In this document: positions 1-64,000 of the stretch, in pieces
Layout: every line of letters starts with the position of its first letter
Position numbering within the stretch: the first letter of the stretch is position 1
Assembly: GCA_012728835.1 (NCBI GenBank)
Contig: JAAYEJ010000042.1
Location: forward strand, 1 to 64,000
Origin: Candidatus Brocadiaceae bacterium
GTDB lineage: Bacteria; Planctomycetota; Brocadiia; SM23-32
Direction of reading: 5' to 3'
Length of the DNA: 64,000 bases
Notes under the pieces: model-generated
The model's database searches: none
The model's input: the letters and a program-made list of their open reading frames with translations, nothing else
What the model was told of the DNA's origin: nothing
Translations under genes and position numbers: made by a program

Positions 1-20
1 ACAGCTAAGGCTTTGCGCCG

Positions 21-50
21 TTGACACGGACGTGGGGGCAGGCAGAGAAT
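21..50 (+). promoter_or_regulatory. Candidate sigma-70 promoter for priA
   Basis: TTGACA at 21-26 and GAGAAT at 45-50 are separated by 18 bp. The -35 box is perfect and the -10 box matches 4 of 6. It lies about 45 bp upstream of the priA start codon. Position and sequence only; no transcript evidence. Confidence 0.4.
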
Positions 51-94
51 GCGGGCGCGCCGCTCGGGCCGGGCGGCCACGGAGGAACCGACGC

Positions 95-2350
95 ATGCCC
101 GAAAGCACGCGGCCTGCCGAACGCATCGCGGAGGTGGCACTGAACGTGCCGCTGCGAAGGACGTTCGACTACCTGATCCCCGATGCCCTGCGCGGCCGTG
201 TGCAGCCGGGCGTACGGGTGGAGGTGCCGTTCGGGAACCGGCGCCGTGAGCTGGCCTTCTGCGTGGCCCTAAAGGAGTCGGCCGAGGTGCCGGAGTCGGA
301 CCTCAAGGCGGTGGTGCGGCTGATCGATCCGGAGCCGACGGTCACGCCGGGCATGATGGGGCTGGCGCGCTGGGCGGCCCGCTACTACCACTGCTCGCTG
401 GGCGAGGCGCTGTGTGCGGCCGTGCCGCCCGGCGTGCGGCAGGGGCGCAAGGGGCGCAAGGTGCGGATGGTTGCGCTGTGCGGCACGGCTCGGGAGGCCG
501 AGGCCACGGCGCACGAGGTCTTCGATCGGAGCCCGGCCCAGAGCAAGCTGCTGCGGGCGCTGGCCGGGATGGGCGGTGCGGCGTCGGCGGCCGAGCTGAA
601 GCGGGTGACGGGCACCTCTCAGGCATCCCTGAACGCACTGCGCAAGAAGGGGCTTGTGCAGTTCGAGATGCGGCACGTCGAGCCGGAGGATCCCCTGACG
701 CACGTGCACGCCGCGCGGCAGGAGCCGCCGGACCTGACGCATGAACAGAGGAAGGCCTACGAGCTGATCACCGGCCGGATGGACCGCGGCCGCTTCGACG
801 TGGTGCTGCTGCACGGGGTGACCTCCAGCGGCAAGACGGAGGTCTACCTGCAGTGCATCGACCACCTGGTGCGCCGGGGCAAGCAGGCGATCGTCCTGGT
901 GCCGGAGATCAGCCTGACGCCGCAGACGATCCGGCACTTCGGCAGCCGGTTCGCGCGCATGGCCGTCCTGCACAGCCGGCTGACCGAGGCCGAACGGCGC
1001 CGTCAGTGGCAGACCATCCGCACGGGCGGGGCCGACGTGGTGATCGGCGCCCGTTCGGCCGTGTTCGCACCGGTGCCGAGCCTGGGTCTGCTGGTGGTGG
1101 ACGAGGAGCACGAGACCAGCTTCAAACAGGACAACGTGCCCCGCTACCACGCGCGCGACGTGGGCATCATGCGGGCGCGGGCGGAGGGGGCGCTGGTGCT
1201 GCTCGGTTCGGCCACGCCGTCGCTGGAGACCCACCACAACTGCGTGACGGGCAAGTACACGCGCGCCGTCCTGTCCGGCCGGATCGGCGGCCACCCCCTG
1301 CCGCCGGTGGAGATCGTTGACATGCGGGGCGAATGGGCCGGTCGGGGCCGGCTGCGCGTCATCAGCCGACGGCTGGAGTACCTGATGCGGGAGACCCTGG
1401 AGCGCGGCCAGCAGGTGATCCTGTTCATGAACCGCCGCGGCTACGCGCCGTTCATCCACTGTCCCCGCTGCGGATTCGTCGTCAAGTGCCGGCGCTGCGA
1501 CATCACCATGGACTACCACCGCGACATCGACGCGGTGACGTGCCACTACTGCGGGCTCCAGCAGCGCCCGCCGTCCGAGTGCCCGGAGTGCGCCCTGGAG
1601 GGAATCCGGTTCAGCGGCACGGGCACCCAGCGCATCGAGGAGACCGTGCGGGCGATGTTCCCGGGCGAGACCGTCGAGCGCATGGACAGTGACACGACGC
1701 AGGCCCGACGCGCACACGAGCAGAAGCTGGAGGCGTTCCGGACCGGACGGACGCACGTGCTGATCGGCACGCAGATGATCGCCAAGGGCCTGGATTTCCC
1801 GAACGTGACGACCGTGGGTGTGGTCAACGCCGACGTGGGGCTGCACCTGCCCGACTTCCGCTCGCGGGAGCGCACGTTCCAGTTGCTTGCGCAGGTGGCG
1901 GGCCGCACGGGCCGGGGCCCGGCGGGCGGGCGCGTGGTCGTGCAGACCTTCATGCCGGAGGATCCGAGCATCCGCGCGGCGGCCCGGCACGACTATGAGA
2001 CGTTCGCCGGCGGCGAACTGCCCCACCGGCGGCAGCTCGGCTATCCGCCGTTCGGTCGCATGGTGCGCATCCTCTGCCGGGCCCGCGAGGCGGACCGCGT
2101 GGAGGCCTACGCCGCCGACCTCGGGGCCGCCCTGCGGAGGCTCTGCGCCGACCTGGGCGGCCGCTCGCACGTGCTGGGGCCGGCCGCAGCGCCGGTGGCC
2201 CGCATCCGGGGCCGGCATCGCCGCCACCTGCTCCTGAAGTGCCCGGACGCGCGATCGGTCGAGGAACTCCTCACCGAGGCGGCCGCCGTCCTCAAGGGGC
2301 CGTCGGGAGTCAAGGTGCTCGTGGACGTGGACCCCGTTTCGATGCTCTGA
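95..2350 (+). CDS. priA: Primosomal protein N' (replication restart helicase PriA)
   Basis: A 751-residue superfamily 2 DNA helicase that recognises stalled forks and reloads the replisome. Visible parts: the N-terminal fork-binding domain, Walker A GVTSSGKTE, the DEEH helicase box, and a cysteine-rich zinc module (CPRCGF, CRRC, CHYC, CPEC) between the two helicase lobes, followed by a C-terminal helicase lobe with GRTGRG. An upstream in-frame start exists at 32. I chose ATG 95 because GGAGG at 81-85 sits 9 bases before it and family homology begins with IAEVALNVPL. Length is typical of the family. It is transcribed alone, with a promoter for the next unit just after its stop. Confidence 0.95.
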   Translation: MPESTRPAERIAEVALNVPLRRTFDYLIPDALRGRVQPGVRVEVPFGNRRRELAFCVALKESAEVPESDLKAVVRLIDPEPTVTPGMMGLARWAARYYHCSLGEALCAAVPPGVRQGRKGRKVRMVALCGTAREAEATAHEVFDRSPAQSKLLRALAGMGGAASAAELKRVTGTSQASLNALRKKGLVQFEMRHVEPEDPLTHVHAARQEPPDLTHEQRKAYELITGRMDRGRFDVVLLHGVTSSGKTEVYLQCIDHLVRRGKQAIVLVPEISLTPQTIRHFGSRFARMAVLHSRLTEAERRRQWQTIRTGGADVVIGARSAVFAPVPSLGLLVVDEEHETSFKQDNVPRYHARDVGIMRARAEGALVLLGSATPSLETHHNCVTGKYTRAVLSGRIGGHPLPPVEIVDMRGEWAGRGRLRVISRRLEYLMRETLERGQQVILFMNRRGYAPFIHCPRCGFVVKCRRCDITMDYHRDIDAVTCHYCGLQQRPPSECPECALEGIRFSGTGTQRIEETVRAMFPGETVERMDSDTTQARRAHEQKLEAFRTGRTHVLIGTQMIAKGLDFPNVTTVGVVNADVGLHLPDFRSRERTFQLLAQVAGRTGRGPAGGRVVVQTFMPEDPSIRAAARHDYETFAGGELPHRRQLGYPPFGRMVRILCRAREADRVEAYAADLGAALRRLCADLGGRSHVLGPAAAPVARIRGRHRRHLLLKCPDARSVEELLTEAAAVLKGPSGVKVLVDVDPVSML

Positions 2351-2378
2351 GCCACCCTTTGGCGGGGCAAAATAGGGT

Positions 2379-2408
2379 TTGACAAAACGGGGGGGGATGC
2401 ATTATGAT
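2379..2408 (+). promoter_or_regulatory. Strong sigma-70 promoter for the 2620-4477 pair
   Basis: TTGACA (2379-2384) and TATGAT (2403-2408) lie 18 bp apart, giving a leader of about 200 nt before the first start codon. The leader contains a full-length Shine-Dalgarno match AGGAGGTGAT at 2527-2536 with no start codon at a usable distance. Confidence 0.65.
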
Positions 2409-2619
2409 CCGTCGGCGTTTTCGGCGGGGCATGCGTCGCCGGGCCCCGTCCGCACACGGTTGGCTCTTGGAACGACTCGACAGAGAGCGAACATTCTACG
2501 TCTGCAGGGAGCATCGAGTCTCTGGGAGGAGGTGATATCGCCGCCGCACGGCCTGATGAGCATTGGGGAAGGACCGTGGAGATGGGAGGAGTTCGCATCT
2601 TCCTTTAGGGGAGAGCCAG

Positions 2620-3558
2620 ATGAGCACAAGCGAGCAGGAAGTCCGAGGCCAGATCGCCGAGATGCGAGAGGCGCTTCGCTCGGCTCGTGTATCGGCAAAG
2701 ATCGGACGAATCGTCGGCTTACTCGGCGTGCTGGTCGGCCTGGGGATTGTGGCACTCTACGTGTGGATGTTCTTCCAGCTCGGGAAGAATGTGGCCCAGC
2801 CGACGGAACTGCGCGCGGAGCTGGACAAGCGTGTGGAGGGACTGCAACTCCAGGACAACCTCACGCGGATCATGCATGACTCGGCGCCGGCCTACCTTCA
2901 GGAAGGTCGCGCGCTGCTGGATGAGATGGACCTGACGGGCATCGCCCGTAGCGAATGGGATCTGGCATGGGCGGAGCTCGAACCGGTCGCGCGGCGCGAA
3001 CTCGACCGCGTGATGCCGCAGATCCAGGAACTCCTGGCCGCGCAGAGGGACGAGACGCTGCTCGAGTTGCAGGAGATGCTCAGGAACAAGTTCGCTGACC
3101 GGCTGACCCTGATCGTCCAGAGCCAGGAGGAGCGGATCGGACGCGACCTGGACCTGAACGAGGAGACACTCGCACAGCTCGTGGTGAACCTGCAGGACGC
3201 CTGCCTGCTGGCCATGCAGAAGGTCGTCCAGACGCGTGTGGGGGACGTCCGCGGCGTGCTGGAGACGGTCGCCAAAGACGTGGCGTACCTACCGGCCCTG
3301 CCCCAGTCCGCGCGCGGCGACATCGTGAACGAGATGATGCTGGTCCTCACCGCCATCGTCCGGGAGCAGCTCCCCACGTACGACGACGTCGACCTCACCG
3401 CAGCGGCGCTCACAAGCGACTCGGAGCCGAAGACGCGCGAGGAACTCGAGGCCAACGCCGTCGAGCAGGCCGCCGAGGCAAGACGCCGCGTGGAGCAGGA
3501 AATGCGCAGACGGGCTGCTGCCGCCGCTGACGCCAACAGGGAGGCCGGCAATGAGTGA
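2620..3558 (+). CDS. Single-TM protein of unknown function, first of a coupled pair
   Basis: 312 residues, not recognised as a named family. A short cytoplasmic N-terminus is followed by one hydrophobic helix at about residues 30-53. The remainder is a long, charged, mostly helical region rich in Glu, Gln and Arg (coiled-coil-like), ending in a Glu/Arg/Ala tail. ATG 2620 is chosen over the upstream in-frame start at 2563 because AGGGGAG lies just before it. The 3' end overlaps the next gene by 8 bp, so the two are probably translationally coupled. Both have the same architecture (N-terminal acidic leader, one TM, large helical domain), which suggests duplicated subunits of one membrane assembly. 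Function unknown. Confidence 0.75.
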   Translation: MSTSEQEVRGQIAEMREALRSARVSAKIGRIVGLLGVLVGLGIVALYVWMFFQLGKNVAQPTELRAELDKRVEGLQLQDNLTRIMHDSAPAYLQEGRALLDEMDLTGIARSEWDLAWAELEPVARRELDRVMPQIQELLAAQRDETLLELQEMLRNKFADRLTLIVQSQEERIGRDLDLNEETLAQLVVNLQDACLLAMQKVVQTRVGDVRGVLETVAKDVAYLPALPQSARGDIVNEMMLVLTAIVREQLPTYDDVDLTAAALTSDSEPKTREELEANAVEQAAEARRRVEQEMRRRAAAAADANREAGNE

Positions 3559-4477
3559 CAACACGCCGCAGGAAGAGGTCCGCAGCATCCCCCAGGAGGT
3601 CGCAGACGACCTCGACGGGCTGGCCGCCGACGTGCATGCCATGAGCAGCCGCGCAGCACGCTCGTGGAAGATCACGGCCATCGTGTGGGTCATCCTCCTG
3701 ACCGTGATCGCCAGCTACCTCTACATCCTTGTGTATCGGCCGCTGAAGAACCTCCTGACCCCGGAGACCATCGTGCAGATGGGCTTCACGGCCCTCGACT
3801 CGGCTCTGCAATCGCAGGGCGCACCCAGCCTGCAGAACCCGAAGCAGGTCGCGGACTGGGCCTCGCTGCAGGCCCGCGACGCCGCGCCGGTTCTGGTGCG
3901 CGATCTCGTGAGGCCACAACTCCAGCAGTTGATCGACGACCTCCCGCGGCATCGCATGCAGCTGACCGAGAGGTTCCGCACGGAAGGACCCGGGTGGATC
4001 AACGACGGCGTCCGGTACCTGAGGACCGACCTGGTGCCGAAAGGCCGCAAGGAGCTGCTGACCCTCGTCAACCAGAAGGCGGACGAGCTGCTTGCTCAGT
4101 TCGGCGGGCAGATCGAGGACGTCGTCGCACAGGTGATCGCCGAGACCGATCAACTGGTCACCGGCGCCGACCTGCGTGACCAGACTGCCCTCAAGGCGCG
4201 CATCGAAGCCGCCTTCGAGGAGGCTATGGGGCCGGTGCTCGACGAGGTCCTGACCGGACTCGACGAGAAGGTGTTCGCCGTCGGCGAGTTGATCGAGGAA
4301 CTCGTCCAGAAGTACAGAGACGGGAACCTGACACACCAGGAGACTCTGGAGGTCCGGCTCATCCAGTTGACCCTCGCGCTGTTCGAGGGCGCACTGGACG
4401 AGATACCCACCGAGTCCAGCGAACTGCTGCAACTCAGGGAAGCCCTCCAGGACGCGGGTGTGCCGATGCTTGAGTGA
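3551..4477 (+). CDS. Single-TM protein of unknown function, second of a coupled pair
   Basis: 308 residues. Acidic cytoplasmic start, one TM helix at about residues 40-62, then a helical extracytoplasmic domain rich in leucine and acidic residues. The start codon lies inside the end of the previous gene (8-bp overlap) and is preceded by GGAGG. Its resemblance to the upstream protein is in architecture and length; I did not align them. It is followed at 4532 by a strong intrinsic terminator, so the pair forms its own transcription unit. No catalytic motif is visible, and a structural or scaffolding role at the membrane is only a guess. Confidence 0.75.
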   Translation: MSDNTPQEEVRSIPQEVADDLDGLAADVHAMSSRAARSWKITAIVWVILLTVIASYLYILVYRPLKNLLTPETIVQMGFTALDSALQSQGAPSLQNPKQVADWASLQARDAAPVLVRDLVRPQLQQLIDDLPRHRMQLTERFRTEGPGWINDGVRYLRTDLVPKGRKELLTLVNQKADELLAQFGGQIEDVVAQVIAETDQLVTGADLRDQTALKARIEAAFEEAMGPVLDEVLTGLDEKVFAVGELIEELVQKYRDGNLTHQETLEVRLIQLTLALFEGALDEIPTESSELLQLREALQDAGVPMLE

Positions 4478-4531
4478 GGATTCGTCCTCACACAACATGC
4501 CGGCCAGAGCACCACAGGCGTTGAAGTGGCA

Positions 4532-4575
4532 GGGCCGATCCGGCGGGGCAGTCCCCCGGATCGGCCCTTCTCTTT
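4532..4575 (+). terminator. Strong intrinsic terminator, possibly bidirectional
   Basis: A perfect 12-bp stem: GGGCCGATCCGG (4532-4543) pairs with CCGGATCGGCCC (4556-4567), loop of 12, followed by TTCTCTTT. It sits between the end of the plus-strand pair and the 3' end of the minus-strand glycosyltransferase, so it may serve both. Confidence 0.85.
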
Positions 4576-4586
4576 GGCCGCCCCCC

Positions 4587-5762
4587 TCAGCCCGCCGCAC
4601 GGCGGCCCAACAGCCGGTCATACACGGCCGTCAACCTCTCCACCGCCTCGCGCACCGTCGGCTCCTGCCGCGCGCGCGCCTGTGCCTGCCGCCCGATCCG
4701 GTCCAGATCATCCCGTTCCCGCGCCGCCCGCAACAGCAGACGCGCCCACGCCTCCCCGTTGCCCGGCGGCAGCAGGAACCCGTCGACGCCGTGCCGGACG
4801 AACTCCTCCATCCCGCAGCACAGGCTGACAGCCGTCGCACGTGCGGCGGCCCGGGCCTCGAGCAGCACGTACGGCCCCCCCTCGAACCAGGACGGCATCG
4901 CCACCAGGTCGCTGGCTGCGTAGTAGAGACCCGGCCCGGCAGTCCATCCCTCGAGCGCGACGACCCCCTCCAGCCCCGCCGACCGGATGCGGGCCTGGAG
5001 CTGCGGCCGGGTCGGGCCGTCGCCGACCATCAGCACCCGCAGGGCGGCGCCCTGCCGCCTCGCCAGGGCCGTCGCCTCGATCAGCACCTCCTGGCCCTTC
5101 TGACGGCAGAACCTGCCCATCTGCAGCACGATGGTCTCGTCGCCTGCGAGGCCCAGTTCCCGGCGGGCGGCCCGCCGGTCCGGCAGGCCGGTCGCCTCCG
5201 CATCCTGCCCGTTCGGGATCACCGTCAGCTTCTGCGCAGGCAGCAGACGCCGGCGCAGCACCAGATTCTCCTGGTAGCGGCTCAGGAGCACCATGTGGTC
5301 GGTCCAGCGGGCGGCCCGCCGCTCCAGGAACAGGTAGAGCCGCTCGGAGACAGGCGCCACCCCGCGGTCGAACGGCGGCACGTGCGGCGTGTGCACCGTC
5401 GCGGCGCCCGTCAGCCGCCCCGCCAGGCGGCCCAGGAAGCCCGCCTTGGCCGAATGGGTGTGGACGATGGCGTACCGTTCGCGCCTGCACAGGGCCAGCA
5501 GCGCGCGGAACGCACGCACGTCGCTCACCGGCGCGATCCGCTTACGCATCGGCACCTCGTGCACCGGCCGGCCGGCGTTCCGCCATGGCCGCAGGCAATC
5601 GGATGCGCCGGAGATCGGCCCGGGCGGCGCCGCCACGTGCACCTCATAGCGGTCCGCAGGCAAGCCGCCCACAAGATCGCGGAGATGCCGCTCGACTCCG
5701 CCCGCCAGGGCCTCGGTCAGAAGCAGGACCCGGGGCCGGCCGTGGACCTCAGGCGACGGCAT
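4587..5762 (-). CDS. GT4-family glycosyltransferase
   Basis: 391 residues with the GT-B fold of retaining GT4 enzymes, which transfer sugars from nucleotide donors to glycan or lipid acceptors at the cytoplasmic face. Visible: N-terminal LTEALAGGVERH loop, HTHSAKAG, the second Rossmann lobe starting at QMGRF, VGDGPTRP, and the EX7E donor-binding motif E294-E302 (EGGPYVLLE). Its start overlaps the end of the upstream MurJ-like gene by 14 bp, so the two are co-translated. A transferase coupled to a flippase suggests assembly and export of a lipid-linked glycan. The exact sugar is unknown. Confidence 0.85.
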   Translation of the reverse strand: MPSPEVHGRPRVLLLTEALAGGVERHLRDLVGGLPADRYEVHVAAPPGPISGASDCLRPWRNAGRPVHEVPMRKRIAPVSDVRAFRALLALCRRERYAIVHTHSAKAGFLGRLAGRLTGAATVHTPHVPPFDRGVAPVSERLYLFLERRAARWTDHMVLLSRYQENLVLRRRLLPAQKLTVIPNGQDAEATGLPDRRAARRELGLAGDETIVLQMGRFCRQKGQEVLIEATALARRQGAALRVLMVGDGPTRPQLQARIRSAGLEGVVALEGWTAGPGLYYAASDLVAMPSWFEGGPYVLLEARAAARATAVSLCCGMEEFVRHGVDGFLLPPGNGEAWARLLLRAARERDDLDRIGRQAQARARQEPTVREAVERLTAVYDRLLGRRAAG

Positions 5763-7671
5763 CCGGTGCTCCTTCCTCCGCCGCCCGGCGGCGCCAACCC
5801 CGGTCTCTGACCCACTCGATCAGGTAGCCCAGCTCGGGGAACCCCAGGACCTTCAGCAGCACGCCCATCACGAAGAGCCCCGCCCCCGTCGACACCCCGC
5901 AGTGCAGCAGCAGGGCCGCCGCGTAATGGAGCGTGCGCGGCGGCGTGCGCTCCACCATGCCGGTGCCCAGCGACACCACCTGCGCCCTGTACTGCTCATA
6001 CGGCAGCCACCGCTGCATCCCCTGCAGCGTGCCCCACACGGCAGCGCCGACCAGTGCGCTCAGAACCGCCAGCCGCAGGGCGAAGACAACGCCTTCCCGC
6101 AGGGGCAGCACCGGCGCATGGCGTCGCAGAAGCAGGAGCAGTGCGGCGTTCTTGACCGCCCGGCTGATCGGGTAACTGAGGGCCACCCAGACGAACACCT
6201 GCAGGGGCTCCTCCATCCCCAGCACGTAGATCGGCACGACCATCAAGCCGACCTGCACGAATGCCCCCGCGATGCCCAGCAGCGTCGGCGCCCACATCCG
6301 CTGCAGGCTGAAGAACCCCTGCATGATCACGCGCTCGGCCGCGTAGACCACCAGCCCCAGCGAGAGCAGCCGCAGTGCCAGCGCGGTGTACCGCAGGTGC
6401 TCGGCGGCCCGGTCGCCGCGGTCGAACACCAACCGGCACACCGGATCGGCCAGCACGAACGTCATCACCGTCAGCGGCACGAACGCCAGGGCCAGCATAC
6501 GCAGCGACCGGGTCAACACGTCGCCCAGCGTGGCCCGGTCCTTCCGCCCGGCCAGGTCGCACAGGTACGGCAGCATGGCCACCGAGAGCGCCAGGGCCAC
6601 GAGTTCGGTCGGGAAGTTGACGAGCTTGCGCGCCGCCTCCATGTCCGTGAACATGCCCTCGTGCGTGAACGACTGGAAATGAACGGTCACGGCGTTCCGG
6701 TAGCAGGCGAAGAACGCCCCGACGACCAGGGGCGCGGCCAGCGCACCGAATCGCGCCATCGCCCCCGTGCGCCGGCGGCTGCGCGCCCACAGCGACAGGG
6801 AGTAGAGCAGCACGGCCGCCAGCATGATCGTCATCAGCACCAGATCCCGGTACTGCGACCCGGCCATCAGGGCGCCGGCCCCCCAGAGCGCCGCGCCCGT
6901 GCCGACCAGCAAGCCCGCCCCCCATGCCAGTTCGATCCCGACCCGCCGCGAACTCATCGCCCCGCCGGCCGGACGCAGGCGCCGCAGGCGCGCCCCCAGG
7001 CCGAACGCGCCGATCACCGCCATGGCCGCCGAACCGACGACGAACCCGGCGATCGCCGCCCGGATGCCCCACGCACCCACCCCCACGGCGAATACGGCCA
7101 CCCAGAGCAGCTTCTGCGCCGCCTCGGCGGCCGCCGGCCACGCGAAGACCTTGTCGCTGTGCAGAAGGGAGCGGAAGAGCAGGAAGACCACCATCAGCAC
7201 CACGCCCGGCACCAGCAGGCGCAGCATCCGCACGCCCATCTGCGCCGCCTCGGGCTCGAACCCCCGCACGAGCATGCCCGTGACCGGCCCCGCATACGCG
7301 TATACCAGGGCCGCCATCGCGCCGCACCCCAGAAGGACCACCCAGAGGACGCTCCGGGCGAATGCCCAGGCCGCCTCCTCCCCCCGCTGCAGCCGCTCCT
7401 GGGTGAACACGGGGATGAAGGCGGGCACGAGCACACCCATGGCCGGCCCGAAGATCAGGCCGTAAACGACCGCCTGAGTGGCGAAAAAGTAGGCGTCCGA
7501 CGTGGCCCCCGAGCCGAAATGGCGCACCACCAGGGCCGTGATGATGTAGCCGCCGAACTTCCAGAACACCCAGAAGAACAGCACCACAAACATGGCGCGC
7601 ACAATGCGGTAGGCGATGCTTCGAGGCGACCGTTCGGGAGCGGCGGCGGACTCGGGATGGGATGCCTGCAT
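5749..7671 (-). CDS. murJ: MurJ/MviN-family lipid flippase
   Basis: 640 residues, polytopic (about 14 TM helices), of the MOP superfamily that flips lipid II or other undecaprenyl-linked glycans across the membrane. Family signs include an early segment containing SDAYFFATQAVV and a central AARKLVNFPTELVALALSVAMLPYL block. It is about 120 residues longer than the usual MurJ. The extra length appears as added hydrophobic and basic segments at about residues 230-320 and in the C-terminal third. It overlaps the glycosyltransferase downstream. It could be the housekeeping MurJ or a dedicated exopolysaccharide flippase; the pairing with a GT4 enzyme leaves that open. Confidence 0.85.
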   Translation of the reverse strand: MQASHPESAAAPERSPRSIAYRIVRAMFVVLFFWVFWKFGGYIITALVVRHFGSGATSDAYFFATQAVVYGLIFGPAMGVLVPAFIPVFTQERLQRGEEAAWAFARSVLWVVLLGCGAMAALVYAYAGPVTGMLVRGFEPEAAQMGVRMLRLLVPGVVLMVVFLLFRSLLHSDKVFAWPAAAEAAQKLLWVAVFAVGVGAWGIRAAIAGFVVGSAAMAVIGAFGLGARLRRLRPAGGAMSSRRVGIELAWGAGLLVGTGAALWGAGALMAGSQYRDLVLMTIMLAAVLLYSLSLWARSRRRTGAMARFGALAAPLVVGAFFACYRNAVTVHFQSFTHEGMFTDMEAARKLVNFPTELVALALSVAMLPYLCDLAGRKDRATLGDVLTRSLRMLALAFVPLTVMTFVLADPVCRLVFDRGDRAAEHLRYTALALRLLSLGLVVYAAERVIMQGFFSLQRMWAPTLLGIAGAFVQVGLMVVPIYVLGMEEPLQVFVWVALSYPISRAVKNAALLLLLRRHAPVLPLREGVVFALRLAVLSALVGAAVWGTLQGMQRWLPYEQYRAQVVSLGTGMVERTPPRTLHYAAALLLHCGVSTGAGLFVMGVLLKVLGFPELGYLIEWVRDRGWRRRAAEEGAPDAVA

Positions 7672-7760
7672 GGCAGCCTGCGGATCCAGTGGGGGTACGG
7701 GTCAAACATTCCCAGAAACCAGACGCCTCATTGTACCGGATGGGAAGGGCGCGGCTCCGG

Positions 7761-8609
7761 TCACTCGGCCGCCGGCGCCGCCGGTGCCTCGAACGGCTCC
7801 GGCAGGGGCTCGCGCGGCCGCGTGCGGCTGCGGACGAGCATGATGGCACCGAAGGCCGCCAGCGCCAGCGACATCACCTGGAAACCGGTCAGGCCGCCGA
7901 AGCTCTCCAGCGGCGCGTGATCGGCGCGGAAGAACTCGTTGACGAACCGCCCGCAGCCGTAGAGCACCGCGTAGAGCCACGCCACGTCTCCGTCGCGGCG
8001 GCGCCGCGTCAGCACGAAGCTGAGCACGGCGAAGAACGCCAACTCATACGCCACCTCATAGAGCTGGGTCGGGTGCAGGCGCGGGCACTCGGCCGGCACG
8101 GCGATCCCCTGCGCCTGGTAGGCCACGCTCTCGGGCGGGAACCGCACGCCGACCCACGACTCGGTCGGCCGGCCCGCGCAGCAGCCGTTCAGGAAGCATC
8201 CCACCCGCCCGAACGCATGCCCCAGCGGCACAAGGGACGCGCCCACGTCCAGCGTGCGCAGGAGCGGCAGCCGGCGTCGCCGGACCGTCAGCAGCAGGCC
8301 GACCGCCCCCCCGATGAGCCCGCCGTAGAACGTCAGCCCGCCCAGGTCCAGCCGGACGATGAGGATCGGGTTGTCCGCGTAGTGCTCCCAGTGGTGGATC
8401 ACGAAGAAGACGCGCGCCCCGATGATGCCGCCCATCAGCGCGAAGACGGCGGCATCGAACATCGCCGTCGGGTCCAGCCCCATCCGCCGGGAACGCCCGC
8501 GCAGCAGCCACAGGCACAGGAGGAAGCCGCAAACGATCATGACGCCGTAGGAGGCCACGCGGAAGTGACCGCCCCACGGCAGCGGGATCTCCAGCAGGTA
8601 GGGATGCAT
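7761..8609 (-). CDS. lgt: Prolipoprotein diacylglyceryl transferase
   Basis: 282-residue inner-membrane enzyme that transfers diacylglycerol from phosphatidylglycerol to the lipobox cysteine of prolipoproteins. The signature GRVGCFLNGCCAG (residues 134-146) is intact and seven hydrophobic segments are visible. The N-terminal MHPYLLEIPL and the C-terminal GRFVNEFFRADH are family-typical. It sits 9 bp after panC on the same strand. At least two lipoproteins that need this enzyme are encoded in this window (27395 and 28197). Confidence 0.93.
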   Translation of the reverse strand: MHPYLLEIPLPWGGHFRVASYGVMIVCGFLLCLWLLRGRSRRMGLDPTAMFDAAVFALMGGIIGARVFFVIHHWEHYADNPILIVRLDLGGLTFYGGLIGGAVGLLLTVRRRRLPLLRTLDVGASLVPLGHAFGRVGCFLNGCCAGRPTESWVGVRFPPESVAYQAQGIAVPAECPRLHPTQLYEVAYELAFFAVLSFVLTRRRRDGDVAWLYAVLYGCGRFVNEFFRADHAPLESFGGLTGFQVMSLALAAFGAIMLVRSRTRPREPLPEPFEAPAAPAAE

Positions 8610-8618
8610 GCGCGGCCC

Positions 8619-9497
8619 CTAAGAAGAGAGCGGATCGGCAGGCGTGTCGTCTGCCATCGGCATGTTGTCGATCAGGCGCGTGCCGCCCACCCGCACGGCC
8701 AGCACGGCGACGTCGTCCCTGGTCACGGTGCGGACGGGTTCCAGCGTGTCGGCGTTGACGATGTCGGCGTAATCCGTCCGCGCCAGCGGCTGCTCGTCCA
8801 GCACCTCGCGCATCGCCGCGCGCAGCGCGTCGGCATCCGTCTCACCCGACTCGAAGAGGCCGCGCGCGCGACGCAGCGCGTGCACCAGGCACAGGGCCTG
8901 CGTCCGCTCTTCCGCGCTCAGGTACACGTTTCGCGAACTCATCGCCAGGCCGTCCGACTCCCGCACCGTGGGGAGGATGCGGATCTCGGACGGCAGGTTC
9001 AGGTCACGGACCATGCGCCGGACGACGACGGTCTGCTGGAAGTCTTTGCGGCCGAAGTAGGCGCGGTCGGCCGGCGCGATGTTCAGGAGCTTGCAGACCA
9101 CTGTGAGCACTCCGCGGAAATGCGTCGGGCGCGAGCGGCCCTCCAGAACGCCGGTCAGGCGTTCCTGCATCACGTACGTGGCGTAGCCGTCGGGGTACAT
9201 GGCCCGGTCGGACGGGCAGAAGACGACGTCGGCGCCGGCCCGCGCGGCCGAGGCGCAGTCACCGTCCAGCGACCGGGGATAGCTGGCCAGGTCCTCGCCG
9301 GGCGCGAACTGCGTGGGGTTGACGAAGATGCTCACGACGGTGCGGTCGCATTCCGCGGCCGAGGCGCGGATCAGGCTCAGGTGCCCCTCGTGCAGCGCGC
9401 CCATGGTGGGCACGAGGCCGACGGACAGCCCGTCGGCATGCCAGCCGCGCACGACGCGCCGCATCTCGTCGGGGTCCGCAATCTTCTCCAGCGCCAT
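8619..9497 (-). CDS. panC: Pantothenate synthetase
   Basis: 292 residues. It condenses pantoate and beta-alanine with ATP in coenzyme A biosynthesis. Visible: the ATP-binding PTMGALHEGHLSL (residues 30-42), FVNPTQF, FGRKDFQQ and MSSRN. Length is usual for the family. It is first in a panC-lgt unit with a promoter just upstream. No panB or panD occurs in the window. Confidence 0.95.
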   Translation of the reverse strand: MALEKIADPDEMRRVVRGWHADGLSVGLVPTMGALHEGHLSLIRASAAECDRTVVSIFVNPTQFAPGEDLASYPRSLDGDCASAARAGADVVFCPSDRAMYPDGYATYVMQERLTGVLEGRSRPTHFRGVLTVVCKLLNIAPADRAYFGRKDFQQTVVVRRMVRDLNLPSEIRILPTVRESDGLAMSSRNVYLSAEERTQALCLVHALRRARGLFESGETDADALRAAMREVLDEQPLARTDYADIVNADTLEPVRTVTRDDVAVLAVRVGGTRLIDNMPMADDTPADPLSS

Positions 9498-9527
9498 GGG
9501 CGTCCTCGTCCCGGGGGGAAGACAGCT

Positions 9528-9556
9528 ATTGTAGGAGACCCCGCCTCCCCCTTCAA
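9528..9556 (-). promoter_or_regulatory. Candidate promoter for panC-lgt
   Basis: Read on the minus strand: TTGAAG (9556-9551), 17-bp spacer, TACAAT (9533-9528), about 30 bp before the panC ATG. Four of six bases match at -35 and five of six at -10. Confidence 0.5.
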
Positions 9557-9620
9557 CGCCGCAGGGCGACGTGTTCTGGCAACAGAGCTCCGGCCGCGCC
9601 GCATGTGCCTGTCTCTGTCT

Positions 9621-10004
9621 CTACTCCACCCCGCCGTGCTCGCGCAGCAGGTCGGCAATATCATCGTGTCCGGCGCGGACGGCCAGGCCGGTGGGCGTAC
9701 GGCCCTGAAGGTCGGTGGCGTTCACGTCCGCACCGGCCTTGAGCAGCGCCTCGACCACGGCGCGATGCCCGCCCTCCGCGGCCAGGTGCAGAGGCGTGCG
9801 ACCGGCGTCGTCTCTGACGTGGGCGTCTGCCTTCGCCTGAAGCAACACCAGAACGACATCCGTGTGGCCACGCTCGGCGGCCAGGTGAAGCGCCGTGCCG
9901 CCGAGCTCATCCTTGACGTCTGCGGCAACTCCTTTGGCCAGGAGTTGCCGCCCCCCCCGGAAGGTTGCCCGAACCCGCGTTTTGATGGAGCGTCGGGGCG
10001 GCAC
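9621..10004 (-). CDS. Ankyrin-repeat segment, probably the displaced C-terminus of the sigma-factor gene
   Basis: 127 codons opening with GTG and no convincing RBS. It encodes about three ankyrin repeats (GGTALHLAAERGH, GRTPLHLAAEGGH, GRTPTGLAVRAGH) with LLxAGADVNA loops. The first recognisable ankyrin helix (LLAKGVAADVKDE) begins within 10 residues of a run of eight C at 9951-9958. The upstream sigma-factor ORF reaches the same run in another frame and stops 44 bp later. A one-base indel in that run would fuse the two. It is therefore either the C-terminal domain of that protein, separated by a frameshift, or a short stand-alone protein. I favour the former. Confidence 0.6.
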   Translation of the reverse strand: MPPRRSIKTRVRATFRGGRQLLAKGVAADVKDELGGTALHLAAERGHTDVVLVLLQAKADAHVRDDAGRTPLHLAAEGGHRAVVEALLKAGADVNATDLQGRTPTGLAVRAGHDDIADLLREHGGVE

Positions 10005-11640
10005 TCTCGCCCTCCAGGAATGCGAATTCGTGGTTGATGCGATAGTGCATCCCGAGAACCTTGTCGGTCACCACCGTTCCTTCCGGGAACGACAAAGTGA
10101 AAACGTCCTCTGGAATTGGCTCGTTTACGGTTACCTCGGTCAGCCGAATATCGGCGCCGTTGCCATAGGTGACATGTGCGGGCATCCAGAGGCCAGTTCC
10201 AACTTGCTTTAGCTCCAGGACTTTGTATGAGTGTCCGTCGACGATATCCCCAGTAGCGAAGTCGCGGACTTCGCGCTTCACGCACGCAAATCCCCGACCG
10301 GGATCGAGCCATAGCTTCACAGGATAGCCAGGGAAGTCAGCATCCGGATTGCGACTCACCCGCCCTTCCAGCACATAACATGTTCGCCCGTCGACCGTGT
10401 CGGTGCCGGCGAGTCTCAGCCAGTCGTGCGCTATCACGGTTTCCCACGTCTCTTGGTAGCAGTAAAGAGCAAAATCCGAAACTACCTCGTTTGTGACAAA
10501 CGCTCGGAAGTCAACGCCTGGGCTGATCCAACCATTAGGGTGCCCACGTTCCCGAACCTGCAGACTCGTGCTGACTGAACCGTTAAATGCCCATGCTCGC
10601 CTCTCCGGCAGGTCACCTTCTTCCTGGCGTGTCTCCAGCAGACGCTTGTCCGACGTATAAGGATTGCGCGCGGATGGTTCGGCATCCCTGCTCCAGGCCC
10701 AGGTGTAGGCCCCCGCCGGGACGCCCTGCCAGTGGATATGGACGTAGCCTTCGGGATCTCTCTCCACGGTCCGGACTTTGTCGAGATCGCTGTAGCTTAC
10801 CGTGTAGGCTGCTCGAATGGAGTGCAATGAAGATCGCGCTGACAATACACCCTCTGCTACATCGTCGAATGTGCTCCGGGTCTGCCCAAGCCCGGACGCG
10901 GCGGGCTGCAGTACAACCGCCGCTCCCACCGTCAACCCGACGCCCACTATCCCGATGGCGGCCACCCTCGTGAAGCTCAGGGCAGAGAGCACGGAACCGC
11001 CCCCGGGCCCCTTGTTCGCCGCCGCTCCGCCGAGGCCCGCCAGCACGGCCGCCGCGAACGTGCTGCCCGGGGCCGTGGTGGAGAGCGTTTCGTCCACCAC
11101 CGATGCCAGCCTGGCCCTGACCATGCCGCGGGCGCGCATGAGCCGGCTCTTCACGGCGGCACGCGAGATCCCCATGGTCTGCGCCACCCGGCGGACGGAG
11201 TGACGTTCGCGATAGTAGAGGATCAGGGGGACCCGGCACGTCTCGGGTATCTGGCGCACGGCGTCCCACACGAGGCGCTCGTGCTCCCTCGCCGCCGCCT
11301 CTTCGTCCGGCCCGGGGAGCCGAGACTCGACGGCGCGCGCCTGCTCGAGGGACGCCGCCCCGGCGACGGGGTCACACTGCCGGCGCCGTATGTGGTCGGT
11401 GGCCAGGTTGCGTGCGATGGTGCAGAGCCAGGCACGGAGCGCGCCGGGTTCGCGTACCGAGCCGAGCCGCTGCCAGGCCCTCAGGAAGGTCTCCTGCGCC
11501 AGGTCCTCGCTCGCGGCCAGGTCGCCGGTGCCGCTGTAGATGATCGCGCATATGAGCGACTGGTAACGCCGCACGATCCGCCCGAACGCCTCGTGATCGC
11601 CCTTCAGGGACGCCTTCAGCAGCTTCGCATCGCCCGCCAT
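9907..11640 (-). CDS. ECF-type sigma factor fused to a membrane helix and periplasmic LolA-like domain
   Basis: 577 codons. Residues about 10-85 are sigma-70 region 2 (AFGRIVRRY, DLAQETFLRAW) and about 120-175 are region 4 with the helix-turn-helix VAQTMGISRAAVKSRLMRAR. A hydrophobic helix follows at about 222-245, then about 300 residues resembling an outer-membrane-lipoprotein-sorting (LolA/DUF4412-like) beta domain with WLDPGRGF and VNEPIPEDVFTLSFPEG. No separate anti-sigma gene is adjacent, so the tethered domain may do that job. The last 20 residues (Pro/Gly/Arg-rich) look like out-of-frame sequence after the C8 run. ATG 11640 has AGGAG at 9 bases. A TATGAT box at 11690-11685 lies upstream without a good -35. 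Confidence 0.8.
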   Translation of the reverse strand: MAGDAKLLKASLKGDHEAFGRIVRRYQSLICAIIYSGTGDLAASEDLAQETFLRAWQRLGSVREPGALRAWLCTIARNLATDHIRRRQCDPVAGAASLEQARAVESRLPGPDEEAAAREHERLVWDAVRQIPETCRVPLILYYRERHSVRRVAQTMGISRAAVKSRLMRARGMVRARLASVVDETLSTTAPGSTFAAAVLAGLGGAAANKGPGGGSVLSALSFTRVAAIGIVGVGLTVGAAVVLQPAASGLGQTRSTFDDVAEGVLSARSSLHSIRAAYTVSYSDLDKVRTVERDPEGYVHIHWQGVPAGAYTWAWSRDAEPSARNPYTSDKRLLETRQEEGDLPERRAWAFNGSVSTSLQVRERGHPNGWISPGVDFRAFVTNEVVSDFALYCYQETWETVIAHDWLRLAGTDTVDGRTCYVLEGRVSRNPDADFPGYPVKLWLDPGRGFACVKREVRDFATGDIVDGHSYKVLELKQVGTGLWMPAHVTYGNGADIRLTEVTVNEPIPEDVFTLSFPEGTVVTDKVLGMHYRINHEFAFLEGESAAPTLHQNAGSGNLPGGAATPGQRSCRRRQG

Positions 11641-11783
11641 TGTCGTCTGCTCCTGCCCCGAACGCGGCGGCTCCGGCCGCCTTCATCATACAAGACGTCT
11701 GCTGCAGCGGAACGGTTAGATAAAAAAAGGGCGCTTTTGGGCTCCGACCGGTGCCGCAGCGGGGTGCCCGCCGCCGGTGGCCG

Positions 11784-11792
11784 TGGTATAAT
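11784..11792 (+). promoter_or_regulatory. Extended -10 promoter for uvrA
   Basis: TGG followed directly by TATAAT (11787-11792), a perfect extended -10. No -35 box is evident. It lies 52 bp before the uvrA ATG. No SOS/LexA-like palindrome was recognised nearby. Confidence 0.5.
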
Positions 11793-11844
11793 GAAGGGTT
11801 TGGGGAACCCTCCCTGGCCCGTTCCGAGAGAAGACCGACGCGCG

Positions 11845-14640
11845 ATGGATGATCGTGGCTACATACGCGCCCGCGGCGTGCGGGTGCATAACCTGAAGGA
11901 CATCGACGTGGACGTGCCGAAGGGGCGCTACGTCGCCGTGACGGGCGTGAGCGGCAGCGGCAAGTCCAGCCTGGCGCTGGACACGCTCTACGCCGAGGGG
12001 CAGCGGCGCTACGTGGAGTCCTTCAGCGCCTACGCCCGGCAGTTCCTCGAGCGCATGGACAAGCCGGACGTCGACAAGGTCGAGAACATCCCCCCCGCCA
12101 TTGCGATCGAACAGAAGAACCCCGTCAAGAACCGCCGCTCGACCGTGGGCACCGCCACGGAGCTGAACGATTACCTGCGCCTGCTCTGGGCCCGCGTCGG
12201 CCACGTCTTCTGCCCAAAGTGCGGGCAGGAGATCCAGGCGTACCCTGTCGCACGGGTCGTGGACGAGGCGGCCTCCCTGCCCGCCGGCACGCGGTTCCTC
12301 GTCGCCTTCCCCCTGGCCCTGTCCGAGCGCATGGGCGCCGAGGAGCAGGTGGCGCGCATCCGGGAGATGGGGTTCGTGCGCCTGCGGCTCGACGGCCGGG
12401 TGGTCGACATCGCGGCCGAGTCCCCGCCGGACCTGGGCACCGAGGCCGAGGTCGTCGTGGACCGGCTGGTGGCCTCGCCCGACGCCGCCGGGCTGCGCGA
12501 GCGCCTGGCGGAGGCCGTCGAGACCTGCTACCGGTTCGGCTCCGGGCGCTGCCGCCTGCACGTGCCGGGCGGCGAGGGCCGGGAGTTCACGAACATGCTC
12601 CGCTGCGGCGACTGCGGCGTGCAGATGCCCACGCCGAGTCCGCAGCTCTTCTCGTTCAACAGCCCGCTGGGCGCGTGCAAGGCGTGCTCCGGCTACGGGG
12701 CGACGATCGCCATCAGCCGCGACCGCGTCGTGCCGGACCCGCGGCGGACGCTTCGCGACGGCGCGGTGGCCCCCTGGATGACCGACTCCACCCGCGAATG
12801 CCTGGATCAGCTCCTGGAGGGCGCCCCCCGCGCGGGCATCCCCCTGGACGTGCCCTGGCAGGACCTGGAGGAGTGGCAGCGGGAGGCGGTCTTCGCGGGC
12901 ACCGACGACTTCTACGGTGTGATGGACTTCTTCGACTGGATGGAGACGAGGAAGTACAGGCTGCACGTGCGCGTTCTGCTGAGCCGATACCGGAGCTACG
13001 TGCCCTGCGCGGCGTGCGGCGGAACGCGCCTGCAGCCGGAGGCGCTGGCGGTGCGGGTGGGCGGGCTGAACATCGCCGAAGTCAGCGCCATGAGCGTCGA
13101 ACGGGCCGAGGAGTTCTTCCGGAACGAAATCGTGCTGGCTCCGCACGAGGAGCAGGTGGGCGGCCTGCTGCTGACGGAGATACGCAGCCGCCTGGACTGC
13201 CTGGTGCGCATCGGCCTGGGCTACCTGACACTCGACCGCCACACCCGCACCCTGAGCGGCGGCGAGATGCAGCGCGTGAACCTGACCACCAGCCTGGGCT
13301 CGACCCTCGTCAACACACTCTACGTCCTCGATGAGCCCAGCATCGGCCTGCACGCCCGCGACGCGGACCGGCTGATCGGCATCCTGACCGAACTGCGCGA
13401 CCGCGGCAACACCGTGATGGTCGTCGAGCACGACCGCCGCATCATCGAGGCCGCAGACCACGTGATCGACGTCGGCCCGGGCGCCGGAGACCGGGGCGGC
13501 GAGGTGGTCTACACCGGGCCACTGCAGGGCCTGGCGGGCTGCGAGGCGTCCGTGACCGGTGCCTACCTGCGGGAGGAGCTGTCCATCCCTGTGCCCGCCC
13601 GGCGCCGCCGGCCGGGCCGCGAGCGGCTGCGGCTGAAGGGCGCCCGCGAACACAACCTGAAGGACCTCACCGTGGAGTTCCCGCTGGGCCTTCTTCTGTG
13701 CGTCACCGGCGTCAGCGGCAGCGGCAAGAGCAGCCTCGTCCGCGACACGCTCTACGGCGCGATCAAACGGCTCAAACCCGGGGGCTACGCCGAGACCGTC
13801 GGAGAGCATGACCGCCTGGACGGCGCCGATCTGGTGGACGATGCCATCCTGGTCGACCAGAGCCCCATCGGGGCCACGCCACGATCCAACCCCGCGACCT
13901 ACATCAAGGCGTTCGACCACATCCGGCAGCTCTTCGCGGCCACACGGGACGCACGCATCCGGAACCTGGGCCCGGGCGCGTTCTCCTTCAACACCCCCGG
14001 CGGCCGCTGCGAAGCCTGCGAAGGCGCCGGCAGCATCCGCGTGGACATGCAGTTCCTGGCCGACGTCTACGTGCCGTGCGACCGCTGCGAGGGGCGGCGC
14101 TTCCACAAGGACATCCTGGCGGTGGAGTACCGCGGCCGATCCATCCACGACGTGCTCCAGATGACGGCCAATCAGGCTCTGGCGTTCTTCAAGGAGCACC
14201 GGCAGCTCACGGCGCGCCTGCGCCGCCTCTGCGACACCGGGCTGGGCTACATCCGGCTCGGTCAGCCGGCCACGACGCTCTCCGGCGGCGAGGCCCAGCG
14301 ACTCAAGCTGGCCGCGCACATGGCCGCAGGAACGAAGGACCGCTACCTCTTCCTGTTCGACGAACCCACCGTCGGGCTGCACCCCGACGACATCCGGAAG
14401 CTGCTCTCCTGCTTCCTGGCTCTGGTCGACGCCGGCCATTCGGTTCTGGTCGTGGAGCACAACCTGGACGTGATCAAGTACGCCGACTACGTCATCGACC
14501 TGGGCCCGGAGCCGGGCGCACAGGGGGGGGAGGTGGTCGTGGCCGGCACGCCCGAGCAGGTCGCCGCCTGCCCGAAGAGCCACACGGGCCGCTTCCTGCG
14601 CGCGGTCCTTCGCCCCGGTCCGAAGCGGACCGGCCGCTGA
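11845..14640 (+). CDS. uvrA: Excinuclease ABC subunit A
   Basis: 931-residue damage-recognition ATPase of nucleotide excision repair; it loads UvrB on lesions. Two ABC modules are complete: Walker A GVSGSGKSS near residues 34-42 and again in the second half, LSGGE signatures in both, and DEPSIGLH / DEPTVGLHP Walker B motifs. Zinc modules CPKCG and CEACEGAG...CDRCEG are present. The frame stays open far upstream (from 11200, antisense to the sigma gene). ATG 11845 is chosen because homology starts at YIRARGVRVHNLKDIDV. Length is normal. uvrB and uvrC are not in the window. Confidence 0.96.
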   Translation: MDDRGYIRARGVRVHNLKDIDVDVPKGRYVAVTGVSGSGKSSLALDTLYAEGQRRYVESFSAYARQFLERMDKPDVDKVENIPPAIAIEQKNPVKNRRSTVGTATELNDYLRLLWARVGHVFCPKCGQEIQAYPVARVVDEAASLPAGTRFLVAFPLALSERMGAEEQVARIREMGFVRLRLDGRVVDIAAESPPDLGTEAEVVVDRLVASPDAAGLRERLAEAVETCYRFGSGRCRLHVPGGEGREFTNMLRCGDCGVQMPTPSPQLFSFNSPLGACKACSGYGATIAISRDRVVPDPRRTLRDGAVAPWMTDSTRECLDQLLEGAPRAGIPLDVPWQDLEEWQREAVFAGTDDFYGVMDFFDWMETRKYRLHVRVLLSRYRSYVPCAACGGTRLQPEALAVRVGGLNIAEVSAMSVERAEEFFRNEIVLAPHEEQVGGLLLTEIRSRLDCLVRIGLGYLTLDRHTRTLSGGEMQRVNLTTSLGSTLVNTLYVLDEPSIGLHARDADRLIGILTELRDRGNTVMVVEHDRRIIEAADHVIDVGPGAGDRGGEVVYTGPLQGLAGCEASVTGAYLREELSIPVPARRRRPGRERLRLKGAREHNLKDLTVEFPLGLLLCVTGVSGSGKSSLVRDTLYGAIKRLKPGGYAETVGEHDRLDGADLVDDAILVDQSPIGATPRSNPATYIKAFDHIRQLFAATRDARIRNLGPGAFSFNTPGGRCEACEGAGSIRVDMQFLADVYVPCDRCEGRRFHKDILAVEYRGRSIHDVLQMTANQALAFFKEHRQLTARLRRLCDTGLGYIRLGQPATTLSGGEAQRLKLAAHMAAGTKDRYLFLFDEPTVGLHPDDIRKLLSCFLALVDAGHSVLVVEHNLDVIKYADYVIDLGPEPGAQGGEVVVAGTPEQVAACPKSHTGRFLRAVLRPGPKRTGR

Positions 14641-14729
14641 GCGCCGCCCCGCCCGAGTGGGATGCGACGGTTGCGCCGGGCCTCGGCTTTGCCGCATACT
14701 GCGGGTCTACATTCGCGGGAGAACACGCC

Positions 14730-15554
14730 GTGACCAAGAAGGCCGTCATCCTGGCGCGCGGGCTCGGCACGCGCATGCAGAAGGCGCAGGACGGAGTCGA
14801 ACTGGACGTCGAGCGCGCCGCCCTGGCCCGGAAGGGCCTGAAAGTCCTCATGTCGCTGCACGGGCGGCCGATGGTCGACTACGCCGTCGACCGGCTCGTC
14901 CGGGCGGGCGTCGACCGCATCTGCCTGGTCATCGCGCCCGAGGCGGACCAGATGCGCGCGCACGCCGACCGCCTCTCCCGGCAGGCGGGCATCCGCGTCG
15001 GCTGGGCGGTCCAGGACGAGCCGCGGGGGACCGCCGACGCGGTCCTGGCCGCCGAGGCGTTCGCGGGAGACGACCCCTTCGTGGTCTGCAACGGCGACAA
15101 CCTGTACCCTCCGGACACCATGGCGCGCCTGGTCGCCCTCGACGGAGACGAGTGCTGCGTGGCGGCCTTCGAGCGCGAGGCGCTCCACCGCAAGGGCAAC
15201 ATCGCTCCGGAACGGCTCAGGAGCATGGCCGTCGTGCAGGCCACGCCGGACGGGCGGCTTCTGCGCATCGTGGAGAAGCCCCCTGACCCGGAACGCTATG
15301 CCGTCGACGGCCAGGTCTGGGCGAACATGAACCTCTACCGATTCACGCCGGCCGTCTTCGACGCCTGCCGCAGCATCGAGCCGCACCCGGAACGCAAGGA
15401 GTACGAGCTGACCGCAGCGGTGGAACGGCTCCGCGCGGCTGCGCCCCAGGCGTTCCGCGTCCTGTTCAGCGACGGAGGCGTGCTGGACCTGACCAGCCGC
15501 GGCGACATCGCTGCGGTGGAACACGCCCTGGCGCAAGAGCGACTCAGCTTCTGA
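14730..15554 (+). CDS. Sugar-1-phosphate nucleotidyltransferase
   Basis: 274 residues. GTG start at 14730 with GGGAG about 9 bases upstream; the much longer open frame from 14076 is antisense-type noise over uvrA. The N-terminal KKAVILARGLGTRM is the nucleotide-binding GxGTRM loop (usually AAGLGTRM). VCNGDNLYPP is the metal-binding aspartate region and EKPPD/KEYELT complete the fold. It would make an NDP-sugar from a sugar-1-phosphate and NTP; the sugar cannot be deduced. A product of this type could supply the GT4 enzyme at 4587. It is followed 24 bp later by the PHP gene. Confidence 0.8.
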   Translation: MTKKAVILARGLGTRMQKAQDGVELDVERAALARKGLKVLMSLHGRPMVDYAVDRLVRAGVDRICLVIAPEADQMRAHADRLSRQAGIRVGWAVQDEPRGTADAVLAAEAFAGDDPFVVCNGDNLYPPDTMARLVALDGDECCVAAFEREALHRKGNIAPERLRSMAVVQATPDGRLLRIVEKPPDPERYAVDGQVWANMNLYRFTPAVFDACRSIEPHPERKEYELTAAVERLRAAAPQAFRVLFSDGGVLDLTSRGDIAAVEHALAQERLSF

Positions 15555-15578
15555 AGGCCGTTCGACACGGGCAAGGCG

Positions 15579-16409
15579 ATGAAAGGCGACCTGCACATCC
15601 ACACGAGCGTCAGCGACGGCTGCGTGTCGCCGCAGGAACTCGTTCGGGCCGCTGCGGAGAGCGGACTGAGCTTCTTCGCCGTCACCGACCACAACACGGT
15701 GGACGGTATCGCGCAGGTGGAGGCGGGCCTGTCGGACGATGCCGGGTCCTTCGTCCGAGGCGTGGAACTCAGCGCCCAGCCTCCGGAAGGCCCGGAGATC
15801 CACGTGCTCGGATACGGCGTCGATCCGGACAACGCCTCTCTGCTCGCCTTCTGCAGGGACATCATCCAGCGGAAGATCGAGCAACTGCGTGAGATCGTCT
15901 ATCGGCTCCGCCGCGACGGAGTCGACGCGGCCGGCATCGCCGCACCGGATGAGGGCGCCAAGCACTACCCCGGGCGTCCGGCCGTGGCCCGGCAACTGGT
16001 CCGGGCGGGTGTTGTCGACTCGTTCAGCCAGGCGTTCTGGAAGTTCCTGGGCGAGACGGCCCCCACCTACGTCCCCATGCGGATGCTCGAGCCGCAGTCC
16101 TGTGTCGAGATCATCCACGAAGCCGGCGGCCTGGCCGTGCTCGCCCACCCCTCGATCGAGATCATCGACGGCTGGATCGCCGCCCTGAGCGATGCCGGCC
16201 TGGACGGCGTCGAGGCGTACCGCCCCAGCCTGAACGGGAACGCTCAGCTCTACGTGGAGAAGGCGGCCGAGCACTTCAGACTGCTGACGACCGGCGGTTC
16301 GGACTGGCACGGCCGCCCCAGCGAACGCCCGCTGGGCCAGTTCACCGTGACCGCCCGGCAACTGGACGACTTCTTCGCCGCCCTCGGCGACGGACGCCGA
16401 CCGGGTTGA
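15579..16409 (+). CDS. PHP-domain phosphoesterase (TrpH/RNase AM-like)
   Basis: 276 residues of the polymerase-and-histidinol-phosphatase family. Metal ligands are visible in order: DLHIHTSVSDG (residues 4-14), TDHNT, the RGVELSA acid, LAHPSIE, and GSDWHG near the C-terminus. This pattern matches the YciV/TrpH group, which hydrolyses 3',5'-nucleoside bisphosphates and trims RNA 5' ends. The end of the gene contains the -35 box of the next promoter (16406). Substrate remains inferred. Confidence 0.82.
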   Translation: MKGDLHIHTSVSDGCVSPQELVRAAAESGLSFFAVTDHNTVDGIAQVEAGLSDDAGSFVRGVELSAQPPEGPEIHVLGYGVDPDNASLLAFCRDIIQRKIEQLREIVYRLRRDGVDAAGIAAPDEGAKHYPGRPAVARQLVRAGVVDSFSQAFWKFLGETAPTYVPMRMLEPQSCVEIIHEAGGLAVLAHPSIEIIDGWIAALSDAGLDGVEAYRPSLNGNAQLYVEKAAEHFRLLTTGGSDWHGRPSERPLGQFTVTARQLDDFFAALGDGRRPG

Positions 16410-16435
16410 CGGCCTCGCGCCCGGCGAGGTACAAT
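16406..16435 (+). promoter_or_regulatory. Promoter overlapping the PHP gene stop
   Basis: TTGACG (16406-16411) and TACAAT (16430-16435), 18 bp apart. The -35 box includes the last codons of the PHP gene. It drives the secreted protein at 16475. Confidence 0.6.
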
Positions 16436-16474
16436 AGCAGTACTGGAGGACGGGCCGAGATTGGGAGCGAGACC

Positions 16475-17368
16475 ATGGCAAGGATGATGGTGTACGCCGG
16501 GCTGCTGCTCGCCGCGTGGGCGGCGACGGGGCGTGCCGACACGGTGGTCCTGACGAACGGAGCGCGCCTGACCGGCACGGTGACGCCCGCACGGAACGGC
16601 GTGTCGATCCAGTCCCGTAGCGGAACGTTGACCCTCCCGTCCTGGCGGATCGTGCAGGTGATCCCGGGCCCCGACGCTGCGCCCTCGGGCCGCGCACCGG
16701 AGGCCGGCACGCCGGACCAGGCCCCGGCGCCCTCGGGCCGACCGGGCCCGGCCCGTGCGCCCGTCGTAGCCGAGGCCATGGCCCGTCGCATCACGGTCGA
16801 CTTCAGCGGGGCATCCGTCTACGAGGTCCTGGACTACATCCGCGCGGAGACGGGCGTGAACATGGCGCTCGCACCCGAAGTGCGCACAACGCAGGCGCCC
16901 GTGGACCTGAGCGTGCGCGACGTGCCCCTGCGGAACGTGCTGGACGTGGTCCTCGAGCCGACCGACCTCGGCTACACCGTCCGCCCGGGCGAGATCCTCT
17001 TCGTGGGCGCGCACGCGAAGCAGGAACTGGTCACGCGCATCTACCCGATCGGCGACCTGCTCGTAAGCGTCGAGGATCGCGGCGGCGATGAGGGCTCCGG
17101 GACGAGCAGCACCGGGAGCAGGTCGCGCACCGCAAGGAATCCGCAATACGCATCGTCCCGACGGGGCGCCCGTGCGACCTCCTCGGGCGGCAGCGCCAAC
17201 GGCGACGACTCGGACGGCTGGACCCCGCGGACGGCGAGGGCCGAGAATCTCATCCTGCTCATCAAGAGTTCGTGCGGCCACGGAACCTGGGAAGACCCCT
17301 ACTCCTCGGGCCTGATCGATGCCGCCGGCGAGACCTCGCAGGGCGGCTTCGCCGGAGCGGGCTTCTGA
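16475..17368 (+). CDS. Secreted protein with secretin-N/STN-like domain
   Basis: 297 residues. ATG 16475 has GGGAG just upstream and opens a clean signal peptide (hydrophobic core to about residue 18, cleavage near GRADT). A small SH3-like beta segment follows (VVLTNGARLTGTVT). A Pro/Ala/Gly linker leads to a 70-residue block with the pattern of secretin short N-terminal domains: ITVDFSGASVYEVLDYIRAE, VDLSVRDVPLRNVLDVVLE, YTVRPGEILFV. The C-terminus is Ser/Gly/Arg-rich and lacks the secretin beta-barrel. It may be a periplasmic pilotin-like or scaffold protein. It is the only secretin-related gene in a window that has a Tad locus without a secretin. Confidence 0.75.
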   Translation: MARMMVYAGLLLAAWAATGRADTVVLTNGARLTGTVTPARNGVSIQSRSGTLTLPSWRIVQVIPGPDAAPSGRAPEAGTPDQAPAPSGRPGPARAPVVAEAMARRITVDFSGASVYEVLDYIRAETGVNMALAPEVRTTQAPVDLSVRDVPLRNVLDVVLEPTDLGYTVRPGEILFVGAHAKQELVTRIYPIGDLLVSVEDRGGDEGSGTSSTGSRSRTARNPQYASSRRGARATSSGGSANGDDSDGWTPRTARAENLILLIKSSCGHGTWEDPYSSGLIDAAGETSQGGFAGAGF

Positions 17369-17450
17369 ATCCGCCTCACCTCGCCACCGCAGGCGCCGTT
17401 GCGCGAGACGGCAGTACCCTGCCTGCATGCCATCACCCGGGAAGGAGTCC

Positions 17451-18458
17451 GTGTTGCCAGGCCGCGCCCCACACTGCCGGTCCACGCACGCCGCCATCTG
17501 GGCGCTGCTGACCGACGGGCTGCCCGCCGTGCTGACCTCCCACGCCCGTCTCGACGGCGACGCCGTCGGCTCGACCCTCGCGCTCTGGCACGCCCTGCGG
17601 AACGCCGGCGTGGAGGCGCATGTGTTCTTCGAGCCCCCCACGCCTGCCGTGTTCGACTGCCTGCCGGGCATGGAGATGCGGGCCTCGGACGTCTCGCAGT
17701 TGCCGCCGGCCCACCACCTCGTGGTGATCGACTGCAGCTCACTGGACCGAGCGGGCGAGCGGATCGCGCGCCTGCCGGGCCGGGCACAGACCGTCAACAT
17801 CGACCATCACGCCAGCAACACCCGCTTCGGCGACCTGAACTGCGTGGCCCCGACGGCCAGTTCCTCCGGCGAGATGGTCTACGCCCTGCTGGCCGCCAAC
17901 GGCGTGGCCCTGACCGCCGCCATCGCCGAATGCCTCTTCGCGGCCATCCTGACGGACACCGGCCGGTTCAGCCATCAGGACACGACGCCGGAGGCGCTGG
18001 AGGCGTGCGCGGAGTGCATCCGGGCGGGAGCGGCCCCCGACGAAGTGGCGCGGCAGGTCTTCCCGTCGCCCTCGCGCGCCCAGGTGGAACTGCGCAACAT
18101 GGCGATGGGCACGCTCCGCTTCCATGCCGACGGGCGCATCGCCAGCATGGCCGTGACCGCCGAGATGTTCGGGCGCACGGGGCTGGCCCCGGTCGACACG
18201 GAGGGCTTCGTGGAGGCCCTCATCGGCATCCGGGGCGTCTCGGCGGCCGTGCTGCTGAAGGAGATGCCCGGCGACGGCTGCGTCAAGGTGAGCATGCGCA
18301 GCAGGGACCCGGTCGACGCCTGCGCCGTCGCCGCCCTCTACGGCGGCGGAGGGCACAGGTACGCAGCGGGCTGCGAGATCGCCCAACCGACCGACGACGT
18401 CCGCCGCATGATCGTGGACCAACTGCGCAGGCACTTGCGCGCAACCAGTGCCGGGTGA
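17451..18458 (+). CDS. DHH/DHHA1 phosphoesterase (NrnA-like)
   Basis: About 335 residues. Family members degrade oligoribonucleotides (nanoRNase), pAp or linear dinucleotides. Motifs: SHARLDGDAVGS (motif I), VIDCSS, NIDHHASNT (the DHH box), LTDTGRF, and C-terminal GGGGHRYAAG of the DHHA1 domain. The start is uncertain. AAGGAG at 17442-17447 favours GTG 17451 or TTG 17454; ATG 17427 is an in-frame alternative without an RBS. No CBS or DRTGG regulatory domain is present, so this is the short NrnA/DhhP type. Confidence 0.88.
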   Translation: MLPGRAPHCRSTHAAIWALLTDGLPAVLTSHARLDGDAVGSTLALWHALRNAGVEAHVFFEPPTPAVFDCLPGMEMRASDVSQLPPAHHLVVIDCSSLDRAGERIARLPGRAQTVNIDHHASNTRFGDLNCVAPTASSSGEMVYALLAANGVALTAAIAECLFAAILTDTGRFSHQDTTPEALEACAECIRAGAAPDEVARQVFPSPSRAQVELRNMAMGTLRFHADGRIASMAVTAEMFGRTGLAPVDTEGFVEALIGIRGVSAAVLLKEMPGDGCVKVSMRSRDPVDACAVAALYGGGGHRYAAGCEIAQPTDDVRRMIVDQLRRHLRATSAG

Positions 18459-18521
18459 TATCGTCGGCGTATCGGACACCGCGTGAAACGCCGCCAATCG
18501 ATTTTTCCCATAGAGACCACC

Positions 18522-20408
18522 ATGGAGAGCCTTCTGGAATCAGTGCACTCGCCGGACGACCTGCGCACCTTGAGCACATCGCAACTGGAGGATCTGGCCG
18601 CCGAGGTGCGCCGGCTCATCATCGAGGTGGTCGGGCGAAACCGAGGCCATCTGTCCAGCAACCTCGGGACCGTTGAGCTGACGCTCGCCCTGCACCGCGC
18701 GTTCGACTTCGCCCGGGACCGCCTGGTCTGGGACTGCGGGCACCAGACCTACGCACACAAGATCCTCACCGGGCGGCGGGAGCGCTTCGCGACGCTGCGT
18801 CAGGAAGGCGGCGTGAGCGGATACGCCGACCCCCGCGAGAGCGCCTACGACACGTTCCATTTCGGCCACACGGCCACGAGCGTCAGCGCCGCCCTGGGGA
18901 TGGCCTGCGCCGACAAGACGCTCGGCAACGACCGCCGCACCGTGGCCGTCATCGGCGACGGCGCCATGGCCAGCGGAATGGCCTTCGAGGCGCTCAACCA
19001 CGCCGGCGAAACCGGCGCCGACCTGCTGGTCGTGCTGAACGACAACACCATGAGCATCTCGCGCTCGGTCGGCGCGATCGCCCGCTACCTGAGCAGGCTC
19101 CGCTCCAGTGCGCCCTACAAGGAGATCAAGCAGGACGTTCACGACCTGCTGAACCTGGTGCCTGCGGTGGGGCGGCGCTTCGACGCCCTCCTGTCCATGG
19201 CCGGGGAAGGCCTCCAGTCCGCCCTGACGCCCGGCGGGCTGTTCGTCGAACTGGGCTTCCACTACTACGGCCCCGTGAACGGACACAGCATCGGCGACCT
19301 GGTCAAGACCTTCGAGCACATCCGCCGCCTCCGGGGCCCCGTGCTCCTGCACGTCCTGACCGAAAAGGGCCACGGCTTCGAGCCCGCGCGCGCCAACCCC
19401 ACCCGCTTCCACAGCAGCGGCCGATTCGAACTCGCCGACGGCACCCTGTGCAGCGAGGAACCCTCCAACGGGACAAGCTACTCCCAGATCGTCGGCGACA
19501 CCCTCTGCCGGATGGCGCGGGAGGATCCGCGCATCGCCGCCATCACGGCCGCCATGCCCGACGGAACGGGGCTCAGCGGGTTCGCACGCGAGTTCCCCGA
19601 CCGCTTCTACGACGTCGGCATCTGCGAACAGCACGCCGTCGGCCTGGCCGGAGGACTCGTCCGGGCCGGCATGCGGCCGGCGTTCGCCGTCTACTCCACC
19701 TTCCTGCAGCGCGCCTACGACCAGCTCTTCCACGACATCGCGCTCCAGGCGGCCCCGGCCGTCTTCTGCATCGACCGCGCCGGCGTGGTCGGCTGCGACG
19801 GACCCACGCACCATGGTCTGAACGACATCGCCTACTGCCGGGCCATGAACGGCCTCGTCGTCATGGCTCCGAAGAACGCCGCCGAGCTGCGGCGCATGCT
19901 GGCACTCGCCATGGCCGGAGAGACCCCAGCGGCCGTCCGCTACCCTCGCGAGCCCATCGCCGACGAGGACGCCGCGTCAGAGGCCGCTGACTTCGAGGTC
20001 GGCCGGGCCGAGGTCTGCCGCCGCGGCGCCGACGCCGCCATCGTGGCCTACGGCGCCCTGGTACCGAGGGCGCTGGAGGCCGCGCAGATACTCTGCGAGG
20101 CCGACGGCATCGAGACCACCGTCATCAACGCCCGTTTCGCCCAGCCGCTGGACCTGGACACCATCGTGCCGGCCGTCGAAGGGCACGCGGCCGTGCTTCT
20201 GGCCGAGGACCATTCCGTCGCGGGCGGGTTCGGCTCGGCCGTGCTCGAGGCTCTGGCCGAACGGGGCGTCGCTGCGGGCCACGTCCGACAGGCCGCCGTG
20301 CCCCTGGCCCCCGTGGCGGCCGCTCCGCGCGAACGACAACTGGCGCTGCTGGAACTGGACGGCCAGGGGCTGGCCGCCCGCCTGCGACGACTGCTCGGGC
20401 AGGCCTGA
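18522..20408 (+). CDS. dxs: 1-deoxy-D-xylulose-5-phosphate synthase
   Basis: 628 residues. Thiamine-diphosphate enzyme joining pyruvate and glyceraldehyde-3-phosphate, the entry step of the MEP isoprenoid pathway. Visible: GHQTYAHKILTGR, the ThDP-binding VIGDGAMASGMAFEALNHAG, LNDNTMSIS, the transketolase-like GICEQHAVGLAGGL, and DRAGVVGCDGPTHHG. An in-frame GTG at 18483 would add 13 residues. ATG 18522 fits the family N-terminus (LLESVHSPDDLRTLS). It is followed 47 bp later by gltX on the same strand. Confidence 0.96.
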   Translation: MESLLESVHSPDDLRTLSTSQLEDLAAEVRRLIIEVVGRNRGHLSSNLGTVELTLALHRAFDFARDRLVWDCGHQTYAHKILTGRRERFATLRQEGGVSGYADPRESAYDTFHFGHTATSVSAALGMACADKTLGNDRRTVAVIGDGAMASGMAFEALNHAGETGADLLVVLNDNTMSISRSVGAIARYLSRLRSSAPYKEIKQDVHDLLNLVPAVGRRFDALLSMAGEGLQSALTPGGLFVELGFHYYGPVNGHSIGDLVKTFEHIRRLRGPVLLHVLTEKGHGFEPARANPTRFHSSGRFELADGTLCSEEPSNGTSYSQIVGDTLCRMAREDPRIAAITAAMPDGTGLSGFAREFPDRFYDVGICEQHAVGLAGGLVRAGMRPAFAVYSTFLQRAYDQLFHDIALQAAPAVFCIDRAGVVGCDGPTHHGLNDIAYCRAMNGLVVMAPKNAAELRRMLALAMAGETPAAVRYPREPIADEDAASEAADFEVGRAEVCRRGADAAIVAYGALVPRALEAAQILCEADGIETTVINARFAQPLDLDTIVPAVEGHAAVLLAEDHSVAGGFGSAVLEALAERGVAAGHVRQAAVPLAPVAAAPRERQLALLELDGQGLAARLRRLLGQA

Positions 20409-20455
20409 CCCGCCGGCAGGAACCGCCCCGCCGCAAGACCGCACAGGAGCCTTCG

Positions 20456-21922
20456 ATGAGTGACCATGCCGGCCCCGTCCGCGTTCGCCTGGCCCCCTCC
20501 CCGACCGGCGCCCCGCACGTCGGGACGGCCTACATCGGGCTGTTCGACCACGTCTTCGCCCGCCACGCGGGCGGCACCTTCGTGCTGCGCATCGAGGATA
20601 CCGACCGGGAGCGTTCGACCGCCGAGAGCGAGCAGGCCATCCTGGAGGCGCTGCGCTGGGTGGGGCTGCAGTGGGACGAGGGGCCGGACCGGGGCGGCCC
20701 ATGCGGCCCGTATCGCCAGAGCGAGCGCCTGGACCTGTACGCGCGCCGGGCCGCCCAGCTGCTGGACGCCGGCGCCGCCTACCGCTGCTTCTGCACGCCG
20801 GACGAACTGGCCGCACGCCGGGAACAGCGCCGGAAACAGGGCGGCGGGGGCTTCGGCTACGACCGGCTCTGCCGCCACCTGCCGGCGGACCTCGTGGCCC
20901 GCAAGCTGGAGGCCGGAACGCCGCACGTGGTGCGCCTGAAGGTACCCACCGAGGGCGAGACGAGCTTCTGCGACATCGTGCGCGGCACGGTGACGATGGC
21001 CAACGCCGAGATCGACGACCAGGTGCTCCTCAAGAGCGACGGGTTCCCCACCTACCATCTGGCCAACGTCGTCGACGACCGGCTCATGGGCATCACGCAC
21101 GTGATCCGGGCCGAAGAGTGGATCTCGTCCACGCCCAAGCACGTGCTGCTCTACCAGGCATTCGGGTGGGAGCCGCCGCAGTTCGTGCACATGCCCCTGC
21201 TGCGCAATGCCGACCGGTCCAAGATCAGCAAGCGCAAGAACCCCACGTCGCTGCTCTGGTACCGCACCGAGGGATATCTGCCCGAGGCGCTGCTGAACTT
21301 CCTCGCCCTCATGGGCTGGTCGCTGGGCGAGGAGCAGGAGGTATTCGGCCTGGATGAGATGGTGCGGTGCTTCTCGTGGGACCGCGTCAAGACGAGCGGC
21401 CCGGTCTTCGACCTGCAGAAGCTGGAGTGGCTCAACGGCGAGTACATCCGCGCCCTGTCCCCGGAGGAACTGCTCGAACGCGTGCTGCACGAACCCTACA
21501 CGCGCCACGTCGATGCGCCGGCCGACTTCCTGCTGAGGATCGTCCCCCTGGTGCAGGAGCGGCTCAAGCGGCTGGCGCAGTTCGACGAATGGACCGGCTT
21601 CTTCTTCGCCCGCGAGCCCTACGACGCCGCAGACCTCATCCCACGCAAGGAGGACGCCGCCTTTGTGCGCAACGCACTGCCCGCCGCCCGGCAGGCGCTG
21701 GCCGAGCTGCCCGAGTGGACGGCCGACGCGATGGAGCAGGCCGTCCGCGCCGTGGCCGAGCAGGGCGGCTGGAAGCGCGGCTCCCTCTACATGGCCCTGC
21801 GCGTGGCCGTGACCTGCCGGAAGGTCAGCACTCCCCTGTTCGAGACCATGGAGGTGCTCGGCAAGGACGAATGCCTCGGCCGGCTGGATGACGCGCTCGC
21901 ACGCGCCGATGGCCTGCCTTAG
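20456..21922 (+). CDS. gltX: Glutamyl-tRNA synthetase
   Basis: 488-residue class I aminoacyl-tRNA synthetase. The HIGH-type motif reads PSPTGAPHVGTA near the N-terminus and the KMSKS loop reads SKISKRK. RIEDTDRERS confers glutamate recognition. The C-terminal helical anticodon-binding region is complete. RBS AGGAG lies about 8 bases before the ATG. The stop codon at 21920-21922 abuts a 129-bp inverted-repeat element. Whether the enzyme is discriminating or not cannot be read from the sequence. Confidence 0.95.
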   Translation: MSDHAGPVRVRLAPSPTGAPHVGTAYIGLFDHVFARHAGGTFVLRIEDTDRERSTAESEQAILEALRWVGLQWDEGPDRGGPCGPYRQSERLDLYARRAAQLLDAGAAYRCFCTPDELAARREQRRKQGGGGFGYDRLCRHLPADLVARKLEAGTPHVVRLKVPTEGETSFCDIVRGTVTMANAEIDDQVLLKSDGFPTYHLANVVDDRLMGITHVIRAEEWISSTPKHVLLYQAFGWEPPQFVHMPLLRNADRSKISKRKNPTSLLWYRTEGYLPEALLNFLALMGWSLGEEQEVFGLDEMVRCFSWDRVKTSGPVFDLQKLEWLNGEYIRALSPEELLERVLHEPYTRHVDAPADFLLRIVPLVQERLKRLAQFDEWTGFFFAREPYDAADLIPRKEDAAFVRNALPAARQALAELPEWTADAMEQAVRAVAEQGGWKRGSLYMALRVAVTCRKVSTPLFETMEVLGKDECLGRLDDALARADGLP

Positions 21923-22051
21923 CAGCCCGTTGAAGAAGTCCTTTTGTGTGGCACAGGCGCCCTCGCCCGTGCGTTCCCGGCTGCAGTGAGGCCGTTCCAG
22001 ACCTGGACCAACAGCCCAGGGGCGGCTGTTCCACACTTCTTCATCGGGCTG
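21923..22051 (+). repeat. 129-bp nested inverted-repeat element, copy R1
   Basis: Terminal inverted repeats CAGCCCGTTGAAGAAG (21923-21938) and CTTCTTCATCGGGCTG (22036-22051) differ at one position. Just inside lies a second inverted pair: GTGTGGCACAGGCGCCC against the complement of GGGGCGGCTGTTCCACAC. The whole element can fold into one long hairpin. It starts on the base after the gltX stop and is closely similar to R2 (51851-51978). There is no ORF of its own. It is probably a MITE- or REP-like unit. Confidence 0.8.
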
Positions 22052-22134
22052 TCAGCGCACGGGTCGATTCCGGCGCCCCCGGGGGGATTTCGGCGGCACC
22101 GGCACGGATTGGACTCCTCGACGACGCCTTATTT

Positions 22135-22160
22135 AAGCACTTGCAGCCAAAGCACTTGCA
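22135..22160 (+). repeat. Tandem 11-bp direct repeat upstream of the GGDEF gene
   Basis: AAGCACTTGCA occurs at 22135-22145 and exactly again at 22150-22160 (15-bp period). It lies 44 bp upstream of a sigma-70-like promoter. It could be a paired protein-binding site, or chance in an AT-richer stretch. Confidence 0.45.
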
Positions 22161-22203
22161 CCATCCCATCGCACGTATGGCCCCCCGGCGCTCCCCCGCC
22201 GTT

Positions 22204-22233
22204 TTGACTCCCCCGCAGCCGATGCCCTACCAT
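22204..22233 (+). promoter_or_regulatory. Candidate promoter for the GGDEF gene
   Basis: TTGACT (22204-22209) and TACCAT (22228-22233), 18-bp spacer. A transcript from here would begin near 22240, downstream of the in-frame ATG 22222, which supports the TTG 22303 start. Confidence 0.45.
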
Positions 22234-22302
22234 GGTACCTGTGGGCACGGCGTGTGCCCCGTTCGACAGACTCGCAGCCATGGCCCGTCGGGAGCCCCGT
22301 TC

Positions 22303-23568
22303 TTGCGCGCAGCACTCACGAACATAGGGGTCCTCATCTGCACCATCGCCGCCGCCGGCTGCGGGCTCCTGGCCGCCCGGTTCCTGCTGGACACGCCTCT
22401 GTTCGACCACCCGATGCTGAGCAGCCGACTCGTGCTGGCGGTGCCGGCCGGCCTCGGCTGCGTGGCGGGGCTCTACGGGATCGTGGCGACGGTGCTGCTG
22501 GCCACACGCCACGCGAAGGCCGAACGGCTGGAGGCCCGCCTGCAGGCGCTTCAGACGCGCGCCGTCGAACTGGAGTCGCGCCACCGGAGCCAGCGTGCCC
22601 GGATCGACGAGCTGTCCACACTGCGCGAAGCGGCCACGATCGTCAACAACGAGAGCGAGTTCGCGATCATCGCGGAGAAGCTCCTGGAGCTGATCCACGC
22701 CCTGCTGAGGCCCTGTGAGACCGTCATCCTGCTGCGAGACGAGCGCAAGGGCCAGATGAGCCCGTTCGCGCGGTATGCGGACGGCAAGGCACACACGGGC
22801 CGGAAGGCCGCCGCCGCGCGCCTGCCGCATTTCCAGATCGCCGAGTTCGAGAGCCACAGCGTCATTGCACGCGTGCAGGCCGGCGCCCTGCACGCCGTCC
22901 TGCCGCTGAAGGTGGAAGACGAGATCCACGGCGTCCTGGTCCTCGCCTGGCGCAAGGACCCACGGGAACCGGCCCGGCAGGTGGAGGAGTTCAACCGCAC
23001 CCGCCGGCCCGTCCTCATGGAGATCGCCCACCACATCAGCCTGGCCGTCAAGGCCAAGCACCTGCACACCAGGGCGGTGGTGGACGGCCTGACCAGCCTC
23101 TTCTCACGCAGCCACTTCGACGCCCAGATGCAGGCGGCCATCGAGCTGGCCGCGCGCACGCACGAGCCCTTCTCGCTGATCGTGATCGACATCGACCACT
23201 TCAAGAAGATCAACGACACGCACGGGCACGCAACCGGCGACGTCGTCCTGATGCGCGTGGCCGATCGCGTCCGTGCCGTCCTGCGCAAATACGATTCGGC
23301 CTATCGGTACGGCGGGGAGGAACTGGCGGTGCTGCTGCCGCGCACGCGCCTGAGCCAGGCGGCCGCCACGGCCGAGCGCCTGCGGGCGACGATCGAGGCG
23401 CGGCGCTTCCGCGGCGCCGCCGGTTCCCTGGTGCCCGCAACCGTCAGCCTCGGCGTGGCCCAGTACGAACCGTCGGATGACGCCGACTCGGTCTTCGCCC
23501 GCGCCGACGAATGCCTCTACCGGGCCAAGGAGTCCGGCCGCAACCGCGTGGTCTCCACCGCGGCCTGA
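22303..23568 (+). CDS. Membrane diguanylate cyclase (2 TM, GAF-like, GGDEF)
   Basis: About 421 residues, making cyclic di-GMP from two GTP. Two hydrophobic helices lie near the N-terminus, then a coiled coil (ERLEARLQALQTRAVELE), a GAF-like sensor region, and a complete GGDEF domain. The active site is RYGGEEL, DIDHFKKINDTHGH is intact, and the inhibitory I-site RKYD lies exactly five residues before GGEEL, so product feedback is expected. The chosen TTG start has GGGAG 8 bases upstream. ATG 22222 is an alternative but would precede the likely transcription start. The signal sensed is unknown. Confidence 0.88.
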   Translation: MRAALTNIGVLICTIAAAGCGLLAARFLLDTPLFDHPMLSSRLVLAVPAGLGCVAGLYGIVATVLLATRHAKAERLEARLQALQTRAVELESRHRSQRARIDELSTLREAATIVNNESEFAIIAEKLLELIHALLRPCETVILLRDERKGQMSPFARYADGKAHTGRKAAAARLPHFQIAEFESHSVIARVQAGALHAVLPLKVEDEIHGVLVLAWRKDPREPARQVEEFNRTRRPVLMEIAHHISLAVKAKHLHTRAVVDGLTSLFSRSHFDAQMQAAIELAARTHEPFSLIVIDIDHFKKINDTHGHATGDVVLMRVADRVRAVLRKYDSAYRYGGEELAVLLPRTRLSQAAATAERLRATIEARRFRGAAGSLVPATVSLGVAQYEPSDDADSVFARADECLYRAKESGRNRVVSTAA

Positions 23569-23578
23569 CGCCCCCCCG

Positions 23579-24595
23579 TCACAGCAGCAGGCCCGTCGTC
23601 TCCGGCAGGCCGAACATGCAGTTCATGTTCTGGACGGCCTGCGAAGCGGCCCCCTTCATCAGGTTGTCGATGGCGGCGGTGGCCACGACGCGGATCCCCT
23701 TGCGCGCCACGACGGCCACGTCGCAGCAGTTCGTGAACGCCACGTCCTTCGTGCGCGGCTGCTGCCCGGGCGGGCAGACGCGCACGAACGGCTCATCGGC
23801 GTAGAAGCTCTCCAGAAGCCCCTGAAGCTCGTCGTCGCCGACCGGCCGCGTCAGGCGCGCGTGCACGGTGCTCAGTATCCCGCGGTCCATCGGCACCAGA
23901 TGCGCGACGAACGTCACGTTCGGCTCGCACCCGCCGGCCAGCACCAGCACGTGCTCCATCTCGGGCTCATGGCGATGGCCGGCCACGTTGTAGGCCCGCA
24001 CGTCCTCGTTGCACTCGCAGAACATGCTGCCGGCCGTCGGCTTGTTCCCGCTGCCGCTGACGCCGCTGTCGGCGTCGACGATGACGTCCCTGCAGTCGAC
24101 GATCTTCGCCTGGACCAGCGGCGCGAGCACCAGGGCCACGCCGGTGGGATAGCAGCCCGGGTTTGCCACGAGGTCGGCGCCGGCCACGTCGCGGCGGAAC
24201 AGCTCGGGGATGCCGTAGACGGCGCGCTGGACGTTCTCGGGGTCCTCGTGCTTGCCGTACCATGCCTCGTAGAGCCCCAGGTCGGGCAGCCGGTAGTCGG
24301 CACTGAAGTCCACGCAGCGCACCCCTGCGTCCAGGTACTCGGGCACGAACTGCTGCGCCAGCCCGTGGGGCACGGTGAAGAAGGCCACGTCCGGCTTCTC
24401 CGGCACGTCGTCCACGTGCATCCCCAGCACGGGCAGGTCGCAGAGCCCGCGCAAGGACGTGAAGACCTCCGAGATGCGGGGATTCCCCTCCCGGCGCCCG
24501 CCGAGGTGCATGATCTCGGCCTCGGGATGGCGGGCCAGGATCCGGATGAGTTCCCGGCTGGTGTAAGCGGTGGCGCCGACGATGCTGATCTTCAT
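23579..24595 (-). CDS. argC: N-acetyl-gamma-glutamyl-phosphate reductase
   Basis: 338 residues. NADPH-dependent reduction of N-acetylglutamyl phosphate in arginine synthesis. N-terminal GATAYTSRELIRIL is the dinucleotide loop and Cys148 in NPGCYPTG is the catalytic residue. SGSGNKPT and GHRHEPEM (active-site His) are intact. The start overlaps the end of the upstream methyltransferase by 4 bp. Other arg genes are not adjacent; an ArgA-like acetyltransferase lies at 40716. Confidence 0.94.
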   Translation of the reverse strand: MKISIVGATAYTSRELIRILARHPEAEIMHLGGRREGNPRISEVFTSLRGLCDLPVLGMHVDDVPEKPDVAFFTVPHGLAQQFVPEYLDAGVRCVDFSADYRLPDLGLYEAWYGKHEDPENVQRAVYGIPELFRRDVAGADLVANPGCYPTGVALVLAPLVQAKIVDCRDVIVDADSGVSGSGNKPTAGSMFCECNEDVRAYNVAGHRHEPEMEHVLVLAGGCEPNVTFVAHLVPMDRGILSTVHARLTRPVGDDELQGLLESFYADEPFVRVCPPGQQPRTKDVAFTNCCDVAVVARKGIRVVATAAIDNLMKGAASQAVQNMNCMFGLPETTGLLL

Positions 24596-25728
24596 TGGCT
24601 GATCCTCTGGCCAGGCGGCTCGCGCCGCTCACAGGCCCCCTGCCGGGGCCGGTCCGGTGGTTCCGCCGCCTCCTCCAGAAGGCGGATGATCTTCGGTCGT
24701 GCGCGGAACGTCCGCGCGAACTCCCGGGCCGCCTCCGCACACCATGCCAGAGGGCGGCCCGTCCACTGCGCCTGTATCAGCAGGTTCTTGGGGGAGACGT
24801 CGGCTTCCGTGAACCGCAGCACCTTCACACGGTAGCCGACCGCCTCCATCACGAGGCATCGCAGCCCGTCCGTCACCGCGTCCGCCAGCCGCTGCTCCAG
24901 CAGCCCGTACCGCGACATCCACGCCAGCGGATGGTCCTCCCACTGGTGCCGCAGCTCGTGCTGGCAACACGGCGCGACGAACAGCAGCGGCGCCCGGCAC
25001 CGCCAGGCGATCGCCAGAACGTCGTCCGAGAGCGTGTCGCACGCGTGAAGCCCCAGCACCACGTCCCAGCTTCCCGCAGGCGACGACCAGCCGGCCAGGT
25101 CGCCCACCTCGAACGTGCATCCCTGCCAGCCAAGGCCCTCCGCAATCCGGCGGCTCTTCTCCACCAGCTCCGGTTCGGAATCGACCCCGTGAAGACGGAC
25201 GCGGCGCCCGAGCAGCCGAAGCTGGTCCACAAGGAAGAGCCCCAGGTAGCTGCGCCCGCACGCCAGGTCCAGAAGCCGCACCGGGGCGCCCTCGCCGCCG
25301 CCGAGCGCGTCGAGCACGATCCGGCCGAACTGGCCGGCCTGGCGGAACTTACCCCTGCGCTTCGAACGCGGGATGCCCAGGGCGTCCATCAGCGCCCCGG
25401 CGTCGGCCGCGGCCGCGGCCGCCTCGGCCGGCGCACTCCCCCGGGCAACCGCCAGGCGACGAACGCGCACCGCGCCGCCCCGCACGTCGTAGACGACGGT
25501 CTGCCCGTCCAGCCGGCATTCCACCGTCTGCCAGCGGTCGCCGAGCCCGGCCTCGATTCGCGCGGCCAGATCGTCGCCGGCCAGGCGAGCCGCGCCGTCG
25601 GGCCCCGCCCACCCGCCGCTGCCGGTGCGCTCCAGCACGACGGCCCCCCCGCCGGCGTCGTACAGCAGGACACGCCGGCAGGAGCCGTCCGACAGGGTTG
25701 CCTTCAGACCCAGAATCGCCGCCGCCAC
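24592..25728 (-). CDS. SAM-dependent methyltransferase (Methyltransf_32-like)
   Basis: 378 residues. The class I SAM fold begins at LLDLACGRSYLGLFL, with acidic HGVDSEPELVEKS for ribose binding and LGLHACDTLSDD after it. A CCQHELRHQ motif resembles the METTL25/RRNAD1-type Methyltransf_32 group. The N-terminal 130 residues form a beta-rich domain, possibly for substrate recognition. The frame opens at GTG 25824, but a perfect TATAAT lies only 3 bp upstream of it. I therefore prefer GTG 25728, which has GGGGAGGG 8 bases upstream. The end overlaps argC by 4 bp. The substrate is unknown. Confidence 0.75.
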   Translation of the reverse strand: MAAAILGLKATLSDGSCRRVLLYDAGGGAVVLERTGSGGWAGPDGAARLAGDDLAARIEAGLGDRWQTVECRLDGQTVVYDVRGGAVRVRRLAVARGSAPAEAAAAAADAGALMDALGIPRSKRRGKFRQAGQFGRIVLDALGGGEGAPVRLLDLACGRSYLGLFLVDQLRLLGRRVRLHGVDSEPELVEKSRRIAEGLGWQGCTFEVGDLAGWSSPAGSWDVVLGLHACDTLSDDVLAIAWRCRAPLLFVAPCCQHELRHQWEDHPLAWMSRYGLLEQRLADAVTDGLRCLVMEAVGYRVKVLRFTEADVSPKNLLIQAQWTGRPLAWCAEAAREFARTFRARPKIIRLLEEAAEPPDRPRQGACERREPPGQRISQ

Positions 25729-25826
25729 GCCCGGCGCCCTCCCCTCACGCTCCGCCGGCGCGGTCCCGAACACGACACAGCACACCGATTGCGGGGGTTC
25801 GGGTACGAGAAGCCGGCATCCCACCC

Positions 25827-25854
25827 ATTATAGACGCCGCGGCCAACGGCGCAA
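25827..25854 (-). promoter_or_regulatory. Promoter for the methyltransferase-argC unit
   Basis: Minus strand: TTGCGC (25854-25849), 16-bp spacer, TATAAT (25832-25827). The -10 box is perfect. A start site near 25820 rules out translation from GTG 25824. Confidence 0.5.
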
Positions 25855-25900
25855 CCGCCCGGGAGTCGAGACGGTGCGGGCAGGCGCGCTCCCCGCGCCC

Positions 25901-27391
25901 TCAGGCGCTGCAGGAGCAACTGCCGGCGCCGGTGAAGCGTGCGCACACCAGGTGCTTGAAGGCCTCTCCGCGGTGGTTGCAGTTCTCGAACATGTCGTAG
26001 CTGGCACAGCCCGGGGAGAAGAGCACCGTCGTGCCGGGCATGGACAGCTCCGCAGCGGCGTCCACGGCCTGGCTCAGGGTACTGACCTCGCGCACCAGAA
26101 GCGAGCGGCCGATCAACGCGTTCTCCTCGCGCGCCTTCTGCGCGATCAGCGGGCCGGCCTGCCCCATGGTGATCAGGGCCTCGGCGCCGAGGGCCGCCTC
26201 CCTGGCCATGGGGGAGACGTCCAGCTTCTTGTCATAGCCGCCGGCGATCAGCGTCACCGGCCCGCTGAAGCTCCGCACGGCGGCGATGGCGGAAGCAGGC
26301 GTCGTGCTGTCGGAGTCGTTGTAGAACCGCATGCCGCGGAACTCGCCGATCAGCTCCAGGCGGTGCTCGAGGCCCACGAAGGACGCCAGGGCCGCACGCA
26401 CCTCCTCAAAGCCCGCGCCCAGGCATCCGGCCCCGGCCGCCGCGGCCATCACGTTCTCCACGTTGTGCATCCCGAGCAACGGGATGTCCTCCCGCGTGCA
26501 GAGCACCTCATGACGCGGCCCGTCGCGCCGGATCAGCCGGCCCGAGATCAGGCTCACGCCCTCGGGCAGGCACCCGGCCGGCGCCTCCGCGTCGAACCAG
26601 CGCACCCGCCCCGGCAGCCCCTCCCGTGCCCAGCGGCAGGCCTCGTCGCAGTGCGCGTTCAGCACGGCGAAGTCCTCCGCCGTCTGGTAGCGCACGATGT
26701 TGCGCTTCGCGTCGGCATACGCCTCCATCGTCCCGTGCCGGTCCAGGTGGTTCGGGGTCACATTTGTGAGGACGGCCACGTGGGGAGACCACTTCAGCAC
26801 GGCCGCGTCCTCGAGCTGGAAGCTGGACAGCTCCAGCACGACTGCGTCCTCGCGCGACATCCGCTCCAGGTCCGAAAGGAGGCAGATGCCGATATTGCCC
26901 CCCAGCCACGTCCGCACGCCGAGGGCGCGCACGATGGCGGCCATCAGGGCGGTCGTGGTCGACTTCCCGTTGCTGCCGGTCACGGCGGCCACGGGGGCGG
27001 GGCAGAGCGAAAGGAACATGTTCATCGGGCTGGTGATGGGCACGCCCGCCCGCTCGGCGGCCTGCAGATAGACGTTCCCCCTCGGCACCGCAGGGCTGGC
27101 CACGACCAGCGCACACCGGGTGAAGTCCTCCTGGCAATGCCCGCCGAGGTGGTAGGTGATCGGCAGGTCCGCCAGCCTCTCGAGCGCGGGCGCCAGCTTC
27201 TCCGCCGGCCGCAGGTCGGTCGCCGTCACCTGCGCACCTCTCGTCGCGAGATAGCGCGCAGCGCCCTGTCCGTCCCCGAACAGGCCCAATCCCATCAGGG
27301 TCACAGGCCGACCGGCGATGTCGCCGACAATCCGACGCAGTTCGTCCGACGAGCACATCGAGACCGGCCGGAGATCCACCGTCATGGGCAT
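25901..27391 (-). CDS. murD: UDP-N-acetylmuramoylalanine--D-glutamate ligase
   Basis: 496 residues. ATP-dependent addition of D-glutamate to UDP-MurNAc-L-Ala in peptidoglycan synthesis. N-terminal GLGLFGDGQGAARYL binds the UDP moiety. P-loop GSNGKST is at residues 139-145, followed by ELSSFQLE, NVTPNHLDRH and YNDSDSTTPASA. The last domain is complete, with a C-terminus slightly longer than usual. It starts 3 bp after the upstream lipoprotein gene ends, so the two are probably cotranscribed. Other mur/dcw genes are not adjacent. Confidence 0.95.
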   Translation of the reverse strand: MPMTVDLRPVSMCSSDELRRIVGDIAGRPVTLMGLGLFGDGQGAARYLATRGAQVTATDLRPAEKLAPALERLADLPITYHLGGHCQEDFTRCALVVASPAVPRGNVYLQAAERAGVPITSPMNMFLSLCPAPVAAVTGSNGKSTTTALMAAIVRALGVRTWLGGNIGICLLSDLERMSREDAVVLELSSFQLEDAAVLKWSPHVAVLTNVTPNHLDRHGTMEAYADAKRNIVRYQTAEDFAVLNAHCDEACRWAREGLPGRVRWFDAEAPAGCLPEGVSLISGRLIRRDGPRHEVLCTREDIPLLGMHNVENVMAAAAGAGCLGAGFEEVRAALASFVGLEHRLELIGEFRGMRFYNDSDSTTPASAIAAVRSFSGPVTLIAGGYDKKLDVSPMAREAALGAEALITMGQAGPLIAQKAREENALIGRSLLVREVSTLSQAVDAAAELSMPGTTVLFSPGCASYDMFENCNHRGEAFKHLVCARFTGAGSCSCSA

Positions 27392-27394
27392 ACC

Positions 27395-28141
27395 TCAGCT
27401 CCTGCCCTTGGGGCTTGCGTCCTCACTTCCGTCGGCCCGTGCGACGGGCAGACCGTTCCAGCCTCTCGCGATGAATTCGGCCAGGGCTTCCGCTGTGAGA
27501 TGCGCCGTAACGTGCATGGCATACCCGTCCCTGATCGTCTTCGGGTTTGGACCGAACGGCGTGTTGCAGAGGTGCCGACGGCGGTCGACGAACTCAACGA
27601 CCAGCCGCCCGGACTCGGCCTCCAGGATGCGGCCCTCGATCTGCAGGTCGGTCGCTCCTGCCTGGAGAAACCACAAGAAGAAACTCAGGTAGCGCAGGAC
27701 CCCCGAGCCCTCGTCCAGCCGGGTGATCATGCCCTCGAACAGCAACACGTCGTTCTTGCCCGGCACGGCGTCGATGCGCGGGTCGTCCGGGTCCATGCTG
27801 ACGAAGTGGAACCGGTTCTGCTCCAGGAGTTCGCGGCGCAGCAGGACGCGGAACAACTGCGCGTACTGCCGCGCCGCGTCCGGAGTCTCCACCCAGTGGC
27901 GGCCCACCCCGACCTCGCCGATGACGATGCCGCGGTAGTCGCGGAGGTTCACGGACCTGGGGACGTAGACCAGGGACAGCAAGGGCTCGTGGGCGGCACT
28001 CATGCGCTCATGGGTCACCACGTACTCGTAGGTCCGGAGCGCCTGCGGATAGTGGCACCCGAACGCGACCGAGAGCGGCACCGCCGCCAGCAGCAGGATG
28101 CGGAGCAAGCGTGTGCTCTTGCCGTCCGGAACATGGCTCAT
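27395..28141 (-). CDS. DUF3313-like lipoprotein
   Basis: 248 residues. ATG 28141 is preceded by GAGGAGG (28160-28154). A signal sequence (RLLRILLLAAVPLSVAFGC) ends in a lipobox-like cysteine, although the -2 residue is Phe, which makes the box weak. The rest resembles DUF3313-type lipoproteins: LLSLVYVPRSVNLRDYRGIVIGEV at the start, then a beta-rich domain with LLFEGMITRLDEGSG and EGRILEAESGRLVVEF. The open frame continues further upstream but lacks a homologous N-terminus. It sits between an OmpA lipoprotein gene (57-bp gap) and murD, pointing to an envelope role. Confidence 0.72.
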   Translation of the reverse strand: MSHVPDGKSTRLLRILLLAAVPLSVAFGCHYPQALRTYEYVVTHERMSAAHEPLLSLVYVPRSVNLRDYRGIVIGEVGVGRHWVETPDAARQYAQLFRVLLRRELLEQNRFHFVSMDPDDPRIDAVPGKNDVLLFEGMITRLDEGSGVLRYLSFFLWFLQAGATDLQIEGRILEAESGRLVVEFVDRRRHLCNTPFGPNPKTIRDGYAMHVTAHLTAEALAEFIARGWNGLPVARADGSEDASPKGRS

Positions 28142-28196
28142 CAGCCGGCCTGGCCTCCTCGAGGGCCGCCGTCCTTCGTCTCGTCGGGCGAACCGA

Positions 28197-29033
28197 CTAC
28201 CTGACGTCCGCGACCTTTGTCCCTCGAGGGCGCACGACCAGCTCGGCGCGCCGGTTCTTCTGGCGACCGTCCGCCGTTGCGTTCGATGCCACCGGCTGCG
28301 TGTCGCCGCATCCCACCAGCGTGAACTCCGACGGCTGGAAGCCCTGCGATTCGACCAGGTAGTTGACCACCGCCTGGGCGCGCGCGACCGAAAGCGCGTA
28401 GTTGGATTTGTAGGACGAGTAGCGGATCGGCTGGCTGTCGGTGTGCCCGCGCACCTCGATCTGCGGCTGCGAGAACCGGGACCGGATGTCCCGCACGGCC
28501 GCCTGCAGGGCTCTCTTGCCCTTGGCACTCAGCGTCGCGCTCCCCGAGCTGAACAGGGCCGCCGACTCGATGGTGAAGATCAGTCCGTCGTCCGGGCCTG
28601 CCGTGACCGTGTGCACGGCGTCCGGGTCAGGCGCCGACGCCGGCGCGCCCTGCCCCGCACGCAGCTTCTCATAGGCCTCCAGGATCGCCTTCTGCTGGGC
28701 CCGCTCGCGTTCGATCTCGGCCTGGGCCGCCGCCAGTGCCGCCTCCCGTTCGGCCAGTTGCCGTGCCAGCGCGTCGGTGTCGGCCGTGGCCAGCTCCGCC
28801 GTGCCGTCGACATCGTAGTACTGCCCGGACGCCACGGCGCCGGCCAGGGCTCCCAGCCCCATCCCGACCACCGCTCCCGGGCCGACGCCCACCGAAGAGA
28901 TGGCGTGCCCGGCCAGGGCGCCGATCCCCGTCCCGGCCGCGCCGCCGGCGGCCGTCCCCTTCTGCACGTTCGTGCACCCGAGAGACAGAGCCAACGCCGC
29001 CACGATACAGATGCCCCACATGCGCCGAACCAT
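28197..29033 (-). CDS. OmpA-family peptidoglycan-binding lipoprotein
   Basis: 278 residues. ATG 29033 has GGAGGA 7 bases upstream; the longer open frame from 29099 is less likely. The signal peptide ends in lipobox LSLGC. Next comes a glycine-zipper segment (GGAAGTGIGALAGHAISSVGVGPGAVVGMGLGAL region), then a coiled coil rich in Ala, Glu and Gln (about residues 85-120). The C-terminal OmpA/MotB domain has the NYALSVARAQAVVNYL and GCGDTQPVASNATADGRQKNRR motifs that grip diaminopimelate. It links the outer membrane to the cell wall. Confidence 0.88.
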   Translation of the reverse strand: MVRRMWGICIVAALALSLGCTNVQKGTAAGGAAGTGIGALAGHAISSVGVGPGAVVGMGLGALAGAVASGQYYDVDGTAELATADTDALARQLAEREAALAAAQAEIERERAQQKAILEAYEKLRAGQGAPASAPDPDAVHTVTAGPDDGLIFTIESAALFSSGSATLSAKGKRALQAAVRDIRSRFSQPQIEVRGHTDSQPIRYSSYKSNYALSVARAQAVVNYLVESQGFQPSEFTLVGCGDTQPVASNATADGRQKNRRAELVVRPRGTKVADVR

Positions 29034-29088
29034 TTCCGAATCCTCCCTGAACCACTGCGTCTTGTGCGGGATCGCACCTCCAGGGATG

Positions 29089-29118
29089 AATCTAAGCAAT
29101 CGACGACCGGGCTTTCAA
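29089..29118 (-). promoter_or_regulatory. Candidate promoter for the OmpA lipoprotein gene
   Basis: Minus strand: TTGAAA (29118-29113), 18-bp spacer, TAGATT (29094-29089). Four to five of six matches per box. It is 56 bp before the start codon. Confidence 0.4.
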
Positions 29119-29436
29119 GAAATGCCCCGACGGCTCCTGCAGCCGGCGCTCGCCGCAACCGGCACACGCCATGCTGGGGTGACGGACACGAGATGCCGTC
29201 TGCGTCGTATCCCCTGTGCTCACAAGGTGTTCCGCCGAGTCGGGCGTCGGGGCATCGGCCGTTCGGCCGACCCGTTCGGGCCGGCAGAGGCGGGCGAAAA
29301 GGCACGGCCGAAAAACGCCGGCACCCGGCCCCCGCCCGCCCCGCTCAGAGGCCCCACACGGCCGATCGGCCTGCCGACGGGAAGATCGGGGCGCACGGGG
29401 ACCCGGACGGACGGGGCGATCGGGCCGAGGACGGAG
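29119..29436. other. Non-coding stretch between the Tad locus and the OmpA gene
   Basis: 318 bp with no supported gene on either strand. It holds GC-rich short palindromes such as GGCCGTTCGGCC near 29258-29269 but no stem followed by a T-run. It is downstream of tadC and upstream of the OmpA promoter. Open frames crossing it are composition artefacts. Confidence 0.5.
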
Positions 29437-30402
29437 TCAACTGCCGAAGAACTCCATCATGTCGACCATGGCCGGCCCGAGGATGACGACGAAGATGGCG
29501 GGGAAGATGCAGAAGACCAGGGGGAACAGCAGCTTGACGGACGTCTTGGCCGCCCGCTCCTCGGCCTCCTGGCGCCGCTTCTGGCGCAGCGACTCGGAGT
29601 GGATGCGCAGCGAGTTGCCGAGGTTCGTGCCGAACTTCGCGGCCTGGTTGATGCGCGCGGCCAGGGACTCGAGTTCGTCCGATCCGCTGCGCAGGGCCAG
29701 GTTCCTCAGGCACTCCTCGCGCGGCTTGCCCGCGCTGATCTCCAGGTTCAGAAGTATGAGGTCCTCGGCCAGTTCGGGGGCCGATTCCTGCAGCTCGCGG
29801 CTGATGCGGATCAGGGCGGCATCCAGACCGAGGCCCGATTCGACGCAGACGATCAGCAGGTCCAGCATGTCGGGCAGCGCGAACCGGACCTTCTGGATGC
29901 GCCGGCGCGCCTTGCCGCGCAGCCAGTACATGGGAGCCAGAATGCCCACAATCAGGGCCATGGAACCGTAGAGGAACAGGGCGCGGGGGTTCAGGTGATG
30001 CGCGGTCACGTTCGTCCGCGACAGCAGGAAGACGACGACGCCGGCCGGGAGCGCCAGAGCCAGGGCGAGCCTGGCGCCCAGGAACACCTCGACCGCGCCT
30101 TTCTGGCGGATGCCGGCATGGACGAGGAGTTCCTGCAGCTTGCTCTGGGAGGAGTCCCCGAACCGCCAGAAGGAGGCCAGGGGCCGGACCATGCGAGCCA
30201 TGAACCCTTCGCCGTACTGGCGCCGCGGGCGTCGCCCGCTCGGCTTCAGAACCACCGGGCCGGCGCCCTTGCCGGCGATGTCCCAGTTGTCGAGCGTGCG
30301 GGGCCCCCGCCGCTTCTGCAGGAACACGCCGACGGCCACGAACAGGCCGACCACGCCCACGAAGATTCCGGCCAGCACCAGCGGGTTGTCCATGGCACTC
30401 AC
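29437..30402 (-). CDS. tadC: Tad pilus inner-membrane platform protein TadC (T2SSF)
   Basis: 321 residues with a leading TM helix and the type II secretion F domain, which forms the membrane platform for Flp/Tad pilus assembly. Visible: LPDMLDLLIVCVESGLGLDAALIRIS, the paired SAGKPREECLRNLA region, ETSVKLLFPLVFCIFPAIFVVIL-type terminal helices. GTG 30402 overlaps the tadB stop (GTGA, 4 bp), indicating coupling; ATG 30393 is the alternative. It is last in the tad unit. TadC and TadB normally work as a pair. Confidence 0.87.
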   Translation of the reverse strand: MSAMDNPLVLAGIFVGVVGLFVAVGVFLQKRRGPRTLDNWDIAGKGAGPVVLKPSGRRPRRQYGEGFMARMVRPLASFWRFGDSSQSKLQELLVHAGIRQKGAVEVFLGARLALALALPAGVVVFLLSRTNVTAHHLNPRALFLYGSMALIVGILAPMYWLRGKARRRIQKVRFALPDMLDLLIVCVESGLGLDAALIRISRELQESAPELAEDLILLNLEISAGKPREECLRNLALRSGSDELESLAARINQAAKFGTNLGNSLRIHSESLRQKRRQEAEERAAKTSVKLLFPLVFCIFPAIFVVILGPAMVDMMEFFGS

Positions 30403-31421
30403 ACCTGGATTCTGACGATCTTCGCGATCAGGAGGCAGCCCACGACCTGGAGTCCGAGCGCGATGGCGACCAATGCCCTGGCGACCCCAGGTTCGAACAG
30501 CTTGCTCATGTACTCGGGATTGGCGAGGTAGAGGAACGCGCCCAGAACCACGGGCAGCGAGCCCACGATCAGCCCGCTCAGCTTGCCCTGTGCGGTCAGC
30601 GTCTTCACCTGCCCGAGGATGCGGTACCGCTCCCGAATCGTCTTCTGCAGCCCGTCAAGCACTTCGGACAGGTTACCGCCCGTCTCCTTCTGGATGGTCA
30701 GGGCGGCGACCAGGAACCGCACATCGCCCGAGTCGATCCGGCTCATCAGGTGGCGGAGAGCCCTCTCGAAAGGCACGCCGAACGACAGTTCGTCCGAGAG
30801 GATCTTGAACTCGTCCCCCACGGGGTCGGGCATCTCATCGGCGACGTTCTGCACGGCGGCGTTCAGCGACTGACCGCCCTTGACGCTGCTGGAGAGCAGG
30901 TCCAGGGCGTCGGGGAGCTGCGCGCTGAACCGCTTGACCCGGCGGCGCACCGTCATGACGACGTAGATGACGGGAGCGCCGCCCAGCAGCAGGGCGAACA
31001 GCCCGGAGAGGATCGGGTCGAAGGAGCGGCGCCAGAGCACAGCCACGGCGACTCCCAACGCGCCCATCACCAGGCAGAGCAAAACGAAGCTGCCGACCGA
31101 CACCGGCAACTGAGACTGGATGAGCATGCCGTCCAGCTTCTCGGCCCACGAGACCTTCTGCAGGGCGCCGTCGACGGCCGGGATGTCGCTGAACGCCTTC
31201 TTGCGGAGGGCGTCCGTGCGCTGCTGCCGCTTCTTCTCCTCGCGCTTCCGCGTCTCGGCCAGGGCATCGCCCAGTTCGTACCGCTTGACCTGCTTGACAC
31301 CCAGCATCCGCATGCTGATGCGGCCCCTGACCGTCCTGCGCTGGCTCACCCAGAGCCAGATGCCGGACAGCCCGAACAGGACGGACAGGAACACCAGGGC
31401 CAGAACGAGTGGATCCTGCAT
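30399..31421 (-). CDS. tadB: Tad pilus inner-membrane platform protein TadB (T2SSF)
   Basis: 340 residues from ATG 31421. One N-terminal TM helix, a basic cytoplasmic stretch (REEKKRQQRTD), then two TM helices and the T2SSF domain (LPDALDLLSSSVKGGQSLNAAVQNVA; RFLVAALTIQKETGGNLSEVLDGLQ) and two terminal helices. The ETGGNLSEVLD motif is typical of TadB. An upstream extension of the frame to 31829 is noise over cpaF. It follows cpaF by 41 bp and overlaps tadC by 4 bp. Confidence 0.9.
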   Translation of the reverse strand: MQDPLVLALVFLSVLFGLSGIWLWVSQRRTVRGRISMRMLGVKQVKRYELGDALAETRKREEKKRQQRTDALRKKAFSDIPAVDGALQKVSWAEKLDGMLIQSQLPVSVGSFVLLCLVMGALGVAVAVLWRRSFDPILSGLFALLLGGAPVIYVVMTVRRRVKRFSAQLPDALDLLSSSVKGGQSLNAAVQNVADEMPDPVGDEFKILSDELSFGVPFERALRHLMSRIDSGDVRFLVAALTIQKETGGNLSEVLDGLQKTIRERYRILGQVKTLTAQGKLSGLIVGSLPVVLGAFLYLANPEYMSKLFEPGVARALVAIALGLQVVGCLLIAKIVRIQV

Positions 31422-31462
31422 TGCGGCTGCCTCTCCGTCCAAGAGGGTGCGGGGCCGGCCTG

Positions 31463-32890
<1,428 letters not shown>

Positions 32891-32939
32891 GCGTCACCTT
32901 CCTTCCGCGTCGACCCCCTGCGGTTGTGGACGCTGCGCG

Positions 32940-34121
32940 TCATCGGGTCCAACTGAACAGACCGCGCTTCTTCTTCGGTCGGGGGCGGGGCTGCAGCCCC
33001 GCCGAGTACTGCGCCAGGGCGATCAGGCTGTGAGTCGCCTGGCTGTCGCCGTCGGTGGCCTCGAACGACTGCCCCGCGTTCAGCGCGGCCATGGCCACCT
33101 GCGAATCATAGGGGATCACCCAGTGCACGGGCAGCTTCACGTGCTCGACGATCTCGTCCAGCGACACCTGGTGGTTGTCGTAGAACCGGTTGATGACCAG
33201 CTTCAGCTTCTCGGCGCCATACTCCAGCTCGTGGAACAGCTCCAGGGCGTGGATCGTGTGGCGGATCGTCGGAAGCAGCATGTCGCAGAGCACCAGCACC
33301 TCGTCGGCCTCGTCCAGCCCCACGATGGAGGTCTCATCGACCGCATGCGGCATGTCCAGGATGACGTGGCTGTAGGTCTTCCGGCAGACCTGGATGACCG
33401 TGCGCAGGCGCCACGGGTCCAGGCCGTCCAGGTCCTGCAAGGACGTCGGCGCCGGCAGCACTCCCGCGCCGGACGGATGCTGCGCCATGAAGGACACCAG
33501 AAGGTTCTCGTCCAGGCGCGACTCCTCCTGGGCGGCGTCCGCCAGCGTATGCGCGAACTCGCGCACGTCCATCGCCAGGGCGACCGATCCGAACTGGAGG
33601 TTCATGTCCACGATGCTGCAGGCCCTGGAACCGGCCATCTCGGCGGCGATTCCGGCGGCCAGGTTGCAGGCCACAGTCGTGACGCCCACCCCGCCGGCCG
33701 CGCTGAAGACGGCCGTCACCTTCCCCTCCTGCCGGCCGGCGATCCCCTTGCGCTTGAACAGCCCGCGCATCGCCTTGCCCAGTTCGTCCGGGTCGATGGG
33801 GAACTCCAGGAACTCGTCGCTGCCGGCCCGCATGCAGGAGACAAGCAACTCCTGGCTCGGATCCCGGCTGACCACGACGATGCCCACGTCGCCCGACATG
33901 TGGCTGACGGTCTCGACCGTCTTGAGCGCGGGGTCGTTGGACGCATCGACGCCGACGACGACCGCCGTAGGCACCTCCTCACGGACCCGGTTGGACGCCT
34001 CCCTCAGATCGACCAGCACCTCGATCGTCATCTCCGCGTCGTATTGCCGGAACGCGGTCGCGATCTGTTCGGCGTATTCCCGGTCTGCGTGCAGGACGAA
34101 TAGGACTACCTCGGTCACCAC
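32940..34121 (-). CDS. cpaE: CpaE/TadZ-like pilus localisation ATPase, degenerate P-loop
   Basis: 393 residues. Residues about 1-125 form a receiver-like (ARD) domain. The rest is a MinD/ParA-type ATPase fold. The P-loop region reads AAGGVGVTT (residues 141-149): both the deviant-Walker signature lysine and the catalytic GK lysine are missing. DMNLQFGSVA and ILDMPHAVDETS follow. TadZ proteins position the Tad machine at a pole and some have altered P-loops, so weak or no ATP hydrolysis is expected. The C-terminus is basic (RPRPKKKRG). Confidence 0.87.
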   Translation of the reverse strand: MVTEVVLFVLHADREYAEQIATAFRQYDAEMTIEVLVDLREASNRVREEVPTAVVVGVDASNDPALKTVETVSHMSGDVGIVVVSRDPSQELLVSCMRAGSDEFLEFPIDPDELGKAMRGLFKRKGIAGRQEGKVTAVFSAAGGVGVTTVACNLAAGIAAEMAGSRACSIVDMNLQFGSVALAMDVREFAHTLADAAQEESRLDENLLVSFMAQHPSGAGVLPAPTSLQDLDGLDPWRLRTVIQVCRKTYSHVILDMPHAVDETSIVGLDEADEVLVLCDMLLPTIRHTIHALELFHELEYGAEKLKLVINRFYDNHQVSLDEIVEHVKLPVHWVIPYDSQVAMAALNAGQSFEATDGDSQATHSLIALAQYSAGLQPRPRPKKKRGLFSWTR

Positions 34122-34178
34122 TCACCTCGTAGACGCCATTCGCGAACGGACGGCCCCGGGCCGCCCTCACTGATCCGG

Positions 34179-35561
34179 CTACTCCGCAGGCACGGACGCC
34201 TCCAGACGCGGCAGGTCGGGGTGCCGCGGGAACTTCTGCTTCATCTGCCTGAGCCGGTCCCGTGCCTCCGGCAGCTTCTGCTGCCGAACGAATGACTCCA
34301 GAACCATCCTGTCGCTCTCGAACGCCTGCGCCGCCTCCCGGACCCTCCGCTCGTAGCCGGCCACCTCCGTGGCAAGATCCTCGGTCGCCCCGTCCGACCG
34401 GACTCCCTGTTCCTGGAGCTGCTTCAGGTCGGCCAGCAGTTCGCGGGCCCGGGGCAGGTTGCCGTCCTTCAGGCTGTCCTCCAACTGCCGTACGGCGTTT
34501 GCGTAGCGGTCCTGCACCAGCGCCCGGCTCCGCGCCTCCTCGGTCCGTCGGCGCAACTCGCTCGCCTGGGTGATGACGCTCTGCACGTCGCCGAACTCGT
34601 TGGCGATGGTGTCCAGATGATGCAGGACCAGCGTGTAGTCCTTGTCCTCCTCCAGCGCGCGCCGGGCCTGCTCATAGCGCCCCATCGCGAGCTTCTGCCG
34701 GCACTGCGCGGCTTGTTCGGCCGCCTGCTTGGACAGGTCGCCGACCGACGGGTGCAGTTCGGCCGCCTGCCGGAAGGCCGAATGCGCCCCTTCGTAGTCG
34801 CCCGCGGCCATCAGGGCGCCGCCGCGCACCAGCAACTCCCGAATCTCCGCGCGCATGGCCTCCTCCTGGACCGTGGCATCGACCAGGAGCGGCCCTTCGA
34901 TCGTCGGATCCGTCGCCGGCATCAGCATGAACTTCGCCTTCAGCCTGGCCCCCAGAAAGGTCAGATGGTCCTCCGCCTTGACGAGCAGGTGCACGATCGG
35001 ATCGGGCTCCTTGTGCTGCACCGGGCGCTCCCGGGAGTCCACGGCACCCACGGCATACACGCGCACGTTGCGCATGTAGGGGCGGGGTTCCTTGTTCACG
35101 ATCTGCAGGACGTCGACGAGCATGCCCGGCCGGATGCGGCCCGAGCGGGTATCGGCCTGGTCGACCGTGATGCTCTCGCGCCTCAGGCCGGCCGGAATGA
35201 ACTCATCCTCCGGGATGACCTTGGCCTTCAGGATCACCTCGTCCCGAACGAACGGCGCGGCCGCACGCATCGGCCGTTCGGTCAGCTCCCGAGCCGCCGT
35301 CAGGGCGCCCCCCGGCTTGTGGTCGCTCGGCCAGCCATTGACGACCGTCACGTTCGCCTCGCCGCCCTGACCGGCCGGCACCAGCAGTTCGCCGTACGCG
35401 ATGTCCCGCGAGGCCAGCAGGATGCTGCTGCCTTCGGGGGCCGCCTTGGGCGCCTTGCCCGAGCCCCTCCCCTTCTGCAGCACAACCACGGCCAGCAACG
35501 CGCAACACACCCCCGCAATGATGAACACCCGCGAACGCGTCTTCTTCACCTTCACCGCCAA
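34179..35561 (-). CDS. cpaB: CpaB/RcpC pilus assembly protein with long helical C-terminal extension
   Basis: 460 residues, against about 250-300 for ordinary CpaB. One TM helix (about residues 12-29), then an SAF-type domain (SSILLASRDIAYGELLVPA) and the CpaB core (AVKVKKT start, RIRPGMLVDVLQI, NVRVYAVGA). From about residue 215 a helical, TPR/coiled-coil-like tail follows (LLVRGGALMAAGDYEGAHSAFRQAAELHPSV) and continues to the end. RcpC normally supports the outer-membrane secretin. The tail may replace a missing partner. It lies 57 bp upstream of cpaE. Confidence 0.83.
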   Translation of the reverse strand: MAVKVKKTRSRVFIIAGVCCALLAVVVLQKGRGSGKAPKAAPEGSSILLASRDIAYGELLVPAGQGGEANVTVVNGWPSDHKPGGALTAARELTERPMRAAAPFVRDEVILKAKVIPEDEFIPAGLRRESITVDQADTRSGRIRPGMLVDVLQIVNKEPRPYMRNVRVYAVGAVDSRERPVQHKEPDPIVHLLVKAEDHLTFLGARLKAKFMLMPATDPTIEGPLLVDATVQEEAMRAEIRELLVRGGALMAAGDYEGAHSAFRQAAELHPSVGDLSKQAAEQAAQCRQKLAMGRYEQARRALEEDKDYTLVLHHLDTIANEFGDVQSVITQASELRRRTEEARSRALVQDRYANAVRQLEDSLKDGNLPRARELLADLKQLQEQGVRSDGATEDLATEVAGYERRVREAAQAFESDRMVLESFVRQQKLPEARDRLRQMKQKFPRHPDLPRLEASVPAE

Positions 35562-35635
35562 CTCCCCGACGCAGACTGAGGACCCATCAGACCGCCGAGA
35601 CCGCCACGGCGGCCACGCCGTCGCACACCATCTCC

Positions 35636-36079
35636 CTACTCATGCCGAAACACGCACCGCCCGGCCAGCGGCAGCGTTCCACTCATTCCCGGGATGATCT
35701 GACCGCTCAGGACCGCAAAGTTGTAGTTGACGGCCACGTGCACCCGGTCGCCCTCGAGCGCGTCGACCAGCCCGGCCCCCCGGACCGTGCCCGAGGAGTC
35801 CTTGACGACGACGCTCGTCGTCCACGACCCGTTCAACCCCACGCCCTGGAGGAACACGTCGACGGCGTCGGACACGTCCGCGTTCACCTTGCCCGGCACC
35901 ACGCCGGTCCGCGCGCCCTCCCGGGCGGCGTTCGTCAGCAGGTGGAGCGTGAAGTACGCCCTCCCGAATTCGATGGCGCCGAACAGCAGGAGAAGGAAGA
36001 CCGGGAGGATCAGGGCGAACTCCACAACGGCCTGCCCCGAGCGACTTCGCCGAATGCCTGTTGTCTGGATCCGATTCAT
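35636..36079 (-). CDS. TadE-like pseudopilin
   Basis: 147 residues from ATG 36079, with AGGAGG 12 bases upstream. A short basic leader (RRSRSGQAVVEFALILPVF) runs into one TM helix (about residues 19-38), the classic TadE-like pattern with Gly-Gln-Ala-Val-Val-Glu after the basic stretch. The remainder is a small beta domain. TadE and TadF are processed minor pseudopilins of the Tad apparatus. It is the first gene of the unit, behind a possible sigma-54 promoter. No prepilin peptidase or Flp pilin gene lies in the window. Confidence 0.82.
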   Translation of the reverse strand: MNRIQTTGIRRSRSGQAVVEFALILPVFLLLLFGAIEFGRAYFTLHLLTNAAREGARTGVVPGKVNADVSDAVDVFLQGVGLNGSWTTSVVVKDSSGTVRGAGLVDALEGDRVHVAVNYNFAVLSGQIIPGMSGTLPLAGRCVFRHE

Positions 36080-36143
36080 GGACTGACGCGCCCTCCTGCC
36101 TGGAGACAACCGGACGCCACACGCCAAACTGCACGACAGCTAC

Positions 36144-36158
36144 GCAAAGCACGTGCCA
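36144..36158 (-). promoter_or_regulatory. Candidate sigma-54 promoter for the tad unit
   Basis: Minus strand reads TGGCAC-N5-TTGC, with exactly 10 bases between the invariant GG and GC. The expected transcript start is about 50 bp before the tadE ATG. The stretch is partly palindromic (CCATGGCACGTG), so the match could be chance. No enhancer site was identified. Confidence 0.45.
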
Positions 36159-36432
36159 TGGGGCACCGTCAAGCTGTCGCACTTCGAGACCAGTATCCCA
36201 AAGCATTCCGAAGCACCAACTTCCACAGGCGGCGCCGGGCGCGCACCCCGGCCCGGCGGTCGCACAACGCTACAGGTCGCGAAGCCGTTCCGGCCGCGCA
36301 GCCTCCCGCGATTCTACACCAAACGTGACGAAATGGCAACTGCTGGCCCGGCCAGGAATGTGCCATGTGGTGGCGTCGGTCGCGTCGAGGCAGAGGACCC
36401 GTCGCGCGCGTGGCCGCGCGCGCACTCGCCGG
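36159..36432. other. Divergent intergenic region between tad and MBL genes
   Basis: No gene supported on either strand. The stretch is AT-richer than its surroundings near 36300-36340. It would contain any activator-binding sites for the proposed sigma-54 promoter, but none was recognised. Confidence 0.4.
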
Positions 36433-36461
36433 TTGGCAGGGCAACGCCGTTCTGATCTAAT
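36433..36461 (+). promoter_or_regulatory. Promoter for the MBL-fold gene
   Basis: TTGGCA (36433-36438), 17-bp spacer, TCTAAT (36456-36461), 29 bp before the start codon. Confidence 0.5.
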
Positions 36462-36490
36462 GCGCGGATGTTCCCGGCACGGAGGACCAC

Positions 36491-37264
36491 ATGGAAGGCG
36501 ACTTCGTGAAGTTCCTGGGCACCGCCGGCGCGCGCTTCGTCATGGCGCGCCAGTTGCGGTACTCGGCGGGCGCCCTGCTGGCCATCGACGGCCTGCGCAT
36601 CATGATCGACCCCGGCCCCGGCACGCTCGTGCGCTGTGCGCGCGCCCGCCCGCGCATCGACCCCGCCGGACTCGACGCGGTCGTGCTCTCGCATGCCCAC
36701 ATCGACCACTCCGGCGACCTGAACGCCGTCCTGGACGCAATGACTGCCGGCGGCCATCGTCCGCACGGCGCCCTGTTCGCCCCGGGGCAGTGCCTGGAGG
36801 GCCCCGACGCGGTGCTTCTCGGCTATCTGCGGCCCCACCTCGACCAGGTCGTGCCGCTGCGGCCGGAGGCCGACTACGCCCTCGGGCCCGTCCGCTTCAC
36901 CACGAGCGTGCGCCACCGGCACGGGGTCGAGACCTACGGCGTGAAGTTCCGTCATGCCCACGGGACCTTGGCATTTGTGGTGGACACGGCCCCATTCGAG
37001 GATCTGGCCGGCGCCTACTCCGACGCCGACATACTGATCCTCAACGTCGTGCTGCGCGAACCGCATAAGAGCCCGCACGTGATGCACCTGAGCCTGGAGG
37101 ACGCCCGCGAGGTGATCGGCACCGTGCGCCCGCGCAGGGCCGTGCTGACACATTTCGGCATGACGATGCTCAAGTCGAGGCCCCGCGAGCTGGCCGCCGG
37201 CCTCTCGCAGGAACTCGGCCTGGAGGTCCTGGCCGCCACCGACGGGCTGACGCTGGCGCTGTAG
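36491..37264 (+). CDS. MBL-fold metallo-hydrolase
   Basis: 257 residues. Metallo-beta-lactamase fold with the zinc motif HAHIDH (H68, H70, D72, H73), a later metal Asp in VVDTAPFEDL and a terminal His in LTHFGMTML. RNase Z-like layout but without the RNase Z exosite. GGAGG is 5 bases before ATG 36491. It is transcribed alone, convergent with the helicase gene. A 15-base palindrome (GGCGGCTGCGCCGCC, 37265-37279) follows the stop but has no T-run. Substrate unknown. Confidence 0.82.
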   Translation: MEGDFVKFLGTAGARFVMARQLRYSAGALLAIDGLRIMIDPGPGTLVRCARARPRIDPAGLDAVVLSHAHIDHSGDLNAVLDAMTAGGHRPHGALFAPGQCLEGPDAVLLGYLRPHLDQVVPLRPEADYALGPVRFTTSVRHRHGVETYGVKFRHAHGTLAFVVDTAPFEDLAGAYSDADILILNVVLREPHKSPHVMHLSLEDAREVIGTVRPRRAVLTHFGMTMLKSRPRELAAGLSQELGLEVLAATDGLTLAL

Positions 37265-37294
37265 GCGGCTGCGCCGCCGGCCGCGCACGCCGGC

Positions 37295-40200
37295 TCAGTC
37301 GCTCCGTCCGCCGTCGGAGAGCCGGTCGGCCAGTCTCCTCCGCAGGTCGGCATCGAGCCGACGCCGGAGCATATCGCCCGTACGCACGAAAAAGAGCGCC
37401 AGTTCCGCCTCGCCGGCCGCCCGGCCGCAGGCCCCGGCCGCCAGGGCATACAGGCCCAGCTGCGGCCAGTAGGCGGCCGCCGCCTCCTCGTGCCGCCCCG
37501 GCGGGACGCGATCGGTCTTGTAGTCGACGATCACCGTGCGCCCCGGACCGCTGAGCAACAGGTCAATGCTCCCCTCCAGAAGGCCGGGGCGGTCGTCGGC
37601 GCAGAAGGGCAGCGCGGCCAACGGCACGGCGAAGGCGACCTCGGTCGCCACGCCGGTGGCCGCGTCGAGCAGCGCACGGAACTCCGGGTGGGCCAGCGCC
37701 TCCAGGGCCAGCCGGGCCGCCTCCTCGGTGGCCGCGTCGTCCAGCCCGAGCAGATCGGCCTCGATGCGGGCCAGTCCCCGCACAAGCGGCCCCGGGTCGC
37801 CTCCGTCCTCGCCGGCCCGCAGAGGCACGCGCGCCATGATGTTGTGGAACAGGGAGCCGAAGTCCTTGCCCCCCACCCCACGGGCGGTCTCGTCGGCCGG
37901 GCGGGCGCCTTCGGCCTCGGCATCCGTGACGCTGGGCAGCACGAAGGGATCGGCCGCCGAGGCACGGTCCGCCAACAGCCGGTGGCGCAGCCGCCACTCG
38001 TCCCTCCGGCGAAGCAGGCCCTCCGCATCGGGCCGGTCGTCCTGCGGCAGGACCCGAGGCCGGGGCCCGCCGCCCAGTTCGCCGGCCCAGGGGGCGGTGT
38101 CCAGGTAGTAGACCCCATCCTGTTCACGGCCGAAGGGCACGGACTCCGCATCCGCGAACAGCCCTGTGCCCAGGAGATCCGCCTGCTGGGACCCGGCGGC
38201 CGTGTCGCGGGCCCAGTGGAGGGGCAGCACCAGGAGCTTCCTGGCCCGGGTGCACGCGACGTAGAGAAGCCGCCGCTCCTCCGCCTGCACGTTCCGGTGC
38301 TCGCACTCCGCCAGATCGTCGTAGCCCTGCGATCGAAGGCCCGCCGTGAGCCGGAAGCCCATCTGCCCGCCCCGGCGATCGACCACAAGCGGCCCGACCT
38401 TGTCCACCGAAGCGAACGCATGGGCAAGGTCGGCCAGCACGACGACGTCGAACGCCAGCCCCTTCGCTTTGTGGACGGTCATCAGGCAGACGGAGTCGTC
38501 GCCGGGCTCGGCGCCGGACGCGGACTCCTGCTCGGCGGCCCCGCCGTCCCGCATGGCGCTCAGGTAGCGCACAGCCGCGCTGAACGTGGGCGCCGAGCCG
38601 GCCAGTTCCCGCAGCCGGCCCAGCATCAGATCGATGTCCGCCGCCCGCTGCCGTCCGGCCGGCTTGAGCCGGAAGGCCTGGACGGCCCGCGTGGCCGCCA
38701 GGATCTCGCGCAGGAGCTGGGCCGCCGGCACGCGGTTGCGGCGGGCGTGCCACCGCGCCAGGTGCCCCAGCGCCTCCTGCACGGGCGCCGAGCCGCCCGC
38801 GCTCACCTGGTAGTTCCAGCGGCCGCCCGCCTCGCGGTGCCGGAACAGCTCCTCGTCGGTGATGCCGAAGAACGAACTCCGCAGCGCACCGACGACGGCC
38901 GCCTCGTTGAGAGGATCGTCCACGGCCTCCAGAACCGTCAGTGTCTCGGCCACGTGCTCGCGCCGGTAGAAGCCCTTTCCGCCCAGGACGCGGTAAGGGA
39001 TTCCCAGCGCGTCGAACGCCGCCCGGTAGACGTCGATCCCGGTCAGGGATCGGAACAGGACCGCGACGCCGGACGGCCCGACGGTGAGGCCGTCGGCGCC
39101 CGGCAGTGCGCCGTCCAGAAGGGCGCGGATCGTGCGCGCAAGCGCGTCCGCTTCGAACCGCCGCCCCTGCCCGGCCTGTCGCTTCGGATCGTACACGCCC
39201 GCCGGCGGGCAGACGGCGAGAACCGGCGCCCCGCCCGGCGCCGCGTCCGCAGGTGCCCCCAGGGGCACGTGCGCGGCCTGGTAGACGTCCGGCCGGTCGG
39301 ACACCGCGAAGAGCCGCTCGAACGTCCGGTTGAAGACGTCCAGCAGCCGGGACGTGGATCGGAAGTTGCACGAGACCGTGCGTGTACGGTCCTCGCCGAA
39401 CCCGGCCGGGCCGAACAAGCCCTTGAAGCGCTCGTAGATCAGGACGTCGGCCCGCCGGAAGCGGTAGATCGACTGCTTCGGGTCGCCCACGGCGAACAGC
39501 TTGCCGTCGGCCAGGCGCACGTCCTCCATCCGGTCGGCCGGCGGGGCTTCGGGGTCCTCGCACAGGAAGGCCACCACCTCGGCCTGGAGAGGATCCGTGT
39601 CCTGGAACTCGTCGACGAAGAAGGCGCTGAACCGCAGCTGGAAGAAGCGCCGCACCGCTCTGTCGCGGCGCAGCAGCCGGGCCGACATCCAGAGCAGGTC
39701 CTGGAAGTCCAGCACCGCCCGCGCCTGCTTGGCCCGGCCGTAGTGGCGGACGAAGCCCAGCAGCCACTCGAACACATCGGCAGCCAGGTGGGCGCCCAGG
39801 GAGGCCGCCGCCGCGAGCCATGGCTCCAGGACGCCGACGGCCTCGTCGCGGAGGCCCTTGGAGACGCTCCGGAGCACGTCCTCGCAGGGGACGCCGGCCG
39901 CCGCGTAGCCGAGCCGTCGGACCGCGTCGGCCCCGAGGTCGTCCAGGCCCTCCACAGCCTGCACAAGAACGCGGGAGTGCTCGTTCGTGCGCTCGAGGCC
40001 GGCCAGGACCTTCCGGACGGCCGCAAGCCCGCCGACCAGATCCGACGAGAGTTCCGCAGGCAACGCAGCCGGCCTGCGCAGGACGAAGCGTTCCCCCTCC
40101 AGCACCTCGGGGGCATCCAGCAGCGACAGGGCCGGCCCCTTGAGCGCCGAGAGAGGCACCTCGGCCCGGAGGACCTCCCGCAGCGGCTCGGCCCGGGCGT

Positions 40201-40681
40201 CCATCTGCCCGTCGATCCACTCCCGCCAGCAGCGCTCGCGCAGGAGGTCGGCGGCGGAGGTCTCCAGCACGGCGAACTCGGGGTCCACGCCGGCCTCGGC
40301 GGGCTTCTCCCGGAGCAGGCGCGCGCAGAAGGCGTGGATCGTCCCGATCGCCGCCCGGTCGATCTCCTCCAGCGCCGTCTGAAGGTGTCGACGCTCAGCG
40401 GAATCGCGGGGGGCCTGCTGCCATGCCTCGGCGAGCTTCGTGCGAAGGCGGTCCTCCAGTTCCCCGGCCGCCTTCTCGGTGAACGTGATGGCCACCGTGC
40501 CGGCCAGGCGCACGCGGCCCTCGCGCACGCCGCCCAGGATGCGGTCCACGAGCAGCGTCGTCTTGCCCGTGCCGGCGGCGGCCTCCACGAGCATCGTGCG
40601 GGCGGAGGAATCGCGCACCTCGGCCCGCACGTCCTCGTCGGGGGGCGGCGTGCGGCCCGGTGCGGCGCCTGTCGCTGTCAT
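37295..40681 (-). CDS. addA: AddA/RecB-like UvrD helicase with C-terminal nuclease
   Basis: 1128 residues. Superfamily 1A helicase (Walker A AAAGTGKTT near residues 34-42; DEFQDTDPLQAEV; GDPKQSIYRFRRAD; TVHKAKGLAFDVVVLADL). A PD-(D/E)XK nuclease follows, ending near residue 1057 (GSIDLLL...VIVDYKTD). It processes double-strand breaks for recombination. AddA normally pairs with AddB encoded next to it. Here the downstream neighbour is convergent and the upstream one is an acetyltransferase, so AddB must be elsewhere or absent. A 1119-codon frame antisense to it is a composition artefact. Confidence 0.88.
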   Translation of the reverse strand: MTATGAAPGRTPPPDEDVRAEVRDSSARTMLVEAAAGTGKTTLLVDRILGGVREGRVRLAGTVAITFTEKAAGELEDRLRTKLAEAWQQAPRDSAERRHLQTALEEIDRAAIGTIHAFCARLLREKPAEAGVDPEFAVLETSAADLLRERCWREWIDGQMDARAEPLREVLRAEVPLSALKGPALSLLDAPEVLEGERFVLRRPAALPAELSSDLVGGLAAVRKVLAGLERTNEHSRVLVQAVEGLDDLGADAVRRLGYAAAGVPCEDVLRSVSKGLRDEAVGVLEPWLAAAASLGAHLAADVFEWLLGFVRHYGRAKQARAVLDFQDLLWMSARLLRRDRAVRRFFQLRFSAFFVDEFQDTDPLQAEVVAFLCEDPEAPPADRMEDVRLADGKLFAVGDPKQSIYRFRRADVLIYERFKGLFGPAGFGEDRTRTVSCNFRSTSRLLDVFNRTFERLFAVSDRPDVYQAAHVPLGAPADAAPGGAPVLAVCPPAGVYDPKRQAGQGRRFEADALARTIRALLDGALPGADGLTVGPSGVAVLFRSLTGIDVYRAAFDALGIPYRVLGGKGFYRREHVAETLTVLEAVDDPLNEAAVVGALRSSFFGITDEELFRHREAGGRWNYQVSAGGSAPVQEALGHLARWHARRNRVPAAQLLREILAATRAVQAFRLKPAGRQRAADIDLMLGRLRELAGSAPTFSAAVRYLSAMRDGGAAEQESASGAEPGDDSVCLMTVHKAKGLAFDVVVLADLAHAFASVDKVGPLVVDRRGGQMGFRLTAGLRSQGYDDLAECEHRNVQAEERRLLYVACTRARKLLVLPLHWARDTAAGSQQADLLGTGLFADAESVPFGREQDGVYYLDTAPWAGELGGGPRPRVLPQDDRPDAEGLLRRRDEWRLRHRLLADRASAADPFVLPSVTDAEAEGARPADETARGVGGKDFGSLFHNIMARVPLRAGEDGGDPGPLVRGLARIEADLLGLDDAATEEAARLALEALAHPEFRALLDAATGVATEVAFAVPLAALPFCADDRPGLLEGSIDLLLSGPGRTVIVDYKTDRVPPGRHEEAAAAYWPQLGLYALAAGACGRAAGEAELALFFVRTGDMLRRRLDADLRRRLADRLSDGGRSD

Positions 40682-40715
40682 GGTCGCTCCTCTGCCTCCC
40701 CGCCGGGCGCCGCCG

Positions 40716-41177
40716 TCAGCCGCCCGGCGGCAGGTCCTTCATCACGGCCACTTCGTTGCATTCGGGGAAGCGCGGGCATCGCAGGCAGTCGGTCCAGATC
40801 TTGTGAGGCAGCTTCTCCTTGGGGTAGTCGACGAAGCCCAGCTTTTTGAAGAACTCCGGCCGGTAGGTCAGGGCGAAGACGTGCCGCATGCCCATCTCCA
40901 TGGCCTCGTCGAGACAGCGCCGCACCAGCTCCGTGCCGACGCCCCGGTTCTGTGCCTCCTGAACGACGGCCAGGCTGCGCACCTCGCCGAGCCCCTGCCA
41001 GCTGATGTGCAGGGCCACACAGCCGATGATCCTGCCATCCTCGCGATAGACGAAGAAGTCGCGCAGGGCTTCGTAGACGTCGTTCAGCGAACGGGGCAGC
41101 ATCAGCTCCCGCTGCGCGAAGTGGTTGACGATGGCCAGGATGGCCGGGGGGTCTGCGATCTTAGCCTTCTCGATCAT
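40716..41177 (-). CDS. GNAT acetyltransferase, ArgA-like (N-acetylglutamate synthase type)
   Basis: 153 residues. GNAT fold with acetyl-CoA loop VVQEAQNRGVGTELV. The C-terminal signature FFKKLGFVDYPKEKLPHKIW plus CLRCPRFPECNEV matches the short ArgA-type N-acetylglutamate synthases known from delta-proteobacteria and other groups. It would catalyse the first step of arginine synthesis and so serve the same pathway as argC at 23579. It overlaps the upstream toroid gene by 17 bp. Assignment rests on remembered family motifs. Confidence 0.75.
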   Translation of the reverse strand: MIEKAKIADPPAILAIVNHFAQRELMLPRSLNDVYEALRDFFVYREDGRIIGCVALHISWQGLGEVRSLAVVQEAQNRGVGTELVRRCLDEAMEMGMRHVFALTYRPEFFKKLGFVDYPKEKLPHKIWTDCLRCPRFPECNEVAVMKDLPPGG

Positions 41178-43077
41178 TCGTGCGCATGTCCTGGAGTTCG
41201 AGTCGGGTCAGCATGGCCATGCCTCTGAGGGCCGACTCAAGGGATTGAACGCGGATGACGTTGCTGCCGATCTGCTCTCGCAGGCCGCCCTCGGCGGCGC
41301 CGGGGTCGGCCAGGTAGTAGCTGTTCTCAGGCAGGTACAGCAGGTGCATCAGCCATGCGGCCGCGCGGCGGGCGGCAGCCAGATCGGCCGCCCTGTCAGG
41401 CCCATCCATCATACTGGCCGAGACGAAGACCACAAGGTCATCGGCGGTCGTCTGCGCGGTGGGAGGCAGGCGCTCGAGCGTCGCACCCACCAGGTCGGCT
41501 GCCGGGGCGTCGGCGGGCAGGACCTGCGCCGTGCGCCGCTCGGCGGAGATCCGGCACAGCCACTGGTCGAAACCCTCGTCCGGAAACAGGGGGGCCGCCT
41601 CGCGGAGCGCCGCGGCCAGCCAACGCGCCTCGCGGGCCTGCAGGGGGGCGGGCCGGGCCGCCAGGCTGTCCCGCAACGCGACCAACGCCCTGCCGGCTCC
41701 CGACAGGCAGGCCGGAATGCCCAGTTCGCGGTGGGCCAGGAGCAGGGCGGCCGCCGCCTTCGCCTGCGGGATGGGGCTGTCCGCATGCAGGCCCGGGCTG
41801 AGGCGCTCCTGCCGAACGGCGTCGTAGGCCAGGTGGAAACGCCCGTCCTCGCCCTGCATCGACAGCAGGAACCGGGCCATGGCCAGTATCCAGGCGTCCG
41901 GCGCGGACTGCCCGCTGACGCGGCGGTAGCGGCAGAGCGCCTCGAGCACCTGGGCAGTCGTCTCCAGTTCGTACGCGACGTTGCAGACCTCCTGGCGGCG
42001 CGTGACGGCCGTCATCGGGCCGGCGGCGTCCAGGTCCGTGGCCGCCATGGCGTAGGACAGGCACCGGTAGGCCGCCTCGACGTATTCGACCTCCGGCCGC
42101 AGTTCCGCCAGCATCCCCAAGGCCCCGGCCGCAACCGCCTGCTCGGTGACCGTCTCGCAGCCGCCGCGCAGACCCGTGGCGGCGTCGCGGTAGGTGACGA
42201 AGCGTCCGTCCGGCTGCTGCGACCGCAGCAGGTAGTCGGCGGCCATCCGGCAGGCGCGCCGCAGGCGTGCGACGGTGGGCTCAGACAGGGGCGCCAGCCC
42301 GCGGGGGCTCGCCATCGCGTAGCGGCTGCCGGGCGCCGAGTTGACGAACCCCGCCACCCGGAGGCGCCACATCGGCAGGCCCGCCTGACGCCACCGGCCG
42401 GCCCGCAGACCCGCCCGGCGGCACAGCAGCATCAGGACCGCCTCGCCGTCGGCGGCCTCGTCGTCGGCGATGTCTCCGGGCAGGAACCAGTGATAGCGCT
42501 CGCCGCTCCGGAGCGCCACCCCGACCGGCTCGCCGACCGGCCGCCGCACGAACGCCATGCGATGCCGCTCGGAGAACGGCAGCGCCTCCCGGACCACGTC
42601 GATGCGCACGCGCATCCGGCCGGGCTCCAGGGCCGGGTTGGCCCGTGCACGCACCATTGCGGCCGCCTCCCGCACGCCCTCCTCAGGCTCGGCTCCGTAG
42701 CCGCACACGCGCACCGGGTCGGCACCGGGCACGTAAGCGGTCACGAACACGGGGATCGGCGGCCCGTCTCCCCCGCGCCCGGGCGGCGGCGTCGCGGCCG
42801 CGCCCGCCTCGGCCTCCAGAGCCGCGAAGAACGCCTCCAGAAGCCGGTCTCCATCCTCGCGGGACAGGTCGACCGCCCAGCGGGCGCCCTCCGGCGGCAG
42901 GGGCGGCCGCCCCGGGGCGGCCGGTGCCGACGCCGAGGCGCCCATCCGTCCCCACGCCAGCATGATCACGGGCACGGCCGCGACCGCCAGTGCAAGGAAC
43001 ACGGCCGCCGACATCGCGCGGACGCGGCCCGTGGACGGTGTGCCCCCGGCGGGCACGGCTCTGGTGTGCTGCTGCAC
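41161..43077 (-). CDS. Membrane-anchored AMMECR1-like / alpha-alpha-toroid protein
   Basis: 638 residues. Start GTG 43077; an inner ATG at 43014 is possible. One TM helix sits near residues 23-42. Residues about 65-210 show an AMMECR1-like pattern (VFVTAYVPGADPVRVCGYG; EPVGVALRSGERYHWFLPGDI), a tentative match. From about 280 on, repeated helical segments with LLRSQQPDGRF and LLSMQGEDGRF resemble the QxxDGxW/F repeats of terpene-cyclase/prenyltransferase alpha toroids. No catalytic DXDD is seen, so cyclase activity is unlikely. Function unknown. It overlaps the acetyltransferase start by 17 bp. Confidence 0.65.
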   Translation of the reverse strand: MQQHTRAVPAGGTPSTGRVRAMSAAVFLALAVAAVPVIMLAWGRMGASASAPAAPGRPPLPPEGARWAVDLSREDGDRLLEAFFAALEAEAGAAATPPPGRGGDGPPIPVFVTAYVPGADPVRVCGYGAEPEEGVREAAAMVRARANPALEPGRMRVRIDVVREALPFSERHRMAFVRRPVGEPVGVALRSGERYHWFLPGDIADDEAADGEAVLMLLCRRAGLRAGRWRQAGLPMWRLRVAGFVNSAPGSRYAMASPRGLAPLSEPTVARLRRACRMAADYLLRSQQPDGRFVTYRDAATGLRGGCETVTEQAVAAGALGMLAELRPEVEYVEAAYRCLSYAMAATDLDAAGPMTAVTRRQEVCNVAYELETTAQVLEALCRYRRVSGQSAPDAWILAMARFLLSMQGEDGRFHLAYDAVRQERLSPGLHADSPIPQAKAAAALLLAHRELGIPACLSGAGRALVALRDSLAARPAPLQAREARWLAAALREAAPLFPDEGFDQWLCRISAERRTAQVLPADAPAADLVGATLERLPPTAQTTADDLVVFVSASMMDGPDRAADLAAARRAAAWLMHLLYLPENSYYLADPGAAEGGLREQIGSNVIRVQSLESALRGMAMLTRLELQDMRTNDREG

Positions 43078-43165
43078 GGTGAGCGCCTTTCGAGGTGTGA
43101 TGGGCGCTGAGTGTAGCGCACAGACGCACGCCCCGCAAGGTTCCGGCGCGACATGGAAGCTCCCT

Positions 43166-43193
43166 TTGACCTTGCGCCGTCATGGGTTATGAT
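43166..43193 (+). promoter_or_regulatory. Promoter for the DapB/DAPDH-like gene
   Basis: TTGACC (43166-43171), 16-bp spacer, TATGAT (43188-43193), 76 bp before the start codon. It lies in the divergent gap opposite the toroid gene. Confidence 0.6.
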
Positions 43194-43269
43194 TCCGTGG
43201 GCACGCCCGGAGGCCGGGCCGCACGCCGATCCGTGACCACACACGAGGACCGAAGAAGGGATGGCCGGT

Positions 43270-44265
43270 ATGGCAAAGGTGATCCAGGTGGGGCTGGGCC
43301 CCGTGGGCCGGAAGATCGTGCGCTACGCGCTCGATCGGGCGAACGCCGGGGTGCGGTTCATCGGCGCCGTCGATCCCGCCCCGGACAAGGCCGGGCAGGA
43401 CCTGGGCGAGCTGTGCGGGCACGAACGCCTGCGTGTGCGTGTGAAGACGGACCTCGCCGCGGCCCTCGGGCGACGCAAGGCCGACGTCGCGTTCCTGTCC
43501 ACCGTATCCGATCTGAAACGCATCGAGCCCCAGATCGCGGAGATCGCCGCCGCGGGGCTGAACATCGTGTCGACCTGCGAGGAGCTCTCCCACCCCTGGC
43601 GCACGGCGCCGGCCGCCGCGCGGCGCATCGACGCGGTCTGCAGGAAGCACGGGGTCACGTGCCTGGCCACCGGCGTCAACCCGGGGTTCCTCATGGACTC
43701 CCTGCCGTGTGCGCTCACCGCCGTATGCCAGAGCGTCCGGAAGGTGGTCGTCCACCGCCTGCAGGACGCCGCGCCCCGCCGGGTGCCCTTCCAGAAGAAG
43801 ATCGGTGCCGGCCTGACGCGGGCGGAGTTCCGCCGCCGGGTCAAGGACGGCTCGCTGCGCCACGTGGGTCTGCCGGAGTCCATGGACATGATCGCCGCCC
43901 GCCTGGGCTGGACGCTGACGCGGAGCACCGAGACGATCCGTCCGGTCGTCGCCGACAAGGCGATCAGCGGCGGCTACGTGCCGATCGAGGCCGGCATGGT
44001 CTGCGGCGTCGAGCAGGTCGGCCGCGCCTACGTGGGCGACAAGGAGGTGATCCGGCTCGTGTTCCGCGCCGCCGTCGGCGAGCCGGCCAGCCGGGACATC
44101 GTCGAGATCACCGGCGAGCCGGACATCCGCTCGGTCATCGAGGGCGGCGTCAACGGCGACGTGGCCACGTGCGCCATCGTGGTGAACGCGGCCCGTTCGG
44201 TGCTGGCCGCCGAGCCGGGCCTCAAGACGATGGTCGAGGTGCCGCTGGTGGCGTTCTCGGGCTGA
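43270..44265 (+). CDS. Dihydrodipicolinate-reductase-like NAD(P) dehydrogenase (2,4-diaminopentanoate dehydrogenase type)
   Basis: 331 residues. N-terminal Rossmann loop VIQVGLGPVGRKIVRYAL, then VDPAPDKAGQDLGEL and TGVNPGFLMD in the catalytic half. This pattern is found in the DapB-related group that includes 2,4-diaminopentanoate dehydrogenase (Ord) of ornithine fermentation. Other ornithine-degradation genes are absent here, so the substrate is open. ATG 43270 is chosen over 43261 because AAGGG lies 10 bases upstream. It is transcribed alone and convergent with pyrI (11-bp gap). Confidence 0.75.
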   Translation: MAKVIQVGLGPVGRKIVRYALDRANAGVRFIGAVDPAPDKAGQDLGELCGHERLRVRVKTDLAAALGRRKADVAFLSTVSDLKRIEPQIAEIAAAGLNIVSTCEELSHPWRTAPAAARRIDAVCRKHGVTCLATGVNPGFLMDSLPCALTAVCQSVRKVVVHRLQDAAPRRVPFQKKIGAGLTRAEFRRRVKDGSLRHVGLPESMDMIAARLGWTLTRSTETIRPVVADKAISGGYVPIEAGMVCGVEQVGRAYVGDKEVIRLVFRAAVGEPASRDIVEITGEPDIRSVIEGGVNGDVATCAIVVNAARSVLAAEPGLKTMVEVPLVAFSG

Positions 44266-44276
44266 AGCCGGCCGGG

Positions 44277-44747
44277 TCACTTCAGGACGATGTCGGGGCC
44301 GCTCATGAGGCGCTCGCAGTAGCTGCAGCGCAGACTGACGGGGTTGGATGCCAGCACGTCGAACCGCGTGGCGACGTTCTGGCAGTTCGTGATGCAGCTC
44401 GGGTTGAAGCAGCGCACGATCCCCTCGACCGTCCTGGGCAGCTCGACGCGACGCTTCTCCACCACCCGGTAGTCCTTGATGATGTTCAACGTCGCCTGCG
44501 GGGCGATCAGTGCGATGGTGCTGACCTCGCGGGCGGTCAGCTCGCGGTCTTCGATCTTGACGATCCCCTTGCACCCGCCGCGGCTGCTGCGCAGGTTCAT
44601 CCCGACCAGAACCACCTGGTCGCTCCGGGCCAGCTGCAGTATCTCGGCGACCTTGAACGTGGCCTCGTTCTGGATGTGGTCGATGACGGTGCCGTTGCGA
44701 ATGGCGGCGACGTTCATCTTCTCGCGCGGCGCCCTGCCCGGGTCCAT
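44277..44747 (-). CDS. pyrI: Aspartate carbamoyltransferase regulatory subunit
   Basis: 156 residues. Allosteric subunit that binds CTP/ATP and holds catalytic trimers together. N-terminal NGTVIDHIQNEATFKVAEIL is the nucleotide domain. The C-terminal zinc domain has all four cysteines (CFNPSC-x3-C ... CSYC). It follows pyrB by 2 bp, as in the enterobacterial pyrBI arrangement. Feedback inhibition of the pathway by CTP is expected. An N-terminal extension of about 10 residues precedes the usual start, so MNVAAIRNG may be the true N-terminus. Confidence 0.93.
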   Translation of the reverse strand: MDPGRAPREKMNVAAIRNGTVIDHIQNEATFKVAEILQLARSDQVVLVGMNLRSSRGGCKGIVKIEDRELTAREVSTIALIAPQATLNIIKDYRVVEKRRVELPRTVEGIVRCFNPSCITNCQNVATRFDVLASNPVSLRCSYCERLMSGPDIVLK

Positions 44748-44749
44748 GC

Positions 44750-45670
44750 CTATACCTTTCCCAGCACCATGGCCAGCAGGGCCTGCCGGACGGGGATCCC
44801 GTTCCTGGCCTGCTCGAAGTACACGGCGTGCGGCGTTTCGTCGACGTCCGGCGCCAGCTCGTCGACCCGCGGCAGCGGGTGCATCACGCGCATGGAGTCC
44901 TTGACGCCGGCGCGCTCCAGCAGTTCGCGGTCGATCCGGTAGGCGCCCTTCACACGCTCGTATTCCACGATGTCGGGGAACCGTTCCTGCTGGATGCGCG
45001 TGCAGTAGACGATGTCCAGTTCCGGCAGGACCTCCCGCAGGTCGGTGGTCGTGTGGCCGGCGATGCCGGCCTCCTTGAGTTCACGCCGCAGGTCGGCCGA
45101 GACCGACAGGTTGGGGGGCGAGACGAAGACCTGCCGGCAGTCGAAGCGGCTCAGGGCCGTCACCAGCGAGTGCACGGTCCGCCCATACTTCAGATCGCCG
45201 ACGAAGCCCACCGTGAGCCCGTCGATCCGGCCGCAGACCTTCTGAATCGTGTAGAGGTCCAGGAACGTCTGCGTCGGGTGCTGATTCGATCCGTCGCCGG
45301 CGTTGATGACCGGCACGCCGGCGATCTGGGAGGCCAGGCGGGCGGCACCCTCCCACGGGTGTCGCAGCGCGATCACGTCGCAGTAGCCGGCCACGATCCG
45401 GATGGCGTCGCTCAGCGACTCGCCCTTCTTGAAGGACGAGTGGGCGGGGTCGCCCAGGTCCAGGACACTGCCCCCGAGCCTGACCATCGCGGAGGCGAAG
45501 CTCATGCGCGTGCGCGTCGAGGGCTCCAGGAACATGGTGCCCAGCACGCAGCCGGCCAGCAGGCCCGAACGGTCTTCCGCCTCCATGCCGGCGGCCACCG
45601 AGAGCACCCGCAGGATCGCGTCGCGATCGAAGTCCCGAATGCTGACCACGCTCTCGATGCGCTCCGTCAT
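44750..45670 (-). CDS. pyrB: Aspartate carbamoyltransferase catalytic subunit
   Basis: 306 residues. Forms N-carbamoyl-aspartate from carbamoyl phosphate and aspartate, the committed step of pyrimidine synthesis. FLEPSTRTRMSF (carbamoyl phosphate), DGSNQHPTQTFLDLYTI, and MHPLPRVDEL (aspartate) are intact. Start ATG 45670; the open frame extending to 46984 is noise over the phosphatase gene. It is cotranscribed with pyrI. No attenuator-type leader was recognised in the 122-bp gap upstream. Confidence 0.95.
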   Translation of the reverse strand: MTERIESVVSIRDFDRDAILRVLSVAAGMEAEDRSGLLAGCVLGTMFLEPSTRTRMSFASAMVRLGGSVLDLGDPAHSSFKKGESLSDAIRIVAGYCDVIALRHPWEGAARLASQIAGVPVINAGDGSNQHPTQTFLDLYTIQKVCGRIDGLTVGFVGDLKYGRTVHSLVTALSRFDCRQVFVSPPNLSVSADLRRELKEAGIAGHTTTDLREVLPELDIVYCTRIQQERFPDIVEYERVKGAYRIDRELLERAGVKDSMRVMHPLPRVDELAPDVDETPHAVYFEQARNGIPVRQALLAMVLGKV

Positions 45671-45792
45671 CGTCTCCCGGCCCCTGTCTGGAATGCGTGG
45701 GGGCAGCCGCCCTCGGCGCCGCAGCACCGTCGCCGCCCGACGGCCGCGATTATACCCCCGCCGTGCCCGCATGCAAGAACCGGCCGCGCCCG

Positions 45793-47016
45793 CTATTCCT
45801 GCCCATACGCGGCCAGCCAGGCCGGCTCGTCGTGCGTGTGCTCGGCCACGACCAGCGTCAGGTCGTCGGCCGGCGGCGCCCCGTCCGCGAACTCGTCCAC
45901 GTGCCGCACAACGCACTGGAGGAACTCGGGACCCCGCAGACGGCTTCCTTCGCGCGCCGCCGCCCGCAGGCGCTCGATCCCGAAACGCTCCCCCGCCCGG
46001 TTTGTGCAGTCGGTCACGCCGTCGGTGTAGACCAGGAACCTGTCGCCGGGCTCCACCTGCGCCGACCGCTCGTCGACCTGGATCTCCTCGATGCCGCCCA
46101 GGACCATGCCGCCGCCCGGCAGTTCCTCCACGTCCTGGCTGCCCGCCCGGACCACCAGCGGGGCCGGATGGCCGCAGGCGGCGTAGCGCATCGCGTGCGT
46201 CTCCGAATCGTAGACGGCGTAGAACCCGGTCGCGAAATGCTGGGCGGGCGACATCTGCACCAGACGCCGGTTCAGCGCCCGCATGACGCGCGTCGGGCTG
46301 CCCGTGACGAGGCCGGAGGTCCGGAACACCATCTTGACCATCACGGCCAGCAGGGCCGCCGCCACGCCGTGCCCCGAGGCATCGCAGACCAGCAGCCCCG
46401 CCCCATGCGGTCCCACGGGGCAGATGTCGTAGAGGTCGCCCCCGATCTGGCCGGACGGCCGACAGAGGAAGTCGAAGCACATGCCGCCCATGCAGAACGG
46501 CCGGCCCGGCACCAGCATCTGCTGGATCTCGCGCGCCGTGCGCAGCTCGTAGTCGAAGCTGCGCCGCCAGGCCGACAGCTCCTCGTTCTGCTCCGTAACC
46601 CGGGCGAGCAGGTCGCGGGTCCGCGCCGCGGCACGGCGTTCCTCCGTCACGTCGCGCGCCGTCTCGATGACGCCGCAGGGCGTCCCGTCGCTCTCGAGCA
46701 TCGGGAAGACGGTCACGAACAGGATCCGGCCGGTCTCCGGATCGCTCACCTCGCGGTCCACCGCACGGCGCTGGTCCAGGGCTTCTTGCGCGGGGCAATG
46801 CCCGCAGACGCTGCGTCGGAGGACCTCGATCTCGTGGCAGCGACAGCTCAGCAGGTCGCCGCCGAATGAACGCTCGGCCTCGCGATTGGCCAGGACGACC
46901 CGCCGGTCCATGTCCCGCACGATCAGGGGGTAGGGCATGGAGTCCACCAGGGCCCCCACCAGGGCGGTGGGCGCCTCGGTGCATCGCGCACTGAACGCGT
47001 CCGAGATCCGTGCCAT
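45793..47016 (-). CDS. PAS-domain SpoIIE/RsbU-type PP2C phosphatase
   Basis: 407 residues. Residues about 20-130 form a PAS domain (YPLIVRDMDRRVVLANREAE) with a run of cysteines (CRCHEIEVLRRSVCGHCPA) that could sense redox state or metal. A coiled-coil linker (ARVTEQNEELSAW) leads to the SpoIIE phosphatase domain: REIQQMLVP, GGDLYDI, DASGHGVAAALL, YTDGVTDCTN, DDLTLVV. Such enzymes dephosphorylate anti-anti-sigma (STAS) proteins in partner-switching stress responses. No STAS or HPK-like anti-sigma gene is nearby. ATG 47016 starts 35 bp after leuB ends on the same strand. Confidence 0.88.
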   Translation of the reverse strand: MARISDAFSARCTEAPTALVGALVDSMPYPLIVRDMDRRVVLANREAERSFGGDLLSCRCHEIEVLRRSVCGHCPAQEALDQRRAVDREVSDPETGRILFVTVFPMLESDGTPCGVIETARDVTEERRAAARTRDLLARVTEQNEELSAWRRSFDYELRTAREIQQMLVPGRPFCMGGMCFDFLCRPSGQIGGDLYDICPVGPHGAGLLVCDASGHGVAAALLAVMVKMVFRTSGLVTGSPTRVMRALNRRLVQMSPAQHFATGFYAVYDSETHAMRYAACGHPAPLVVRAGSQDVEELPGGGMVLGGIEEIQVDERSAQVEPGDRFLVYTDGVTDCTNRAGERFGIERLRAAAREGSRLRGPEFLQCVVRHVDEFADGAPPADDLTLVVAEHTHDEPAWLAAYGQE

Positions 47017-47051
47017 CGCCGCGCAGCCCCCGGGCGCCGTCGCGGCGCCGC

Positions 47052-48116
47052 TCAGACGTCGATGTCCGGCAGAGCCTTCACCACCAGGTCGCCCACCTCG
47101 GACGTGCTGTAGCCCATCTTGCCGGCCGCCATGCTCTTGATCTTGTTCGCGGTCAGGCCCATGACGGCCTGCTCGATCCGGCGGGCGGACTTCGACTCGC
47201 CCAACTGCTCCAGCATCATGCCGAGGGCGCAGATGGCGGCCAGCGGGTTGATCACGCCCTTGCCGGTGTACTTCGGCGCGCTGCCGCCGATGGGCTCGAA
47301 CATGCTGACGCCGTCCGGGTTGATGTTCCCGCCGGCGGCGATGCCCATGCCGCCCTGGATCATGGCGCCCAGGTCCGTGATGATGTCGCCGAACATGTTG
47401 CAGGTCACGATGGTGTCGAACCACTCGGGGTTCTTGACCATCCACATGCAGGTGGCGTCGACGTGGGCGTAGTCCTGCTTGATGTCGGGGTACTCCTCCC
47501 CCACTTCACAGAACGTGCGCCACCACAGGTCGTGGGCGAACGTGAGCACGTTCGTCTTGGCGCAGAGCGTGAGCATCTTCTTGTCGTTGCGCCGGCGGCA
47601 GTACTCGTAGGCGTAGCGGATGCAGCGCTCGACGCCGGCGCGCGTGTTGACCATCACCTGCATGGCCACCTCGTCCCGCGTGCCCTTGTGGGTGAACCCG
47701 CCGGCGCCCGTGTAGAGCCCCTCGTTGTTCTCGCGCACGACAACGAAGTCGATGTCCTCGGGCCCCTTGTCCTTCAGCGGGCAGTCCACGCCGGGGTAGA
47801 GCTTCACGGGGCGCAGGTTGATGTACTGCTGCAGTTCGAAGCGCAGCCGCAGCAGCAGGCCCTTCTCCAGGATGCCGGGGGCCACGTCGGGGTGTCCGAC
47901 GGCGCCCAGGTAGATCGCGTCGAAGCCGCGCAGCTCGTCCAGAGCGGAGTCCGGCAGCACTTCGCCGGTACGGAGAAAGCGTTCGCCGCCGAAATCGTAT
48001 TCGACGGTCTCGCATTCGAATCCATCCAGTTCCTTGACGGCGGCGAGGACCTTGAGCCCCTCGCGGACGACTTCCGGGCCGGTGCCGTCGCCCGGCAAGA
48101 CAGCGATCTTGTGCAT
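47052..48116 (-). CDS. leuB: 3-isopropylmalate dehydrogenase (isocitrate/isopropylmalate DH family)
   Basis: 354 residues. NAD-dependent oxidative decarboxylation in leucine synthesis. KIAVLPGDGTGPEVV, the substrate arginines in LRLRFELQQYINLRPVKLY, VVRENNEGLYTG, DATCMWMVKNPEWFD, and GGNINPDGVSMFEPIGGSAPKYTGKG are in place. Related enzymes acting on tartrate or homoisocitrate share this fold. The family's leuB members with the same REN-EGLY loop are the nearest I can recall. ATG 48116 is used; the open frame runs on upstream without homology. No other leu genes are adjacent. Confidence 0.85.
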   Translation of the reverse strand: MHKIAVLPGDGTGPEVVREGLKVLAAVKELDGFECETVEYDFGGERFLRTGEVLPDSALDELRGFDAIYLGAVGHPDVAPGILEKGLLLRLRFELQQYINLRPVKLYPGVDCPLKDKGPEDIDFVVVRENNEGLYTGAGGFTHKGTRDEVAMQVMVNTRAGVERCIRYAYEYCRRRNDKKMLTLCAKTNVLTFAHDLWWRTFCEVGEEYPDIKQDYAHVDATCMWMVKNPEWFDTIVTCNMFGDIITDLGAMIQGGMGIAAGGNINPDGVSMFEPIGGSAPKYTGKGVINPLAAICALGMMLEQLGESKSARRIEQAVMGLTANKIKSMAAGKMGYSTSEVGDLVVKALPDIDV

Positions 48117-48165
48117 GGCTGACCTCTGGAGCACGTGCAGGACTGCGCACACGACAGGAACCCGG

Positions 48166-48194
48166 AGCTTACCCGCCCTCAGCGCCAAAGTCAA
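48166..48194 (-). promoter_or_regulatory. Weak candidate promoter for leuB
   Basis: Minus strand: TTGACT (48194-48189), 17-bp spacer, TAAGCT (48171-48166), 50 bp before the start. The -35 is good and the -10 poor. Confidence 0.35.
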
Positions 48195-48244
48195 CGGCGG
48201 TGGAACCACAACGGCACGACGAGCACGACGGGAAGACAACGGAT

Positions 48245-48274
48245 CACAGCCGGGGGCGGCTGTGCCACATGCGG
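48245..48274 (+). repeat. Half copy of the inverted-repeat family, R4
   Basis: CACAGCCGGGGGCGGCTGTG, followed by CCACA, matches the right-hand arm of copy R3 (59193-59213 region). The left arm is not found within 60 bp. It is itself a short palindrome. It lies in the 350-bp divergent gap between leuB and the zinc-ribbon genes, which otherwise holds only the two promoters. Confidence 0.6.
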
Positions 48275-48375
48275 CCACGAAGGGCGGCGTCCGCACAGGT
48301 CCGTGTCCGGTCCGTGTCGGTCCGTGCCGGTCCGCCCCGAGTCAGCTGCACTACGGATCGAAGGGGCCGCCCATA

Positions 48376-48404
48376 TTGACTTCCCGCCCGACGCGCACTA
48401 CAAT
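48376..48404 (+). promoter_or_regulatory. Promoter for the zinc-ribbon trio
   Basis: TTGACT (48376-48381), 17-bp spacer, TACAAT (48399-48404). AGGAGG at 48455-48460 then precedes the first ATG by 6 bases. Confidence 0.65.
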
Positions 48405-48466
48405 TCACAAGGCAGGGGGCGAATACCGGGCGGTGCGGCGGCGTATTCAGGGGCAGGAGGACTGCC

Positions 48467-48988
48467 ATGGAGGCAGAACGGACAGAGAAGCTGTGCCGGT
48501 ACTGCTATGAGCCGCTCGACCCGCGCGCGAAGCGCTGCCCCCACTGCCGAATTCAGCAGACCCGGTGGGCCTGGCTTCTGCATCCAGCCGTTCTGGCTCT
48601 CCTGATGTTTTCGCCACTCGTGTTCATGGTGGCGACGGGCGCCTTCGTTCACCAGAAGTTCGGTCCCGGAAAGGACTTCAGCCGGTACAGGCACCAGCTG
48701 GTGGCCGTGGAGACCCGAATGGAACCTGGCAGGAAAGACGAATCCACCGTCCTGCTTGTCACGGGCAAACTCGAGAACAGGTCGCGGATCCCCTGGGAGG
48801 AAATCGAGACCGAATGCCGCTTTCTGGATGCCGACGGCAAGCTGATCGACGTCAACAACGACTACCATAGTCTCAGCGTCCAACCGGGTGAGAACCGCAG
48901 TTTCGCAATCACTCACTTCCCCTACCTTCCCGTAGCGGACTACGCCGCCTGCGAAGTGGAGGTCCGATGGGCGACCCAAGCGGAATAA
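48467..48988 (+). CDS. Zinc-ribbon/TM/beta-domain protein, trio member 1
   Basis: 173 residues, no named family recognised. An N-terminal zinc ribbon (C10, C13, C24, C27; CRYCYE ... CPHC) is followed by one TM helix (about 37-60) and an extracytoplasmic beta domain. That domain carries the pattern LLVTGKLENRSRIPWEEIETECRFLDADG, reminiscent of FxLYD/DUF3426 domains. The first of three tandem genes with the same layout. Strong promoter and RBS. It overlaps the next gene by 22 bp. The ribbon faces the cytoplasm if the usual positive-inside rule holds. Confidence 0.78.
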   Translation: MEAERTEKLCRYCYEPLDPRAKRCPHCRIQQTRWAWLLHPAVLALLMFSPLVFMVATGAFVHQKFGPGKDFSRYRHQLVAVETRMEPGRKDESTVLLVTGKLENRSRIPWEEIETECRFLDADGKLIDVNNDYHSLSVQPGENRSFAITHFPYLPVADYAACEVEVRWATQAE

Positions 48989-49554
48989 AGGAAGCGGAAG
49001 GGGCTCAGCGCAGGTGCCGCTGGTGCACGGGGTCGCTGCATGCGGACGCGCGCGTTTGTCCCCACTGCGCCCGCTGGCAGGATCGCGCGGCCAGTGGCGC
49101 CTATCGGGTGCTTTTCGGGCCCTATCTGATATGCGCGATGGTGCTGTGCGCCATCGGGCTCCAGTGGTGGGTCATGTCCCTCGCCTCACAGCGGCTGCTG
49201 GCGCTTCGCTCGGCTGCCGGTGCGGGGGCATTCGAGAAAGAAGTGGACGTGATTGCCTCGGAGATGGTCCCGGGCGAACAGGCAGGTGAGCCCGTGCTCG
49301 CCATCGTCGGGCGGTTGCGGAACGGAGCAGAGGAGGCGCTGCGGATTGCCGTCCTCGAGGTACAGTTCACCGACGCCGCCGGCCGGCTCGTGGACGTAGG
49401 CAGGCTGGATTCCTGGTACATCCGGCCCCTGACTATTCCTCCCGACCGTGAAGCGGCCTTCCGTCTGGTGGCCCCGCCCGAACTGCCCATGAATCGCTAC
49501 GCGGCGCACACCGTCTTTGTGCGCGCGACGTCGCCGGCAGATTCGCTCTTCTGA
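48967..49554 (+). CDS. Zinc-ribbon/TM/beta-domain protein, trio member 2
   Basis: 195 residues. Zinc ribbon C17, C20, C31, C34 (CRWC ... CPHC), TM helix at about 48-71, and a beta domain with AIVGRLRNGAEEALRIAVLEVQFTDAAGRLVD. This repeats the pattern 'gain/remain unit - x(9) - acidic - FxDAxGxLVD' seen in members 1 and 3. The start lies 22 bp inside gene 1, giving tight coupling. It ends 12 bp before gene 3. Sequence divergence is considerable outside the ribbon and the beta-core motif. Confidence 0.76.
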   Translation: MGDPSGIKEAEGAQRRCRWCTGSLHADARVCPHCARWQDRAASGAYRVLFGPYLICAMVLCAIGLQWWVMSLASQRLLALRSAAGAGAFEKEVDVIASEMVPGEQAGEPVLAIVGRLRNGAEEALRIAVLEVQFTDAAGRLVDVGRLDSWYIRPLTIPPDREAAFRLVAPPELPMNRYAAHTVFVRATSPADSLF

Positions 49555-49566
49555 GGGAACGGCACG

Positions 49567-50085
49567 ATGCAGGACGAGCCACATACGAAGCTATGTAGAA
49601 TGTGCTTTCGGGAGATCGACCGCCGGGCGCGGGCCTGTCCGCACTGCGGACACATGCAGGTGCGCTGGCTGTGGCAGATCGTCCCGCCATTCCTGCTGAT
49701 CGCCGCTGGGTTCATGGTCTATGGTGAGTGGCTCTCCGCCCGTCTCCGGCCGGACGGCTGCGCCGAAGATGCCGTCCCGTACACCGGGCAGATCACGGTG
49801 ACTCAATCGGAGATGTTCAAGGGCAGCGATGTTGTCTACGTCGTCGGCAAACTGCGCAATGAGAGCGACGTGGAGTGGGAGAAGATCGGCATCGAAGCGC
49901 AGTTCTTCGACCCGCAGGGGCGCCTCATCGACGCCGAGGTGAAGAGGCACTACCTGGAGCGCCTGCTTCCGCACGGCGAGATGGCGTTCAAGGTCCGCAC
50001 CGTGCCCGACCGGCCGGTGGAAGAGTACGCCGACTACGGGGTGTTAGTCGGATATGCGCAAGACATCCGGCGCGGCGCCTGGTAA
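49567..50085 (+). CDS. Zinc-ribbon/TM/beta-domain protein, trio member 3
   Basis: 172 residues. Zinc ribbon C10, C13, C24, C27 (CRMC ... CPHC), TM helix at about 35-54, beta domain with YVVGKLRNESDVEWEKIGIEAQFFDPQG. Closest in spacing to member 1. Last gene of the trio, convergent with the PrsW-like gene 95 bp away. The three likely form a hetero-oligomer or give graded versions of one function. That is inference from synteny and shared architecture. Confidence 0.77.
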   Translation: MQDEPHTKLCRMCFREIDRRARACPHCGHMQVRWLWQIVPPFLLIAAGFMVYGEWLSARLRPDGCAEDAVPYTGQITVTQSEMFKGSDVVYVVGKLRNESDVEWEKIGIEAQFFDPQGRLIDAEVKRHYLERLLPHGEMAFKVRTVPDRPVEEYADYGVLVGYAQDIRRGAW

Positions 50086-50180
50086 CGCGCAACGGCCGTC
50101 CGTGTGCCGCAGGCCCTCCGTCGCCGGAAGGGCAAAGGAGGGTCCGTGCACGTCTCCGTTCGGCCCGTTCGCGCCTGCCC

Positions 50181-50957
50181 TCAGAACGCACCGTGCCCCA
50201 CACTGAACGCCACCGCCGCGGCGTTGTAGACGGCGTGGATGGCGATGGCCACGACCTGGTAGGGAAAGGCCATCCACAGCCGCGGCCGGTCCATCCGCTC
50301 CCAGCAGTCGCGCCAGACGCGGATCACGCCCATCCCCGCCACCAGGCTGCAGCCCATGTGCACCGCCACGCAGACCGTCCAGCGCCAGGCGACCATGGCC
50401 TGCGACGCACGCGGGATGTAGAGGCCGAGGTAGATCACGTTCTCGATGGCGGCGAACGCAAGCCCGGCCGCCAGCGCGCAGAGGACGATCTGCGCGGGCG
50501 ATCGGAACAGGAACGGCCGCCGCTCGACCACGTAGAACGGCGCCGCCACCTTCATGACTTCCTCGGCGACGGGCCCGAAGACGACGACGACCAGCACGGT
50601 GAAATGGCCCTGCCGCGAGCCGAAGAACGCCCCCAGCACCGCCCACGGGCCGGCGGCCACCGCGAGCCCGAGCGTCACGGCCCAGGTGCGCGCCGCACTC
50701 ACACCGTCCCGCCGTCGGACGAGCCAGTCGCGGTAGGTCAACTCGCCGGCCGGCGGCCCGCCGGCCAGCTCGCGGGAAAGGCCCGGCTCATCCCAGACGG
50801 TCCGGTCCACGCGCGCGTCTTCGCTCGCTTCGGCCGGAGCCTCGCGCCGGAGGCCGGCCGCCGCCTTTGCCTCGCTCGGGTCGGCCTTCATCGGGCCGCC
50901 GTGCATGTGCGGCTCATCAAAGACCGACGGCTTGTCCGACTTGCTGGCTCTCGTCAC
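50181..50957 (-). CDS. PrsW-family intramembrane protease
   Basis: 258 residues. An 85-residue hydrophilic N-terminus rich in Ala, Glu and Asp precedes about six TM helices. Family motifs: AEEVMK (EExxK, residues 131-136), FAAIEN (Glu172), and His in CVAVHMG and AIHAVYN. PrsW proteases cleave membrane anti-sigma factors, for example RsiW in Bacillus. The target here is unknown. The 5' end overlaps the YbjQ gene by 41 bp, so the two are coexpressed. Confidence 0.83.
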   Translation of the reverse strand: MTRASKSDKPSVFDEPHMHGGPMKADPSEAKAAAGLRREAPAEASEDARVDRTVWDEPGLSRELAGGPPAGELTYRDWLVRRRDGVSAARTWAVTLGLAVAAGPWAVLGAFFGSRQGHFTVLVVVVFGPVAEEVMKVAAPFYVVERRPFLFRSPAQIVLCALAAGLAFAAIENVIYLGLYIPRASQAMVAWRWTVCVAVHMGCSLVAGMGVIRVWRDCWERMDRPRLWMAFPYQVVAIAIHAVYNAAAVAFSVGHGAF

Positions 50958-51426
50958 CGCCCGAGGTCCTCCGGTAGGCCGTGCCCGTGGCGATGAGTTC
51001 CACCATCGCCGCCCGCTTGCGCATCGTGCCCCCGCCGATGTCGGCGGTGTTGAGGCGCACGTTGCAGACGGCGTCGTAGCCCAGCCCCACCGCCTGATCC
51101 ATCAGGCGCAGCACCGCTTCCCGGCGCGCGCGGGTGAGCAGGCTCTGGTAGCTGTGCAGTTCGCCGCCGACGATCTTCCGCAGGCCGGCGAGGAACGTCT
51201 TCATGTAGTCCGTGGCGATGACCACCTCGCTCATCACAACGGCCGCATGGGCGGAAGGATCTGCGGCCGGCGGGAACGTTCGGACGTCCGTCACCAGGAC
51301 GTGCGCGAGGGCCTCCTCGCGCATGCGAAGCGACCGGACGTGCAGCCTCTCCGCCGTCCGGCCCGCGATCCAGCCCAGCATCAGAAGGAACCCGACCGGC
51401 ACGACGCTGATCAGACTCCCCTCCAT
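50917..51426 (-). CDS. YbjQ/UPF0145-family protein with N-terminal TM
   Basis: 169 residues. A hydrophobic N-terminal helix (LISVVPVGFLLMLGWIAG) precedes a YbjQ domain: IVGGELHSYQSLLTRARREAVLRLMDQAVGLGYDAVCNVRL. YbjQ domains form pentameric rings and were once called heavy-metal-binding, but their role is unproven. Its start is 12 bp after the second YbjQ gene and its end overlaps the PrsW gene by 41 bp. Confidence 0.83.
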   Translation of the reverse strand: MEGSLISVVPVGFLLMLGWIAGRTAERLHVRSLRMREEALAHVLVTDVRTFPPAADPSAHAAVVMSEVVIATDYMKTFLAGLRKIVGGELHSYQSLLTRARREAVLRLMDQAVGLGYDAVCNVRLNTADIGGGTMRKRAAMVELIATGTAYRRTSGGDESQQVGQAVGL

Positions 51427-51438
51427 CGCACCCCCCTC

Positions 51439-51768
51439 TCACGGCTGCGCTTCCGGCTCGACCGTCACGGCCGTGCCGTAGGCGTAGATCTCCGCTGCGC
51501 CCGACGTGATGGAACTGGTGCTGAAGCGCACGTTGACCACGGCGTTGGCGCCCAGTTCCTCGGCCTGGGCGAGCATGCGCTCCAGGGCCTGACGGCGGGC
51601 CTCGGTGAGCAGCTCTGTGTAGCCGCGCAGTTCGCCGCCGACGATGTTCTTCAGGCCCGCCGCGAGGTCGCGCCCCACGTGCTTGGCCCGGACGGTGTTC
51701 CCCTGGACCATCCCCCTGGCCTGCACGATGCGCAGGCCGGGGATCGTCTCCGTGTTAACCACGATCAT
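51439..51768 (-). CDS. YbjQ/UPF0145-family protein
   Basis: 109 residues, the bare YbjQ domain at full family length: VNTETIPGLRIVQARGMVQGNTVRAKHVGRD, then the core NIVGGELRGYTELLTEARRQALERM and GANAVVNVRFSTS. Paralogous to the following gene, which adds a membrane helix. It is first of a YbjQ-YbjQ-PrsW unit. The 243-bp gap upstream holds repeat R2. Confidence 0.87.
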   Translation of the reverse strand: MIVVNTETIPGLRIVQARGMVQGNTVRAKHVGRDLAAGLKNIVGGELRGYTELLTEARRQALERMLAQAEELGANAVVNVRFSTSSITSGAAEIYAYGTAVTVEPEAQP

Positions 51769-51850
51769 GCTCGTTGCTCTCCCTCAGTGCCCATCGGCCG
51801 CAAGAACGCCAACATGACTACCCGCACCATCCGGCCAAGTCAAGCCCTGT

Positions 51851-51978
51851 CAGCCCGTTGAGGAAGTGCTCTTGGTTGGCACAGGCACCCTCGCCTGTGC
51901 GCTCCTGCCTGCAAGCAGGCCGCTCCAGACCTGGACCAACAGCCGAGGGCGGCCGTTCCACACTCCGTCAACGGGCGG
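51851..51978 (+). repeat. 128-bp nested inverted-repeat element, copy R2
   Basis: It begins CAGCCCGTTGAGGAAG (51851-51866) and ends CTCCGTCAACGGGCGG (51963-51978), an imperfect inverted pair. An exact 20-base match to R1 (CCAGACCTGGACCAACAGCC) lies at 51925-51944, against 21997-22016 in R1. The same inner inverted arm is present (GTTGGCACAGGCACCCTC against GGGCGGCCGTTCCAC). It lies between the YbjQ gene start and the 3' end of the membrane-protein gene. Confidence 0.8.
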
Positions 51979-52011
51979 CCATGCGCACGGATCGCCGCCG
52001 GTCCAGTCGCC

Positions 52012-53586
52012 TCACCCCTCCCCCTTCGGTCGCCTGAGCAACGGCCCGAAGGACAGGAGGCGGGCGATCGGCCGGGCGCACACGATCAGCAGCAGCCCGG
52101 GGACGGCGCCCCACGGCGGCCAGGCTGTCGTCCATGCGCTCGAGGCACGGGCCAACGCCATGGCGGCCCAGGAGACCATCGCCGGCCCATCCCGAAGAAC
52201 GAGCCAGGCGCCCAGCAGAACCAACCACGGCCCGAGCAGCGCCGCCCGCGTGGCGCGGCCCGCCTCCTGCGCTGCCCCGTCCCGCACGGTCATCAAGGCC
52301 AGATCCCCTTTCAGCAGCACGACAGCGAGGGCGCCCAGCGCGGCCAGCGCCGGTTCGAAGCGGTACGGGGCAGCCGCCGGCGGAGCGCCGCCGCCCGCGA
52401 CGATGGACAACGCCGCCGAGCACAAAAGGTCGATGGCGAGGTAGAGCCCCAGCACGGCGAGGCCGACCTCCAGCAGTATGGGCAACGCGGGCGCCGCCGT
52501 CTCCGCGTCGGGAGCAGCCGGCTTGTGCACAAGGCGCGCCGTCGGCCAGGCAAGCCTGCCTGCCAGCCAGAGCGCGACGACGGCCAGCAGCGGCAGCATG
52601 GCGACGGCGAACAGCGCTCCGGCGACGTCGGCCGCCGCATCCAGACCGGGTTGCGCCAGGCCCAACAGATCGCCGACACGCTCCGCGATACCCCGTACGA
52701 ACTCGATCAGCCTGTCCCGGCCGTCGCCGAGGACCACCGTGCGCACGCTCCAAGGATCGACGCCCATGAGCAGGCCGGCGATAACGACCTGGACAACCAG
52801 CGCCAGCGCCGCCGTGCCTCCCAAACGGATGCCGTCGCCGGCGGCGCCCTCCATGTCCGCCGCTCTCCCGAACCGGGATGCGATCCCGCGTGCGCACCGG
52901 AGAAGCAGCACGGCAAGCAGAACCGCACTCCCTGCGCTGGCGACCCAGCCCAGCACCCATCGCGGCCCCCTGCCATCCGTCATCGCCACGTGATGCGAAC
53001 TCTCGATGAGCACACTGAGAGTCGAGAGCACCATCAGGAGGCCGCGCGTGCCGAACCAGAGCCCGATGAGCCACAGCCCGGCTGTCAGCATGCTCTGAGG
53101 CGGCCCGCCGGCCACCCGTCCGCAGAACGCGGCCACACTCCGCGGCCGGAGTGCAAACGCCAGCGAGAAGGAGACCGCCGCGAGGATCACGGAGATGGCG
53201 GCGAGGGCACGCGCCAGTCCGACCCCGACGTCCGGTGTCCCCATGGGCAGCAGGAGAGCCGGGGGGATCATGGCCGCAGCCGCACACATCCAGAACAGAC
53301 CGGCCGTACAGACGCCGGTGGCCAGCGCTTCCTCCGGAGGCGGCGGCGCCGGGTCACAGGCCGGCAGGAGGCGGCGCGCCAGGAGCCGCGCCGCGGTGAT
53401 GAACGCGACACCGAAGATCGCCGGGATCAGGACGACGGCCGCCAGGGCCGCTCGGCCGGATGCAGACAGAGCGCCGCCGCCGGAGAGCGCCGCCGGCATC
53501 ATCCCCGACGCCGGGCGGATCGCCGAGGCCAGCAGGACGATGCCCAGTCCCTTGAACGTCACTTCCGCGCGCTCTTGCTGCGTCAT
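52012..53586 (-). CDS. Polytopic membrane protein of unknown function
   Basis: 524 residues. ATG 53586 has GGAGGG about 9 bases upstream. At least ten hydrophobic segments are spread over the length, with Ala/Leu/Gly-rich helices and short basic loops. The extracytoplasmic loop WSVRTVVLGDGRDRLIEFVRGIAERVG lies in the middle. No transport, protease or enzyme motif was recognised. It is 90 bp downstream of nadB on the same strand. It may be a general membrane scaffold, but nothing more can be said. Confidence 0.65.
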   Translation of the reverse strand: MTQQERAEVTFKGLGIVLLASAIRPASGMMPAALSGGGALSASGRAALAAVVLIPAIFGVAFITAARLLARRLLPACDPAPPPPEEALATGVCTAGLFWMCAAAAMIPPALLLPMGTPDVGVGLARALAAISVILAAVSFSLAFALRPRSVAAFCGRVAGGPPQSMLTAGLWLIGLWFGTRGLLMVLSTLSVLIESSHHVAMTDGRGPRWVLGWVASAGSAVLLAVLLLRCARGIASRFGRAADMEGAAGDGIRLGGTAALALVVQVVIAGLLMGVDPWSVRTVVLGDGRDRLIEFVRGIAERVGDLLGLAQPGLDAAADVAGALFAVAMLPLLAVVALWLAGRLAWPTARLVHKPAAPDAETAAPALPILLEVGLAVLGLYLAIDLLCSAALSIVAGGGAPPAAAPYRFEPALAALGALAVVLLKGDLALMTVRDGAAQEAGRATRAALLGPWLVLLGAWLVLRDGPAMVSWAAMALARASSAWTTAWPPWGAVPGLLLIVCARPIARLLSFGPLLRRPKGEG

Positions 53587-53676
53587 CGGCCCTGCCCTCC
53601 GTGCTTGCGGTGAGGGCAAACGCCACCTGGTCCGGACGGCCGTGACATCCCACACGGGCCAGCACGCCCGCATCGA

Positions 53677-55299
53677 CTACAGCCACTCCTGACTGGCGTT
53701 CGCCGTGATGATGTGCCGCCGCCAGTTCGGCGAGGTCTCCGGGAAGTCGCTCCGGTAGTGCACGCCGCGCGATTCCCCGCGCTGGCGCGCGCTCATGCAC
53801 ACGAGGCGCGAGACCGTCAGCATGTTCTGCAGCTCCCAGCCCTCCGGGCCGTCGAATTCCTTGTCCATCAGGTAGCGGCACCAGAAGGTGATCATCTCGA
53901 GGGCTTCGTCCAGCTCGCTGCCGGTGCGCACGACGCCGGCGCTGCGCCAGACGAGGCTGCGGAGCGAGTTGCCCACGTCGGCCAGGTTCAGGTTCCCGTA
54001 GGCGGGTTCCTCCGGCAGCCCCTGGATGGCGTGGACGGACAGCGCCTCCGGGGCCCTGTCGATGGCGGCCTGGGCCGTGGCGGCGCAGCGGCGCCCGAAG
54101 ACGAGACCCTCCAGCAGCGAGTTGCTGCCCAGGCGGTTCGCCCCGTGCAGGCCCGTGCAGGCCACCTCGCCGCAGGCGAGGAGGTTGCGGATGTCGGTGC
54201 GCCCCTCCAGGTCCGTGCGCACCCCGCCGACCATGTAGTGGGCGGCCGGACGCACGGGAATCAGGTCCGCCGACGGCTCCAGGCCGAAGCGCCGGCACAG
54301 GCCCGTGATGGTCGGGAAGCGCGTCGCCAGGTAGTCGGCCGACATCGTGCGCACGTCCAGGTAGACACAGGTGTGTCCCGTACGCCGCAGTTCCTCGATG
54401 ATGCTGCGGCTGACAACGTCGCGCGGCGCCAGCTCGGCGTCCGGATGGTAGCGGTCCATGAAGCGCTCGCCGGCGCGGTTGCGCAGGACGCCGCCCTCGC
54501 CCCGCAGCGACTCGCTGATGAGCGCCCGGGACGCCCCGGCGACGTAGAGCGTGGTCGGGTGGAACTGCATGAACTCCATGTCCTGAAGCGACGCGCCCGC
54601 CCGGAACGCCATGGCCAGGCCGTCGCCGGTCACAACGGGCGGGTTGCTCGTCTCCCGGTAGATGCGGCCGCAGCCGCCCGTGGCCAGGACGGTCTGGCGC
54701 GCGCGCACCATCATGAGCCCGCGGCTCTCGCTCCAGATCAGCGCCCCGTGGCACGTGCCGTCCAAGGTCAGGAGGTCCAGCGCGAAGGTGTGCTCGAAGA
54801 TGTCCGTGTTGGCGCGCTCGCGCGCCCGGGCACACAGCACCGTCGCGATGGCGCGGCCCGTGGCGTCGCCGTCGGCGTGCAGGATGCGCGCGCGCCCGTG
54901 CCCGCCCTCGCGGGTGAACGAGAGCGCGTCGTTGGCCCGGTCGAAGCGCACGCCCAGCCGGGCCAGATCCTCCATGCACGCCGGCCCCTCTTCGGTGACC
55001 AGCCGCACGGTGTCCTCGTTGCAGACGCCGCAGCCGGCCTCCAGCGTGTCGCGGGCGTGCTGTTCCGGAGTGTCCCCCGGGCCCATGGCGCTGGCCACCC
55101 CTCCCTGCGCCTCGTTCGTGCTCCCGTCGTGCAGCTCACCCTTCGTAACGACCAGCACGGAGGTGCGCTCCGGTAGGGCCAGGGCGGCCGTCAGCCCCGC
55201 CACCCCGCTGCCGAGAACGAGCACGTCGGTGAATATCTGCGGGATGTTGTGGCTGCTGAAATGCACCAGGTAACGGCGGAGCTTCAGGGGTCTTCTCAT
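53677..55299 (-). CDS. nadB: L-aspartate oxidase
   Basis: 540 residues. FAD enzyme making iminoaspartate for NAD synthesis. The N-terminal FAD loop VLVLGSGVAGLTAALAL, NEAQGGVASA, HADGDATGRAI, MEFMQFHPTTLY, SESLRGEGGVL, PAAHYMVGGV and GANRLGSNSLLEG are all intact. Arg in the capping domain is retained. It overlaps the upstream DUF4175 gene by 4 bp (ATGA), an unusual partner. nadA and nadC are not in the window. Fumarate reductase subunits are related but lack this spacing. Confidence 0.93.
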   Translation of the reverse strand: MRRPLKLRRYLVHFSSHNIPQIFTDVLVLGSGVAGLTAALALPERTSVLVVTKGELHDGSTNEAQGGVASAMGPGDTPEQHARDTLEAGCGVCNEDTVRLVTEEGPACMEDLARLGVRFDRANDALSFTREGGHGRARILHADGDATGRAIATVLCARARERANTDIFEHTFALDLLTLDGTCHGALIWSESRGLMMVRARQTVLATGGCGRIYRETSNPPVVTGDGLAMAFRAGASLQDMEFMQFHPTTLYVAGASRALISESLRGEGGVLRNRAGERFMDRYHPDAELAPRDVVSRSIIEELRRTGHTCVYLDVRTMSADYLATRFPTITGLCRRFGLEPSADLIPVRPAAHYMVGGVRTDLEGRTDIRNLLACGEVACTGLHGANRLGSNSLLEGLVFGRRCAATAQAAIDRAPEALSVHAIQGLPEEPAYGNLNLADVGNSLRSLVWRSAGVVRTGSELDEALEMITFWCRYLMDKEFDGPEGWELQNMLTVSRLVCMSARQRGESRGVHYRSDFPETSPNWRRHIITANASQEWL

Positions 55300-58007
55300 G
55301 GGATCTCTGACAGTGTTCTGTAGTATTGCTGAACGACGTCGCGGTACCGGGGCGCCAGGCGCCCGTCGGCATCCTCGAACCGGCTGCGCAGGACGTCGGC
55401 CGGTAGTGTATCCGAAAGGCCCTCCGTCGCGCGCACCCCGTCGGCCGCCGCCTCGGGCGCATACACGACGCGCCCCTGGTCGGCCGCCGGCCCCTCGGGG
55501 CCCGGCGCCGACCCGTCCACATGGGCGGCCCGATAATGCTCGACGAACCGACGGAGTTCCTCCCGCTCCATCCCCAGGTCCTTCAGCAGGCCCCCCGGCA
55601 GGCTCTCGTCGCGCAGCATCCGTGCGACGGCCTCCATCGCACGGTCCAGTTCATCCTGCGACAGGGCGGGCTCCGGCGGGCCGTCCTCGGGAAGGGCGCG
55701 GACGCCGCCCCCGCCGCCGGCGGAGCCCCCCCCGCCGCCATCGCCGGGCGGCGTGCGGCCGGGCAGATCGCCGCCTTCGCCGGGCGACGCGCCGGGGTCC
55801 GCATTGCCCCGCTCGGCGCCCTGACCGGTCGAGGTCCCGGACGGTCCGCCCTCGTCCCCGCCCTCCCCTTCGGACGACGCCCCGGCGCGGGACGAACCCT
55901 CCGCCCCGCCCGGGCGCTCGCCCACCGCGCAGTCGGCGCATTCACCGGCGGCGGCCCAAGCCGCATCCGGCGCAGCCCCCCCTTCGGCTCCGCCGGGGCT
56001 CGTCGCGCCGCCGGAGCGTGCCCCACGGTCGGCATCCGAGGTCTGCGGGCGTCCTCCGCGGGCCTGGCCGCGCGCGCCGCCGCCTTCGGAGGCCCCGTCG
56101 CCGGCCTCGAACTCCGGTGCATGCCGCCGTGAGTCCTCGCGTCCTTCGCCTCCCGCGTCGGAGTCCGCCGGCTCGTGCGTGCCCTGCACACCGGCCCCCG
56201 CTTCATCGGCCGGCGCCGCTCCGGATGCCTGGCCGTCAGCGGTCTGCGGGGCGGCGTCTGCCACCGGATCGGCCTCTTCGTCGGCGGCCCGGGGAGCGGC
56301 CGTTTCCTGCGCTTGCGCCAACGCGCGGGCGATCCGGCGTGCCTGAGCCGTCAGCGCGTCGGCGTGGCCCCCGGCGCTTTCCGCTTCATCCTGGCCGGCC
56401 TGTCCGCCGGGGGCGTCCTGGCGGGCCGGGGCCTCTGCGGAGCGCTCGTCGGAGTCGGCCGTCGGGGCGGTGTCGCGCGCGGGCAGCGCGGGAACGAGGA
56501 TGCGGCGCTCCTCGGTACGCACCGTCTGCGGCCGGTCGGGCCGGTTGTCCACGGCCTCCAGGCAGTAGGCCAGCACGGACCCCGGCCGCAGCGGCACTCC
56601 GGCCAGGTCCCATTCGTACGCGCCGCGGGGCACGGAGGCGACGGCGGGCTCGGCGACCGTGTCCATGGAACCGGCCATGCCGTTCGCGCGGTAGTGCAGG
56701 TTCACCCGTGCGATGCCGAAGTCGTCCCGCGCTGCGTACCCCAGCAGGACCTTCGCGTCGCGCTTGGCCTCCAGCCCGTCTTCCGGCGCCAGGAGTTCGA
56801 TCGTCGGAGGCCGGTCCGGGCGGCTGGTCAGCTCATAGACCACGGGCGAAGGGTTCGCGAACGAGGCGCCGTTCGGATACGGCGGCGTCTCGAAGCAGAT
56901 GGAGTAGCGTTCCGAACGCCGCACGAAGAACCGGCCCCGCAGCGTCCGCCGGTCGGCCCCCACGTCCATGGCCAGCCGCCGGCCGGGCGCGAACTGCACG
57001 AAGCCCGCCCGCGCGGGCAGGTTCGTGCGCGCCTCGACGGTCACCTCCGTCCCCTGCACCACGTCGGCGCTGCCGCCGTCGACCGTCTGCACGGGCAGCC
57101 CCGTGTAGGCCGGCGGGGCGATCGTCATGCGCACGTCCGCCACGGCGGGCACCGGCAGCAGCCGGATGGCGAATCGCTCGCTGCGCGTGTCGCCGGCGAC
57201 CAGGTGATACTGCCCGTCCTCCAGCAGCGGCGGGAACGCGCCCTCCCACCGGTGCGGCCCCGCTGGAACGAGCGGCAGGCGACGGCCGGAGAACGTCGTC
57301 CCGTCCCAGATGACGTCGACGGCGGCCGGCTCGACGCCCGTCGCGGTCACGCCCACTGCGGGCGCGGACCCGACGATCGCGTAGACGTCGCCCGGCGCGA
57401 TCTCGACCAGGCGGGTGGCCGTCGGGGGCAGGATATCGGCCCGCGGGTTCATCAGCCGCCGCACGCTGGCTCCGGCGCTCTTGGGCGAGATCAGTGCGTA
57501 GAGCGCAAAGGCCGCCAGCACGGCCGCGACGGCGCCGGCCAGCCTCACGTAACGGGCCGGGTCCACGGCCACCCGGGCATCGAGCGACCGGACGTGCACG
57601 GCCGCCCTGCTCCGCATCAGGCGCCGGAGTTCCAGCGGGACCGCCGGGTCCTTCCGGCACTCCAGGTAGCTGATGAGCGTGTTCTTCAACTCCGGGCGGC
57701 ACACTTCCATGCGCCGCGCCACGTAGAGCCGGCCGGTGCGCCTCAACAGCGGCGACAGCGTGGCCAGCAGGGCGGCGCCGGCCGCCGACCACGTGAAGGC
57801 GTGGAAGAACGTCAGACGCCCCCACCTCTGCAGCACCAGCCCGTGGTCGATCAGAACGCCCGCAAACAGCGCGGTGACCACCAGCAGGGACACCCACAGG
57901 TAGCCCCACCCCCACGTCCACACGACCAGCGCCCGGCGGACGGCGTCGATCCGGCGCACGATCGGATCGGCCGAGCGATGTCGGCGCTCTCTGCCCTGGC
58001 GTGCCAT
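55296..58007 (-). CDS. DUF4175-family membrane protein with long disordered region
   Basis: 903 residues. Two or three TM helices in the first 165 residues (WTWGWGYLWVSLLVVTALFAG; AAVLAAFALYALI), then Ig-like beta domains with APPAYTGLPVQTVDGGSADVVQGTEVTVEA and a LAPEDGLEAKRDAKVLLGYAARDDFGI block typical of DUF4175. Residues about 505-790 are low-complexity Gly/Ala/Glu/Asp/Ser and probably disordered. The C-terminal 110 residues are helical and structured again. DUF4175 genes usually lie in MoxR/DUF58/VWA operons; here the partner is nadB. It has a strong promoter of its own. Confidence 0.8.
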   Translation of the reverse strand: MARQGRERRHRSADPIVRRIDAVRRALVVWTWGWGYLWVSLLVVTALFAGVLIDHGLVLQRWGRLTFFHAFTWSAAGAALLATLSPLLRRTGRLYVARRMEVCRPELKNTLISYLECRKDPAVPLELRRLMRSRAAVHVRSLDARVAVDPARYVRLAGAVAAVLAAFALYALISPKSAGASVRRLMNPRADILPPTATRLVEIAPGDVYAIVGSAPAVGVTATGVEPAAVDVIWDGTTFSGRRLPLVPAGPHRWEGAFPPLLEDGQYHLVAGDTRSERFAIRLLPVPAVADVRMTIAPPAYTGLPVQTVDGGSADVVQGTEVTVEARTNLPARAGFVQFAPGRRLAMDVGADRRTLRGRFFVRRSERYSICFETPPYPNGASFANPSPVVYELTSRPDRPPTIELLAPEDGLEAKRDAKVLLGYAARDDFGIARVNLHYRANGMAGSMDTVAEPAVASVPRGAYEWDLAGVPLRPGSVLAYCLEAVDNRPDRPQTVRTEERRILVPALPARDTAPTADSDERSAEAPARQDAPGGQAGQDEAESAGGHADALTAQARRIARALAQAQETAAPRAADEEADPVADAAPQTADGQASGAAPADEAGAGVQGTHEPADSDAGGEGREDSRRHAPEFEAGDGASEGGGARGQARGGRPQTSDADRGARSGGATSPGGAEGGAAPDAAWAAAGECADCAVGERPGGAEGSSRAGASSEGEGGDEGGPSGTSTGQGAERGNADPGASPGEGGDLPGRTPPGDGGGGGSAGGGGGVRALPEDGPPEPALSQDELDRAMEAVARMLRDESLPGGLLKDLGMEREELRRFVEHYRAAHVDGSAPGPEGPAADQGRVVYAPEAAADGVRATEGLSDTLPADVLRSRFEDADGRLAPRYRDVVQQYYRTLSEIP

Positions 58008-58046
58008 GGCGGGGTCTCACAGATGCATGGGGGCGAATCTCCCGTC

Positions 58047-58075
58047 ATTATAGTGGGGCCCACACCGCCAGTAAA
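58047..58075 (-). promoter_or_regulatory. Promoter for the DUF4175-nadB unit
   Basis: Minus strand: TTTACT (58075-58070), 17-bp spacer, perfect TATAAT (58052-58047), 40 bp before the ATG. Confidence 0.6.
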
Positions 58076-58094
58076 CACCGCCGTCGAACCGGGA

Positions 58095-58124
58095 TTGACA
58101 GGCCCGCCGACGGCGACGTACGAT
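58095..58124 (+). promoter_or_regulatory. Promoter for the secreted protein at 58186
   Basis: Perfect TTGACA (58095-58100), 18-bp spacer, TACGAT (58119-58124). Back to back with the minus-strand promoter, 20 bp apart. Confidence 0.6.
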
Positions 58125-58185
58125 ATCGTGGACGCGCGGCCCCGAGCGCCGCGCCCGCCGTTGGGTTCCAGTCAGGGAGGGTGAC

Positions 58186-59094
58186 ATGAGACGGTCTGTG
58201 GTGTGGGTGCTGGCGGCTTCCGTCGTGCTTCTGCAGGCGTCCGTTGCCGGGCAGACCGTGGACCCGGCCGAGGCGCTCGGATGCCGCGTCGTCGGCCTCC
58301 GCGTGGTGGGCGACACGGGCACCGACCCCGACACGTGGGACTGGGAGATGATGCCGTTCGGCGAGCGGATGGGCACCACGCTTGTGCTGGCGGTCATCTC
58401 CCGCTCTGCGGAGGTCGTGCCGCTGGCGACGGCCGTTGCGCAGTTCCGGGCCTTCCGCGACAGCGCCGGCACGGACCTGGCCGCCCCCGAACCCGACGAG
58501 GCGGCGCTGGAGTACTGGGAGCTGAACGTAGGGCTCAACCCGGCGTCGCCGAAGCTCGTGCGCCTCATGGAGGTCCGGGCCGGCAGCATCCCGGCCGCCG
58601 GCAGCCGTTCGATTCAGGCCGAAGGCACGCTGGCGGTCGTTGCCGGCATGCAGCCCGCGGCCGCCCGTCAGGAGGCCGTGCCGCTCCGGAAGGGCACCCG
58701 GATCACCGCCGGCCCCGTGCCCTTCGAGATCACCGAGGTCACCGTGGCCGATGCCGCCGACGCCCCGGCCGAGGACGACATGTCGATGGCCTGGCCGGCC
58801 GAACCGGTGATGACCGTGACGCTCGAGGCCCGCGAGGCGCTCGGGCAGATCGCCTACCTGGAGATGCTCGACGCCGACGACAAGCCCATCCAGTGGACCA
58901 GCCAGGGGAGCGACACGAGCCTGTCGTTCGCCGACGACGGGACGCCCTCGACCGAGGGGAGGTTCCGGATCGGCCTGCCGCAGAAGCGGGAGACGGTGAC
59001 GGTGGTGGTCCACTACTACGGCGAGGTCCGGAAGGTAGAACTGCCCTTCGCCATCGACTGCGGCGTGGTCGTGGAATCGCTGACCGCGCCGTGA
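58186..59094 (+). CDS. Secreted beta-rich protein of unknown function
   Basis: 302 residues. Sec signal peptide (RRSVVWVLAASVVLLQASVAGQ; cleavage near residue 22). No family recognised. The mature part alternates beta strands and Ala/Glu/Asp-rich linkers. It ends in a domain with TLEAREALGQIAYLEMLDADD and KRETVTVVVHYYGEVRKVELPF, resembling the Ig-like or DUF4384-type folds of planctomycetal envelope proteins. Its only neighbours are the divergent DUF4175 gene and repeat R3 downstream. Confidence 0.72.
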   Translation: MRRSVVWVLAASVVLLQASVAGQTVDPAEALGCRVVGLRVVGDTGTDPDTWDWEMMPFGERMGTTLVLAVISRSAEVVPLATAVAQFRAFRDSAGTDLAAPEPDEAALEYWELNVGLNPASPKLVRLMEVRAGSIPAAGSRSIQAEGTLAVVAGMQPAAARQEAVPLRKGTRITAGPVPFEITEVTVADAADAPAEDDMSMAWPAEPVMTVTLEAREALGQIAYLEMLDADDKPIQWTSQGSDTSLSFADDGTPSTEGRFRIGLPQKRETVTVVVHYYGEVRKVELPFAIDCGVVVESLTAP

Positions 59095-59134
59095 CCCGGC
59101 CGCACCCGGACGGCCGGCGAGGACGCCGCCGTCT

Positions 59135-59215
59135 CGTGTGGCACAGCCACCTCCGGCTGTGGCTGCATGCGCCCCAGCACGGAACGCACAGCCGGGGGCG
59201 GCTGTGCCGCACACG
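59135..59215 (+). repeat. 81-bp inverted-repeat element, copy R3
   Basis: Left arm CGTGTGGCACAGCC (59135 on) and the complementary right arm ending GGCTGTGCCGCACACG (59215) pair along about 27 bp. This is the inner hairpin of R1/R2 (GTGTGGCACAGC...). The outer CAGCCCGTTGA arms are absent. It lies 20 bp upstream of the -35 box of the small transcription unit. Confidence 0.7.
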
Positions 59216-59235
59216 GCGGTCCGGCTTCCTTTCCC

Positions 59236-59263
59236 TTGACACCCGGCCGTCCCGGTGTAGAAT
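59236..59263 (+). promoter_or_regulatory. Strong promoter of the small transcription unit
   Basis: Perfect TTGACA (59236-59241), 16-bp spacer, TAGAAT (59258-59263). Predicted start near 59270. Confidence 0.65.
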
Positions 59264-59320
59264 CCCGGGCCAGGTTTCGGACTGACTGATCAACGAATCC
59301 CCCTCTGCCGGAGGCGTCGA

Positions 59321-59380
59321 ATGACCGTTGCGAGAGCGCAGAGCGTCGTCGTGTCACGCCTCGGGCGGGCTCGATCCTGA
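59321..59380 (+). CDS. Candidate 19-residue peptide or leader ORF
   Basis: ATG 59321 with a perfect GGAGG at 59310-59314 (6-base spacing) encodes MTVARAQSVVVSRLGRARS and stops at 59380. It lies inside a very short transcript bounded by a strong promoter (59236) and two terminators (59410, 59454). The peptide is basic (4 Arg) with three consecutive Val. It could be a free small protein, a leader peptide, or incidental to a non-coding RNA. An anti-terminator pairing between 59363-59368 (GGGCGG) and the terminator's left arm (59414-59419) is possible. Confidence 0.5.
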   Translation: MTVARAQSVVVSRLGRARS

Positions 59381-59409
59381 GGGCGCGTTCGCGTCCTTGA
59401 CTGAATGAT

Positions 59410-59444
59410 CCGGCCGTCCCATTTGGGGCGGCCGGTTTCGTTTT
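59410..59444 (+). terminator. Intrinsic terminator 1 of the small unit
   Basis: CCGGCCGTCCC (59410-59420) pairs with GGGGCGGCCGG (59425-59435) over 11 bp with one G-U pair, a 4-base loop, then TTTCGTTTT. Compact and strong. Confidence 0.85.
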
Positions 59445-59453
59445 GGCGCACCG

Positions 59454-59488
59454 GCCGCAGGCGTGACAACCTGCGGCTTCTTCTTTTT
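59454..59488 (+). terminator. Intrinsic terminator 2 of the small unit
   Basis: GCCGCAGG (59454-59461) pairs with CCTGCGGC (59470-59477), loop of 8, followed by TTCTTCTTTTT. It lies only 10 bp after terminator 1. No gene lies between it and 59651. Confidence 0.85.
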
Positions 59489-59650
59489 CGTCGGTCAGCA
59501 CTCAACCACCGGGAACATCTATGACATCCGCGAAGGTTGTCGTCAATGCGTCCATCCACGGCGTGAAGCACAACAGCCGCGGCCCGGCCTCGCCTTCGGG
59601 CGCCGTCGCCGCTTTTGCACAGAATGCACAGACATGCAGGGAGTCACTGC

Positions 59651-60040
59651 ATGCGACGACGATACGAATCACGCGCCGCACAGGCCGTCCCCGAGGCCGC
59701 CTGCGTCTGCGCGCAATGTCGCAACGTCATACCCGGCCAGGCGCCGGGCACCGAACATAGAAACCACTGTCCGCACTGCCTCTGGAGCCTGCACGTCGAC
59801 ATGCGCTCGGGCGACCGTCGCTCGGGCTGCCGGGGGCTCATGGAACCCATCGCCGTCTGGGTCCAGAAGAACGGGGAATGGGCGCTCGTGCATCGCTGCA
59901 CGGAGTGCAGCGTCGTGCGCACGAACCGCATCGCCGGCGACGACAGCGTGCTGCTGCTGATGTCGCTCGCCGTGCGTCCGCTGGCGCGTCCGCCGTTCCC
60001 GCTGGACTCGCTGCGGCACGGGCTCGCCGCGCCGCCGTGA
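59651..60040 (+). CDS. RNHCP-domain protein
   Basis: 129 residues. Contains the RNHCP-domain signature HRNHCPHCLWSLHVD plus a second cysteine pair (CVCAQC) and a late one (HRCTECSVVRTNR), so one or two zinc sites are likely. The role of this domain is unknown. ATG 59651 has GGGAG 8 bases upstream; the frame continues upstream to 59615 without homology. It lies 162 bp after the tandem terminators, so it needs its own promoter, which I could not find. Confidence 0.78.
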   Translation: MRRRYESRAAQAVPEAACVCAQCRNVIPGQAPGTEHRNHCPHCLWSLHVDMRSGDRRSGCRGLMEPIAVWVQKNGEWALVHRCTECSVVRTNRIAGDDSVLLLMSLAVRPLARPPFPLDSLRHGLAAPP

Positions 60041-60092
60041 CCCGGCTGCCACGGGCGTGTATACTGGGGCCTTCACTCACGGTGAGGGCCCC

Positions 60093-60932
60093 ATGCACGT
60101 ACCGGAGCCGTACGGCGACGACATAGCGGCGGTCTACGACCTGCTGGTCGAGGGGCACGAGGATGCCGAGGTCGGCGGGCGGGAGCTGGCCTTCATCCTC
60201 CGGGCCCTGCGGGAGGTGTGTCGGCGTCCGGTGCACGATGTCCTCGACGCCGGCTGCGGCACGGGCAAGCACCTCATCCCCCTCGTGAGAGAAGGCTTCC
60301 GTCTCACGGGCATCGACTACAGCGAGCCGATGGTCCGCGAGTGCCGCCGCAAGCTCGACCGGCGCGGCCTGGATGCCGAACTGCTCGCCGGGGACCTGCT
60401 CGAGTTCGACCGGCCCGCGGCCTTCGACGCCGCCCTCGCGATGCATTCGGTCATCTGCTACCTCGTCGAGACCGAGCGCATCATCCTGGCGCTCCGCGCC
60501 CTGCGGCGGGCGCTCCGGCCGGGCGGCCTGCTGCTCCTGGACAACGTCAACGTGCTCGCGCAATGGATCACGTTCGACGAGACCTACTGGGACAAGCGCG
60601 TCGGCGAGACCATGGAAGTCGAGTTCCAGGAACGCCGACGCTTCGACGACTTCGCCGCGCTGTTTCACCTGGAGGTCAGGGCGACGGTGCGGGCGGAGGG
60701 CCGCGAGCACGGGATCCACAACGAGGACGTCCTGCGCGTCATGACGGTCGGCGAGCTATGCTGCTACCTCAGGGAAGCCGGCTTCCGCGTCCTCGCCGCC
60801 TACCCCGCCTTCGACTTCGACACGTCCGACGAGCCCTCCGGCGACCGCACCATCCTCCTGGCCGAAGCGGCGGCGGGAGCCAGAGGATGGAGATCGCACG
60901 CAGAAGGGCCTCCTGCAGCTCGCCCTTCCTGA
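60093..60932 (+). CDS. Class I SAM-dependent methyltransferase
   Basis: 279 residues. Motif I VLDAGCGTGKHLIPLVREG, acidic TGIDYSEPMVRE, then LAGDLLEFDRPAAFDAALAMHSVICYL and the LRPGGLLLLDNVN post-motif. Fits the Methyltransf_25/11 group of small-molecule methyltransferases. The start ATG 60093 has only a modest GTGAGG upstream; a TATACT box at 60059-60064 may be its -10. The last 164 bp overlap the tail of the convergent kinase-like ORF. Substrate unknown. Confidence 0.82.
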   Translation: MHVPEPYGDDIAAVYDLLVEGHEDAEVGGRELAFILRALREVCRRPVHDVLDAGCGTGKHLIPLVREGFRLTGIDYSEPMVRECRRKLDRRGLDAELLAGDLLEFDRPAAFDAALAMHSVICYLVETERIILALRALRRALRPGGLLLLDNVNVLAQWITFDETYWDKRVGETMEVEFQERRRFDDFAALFHLEVRATVRAEGREHGIHNEDVLRVMTVGELCCYLREAGFRVLAAYPAFDFDTSDEPSGDRTILLAEAAAGARGWRSHAEGPPAARPS

Positions 60933-61752
60933 CGTCTTCTATGAGGCCCCTTGCCCACTCAGGCAACTGTTCTTGCTCCACGGCAACCTGCAGGGCGCTG
61001 AGCGTGGAGACCGGACCGTCGAGGATCCTCTCGCGCTCCTCCACGGGCCCCCAGGCCTCACGGAAGGTTGCAGCTGCTTGCGCCTGCAAAGACCCGATGA
61101 CATTCCGGTAGTCGCTGTACGCAGGCCCGATGCCGAGCAGGTGGTAGTCGAACACGACGGCTTGGATCGGTTCTCTCCTCGATAGCGCCATGTTCGTCCA
61201 ATGGAAGTCGTTGTAGTTGAGCGTCTCGGGCAGTGACCGCATGGCGGCCTTGATGGCTTCAATGTGCGTTGCCGCCAGCTCCCAGACTGCGTTGTCGGCC
61301 ATGTCAAGCTTGCGGCCGACGGACAGGATGCTCTCAACTCTCAGAGCATCACACTCCCGGGTCAGGAAGTCGGGCGGTGCATCAGATCGCCGAAGCAGTC
61401 TGCGGCCGGCTCGGTGCAGTTCGTGGTACCACAATGCCACTGCCGCCCCAGTGCCTGCCTCTGCGACGTCGTCCCGACTCGCCAACCGCCATTGCGGACT
61501 GGTGGCCAGGTCGTCCAACAGCAAGGCGTTATCCGTAAACGCATGGACTCGAAGCGTCGGGACACCAAGGTCCTGCAGCAGCTGGTAGGCCCGGACTTCG
61601 GTCGCCCGCCGGCCTGACGGGCACCACTTCAGGACATAAGACCTCTTCTCCTGTGTGATCCGGCAGACACAGGTACCGGCTCTCTCATGAAGCACCTCGA
61701 CAACCGAGGCACGGTCGAGCCCAAGCTGGTGCAGTACGGTCCCGGTCTGCAT
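60769..61752 (-). CDS. Aminoglycoside/choline-kinase-like protein, 3' end probably run-on
   Basis: 327 codons. APH-type kinase fold: an N-lobe with YVLKWCPSG (Lys), the catalytic loop LNYNDFHWTNM (Asp and Asn present, with Asn-Tyr-Asn-Asp replacing the usual HGD), and metal Asp in VVFDYHLLGIGP. About the last 35 residues are Arg/Gly-rich and coincide with the antisense of the methyltransferase 3' end, so the natural stop was probably lost at a recombination join near 60870. Base composition is visibly lower in GC than the genes to its left. Substrate unknown; resistance cannot be inferred. Confidence 0.65.
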   Translation of the reverse strand: MQTGTVLHQLGLDRASVVEVLHERAGTCVCRITQEKRSYVLKWCPSGRRATEVRAYQLLQDLGVPTLRVHAFTDNALLLDDLATSPQWRLASRDDVAEAGTGAAVALWYHELHRAGRRLLRRSDAPPDFLTRECDALRVESILSVGRKLDMADNAVWELAATHIEAIKAAMRSLPETLNYNDFHWTNMALSRREPIQAVVFDYHLLGIGPAYSDYRNVIGSLQAQAAATFREAWGPVEERERILDGPVSTLSALQVAVEQEQLPEWARGLIEDVRKGELQEALLRAISILWLPPPLRPGGWCGRRRARRTCRSRRRGRRRGRGSRLP

Positions 61753-61826
61753 TCCCTCCTCTTCGTCCGGTCATGTCCGGCTATCGATTCTGTGCTCGCC
61801 GCGCACCGAGTCGGGTTATCCGCAGG

Positions 61827-62060
61827 CTACTCGCCAGTAGCTTTGAACTGGCTGAGGATCTTTGCGATTGCTTCGGTAGCTTCATCGGGATCCGGCAGAC
61901 CCTGGAACGCCACCTCCGGACGCGTCGCCACTCCTTCACCCGTCACGCTGCTTGTGCCCGGGGTATAGATGCCGAGCTGCCAGATGCCGAACAGCCGTTG
62001 CAGGATGTTCTGGCGCTGCTCCAGGTCGGTCACCTTGTGATAGGGCACGGAGTGACGGAT
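61827..62060 (-). pseudogene. Truncated bPH2 (YdbT/YdbS-like) domain gene
   Basis: The frame encodes VPYHKVTDLEQRQNILQRLF, GIWQLGIYTPG and EVAFQGLPDPDEATEAIAKIL, the second half of a bacterial PH-2 domain, then stops. Its first half and the upstream membrane helices are missing. Codons beyond about 62060 are the antisense of the phage-like gene. It is a remnant cut by a join at about 62060-62085. Confidence 0.6.
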
Positions 62061-62547
62061 GCGGAGCAATATCCCGCCCGGGGGCGCGCCGCCCAACTTC
62101 CGGGGCGCGGTCGGCGTCACCCGCGACAGCATCGAGGGCGTGGACATCCACGTCCCCGTCTACAGCTTCAACGAGACTCACTACCTCTCCGACGCCTACG
62201 TGACGCCTGGCTACAAGGGCACGCTCTTCCAACTGACGGGGAAGGTCAACCAGTCGTCGTTCCGCGGATTCTCCACGGGAGAGGTCATCTTCCTGGGGGC
62301 TTCGGGCTCCATGCGGGGGGGCGACGACTGGGAGATCAGCTTCCGCTTCGCCGCCAGCCCGAACCGGCGCGACCTCGTCATCGAGAACATCTCCGGCATC
62401 AGCAAACGCGGTTGGGAGTACCTCTGGGTCAGCTACGCCGACGATGAGGACGAGGCCACCGGCTTCCTGGCGAAGAGGCCGGTGGCCGTCTAAGTGGAGC
62501 AGGTCTACGAGTACGGCGACTTCTCGAGGCTGGGGATAGGGACATGA
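62059..62547 (+). pseudogene. Phage-like structural gene fragment with internal stop
   Basis: Reads GAPPNFRGAVGVTRDSIEGVDIHVP and YKGTLFQLTGKVN, a beta-rich protein with the look of planctomycetal prophage virion genes (remembered resemblance, not searched). The frame stops at TAA 62491-62493 after KRPVAV. The same frame then continues with VEQVYEYGDFSRLGIGT to TGA 62545-62547, so the TAA looks like a nonsense mutation. The 5' end is missing at the join with the bPH2 remnant. Confidence 0.55.
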
Positions 62548-62566
62548 GTGACCGTCTGCAACCAGA

Positions 62567-62818
62567 TTACTCGGTCTTGCGGCGTTCGATGACGTGGATA
62601 CGAATCCATCGGCACCGTGAGCACCAGCCCAGTGTCCAATTCCGTCCCGCACCCCATAGGCGTATGCCGTACTTACCCCAAGGCTCGGTGAATCCGCATT
62701 TCCGGCAGCGAACCACCCAGCCGGGAGCTCGACGCTCCCACTTCTCGATCTGCTCTTTGCCTGCTTCCTGGGCCAACGCGCTTCTCCATCGACGGGGAAA
62801 GGCAGCGGCTGAATACAC
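62567..62818 (-). CDS. Small zinc-ribbon protein
   Basis: 83 residues. CRKCGFTEPWGKYGIRLWG and WCSRCRWIRIHVIE give a two-pair cysteine ribbon, a plausible small metal-binding protein. Start GTG 62818 without a clear RBS, only about 8 nt after the predicted transcription start, so it may be leaderless. It sits in the lower-GC mosaic region and could be phage-derived. Confidence 0.5.
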   Translation of the reverse strand: MYSAAAFPRRWRSALAQEAGKEQIEKWERRAPGWVVRCRKCGFTEPWGKYGIRLWGAGRNWTLGWCSRCRWIRIHVIERRKTE

Positions 62819-62832
62819 AATGGTTGAACAGC

Positions 62833-62861
62833 ATTATATAGCGACTTGTGGCAGGTGTCTA
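62833..62861 (-). promoter_or_regulatory. Near-consensus promoter for the small zinc-ribbon gene
   Basis: Minus strand: TAGACA (62861-62856), 17-bp spacer, perfect TATAAT (62838-62833). The best-matching promoter in the window. It overlaps the start of the plus-strand gene at 62861. Confidence 0.7.
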
Positions 62862-63454
62862 TGGGTAACGACATGAAAAGGGTCCGGTCGGGCGACTCGC
62901 TCCGCATCCCGGCGCAGGCATACAACAGCTTCATCGACGCTGCCCGGGCGCGGCGCGAGAGCGCCCACGTCTTCACGCGCATGCCAGGCGGCGCCGGCCT
63001 GCCCGGCGGCACGGTCATGGCCTTCAACGCCGCCGGAGAGGATGCGCCCATGCACGGCCTGGTCGAGTTCAAGCCGACGGGACAGACCCAACGCCAGGTC
63101 GAGTTCGTGAAGCCCGGCGCTCCGGGCGGAGCGGGCGTCTACGGGATTGCAGTCGAGCCCGTGCCTTCCGGCGCGATGGGCGTGGGCGCCTGCAGCGGCG
63201 GCCCGTGGCCCCTCCTGGTGGACGATCCCGAGGTCGCGGCCTCGCCCGGCCGCACCTGCGGCCCCGACATGCGCTCGGGCAACGGAGTCACGCCGTCCTG
63301 GTCGGCTACGGCCGGATCAGCGACGTTCGTGACGGTCCGCGCGGCGCAGGAGCAGCCCGACGGAGCGCGGCTGGCCCTGGTGCGGTTCCACCACACCGGC
63401 GGCATCTACCAGGTCACCGAGGTGACTGGCGGCGTCTGCACGGTCGGCCGGTAA
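62861..63454 (+). CDS. Phage-like structural protein, cut short by an IS66 end
   Basis: About 197 residues. MKRVRSGDSLRIPAQAYNSF is a prophage-virion-type N-terminus that I recall from planctomycete genomes. The rest is a Gly/Ala/Pro-rich beta protein. The stop TAA at 63452-63454 lies within GTAACCG, which looks like an IS66-family terminal sequence, so the natural C-terminus is probably lost. ATG 62861 (AGGTG upstream) and 62873 are both possible starts. Together with 62059 it marks a decayed prophage segment. Confidence 0.5.
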   Translation: MGNDMKRVRSGDSLRIPAQAYNSFIDAARARRESAHVFTRMPGGAGLPGGTVMAFNAAGEDAPMHGLVEFKPTGQTQRQVEFVKPGAPGGAGVYGIAVEPVPSGAMGVGACSGGPWPLLVDDPEVAASPGRTCGPDMRSGNGVTPSWSATAGSATFVTVRAAQEQPDGARLALVRFHHTGGIYQVTEVTGGVCTVGR

Positions 63455-64000
63455 CCGTTCACGGGTCTCCCGGTCAAGCAGGCAGGAGCGACGGCGCGGG
63501 CTGGCCGGTGAAGTGGGCGCGGAGGGCGTCATGAAGGAACTCGAAGACAGAGCGGTCCTGTTGGGCGCAGCTTGCGCGGGCGGTCCAGATCCGTTCGCAC
63601 CATCTGCGTCCCGGCTCCCCGCGCGTGCCCTGCGTGATGCGCCGGGCGATCACCACAAACCTGAGCGCCTGCTCGGCAAGATTGTTGGTCGGCTCCACGC
63701 CGGGCGTCGTGATGAAGCGGAAGTAGGCGTCGCCGTGCCTGCGGAATCGCTCCGCCAGGTTGCGCGCCTCCCTGGTCTAGGGCGGGTGGGTGGCGGCATG
63801 CACAATCACCTTGCGCTGCCTCTCCAGGACGCGCGCGAACCGGTCCGGAGGCATGCTCTCCCGCCGGTGGATGGTCCGGAACAGAACGCGCAGGTGACCC
63901 AGGAGCCGCTCGCCGTACCTCTTCGAGTGGCCCTCCGCAGTCGGGGCAGCAGTCGAGCCGATAGTCGCGCGTCTGGTCGATCTGGTCGGGCGGGAAGGGC
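63451..64000 (-). mobile_element. IS66-family insertion sequence, decayed, open at the window edge
   Basis: One end appears to be GTAACCGTTCACGGG at 63451; IS66 elements typically begin GTAA. The transposase reads inward on the minus strand and is broken (see the transposase entry). The other end lies beyond the window. Confidence 0.65.
63474..64000 (-). pseudogene. IS66 transposase (TnpC) pseudogene
   Basis: The C-terminal part is clear: TREARNLAERFRRHGDAYF, FITTPGVEPTNNLAEQ, ITQGTR, GRRWCERIW, RSVFEFLHDAL. It is interrupted by TAG at 63777-63779 just before TREARN. Upstream, YGERLLGHLRVLFRTIHRRES is in the same frame. In another frame the zinc-finger segment YRLDCCPDCGGPLEE lies only about 20 residues away, where the intact protein would have most of the DDE domain between them. 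So there is an internal deletion with frameshift plus a nonsense codon. Not functional. Confidence 0.8.

Follow-up and report, generated by a model that had tools for sequence, protein, structure and literature searches.

Which product, if any, is made from the compact transcription unit at positions 59236 to 59488 of this DNA? The window is the whole 64-kb stretch that was analyzed. Within it, a promoter, a body, and two terminators form one short unit that has no longer gene inside. An initial annotation had offered three candidates: an abundant sRNA, a leader-peptide attenuator, or a small protein. Of these the sRNA is the best fit, and the others are weakened by a buried Shine-Dalgarno (SD) sequence, by codon usage, by a lack of homologues, and by the presence of an RNHCP gene downstream. 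We therefore consider the locus to be, with fair probability, a free-standing intergenic gene for a lineage-specific noncoding sRNA of about 170 to 175 nt. The anatomy on which this view is built can be read directly from the DNA, and its elements are as follows.

59236 to 59263, + strand: sigma-70-type promoter, TTGACA-16-TAGAAT, 11 of 12 consensus bases
59270 to 59443, + strand: predicted sRNA, with a start at 59268-59273 inferred from the position of the -10 element and a 3′ end placed in the U-tract of terminator 1
59280 to 59291, + strand: first copy of the motif, GACTGACTGATC, within the 5′ leader, which is mostly unpaired; one of two occurrences in the genome
59299 to 59305, + strand: CCCCCTC tract, a putative anti-Shine-Dalgarno seed, about half unpaired (mean probability 0.56 in the 174-nt transcript)
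59304 to 59369, + strand: main hairpin from the predicted fold, core of the RNA, with inverted arms 59307-59317 and 59356-59366; it encloses the small ORF's SD and start codon
59321 to 59380, + strand: 19-codon ORF, MTVARAQSVVVSRLGRARS, probably incidental, with ATG at 59321 and stop at 59378-59380
59379 to 59398, + strand: short hairpin with a UUCG tetraloop, present in every fold
59399 to 59410, + strand: second copy of the motif, GACTGAATGATC, at the base of the terminator 1 stem, the other of the two genome occurrences
59410 to 59443, + strand: intrinsic terminator 1 with U-tract, stem 59410-59435, 11 bp of which 10 are G-C, TTTCGTTTT
59453 to 59488, + strand: intrinsic terminator 2 with U-tract, a candidate backup or insulator, stem 59453-59478, 9 bp of which 7 are G-C, TCTTCTTTTT

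The promoter had been described as near-perfect, and this description holds. Its -35 element (TTGACA, 59236-59241) and -10 element (TAGAAT, 59258-59263) are separated by a 16-nt spacer, and the 11/12 score is a sequence match only. Three sites scoring at least 11/12 exist in the 64-kb window, compared with a mean of 0 (no such site at all) in 30 dinucleotide shuffles. High transcription from this promoter is plausible. A divergent promoter-like pair (58095-58124 and 58075-58047) also lies between the 302-aa and 903-aa genes, which suggests that the sigma-70 consensus may be a useful guide in this genome.

Terminators were sought across positions 1 to 60000, with an added local scan up to 60500. 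In window positions 1 to 60000, 13 further terminator-like sites were found, all with fewer G-C pairs than either terminator of the unit, and the interval 58500-60500 contains three such sites versus 0.5 expected. The annotated pair of strong terminators was thus recovered, but the 10-bp gap assigned to it was not. The two stems are 17 nt apart, and a value of 10 is reached only if the first U-tract is left out. Taken together, the promoter and the terminators are well beyond chance.

The 174-nt transcript is predicted to fold with a minimum free energy (MFE) of -84.7 kcal/mol versus -70.8 for shuffled sequences (z = -3.0), and extension to terminator 2 (219 nt) yields -105.5 (z = -3.7). From the 5′ end, the fold consists of a weak 5′ stem, the main hairpin, the UUCG hairpin, and terminator 1. 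The locus exhibits three features expected of an intergenic sRNA gene, namely a promoter of its own (the 11/12 site), its own Rho-independent terminator (here, two), and a stable fold by both z scores. Orphan intergenic sRNAs of bacteria resemble this locus in size and fold stability, in lying between genes, and in having their own promoter and an intrinsic terminator; the locus differs from them in having two terminators in series and no homologue or known chaperone or target.

Searches for relatives were made against 75 genomes of the class, among which the genus is represented by this genome alone. By blastn, the unit matched only itself, and the 74 other genomes returned nothing. A covariance model built from the single sequence gave just one match in those 74 genomes, at 26.3 bits in a genome of the same family (G004), which we judged to be a chance hit and rejected because it lacks a promoter and overlaps other reading frames. 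The E-values of this model are too generous, since a 16-bit match within the window itself receives E = 0.0086. DNA matches at three loci (L002, L003, and L005; query positions 127-157) were likewise set aside as chance because the surrounding unit is missing and they look like coding sequence. No homologue of the unit was found in Rfam or among phages, plasmids, and viral contigs. Membership in the alphaproteobacterial sRNA family suhB/mmgR (RF00519) was rejected at 14.9 bits versus a cutoff of 41 (E = 2.1); the 3′ half overlaps weakly, at chance level, at the terminator, and our candidate also has a C-rich stretch. A literature search found no study of sRNAs from this lineage. Given that there is no homologue, no covariation backs the fold, and the unit is either lineage-restricted or evolving too fast to detect.

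The alternative that survives best, although we regard it as unlikely, is that there is no gene here. The terminators would then stop transcription that runs on past the 302-aa gene upstream, and the promoter-like sequence would either be incidental or serve the downstream gene. The 302-aa gene is indeed co-directional and ends at 59094. Against this reading, promoters scoring at least 11/12 were found in none of the 30 window shuffles, and this one is placed between the gene and the terminators. Furthermore, a large palindrome (59129-59219) already follows the upstream gene. The 302-aa protein has one distant homologue, in the same-order genome G001, where an aminotransferase gene comes directly after it and no such unit is present; it has no relative in the genome contig collection.

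REP/BIME-like elements of the form GGCACAGCC-N5-CGGCTGTG, with variants such as GGCACAGGCGCCCTCGCCTGTG, are located at 59129-59219, 48243-48266, and 51878-51899, and the pattern has 36 matches in the genome when up to two mismatches are allowed, versus 4 for a reversed control. The palindrome pair that immediately precedes the sRNA promoter lies in the segment 59095-59235, which has a folding energy of -95.9 kcal/mol (z = -6.9). Rfam matches to miRNA-named families on 59120-59226 were discarded as artefacts of the long palindrome.

It is likewise unlikely that the unit is an mRNA for the 19-residue basic peptide MTVARAQSVVVSRLGRARS. The GGAGG-spaced ATG and its 19-codon ORF had been annotated correctly, with GGAGG at 59310-59314 preceding the ATG by an ideal 6-nt spacer, and SD-ATG sites in the window mostly belong to long ORFs. 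Because 5 of the 23 such sites lead to ORFs of fewer than 20 codons, the ORF alone is weak evidence for a coding function. In the main hairpin, the latter half of the ORF base-pairs with the SD region, and therefore the SD and ATG are rarely unpaired (probabilities of 0.20 and 0.13, versus medians of 0.56 and 0.57 for the 17 long SD-bearing ORFs of the window). Hence, the accessible ribosome-binding site expected of a small protein gene is not seen. Its codon usage is not gene-like either: the codon log-likelihood of the ORF is negative and is exceeded by that of 98.5% of 18-codon gene segments, a comparison that has low power at 18 codons. Accessibility and codon usage both point away from the peptide, which also has no homologue, and the ORF is probably incidental.

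We give somewhat less credence to a leader, in which the small ORF and an alternative pairing of 59352-59361 with 59459-59468 would determine whether transcription passes the terminators and enters the RNHCP gene (starting near 59654). This gene, the next on the same strand, spans 59654-60040 and encodes an RNHCP zinc-ribbon protein (PF12647, E = 2e-35), and no promoter scoring at least 9/12 precedes it. The pairing that had been proposed, between GGGCGG and the first terminator, is absent from the MFE folds. A different long-range pair appears, in which a 10-nt perfect complement joins the ORF to the left arm and loop of terminator 2; one as long or longer occurs in 2.6% of shuffles, and the pairing forms in the MFE structure of the 219-nt RNA. 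However, this pairing is seen with terminator 2 only, and terminator 1 must still be passed. Alternative folding upon read-through is accordingly conceivable in the model, with no bypass of terminator 1.

A short ORF ahead of terminators and competing pairings do resemble leader-peptide attenuators, but the locus departs from them in other ways. Apart from VVV, the peptide shows no run of a diagnostic residue (it has 4 Arg among 19 residues), the RNHCP protein is not a biosynthetic enzyme, and both of the two terminators are intact. Among RNHCP loci elsewhere, 61 of the 71 with enough upstream DNA carry no terminator 50 to 550 nt upstream, and none of 80 examined has a credible match to the sRNA model. 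The RNHCP gene itself did not turn up in any other genome of the order. Its closest homologues (61 to 68% identity over the best segment) are in Opitutia, Verrucomicrobia, Lentisphaerae, Spirochaetales, Phycisphaerae, and Pseudomonadales bins, and it was possibly acquired horizontally.

Identity as 6S RNA was tested because Rfam 6S is present in 55 of the 75 class genomes and in none of the nine from this family. A diverged 6S RNA (RF00013) filling this gap would have a similar length and its own promoter, as the locus does. We also built a class-specific model from 24 aligned 6S RNAs of the class. Run against the order, it scores 98.6 bits in G001, whose 6S RNA was included in the training set, and no match in this family exceeds 16.6 bits. 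A filtered search of the window returns no match, and when the filters are disabled the locus scores 2.2 bits at most. Because neither this model nor Rfam 6S matches the locus, and because the RNA folds as separate hairpins rather than as a rod with an open central bubble, we reject this identity as very improbable. In the nine genomes of the family (G000 and G002-G009), several of which are incomplete, no recognizable 6S was found, and the nearest outgroup (G001) has one. The missing 6S would reflect loss or extreme divergence and is a matter separate from the sRNA locus.

For the sRNA gene itself, transcription, RNA abundance, and mode of action are all inferred. The strong housekeeping promoter would start transcription near 59270, and the RNA would adopt the main hairpin, the UUCG-capped hairpin, and the terminator hairpin. 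Most polymerases would stop at terminator 1, and terminator 2 would catch read-through and shield the downstream RNHCP gene. The RNA probably works by base pairing in trans or by binding a protein. Most likely, it would either regulate in trans by means of its exposed 5′ leader, where the C-rich tract would be the anti-Shine-Dalgarno seed, or be bound by a protein at its two GACUGANUGAUC copies.

With regard to these copies, the 3.07-Mb genome contains GACTGANTGATC just twice, and both occurrences share a strand and fall within the predicted transcript. An 11/12 repeat arises somewhere in 3% of shuffled transcripts, and the motif was chosen post hoc. The motif pair is thus a lead, not proof. 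A bolder version, in which the RNA represents a new class of sRNA, specific to a planctomycete lineage whose family has no recognizable 6S, and acts as a global regulator through two GACUGANUGAUC copies that bind protein or mRNAs, strikes us as a long shot. The locus is most likely an sRNA gene of an ordinary kind but neat construction, intergenic, restricted to its lineage, and closed by two successive terminators.

If it is transcribed, the unit would add a clear example of a stand-alone sRNA gene from a little-studied, mostly uncultured lineage, apparently class Brocadiia of the Planctomycetota. Sigma-70 promoter and intrinsic terminator signals are readable in this genome, which has a GC content of 70%, and a whole family with no recognizable 6S RNA gives reason to examine its abundant RNAs.
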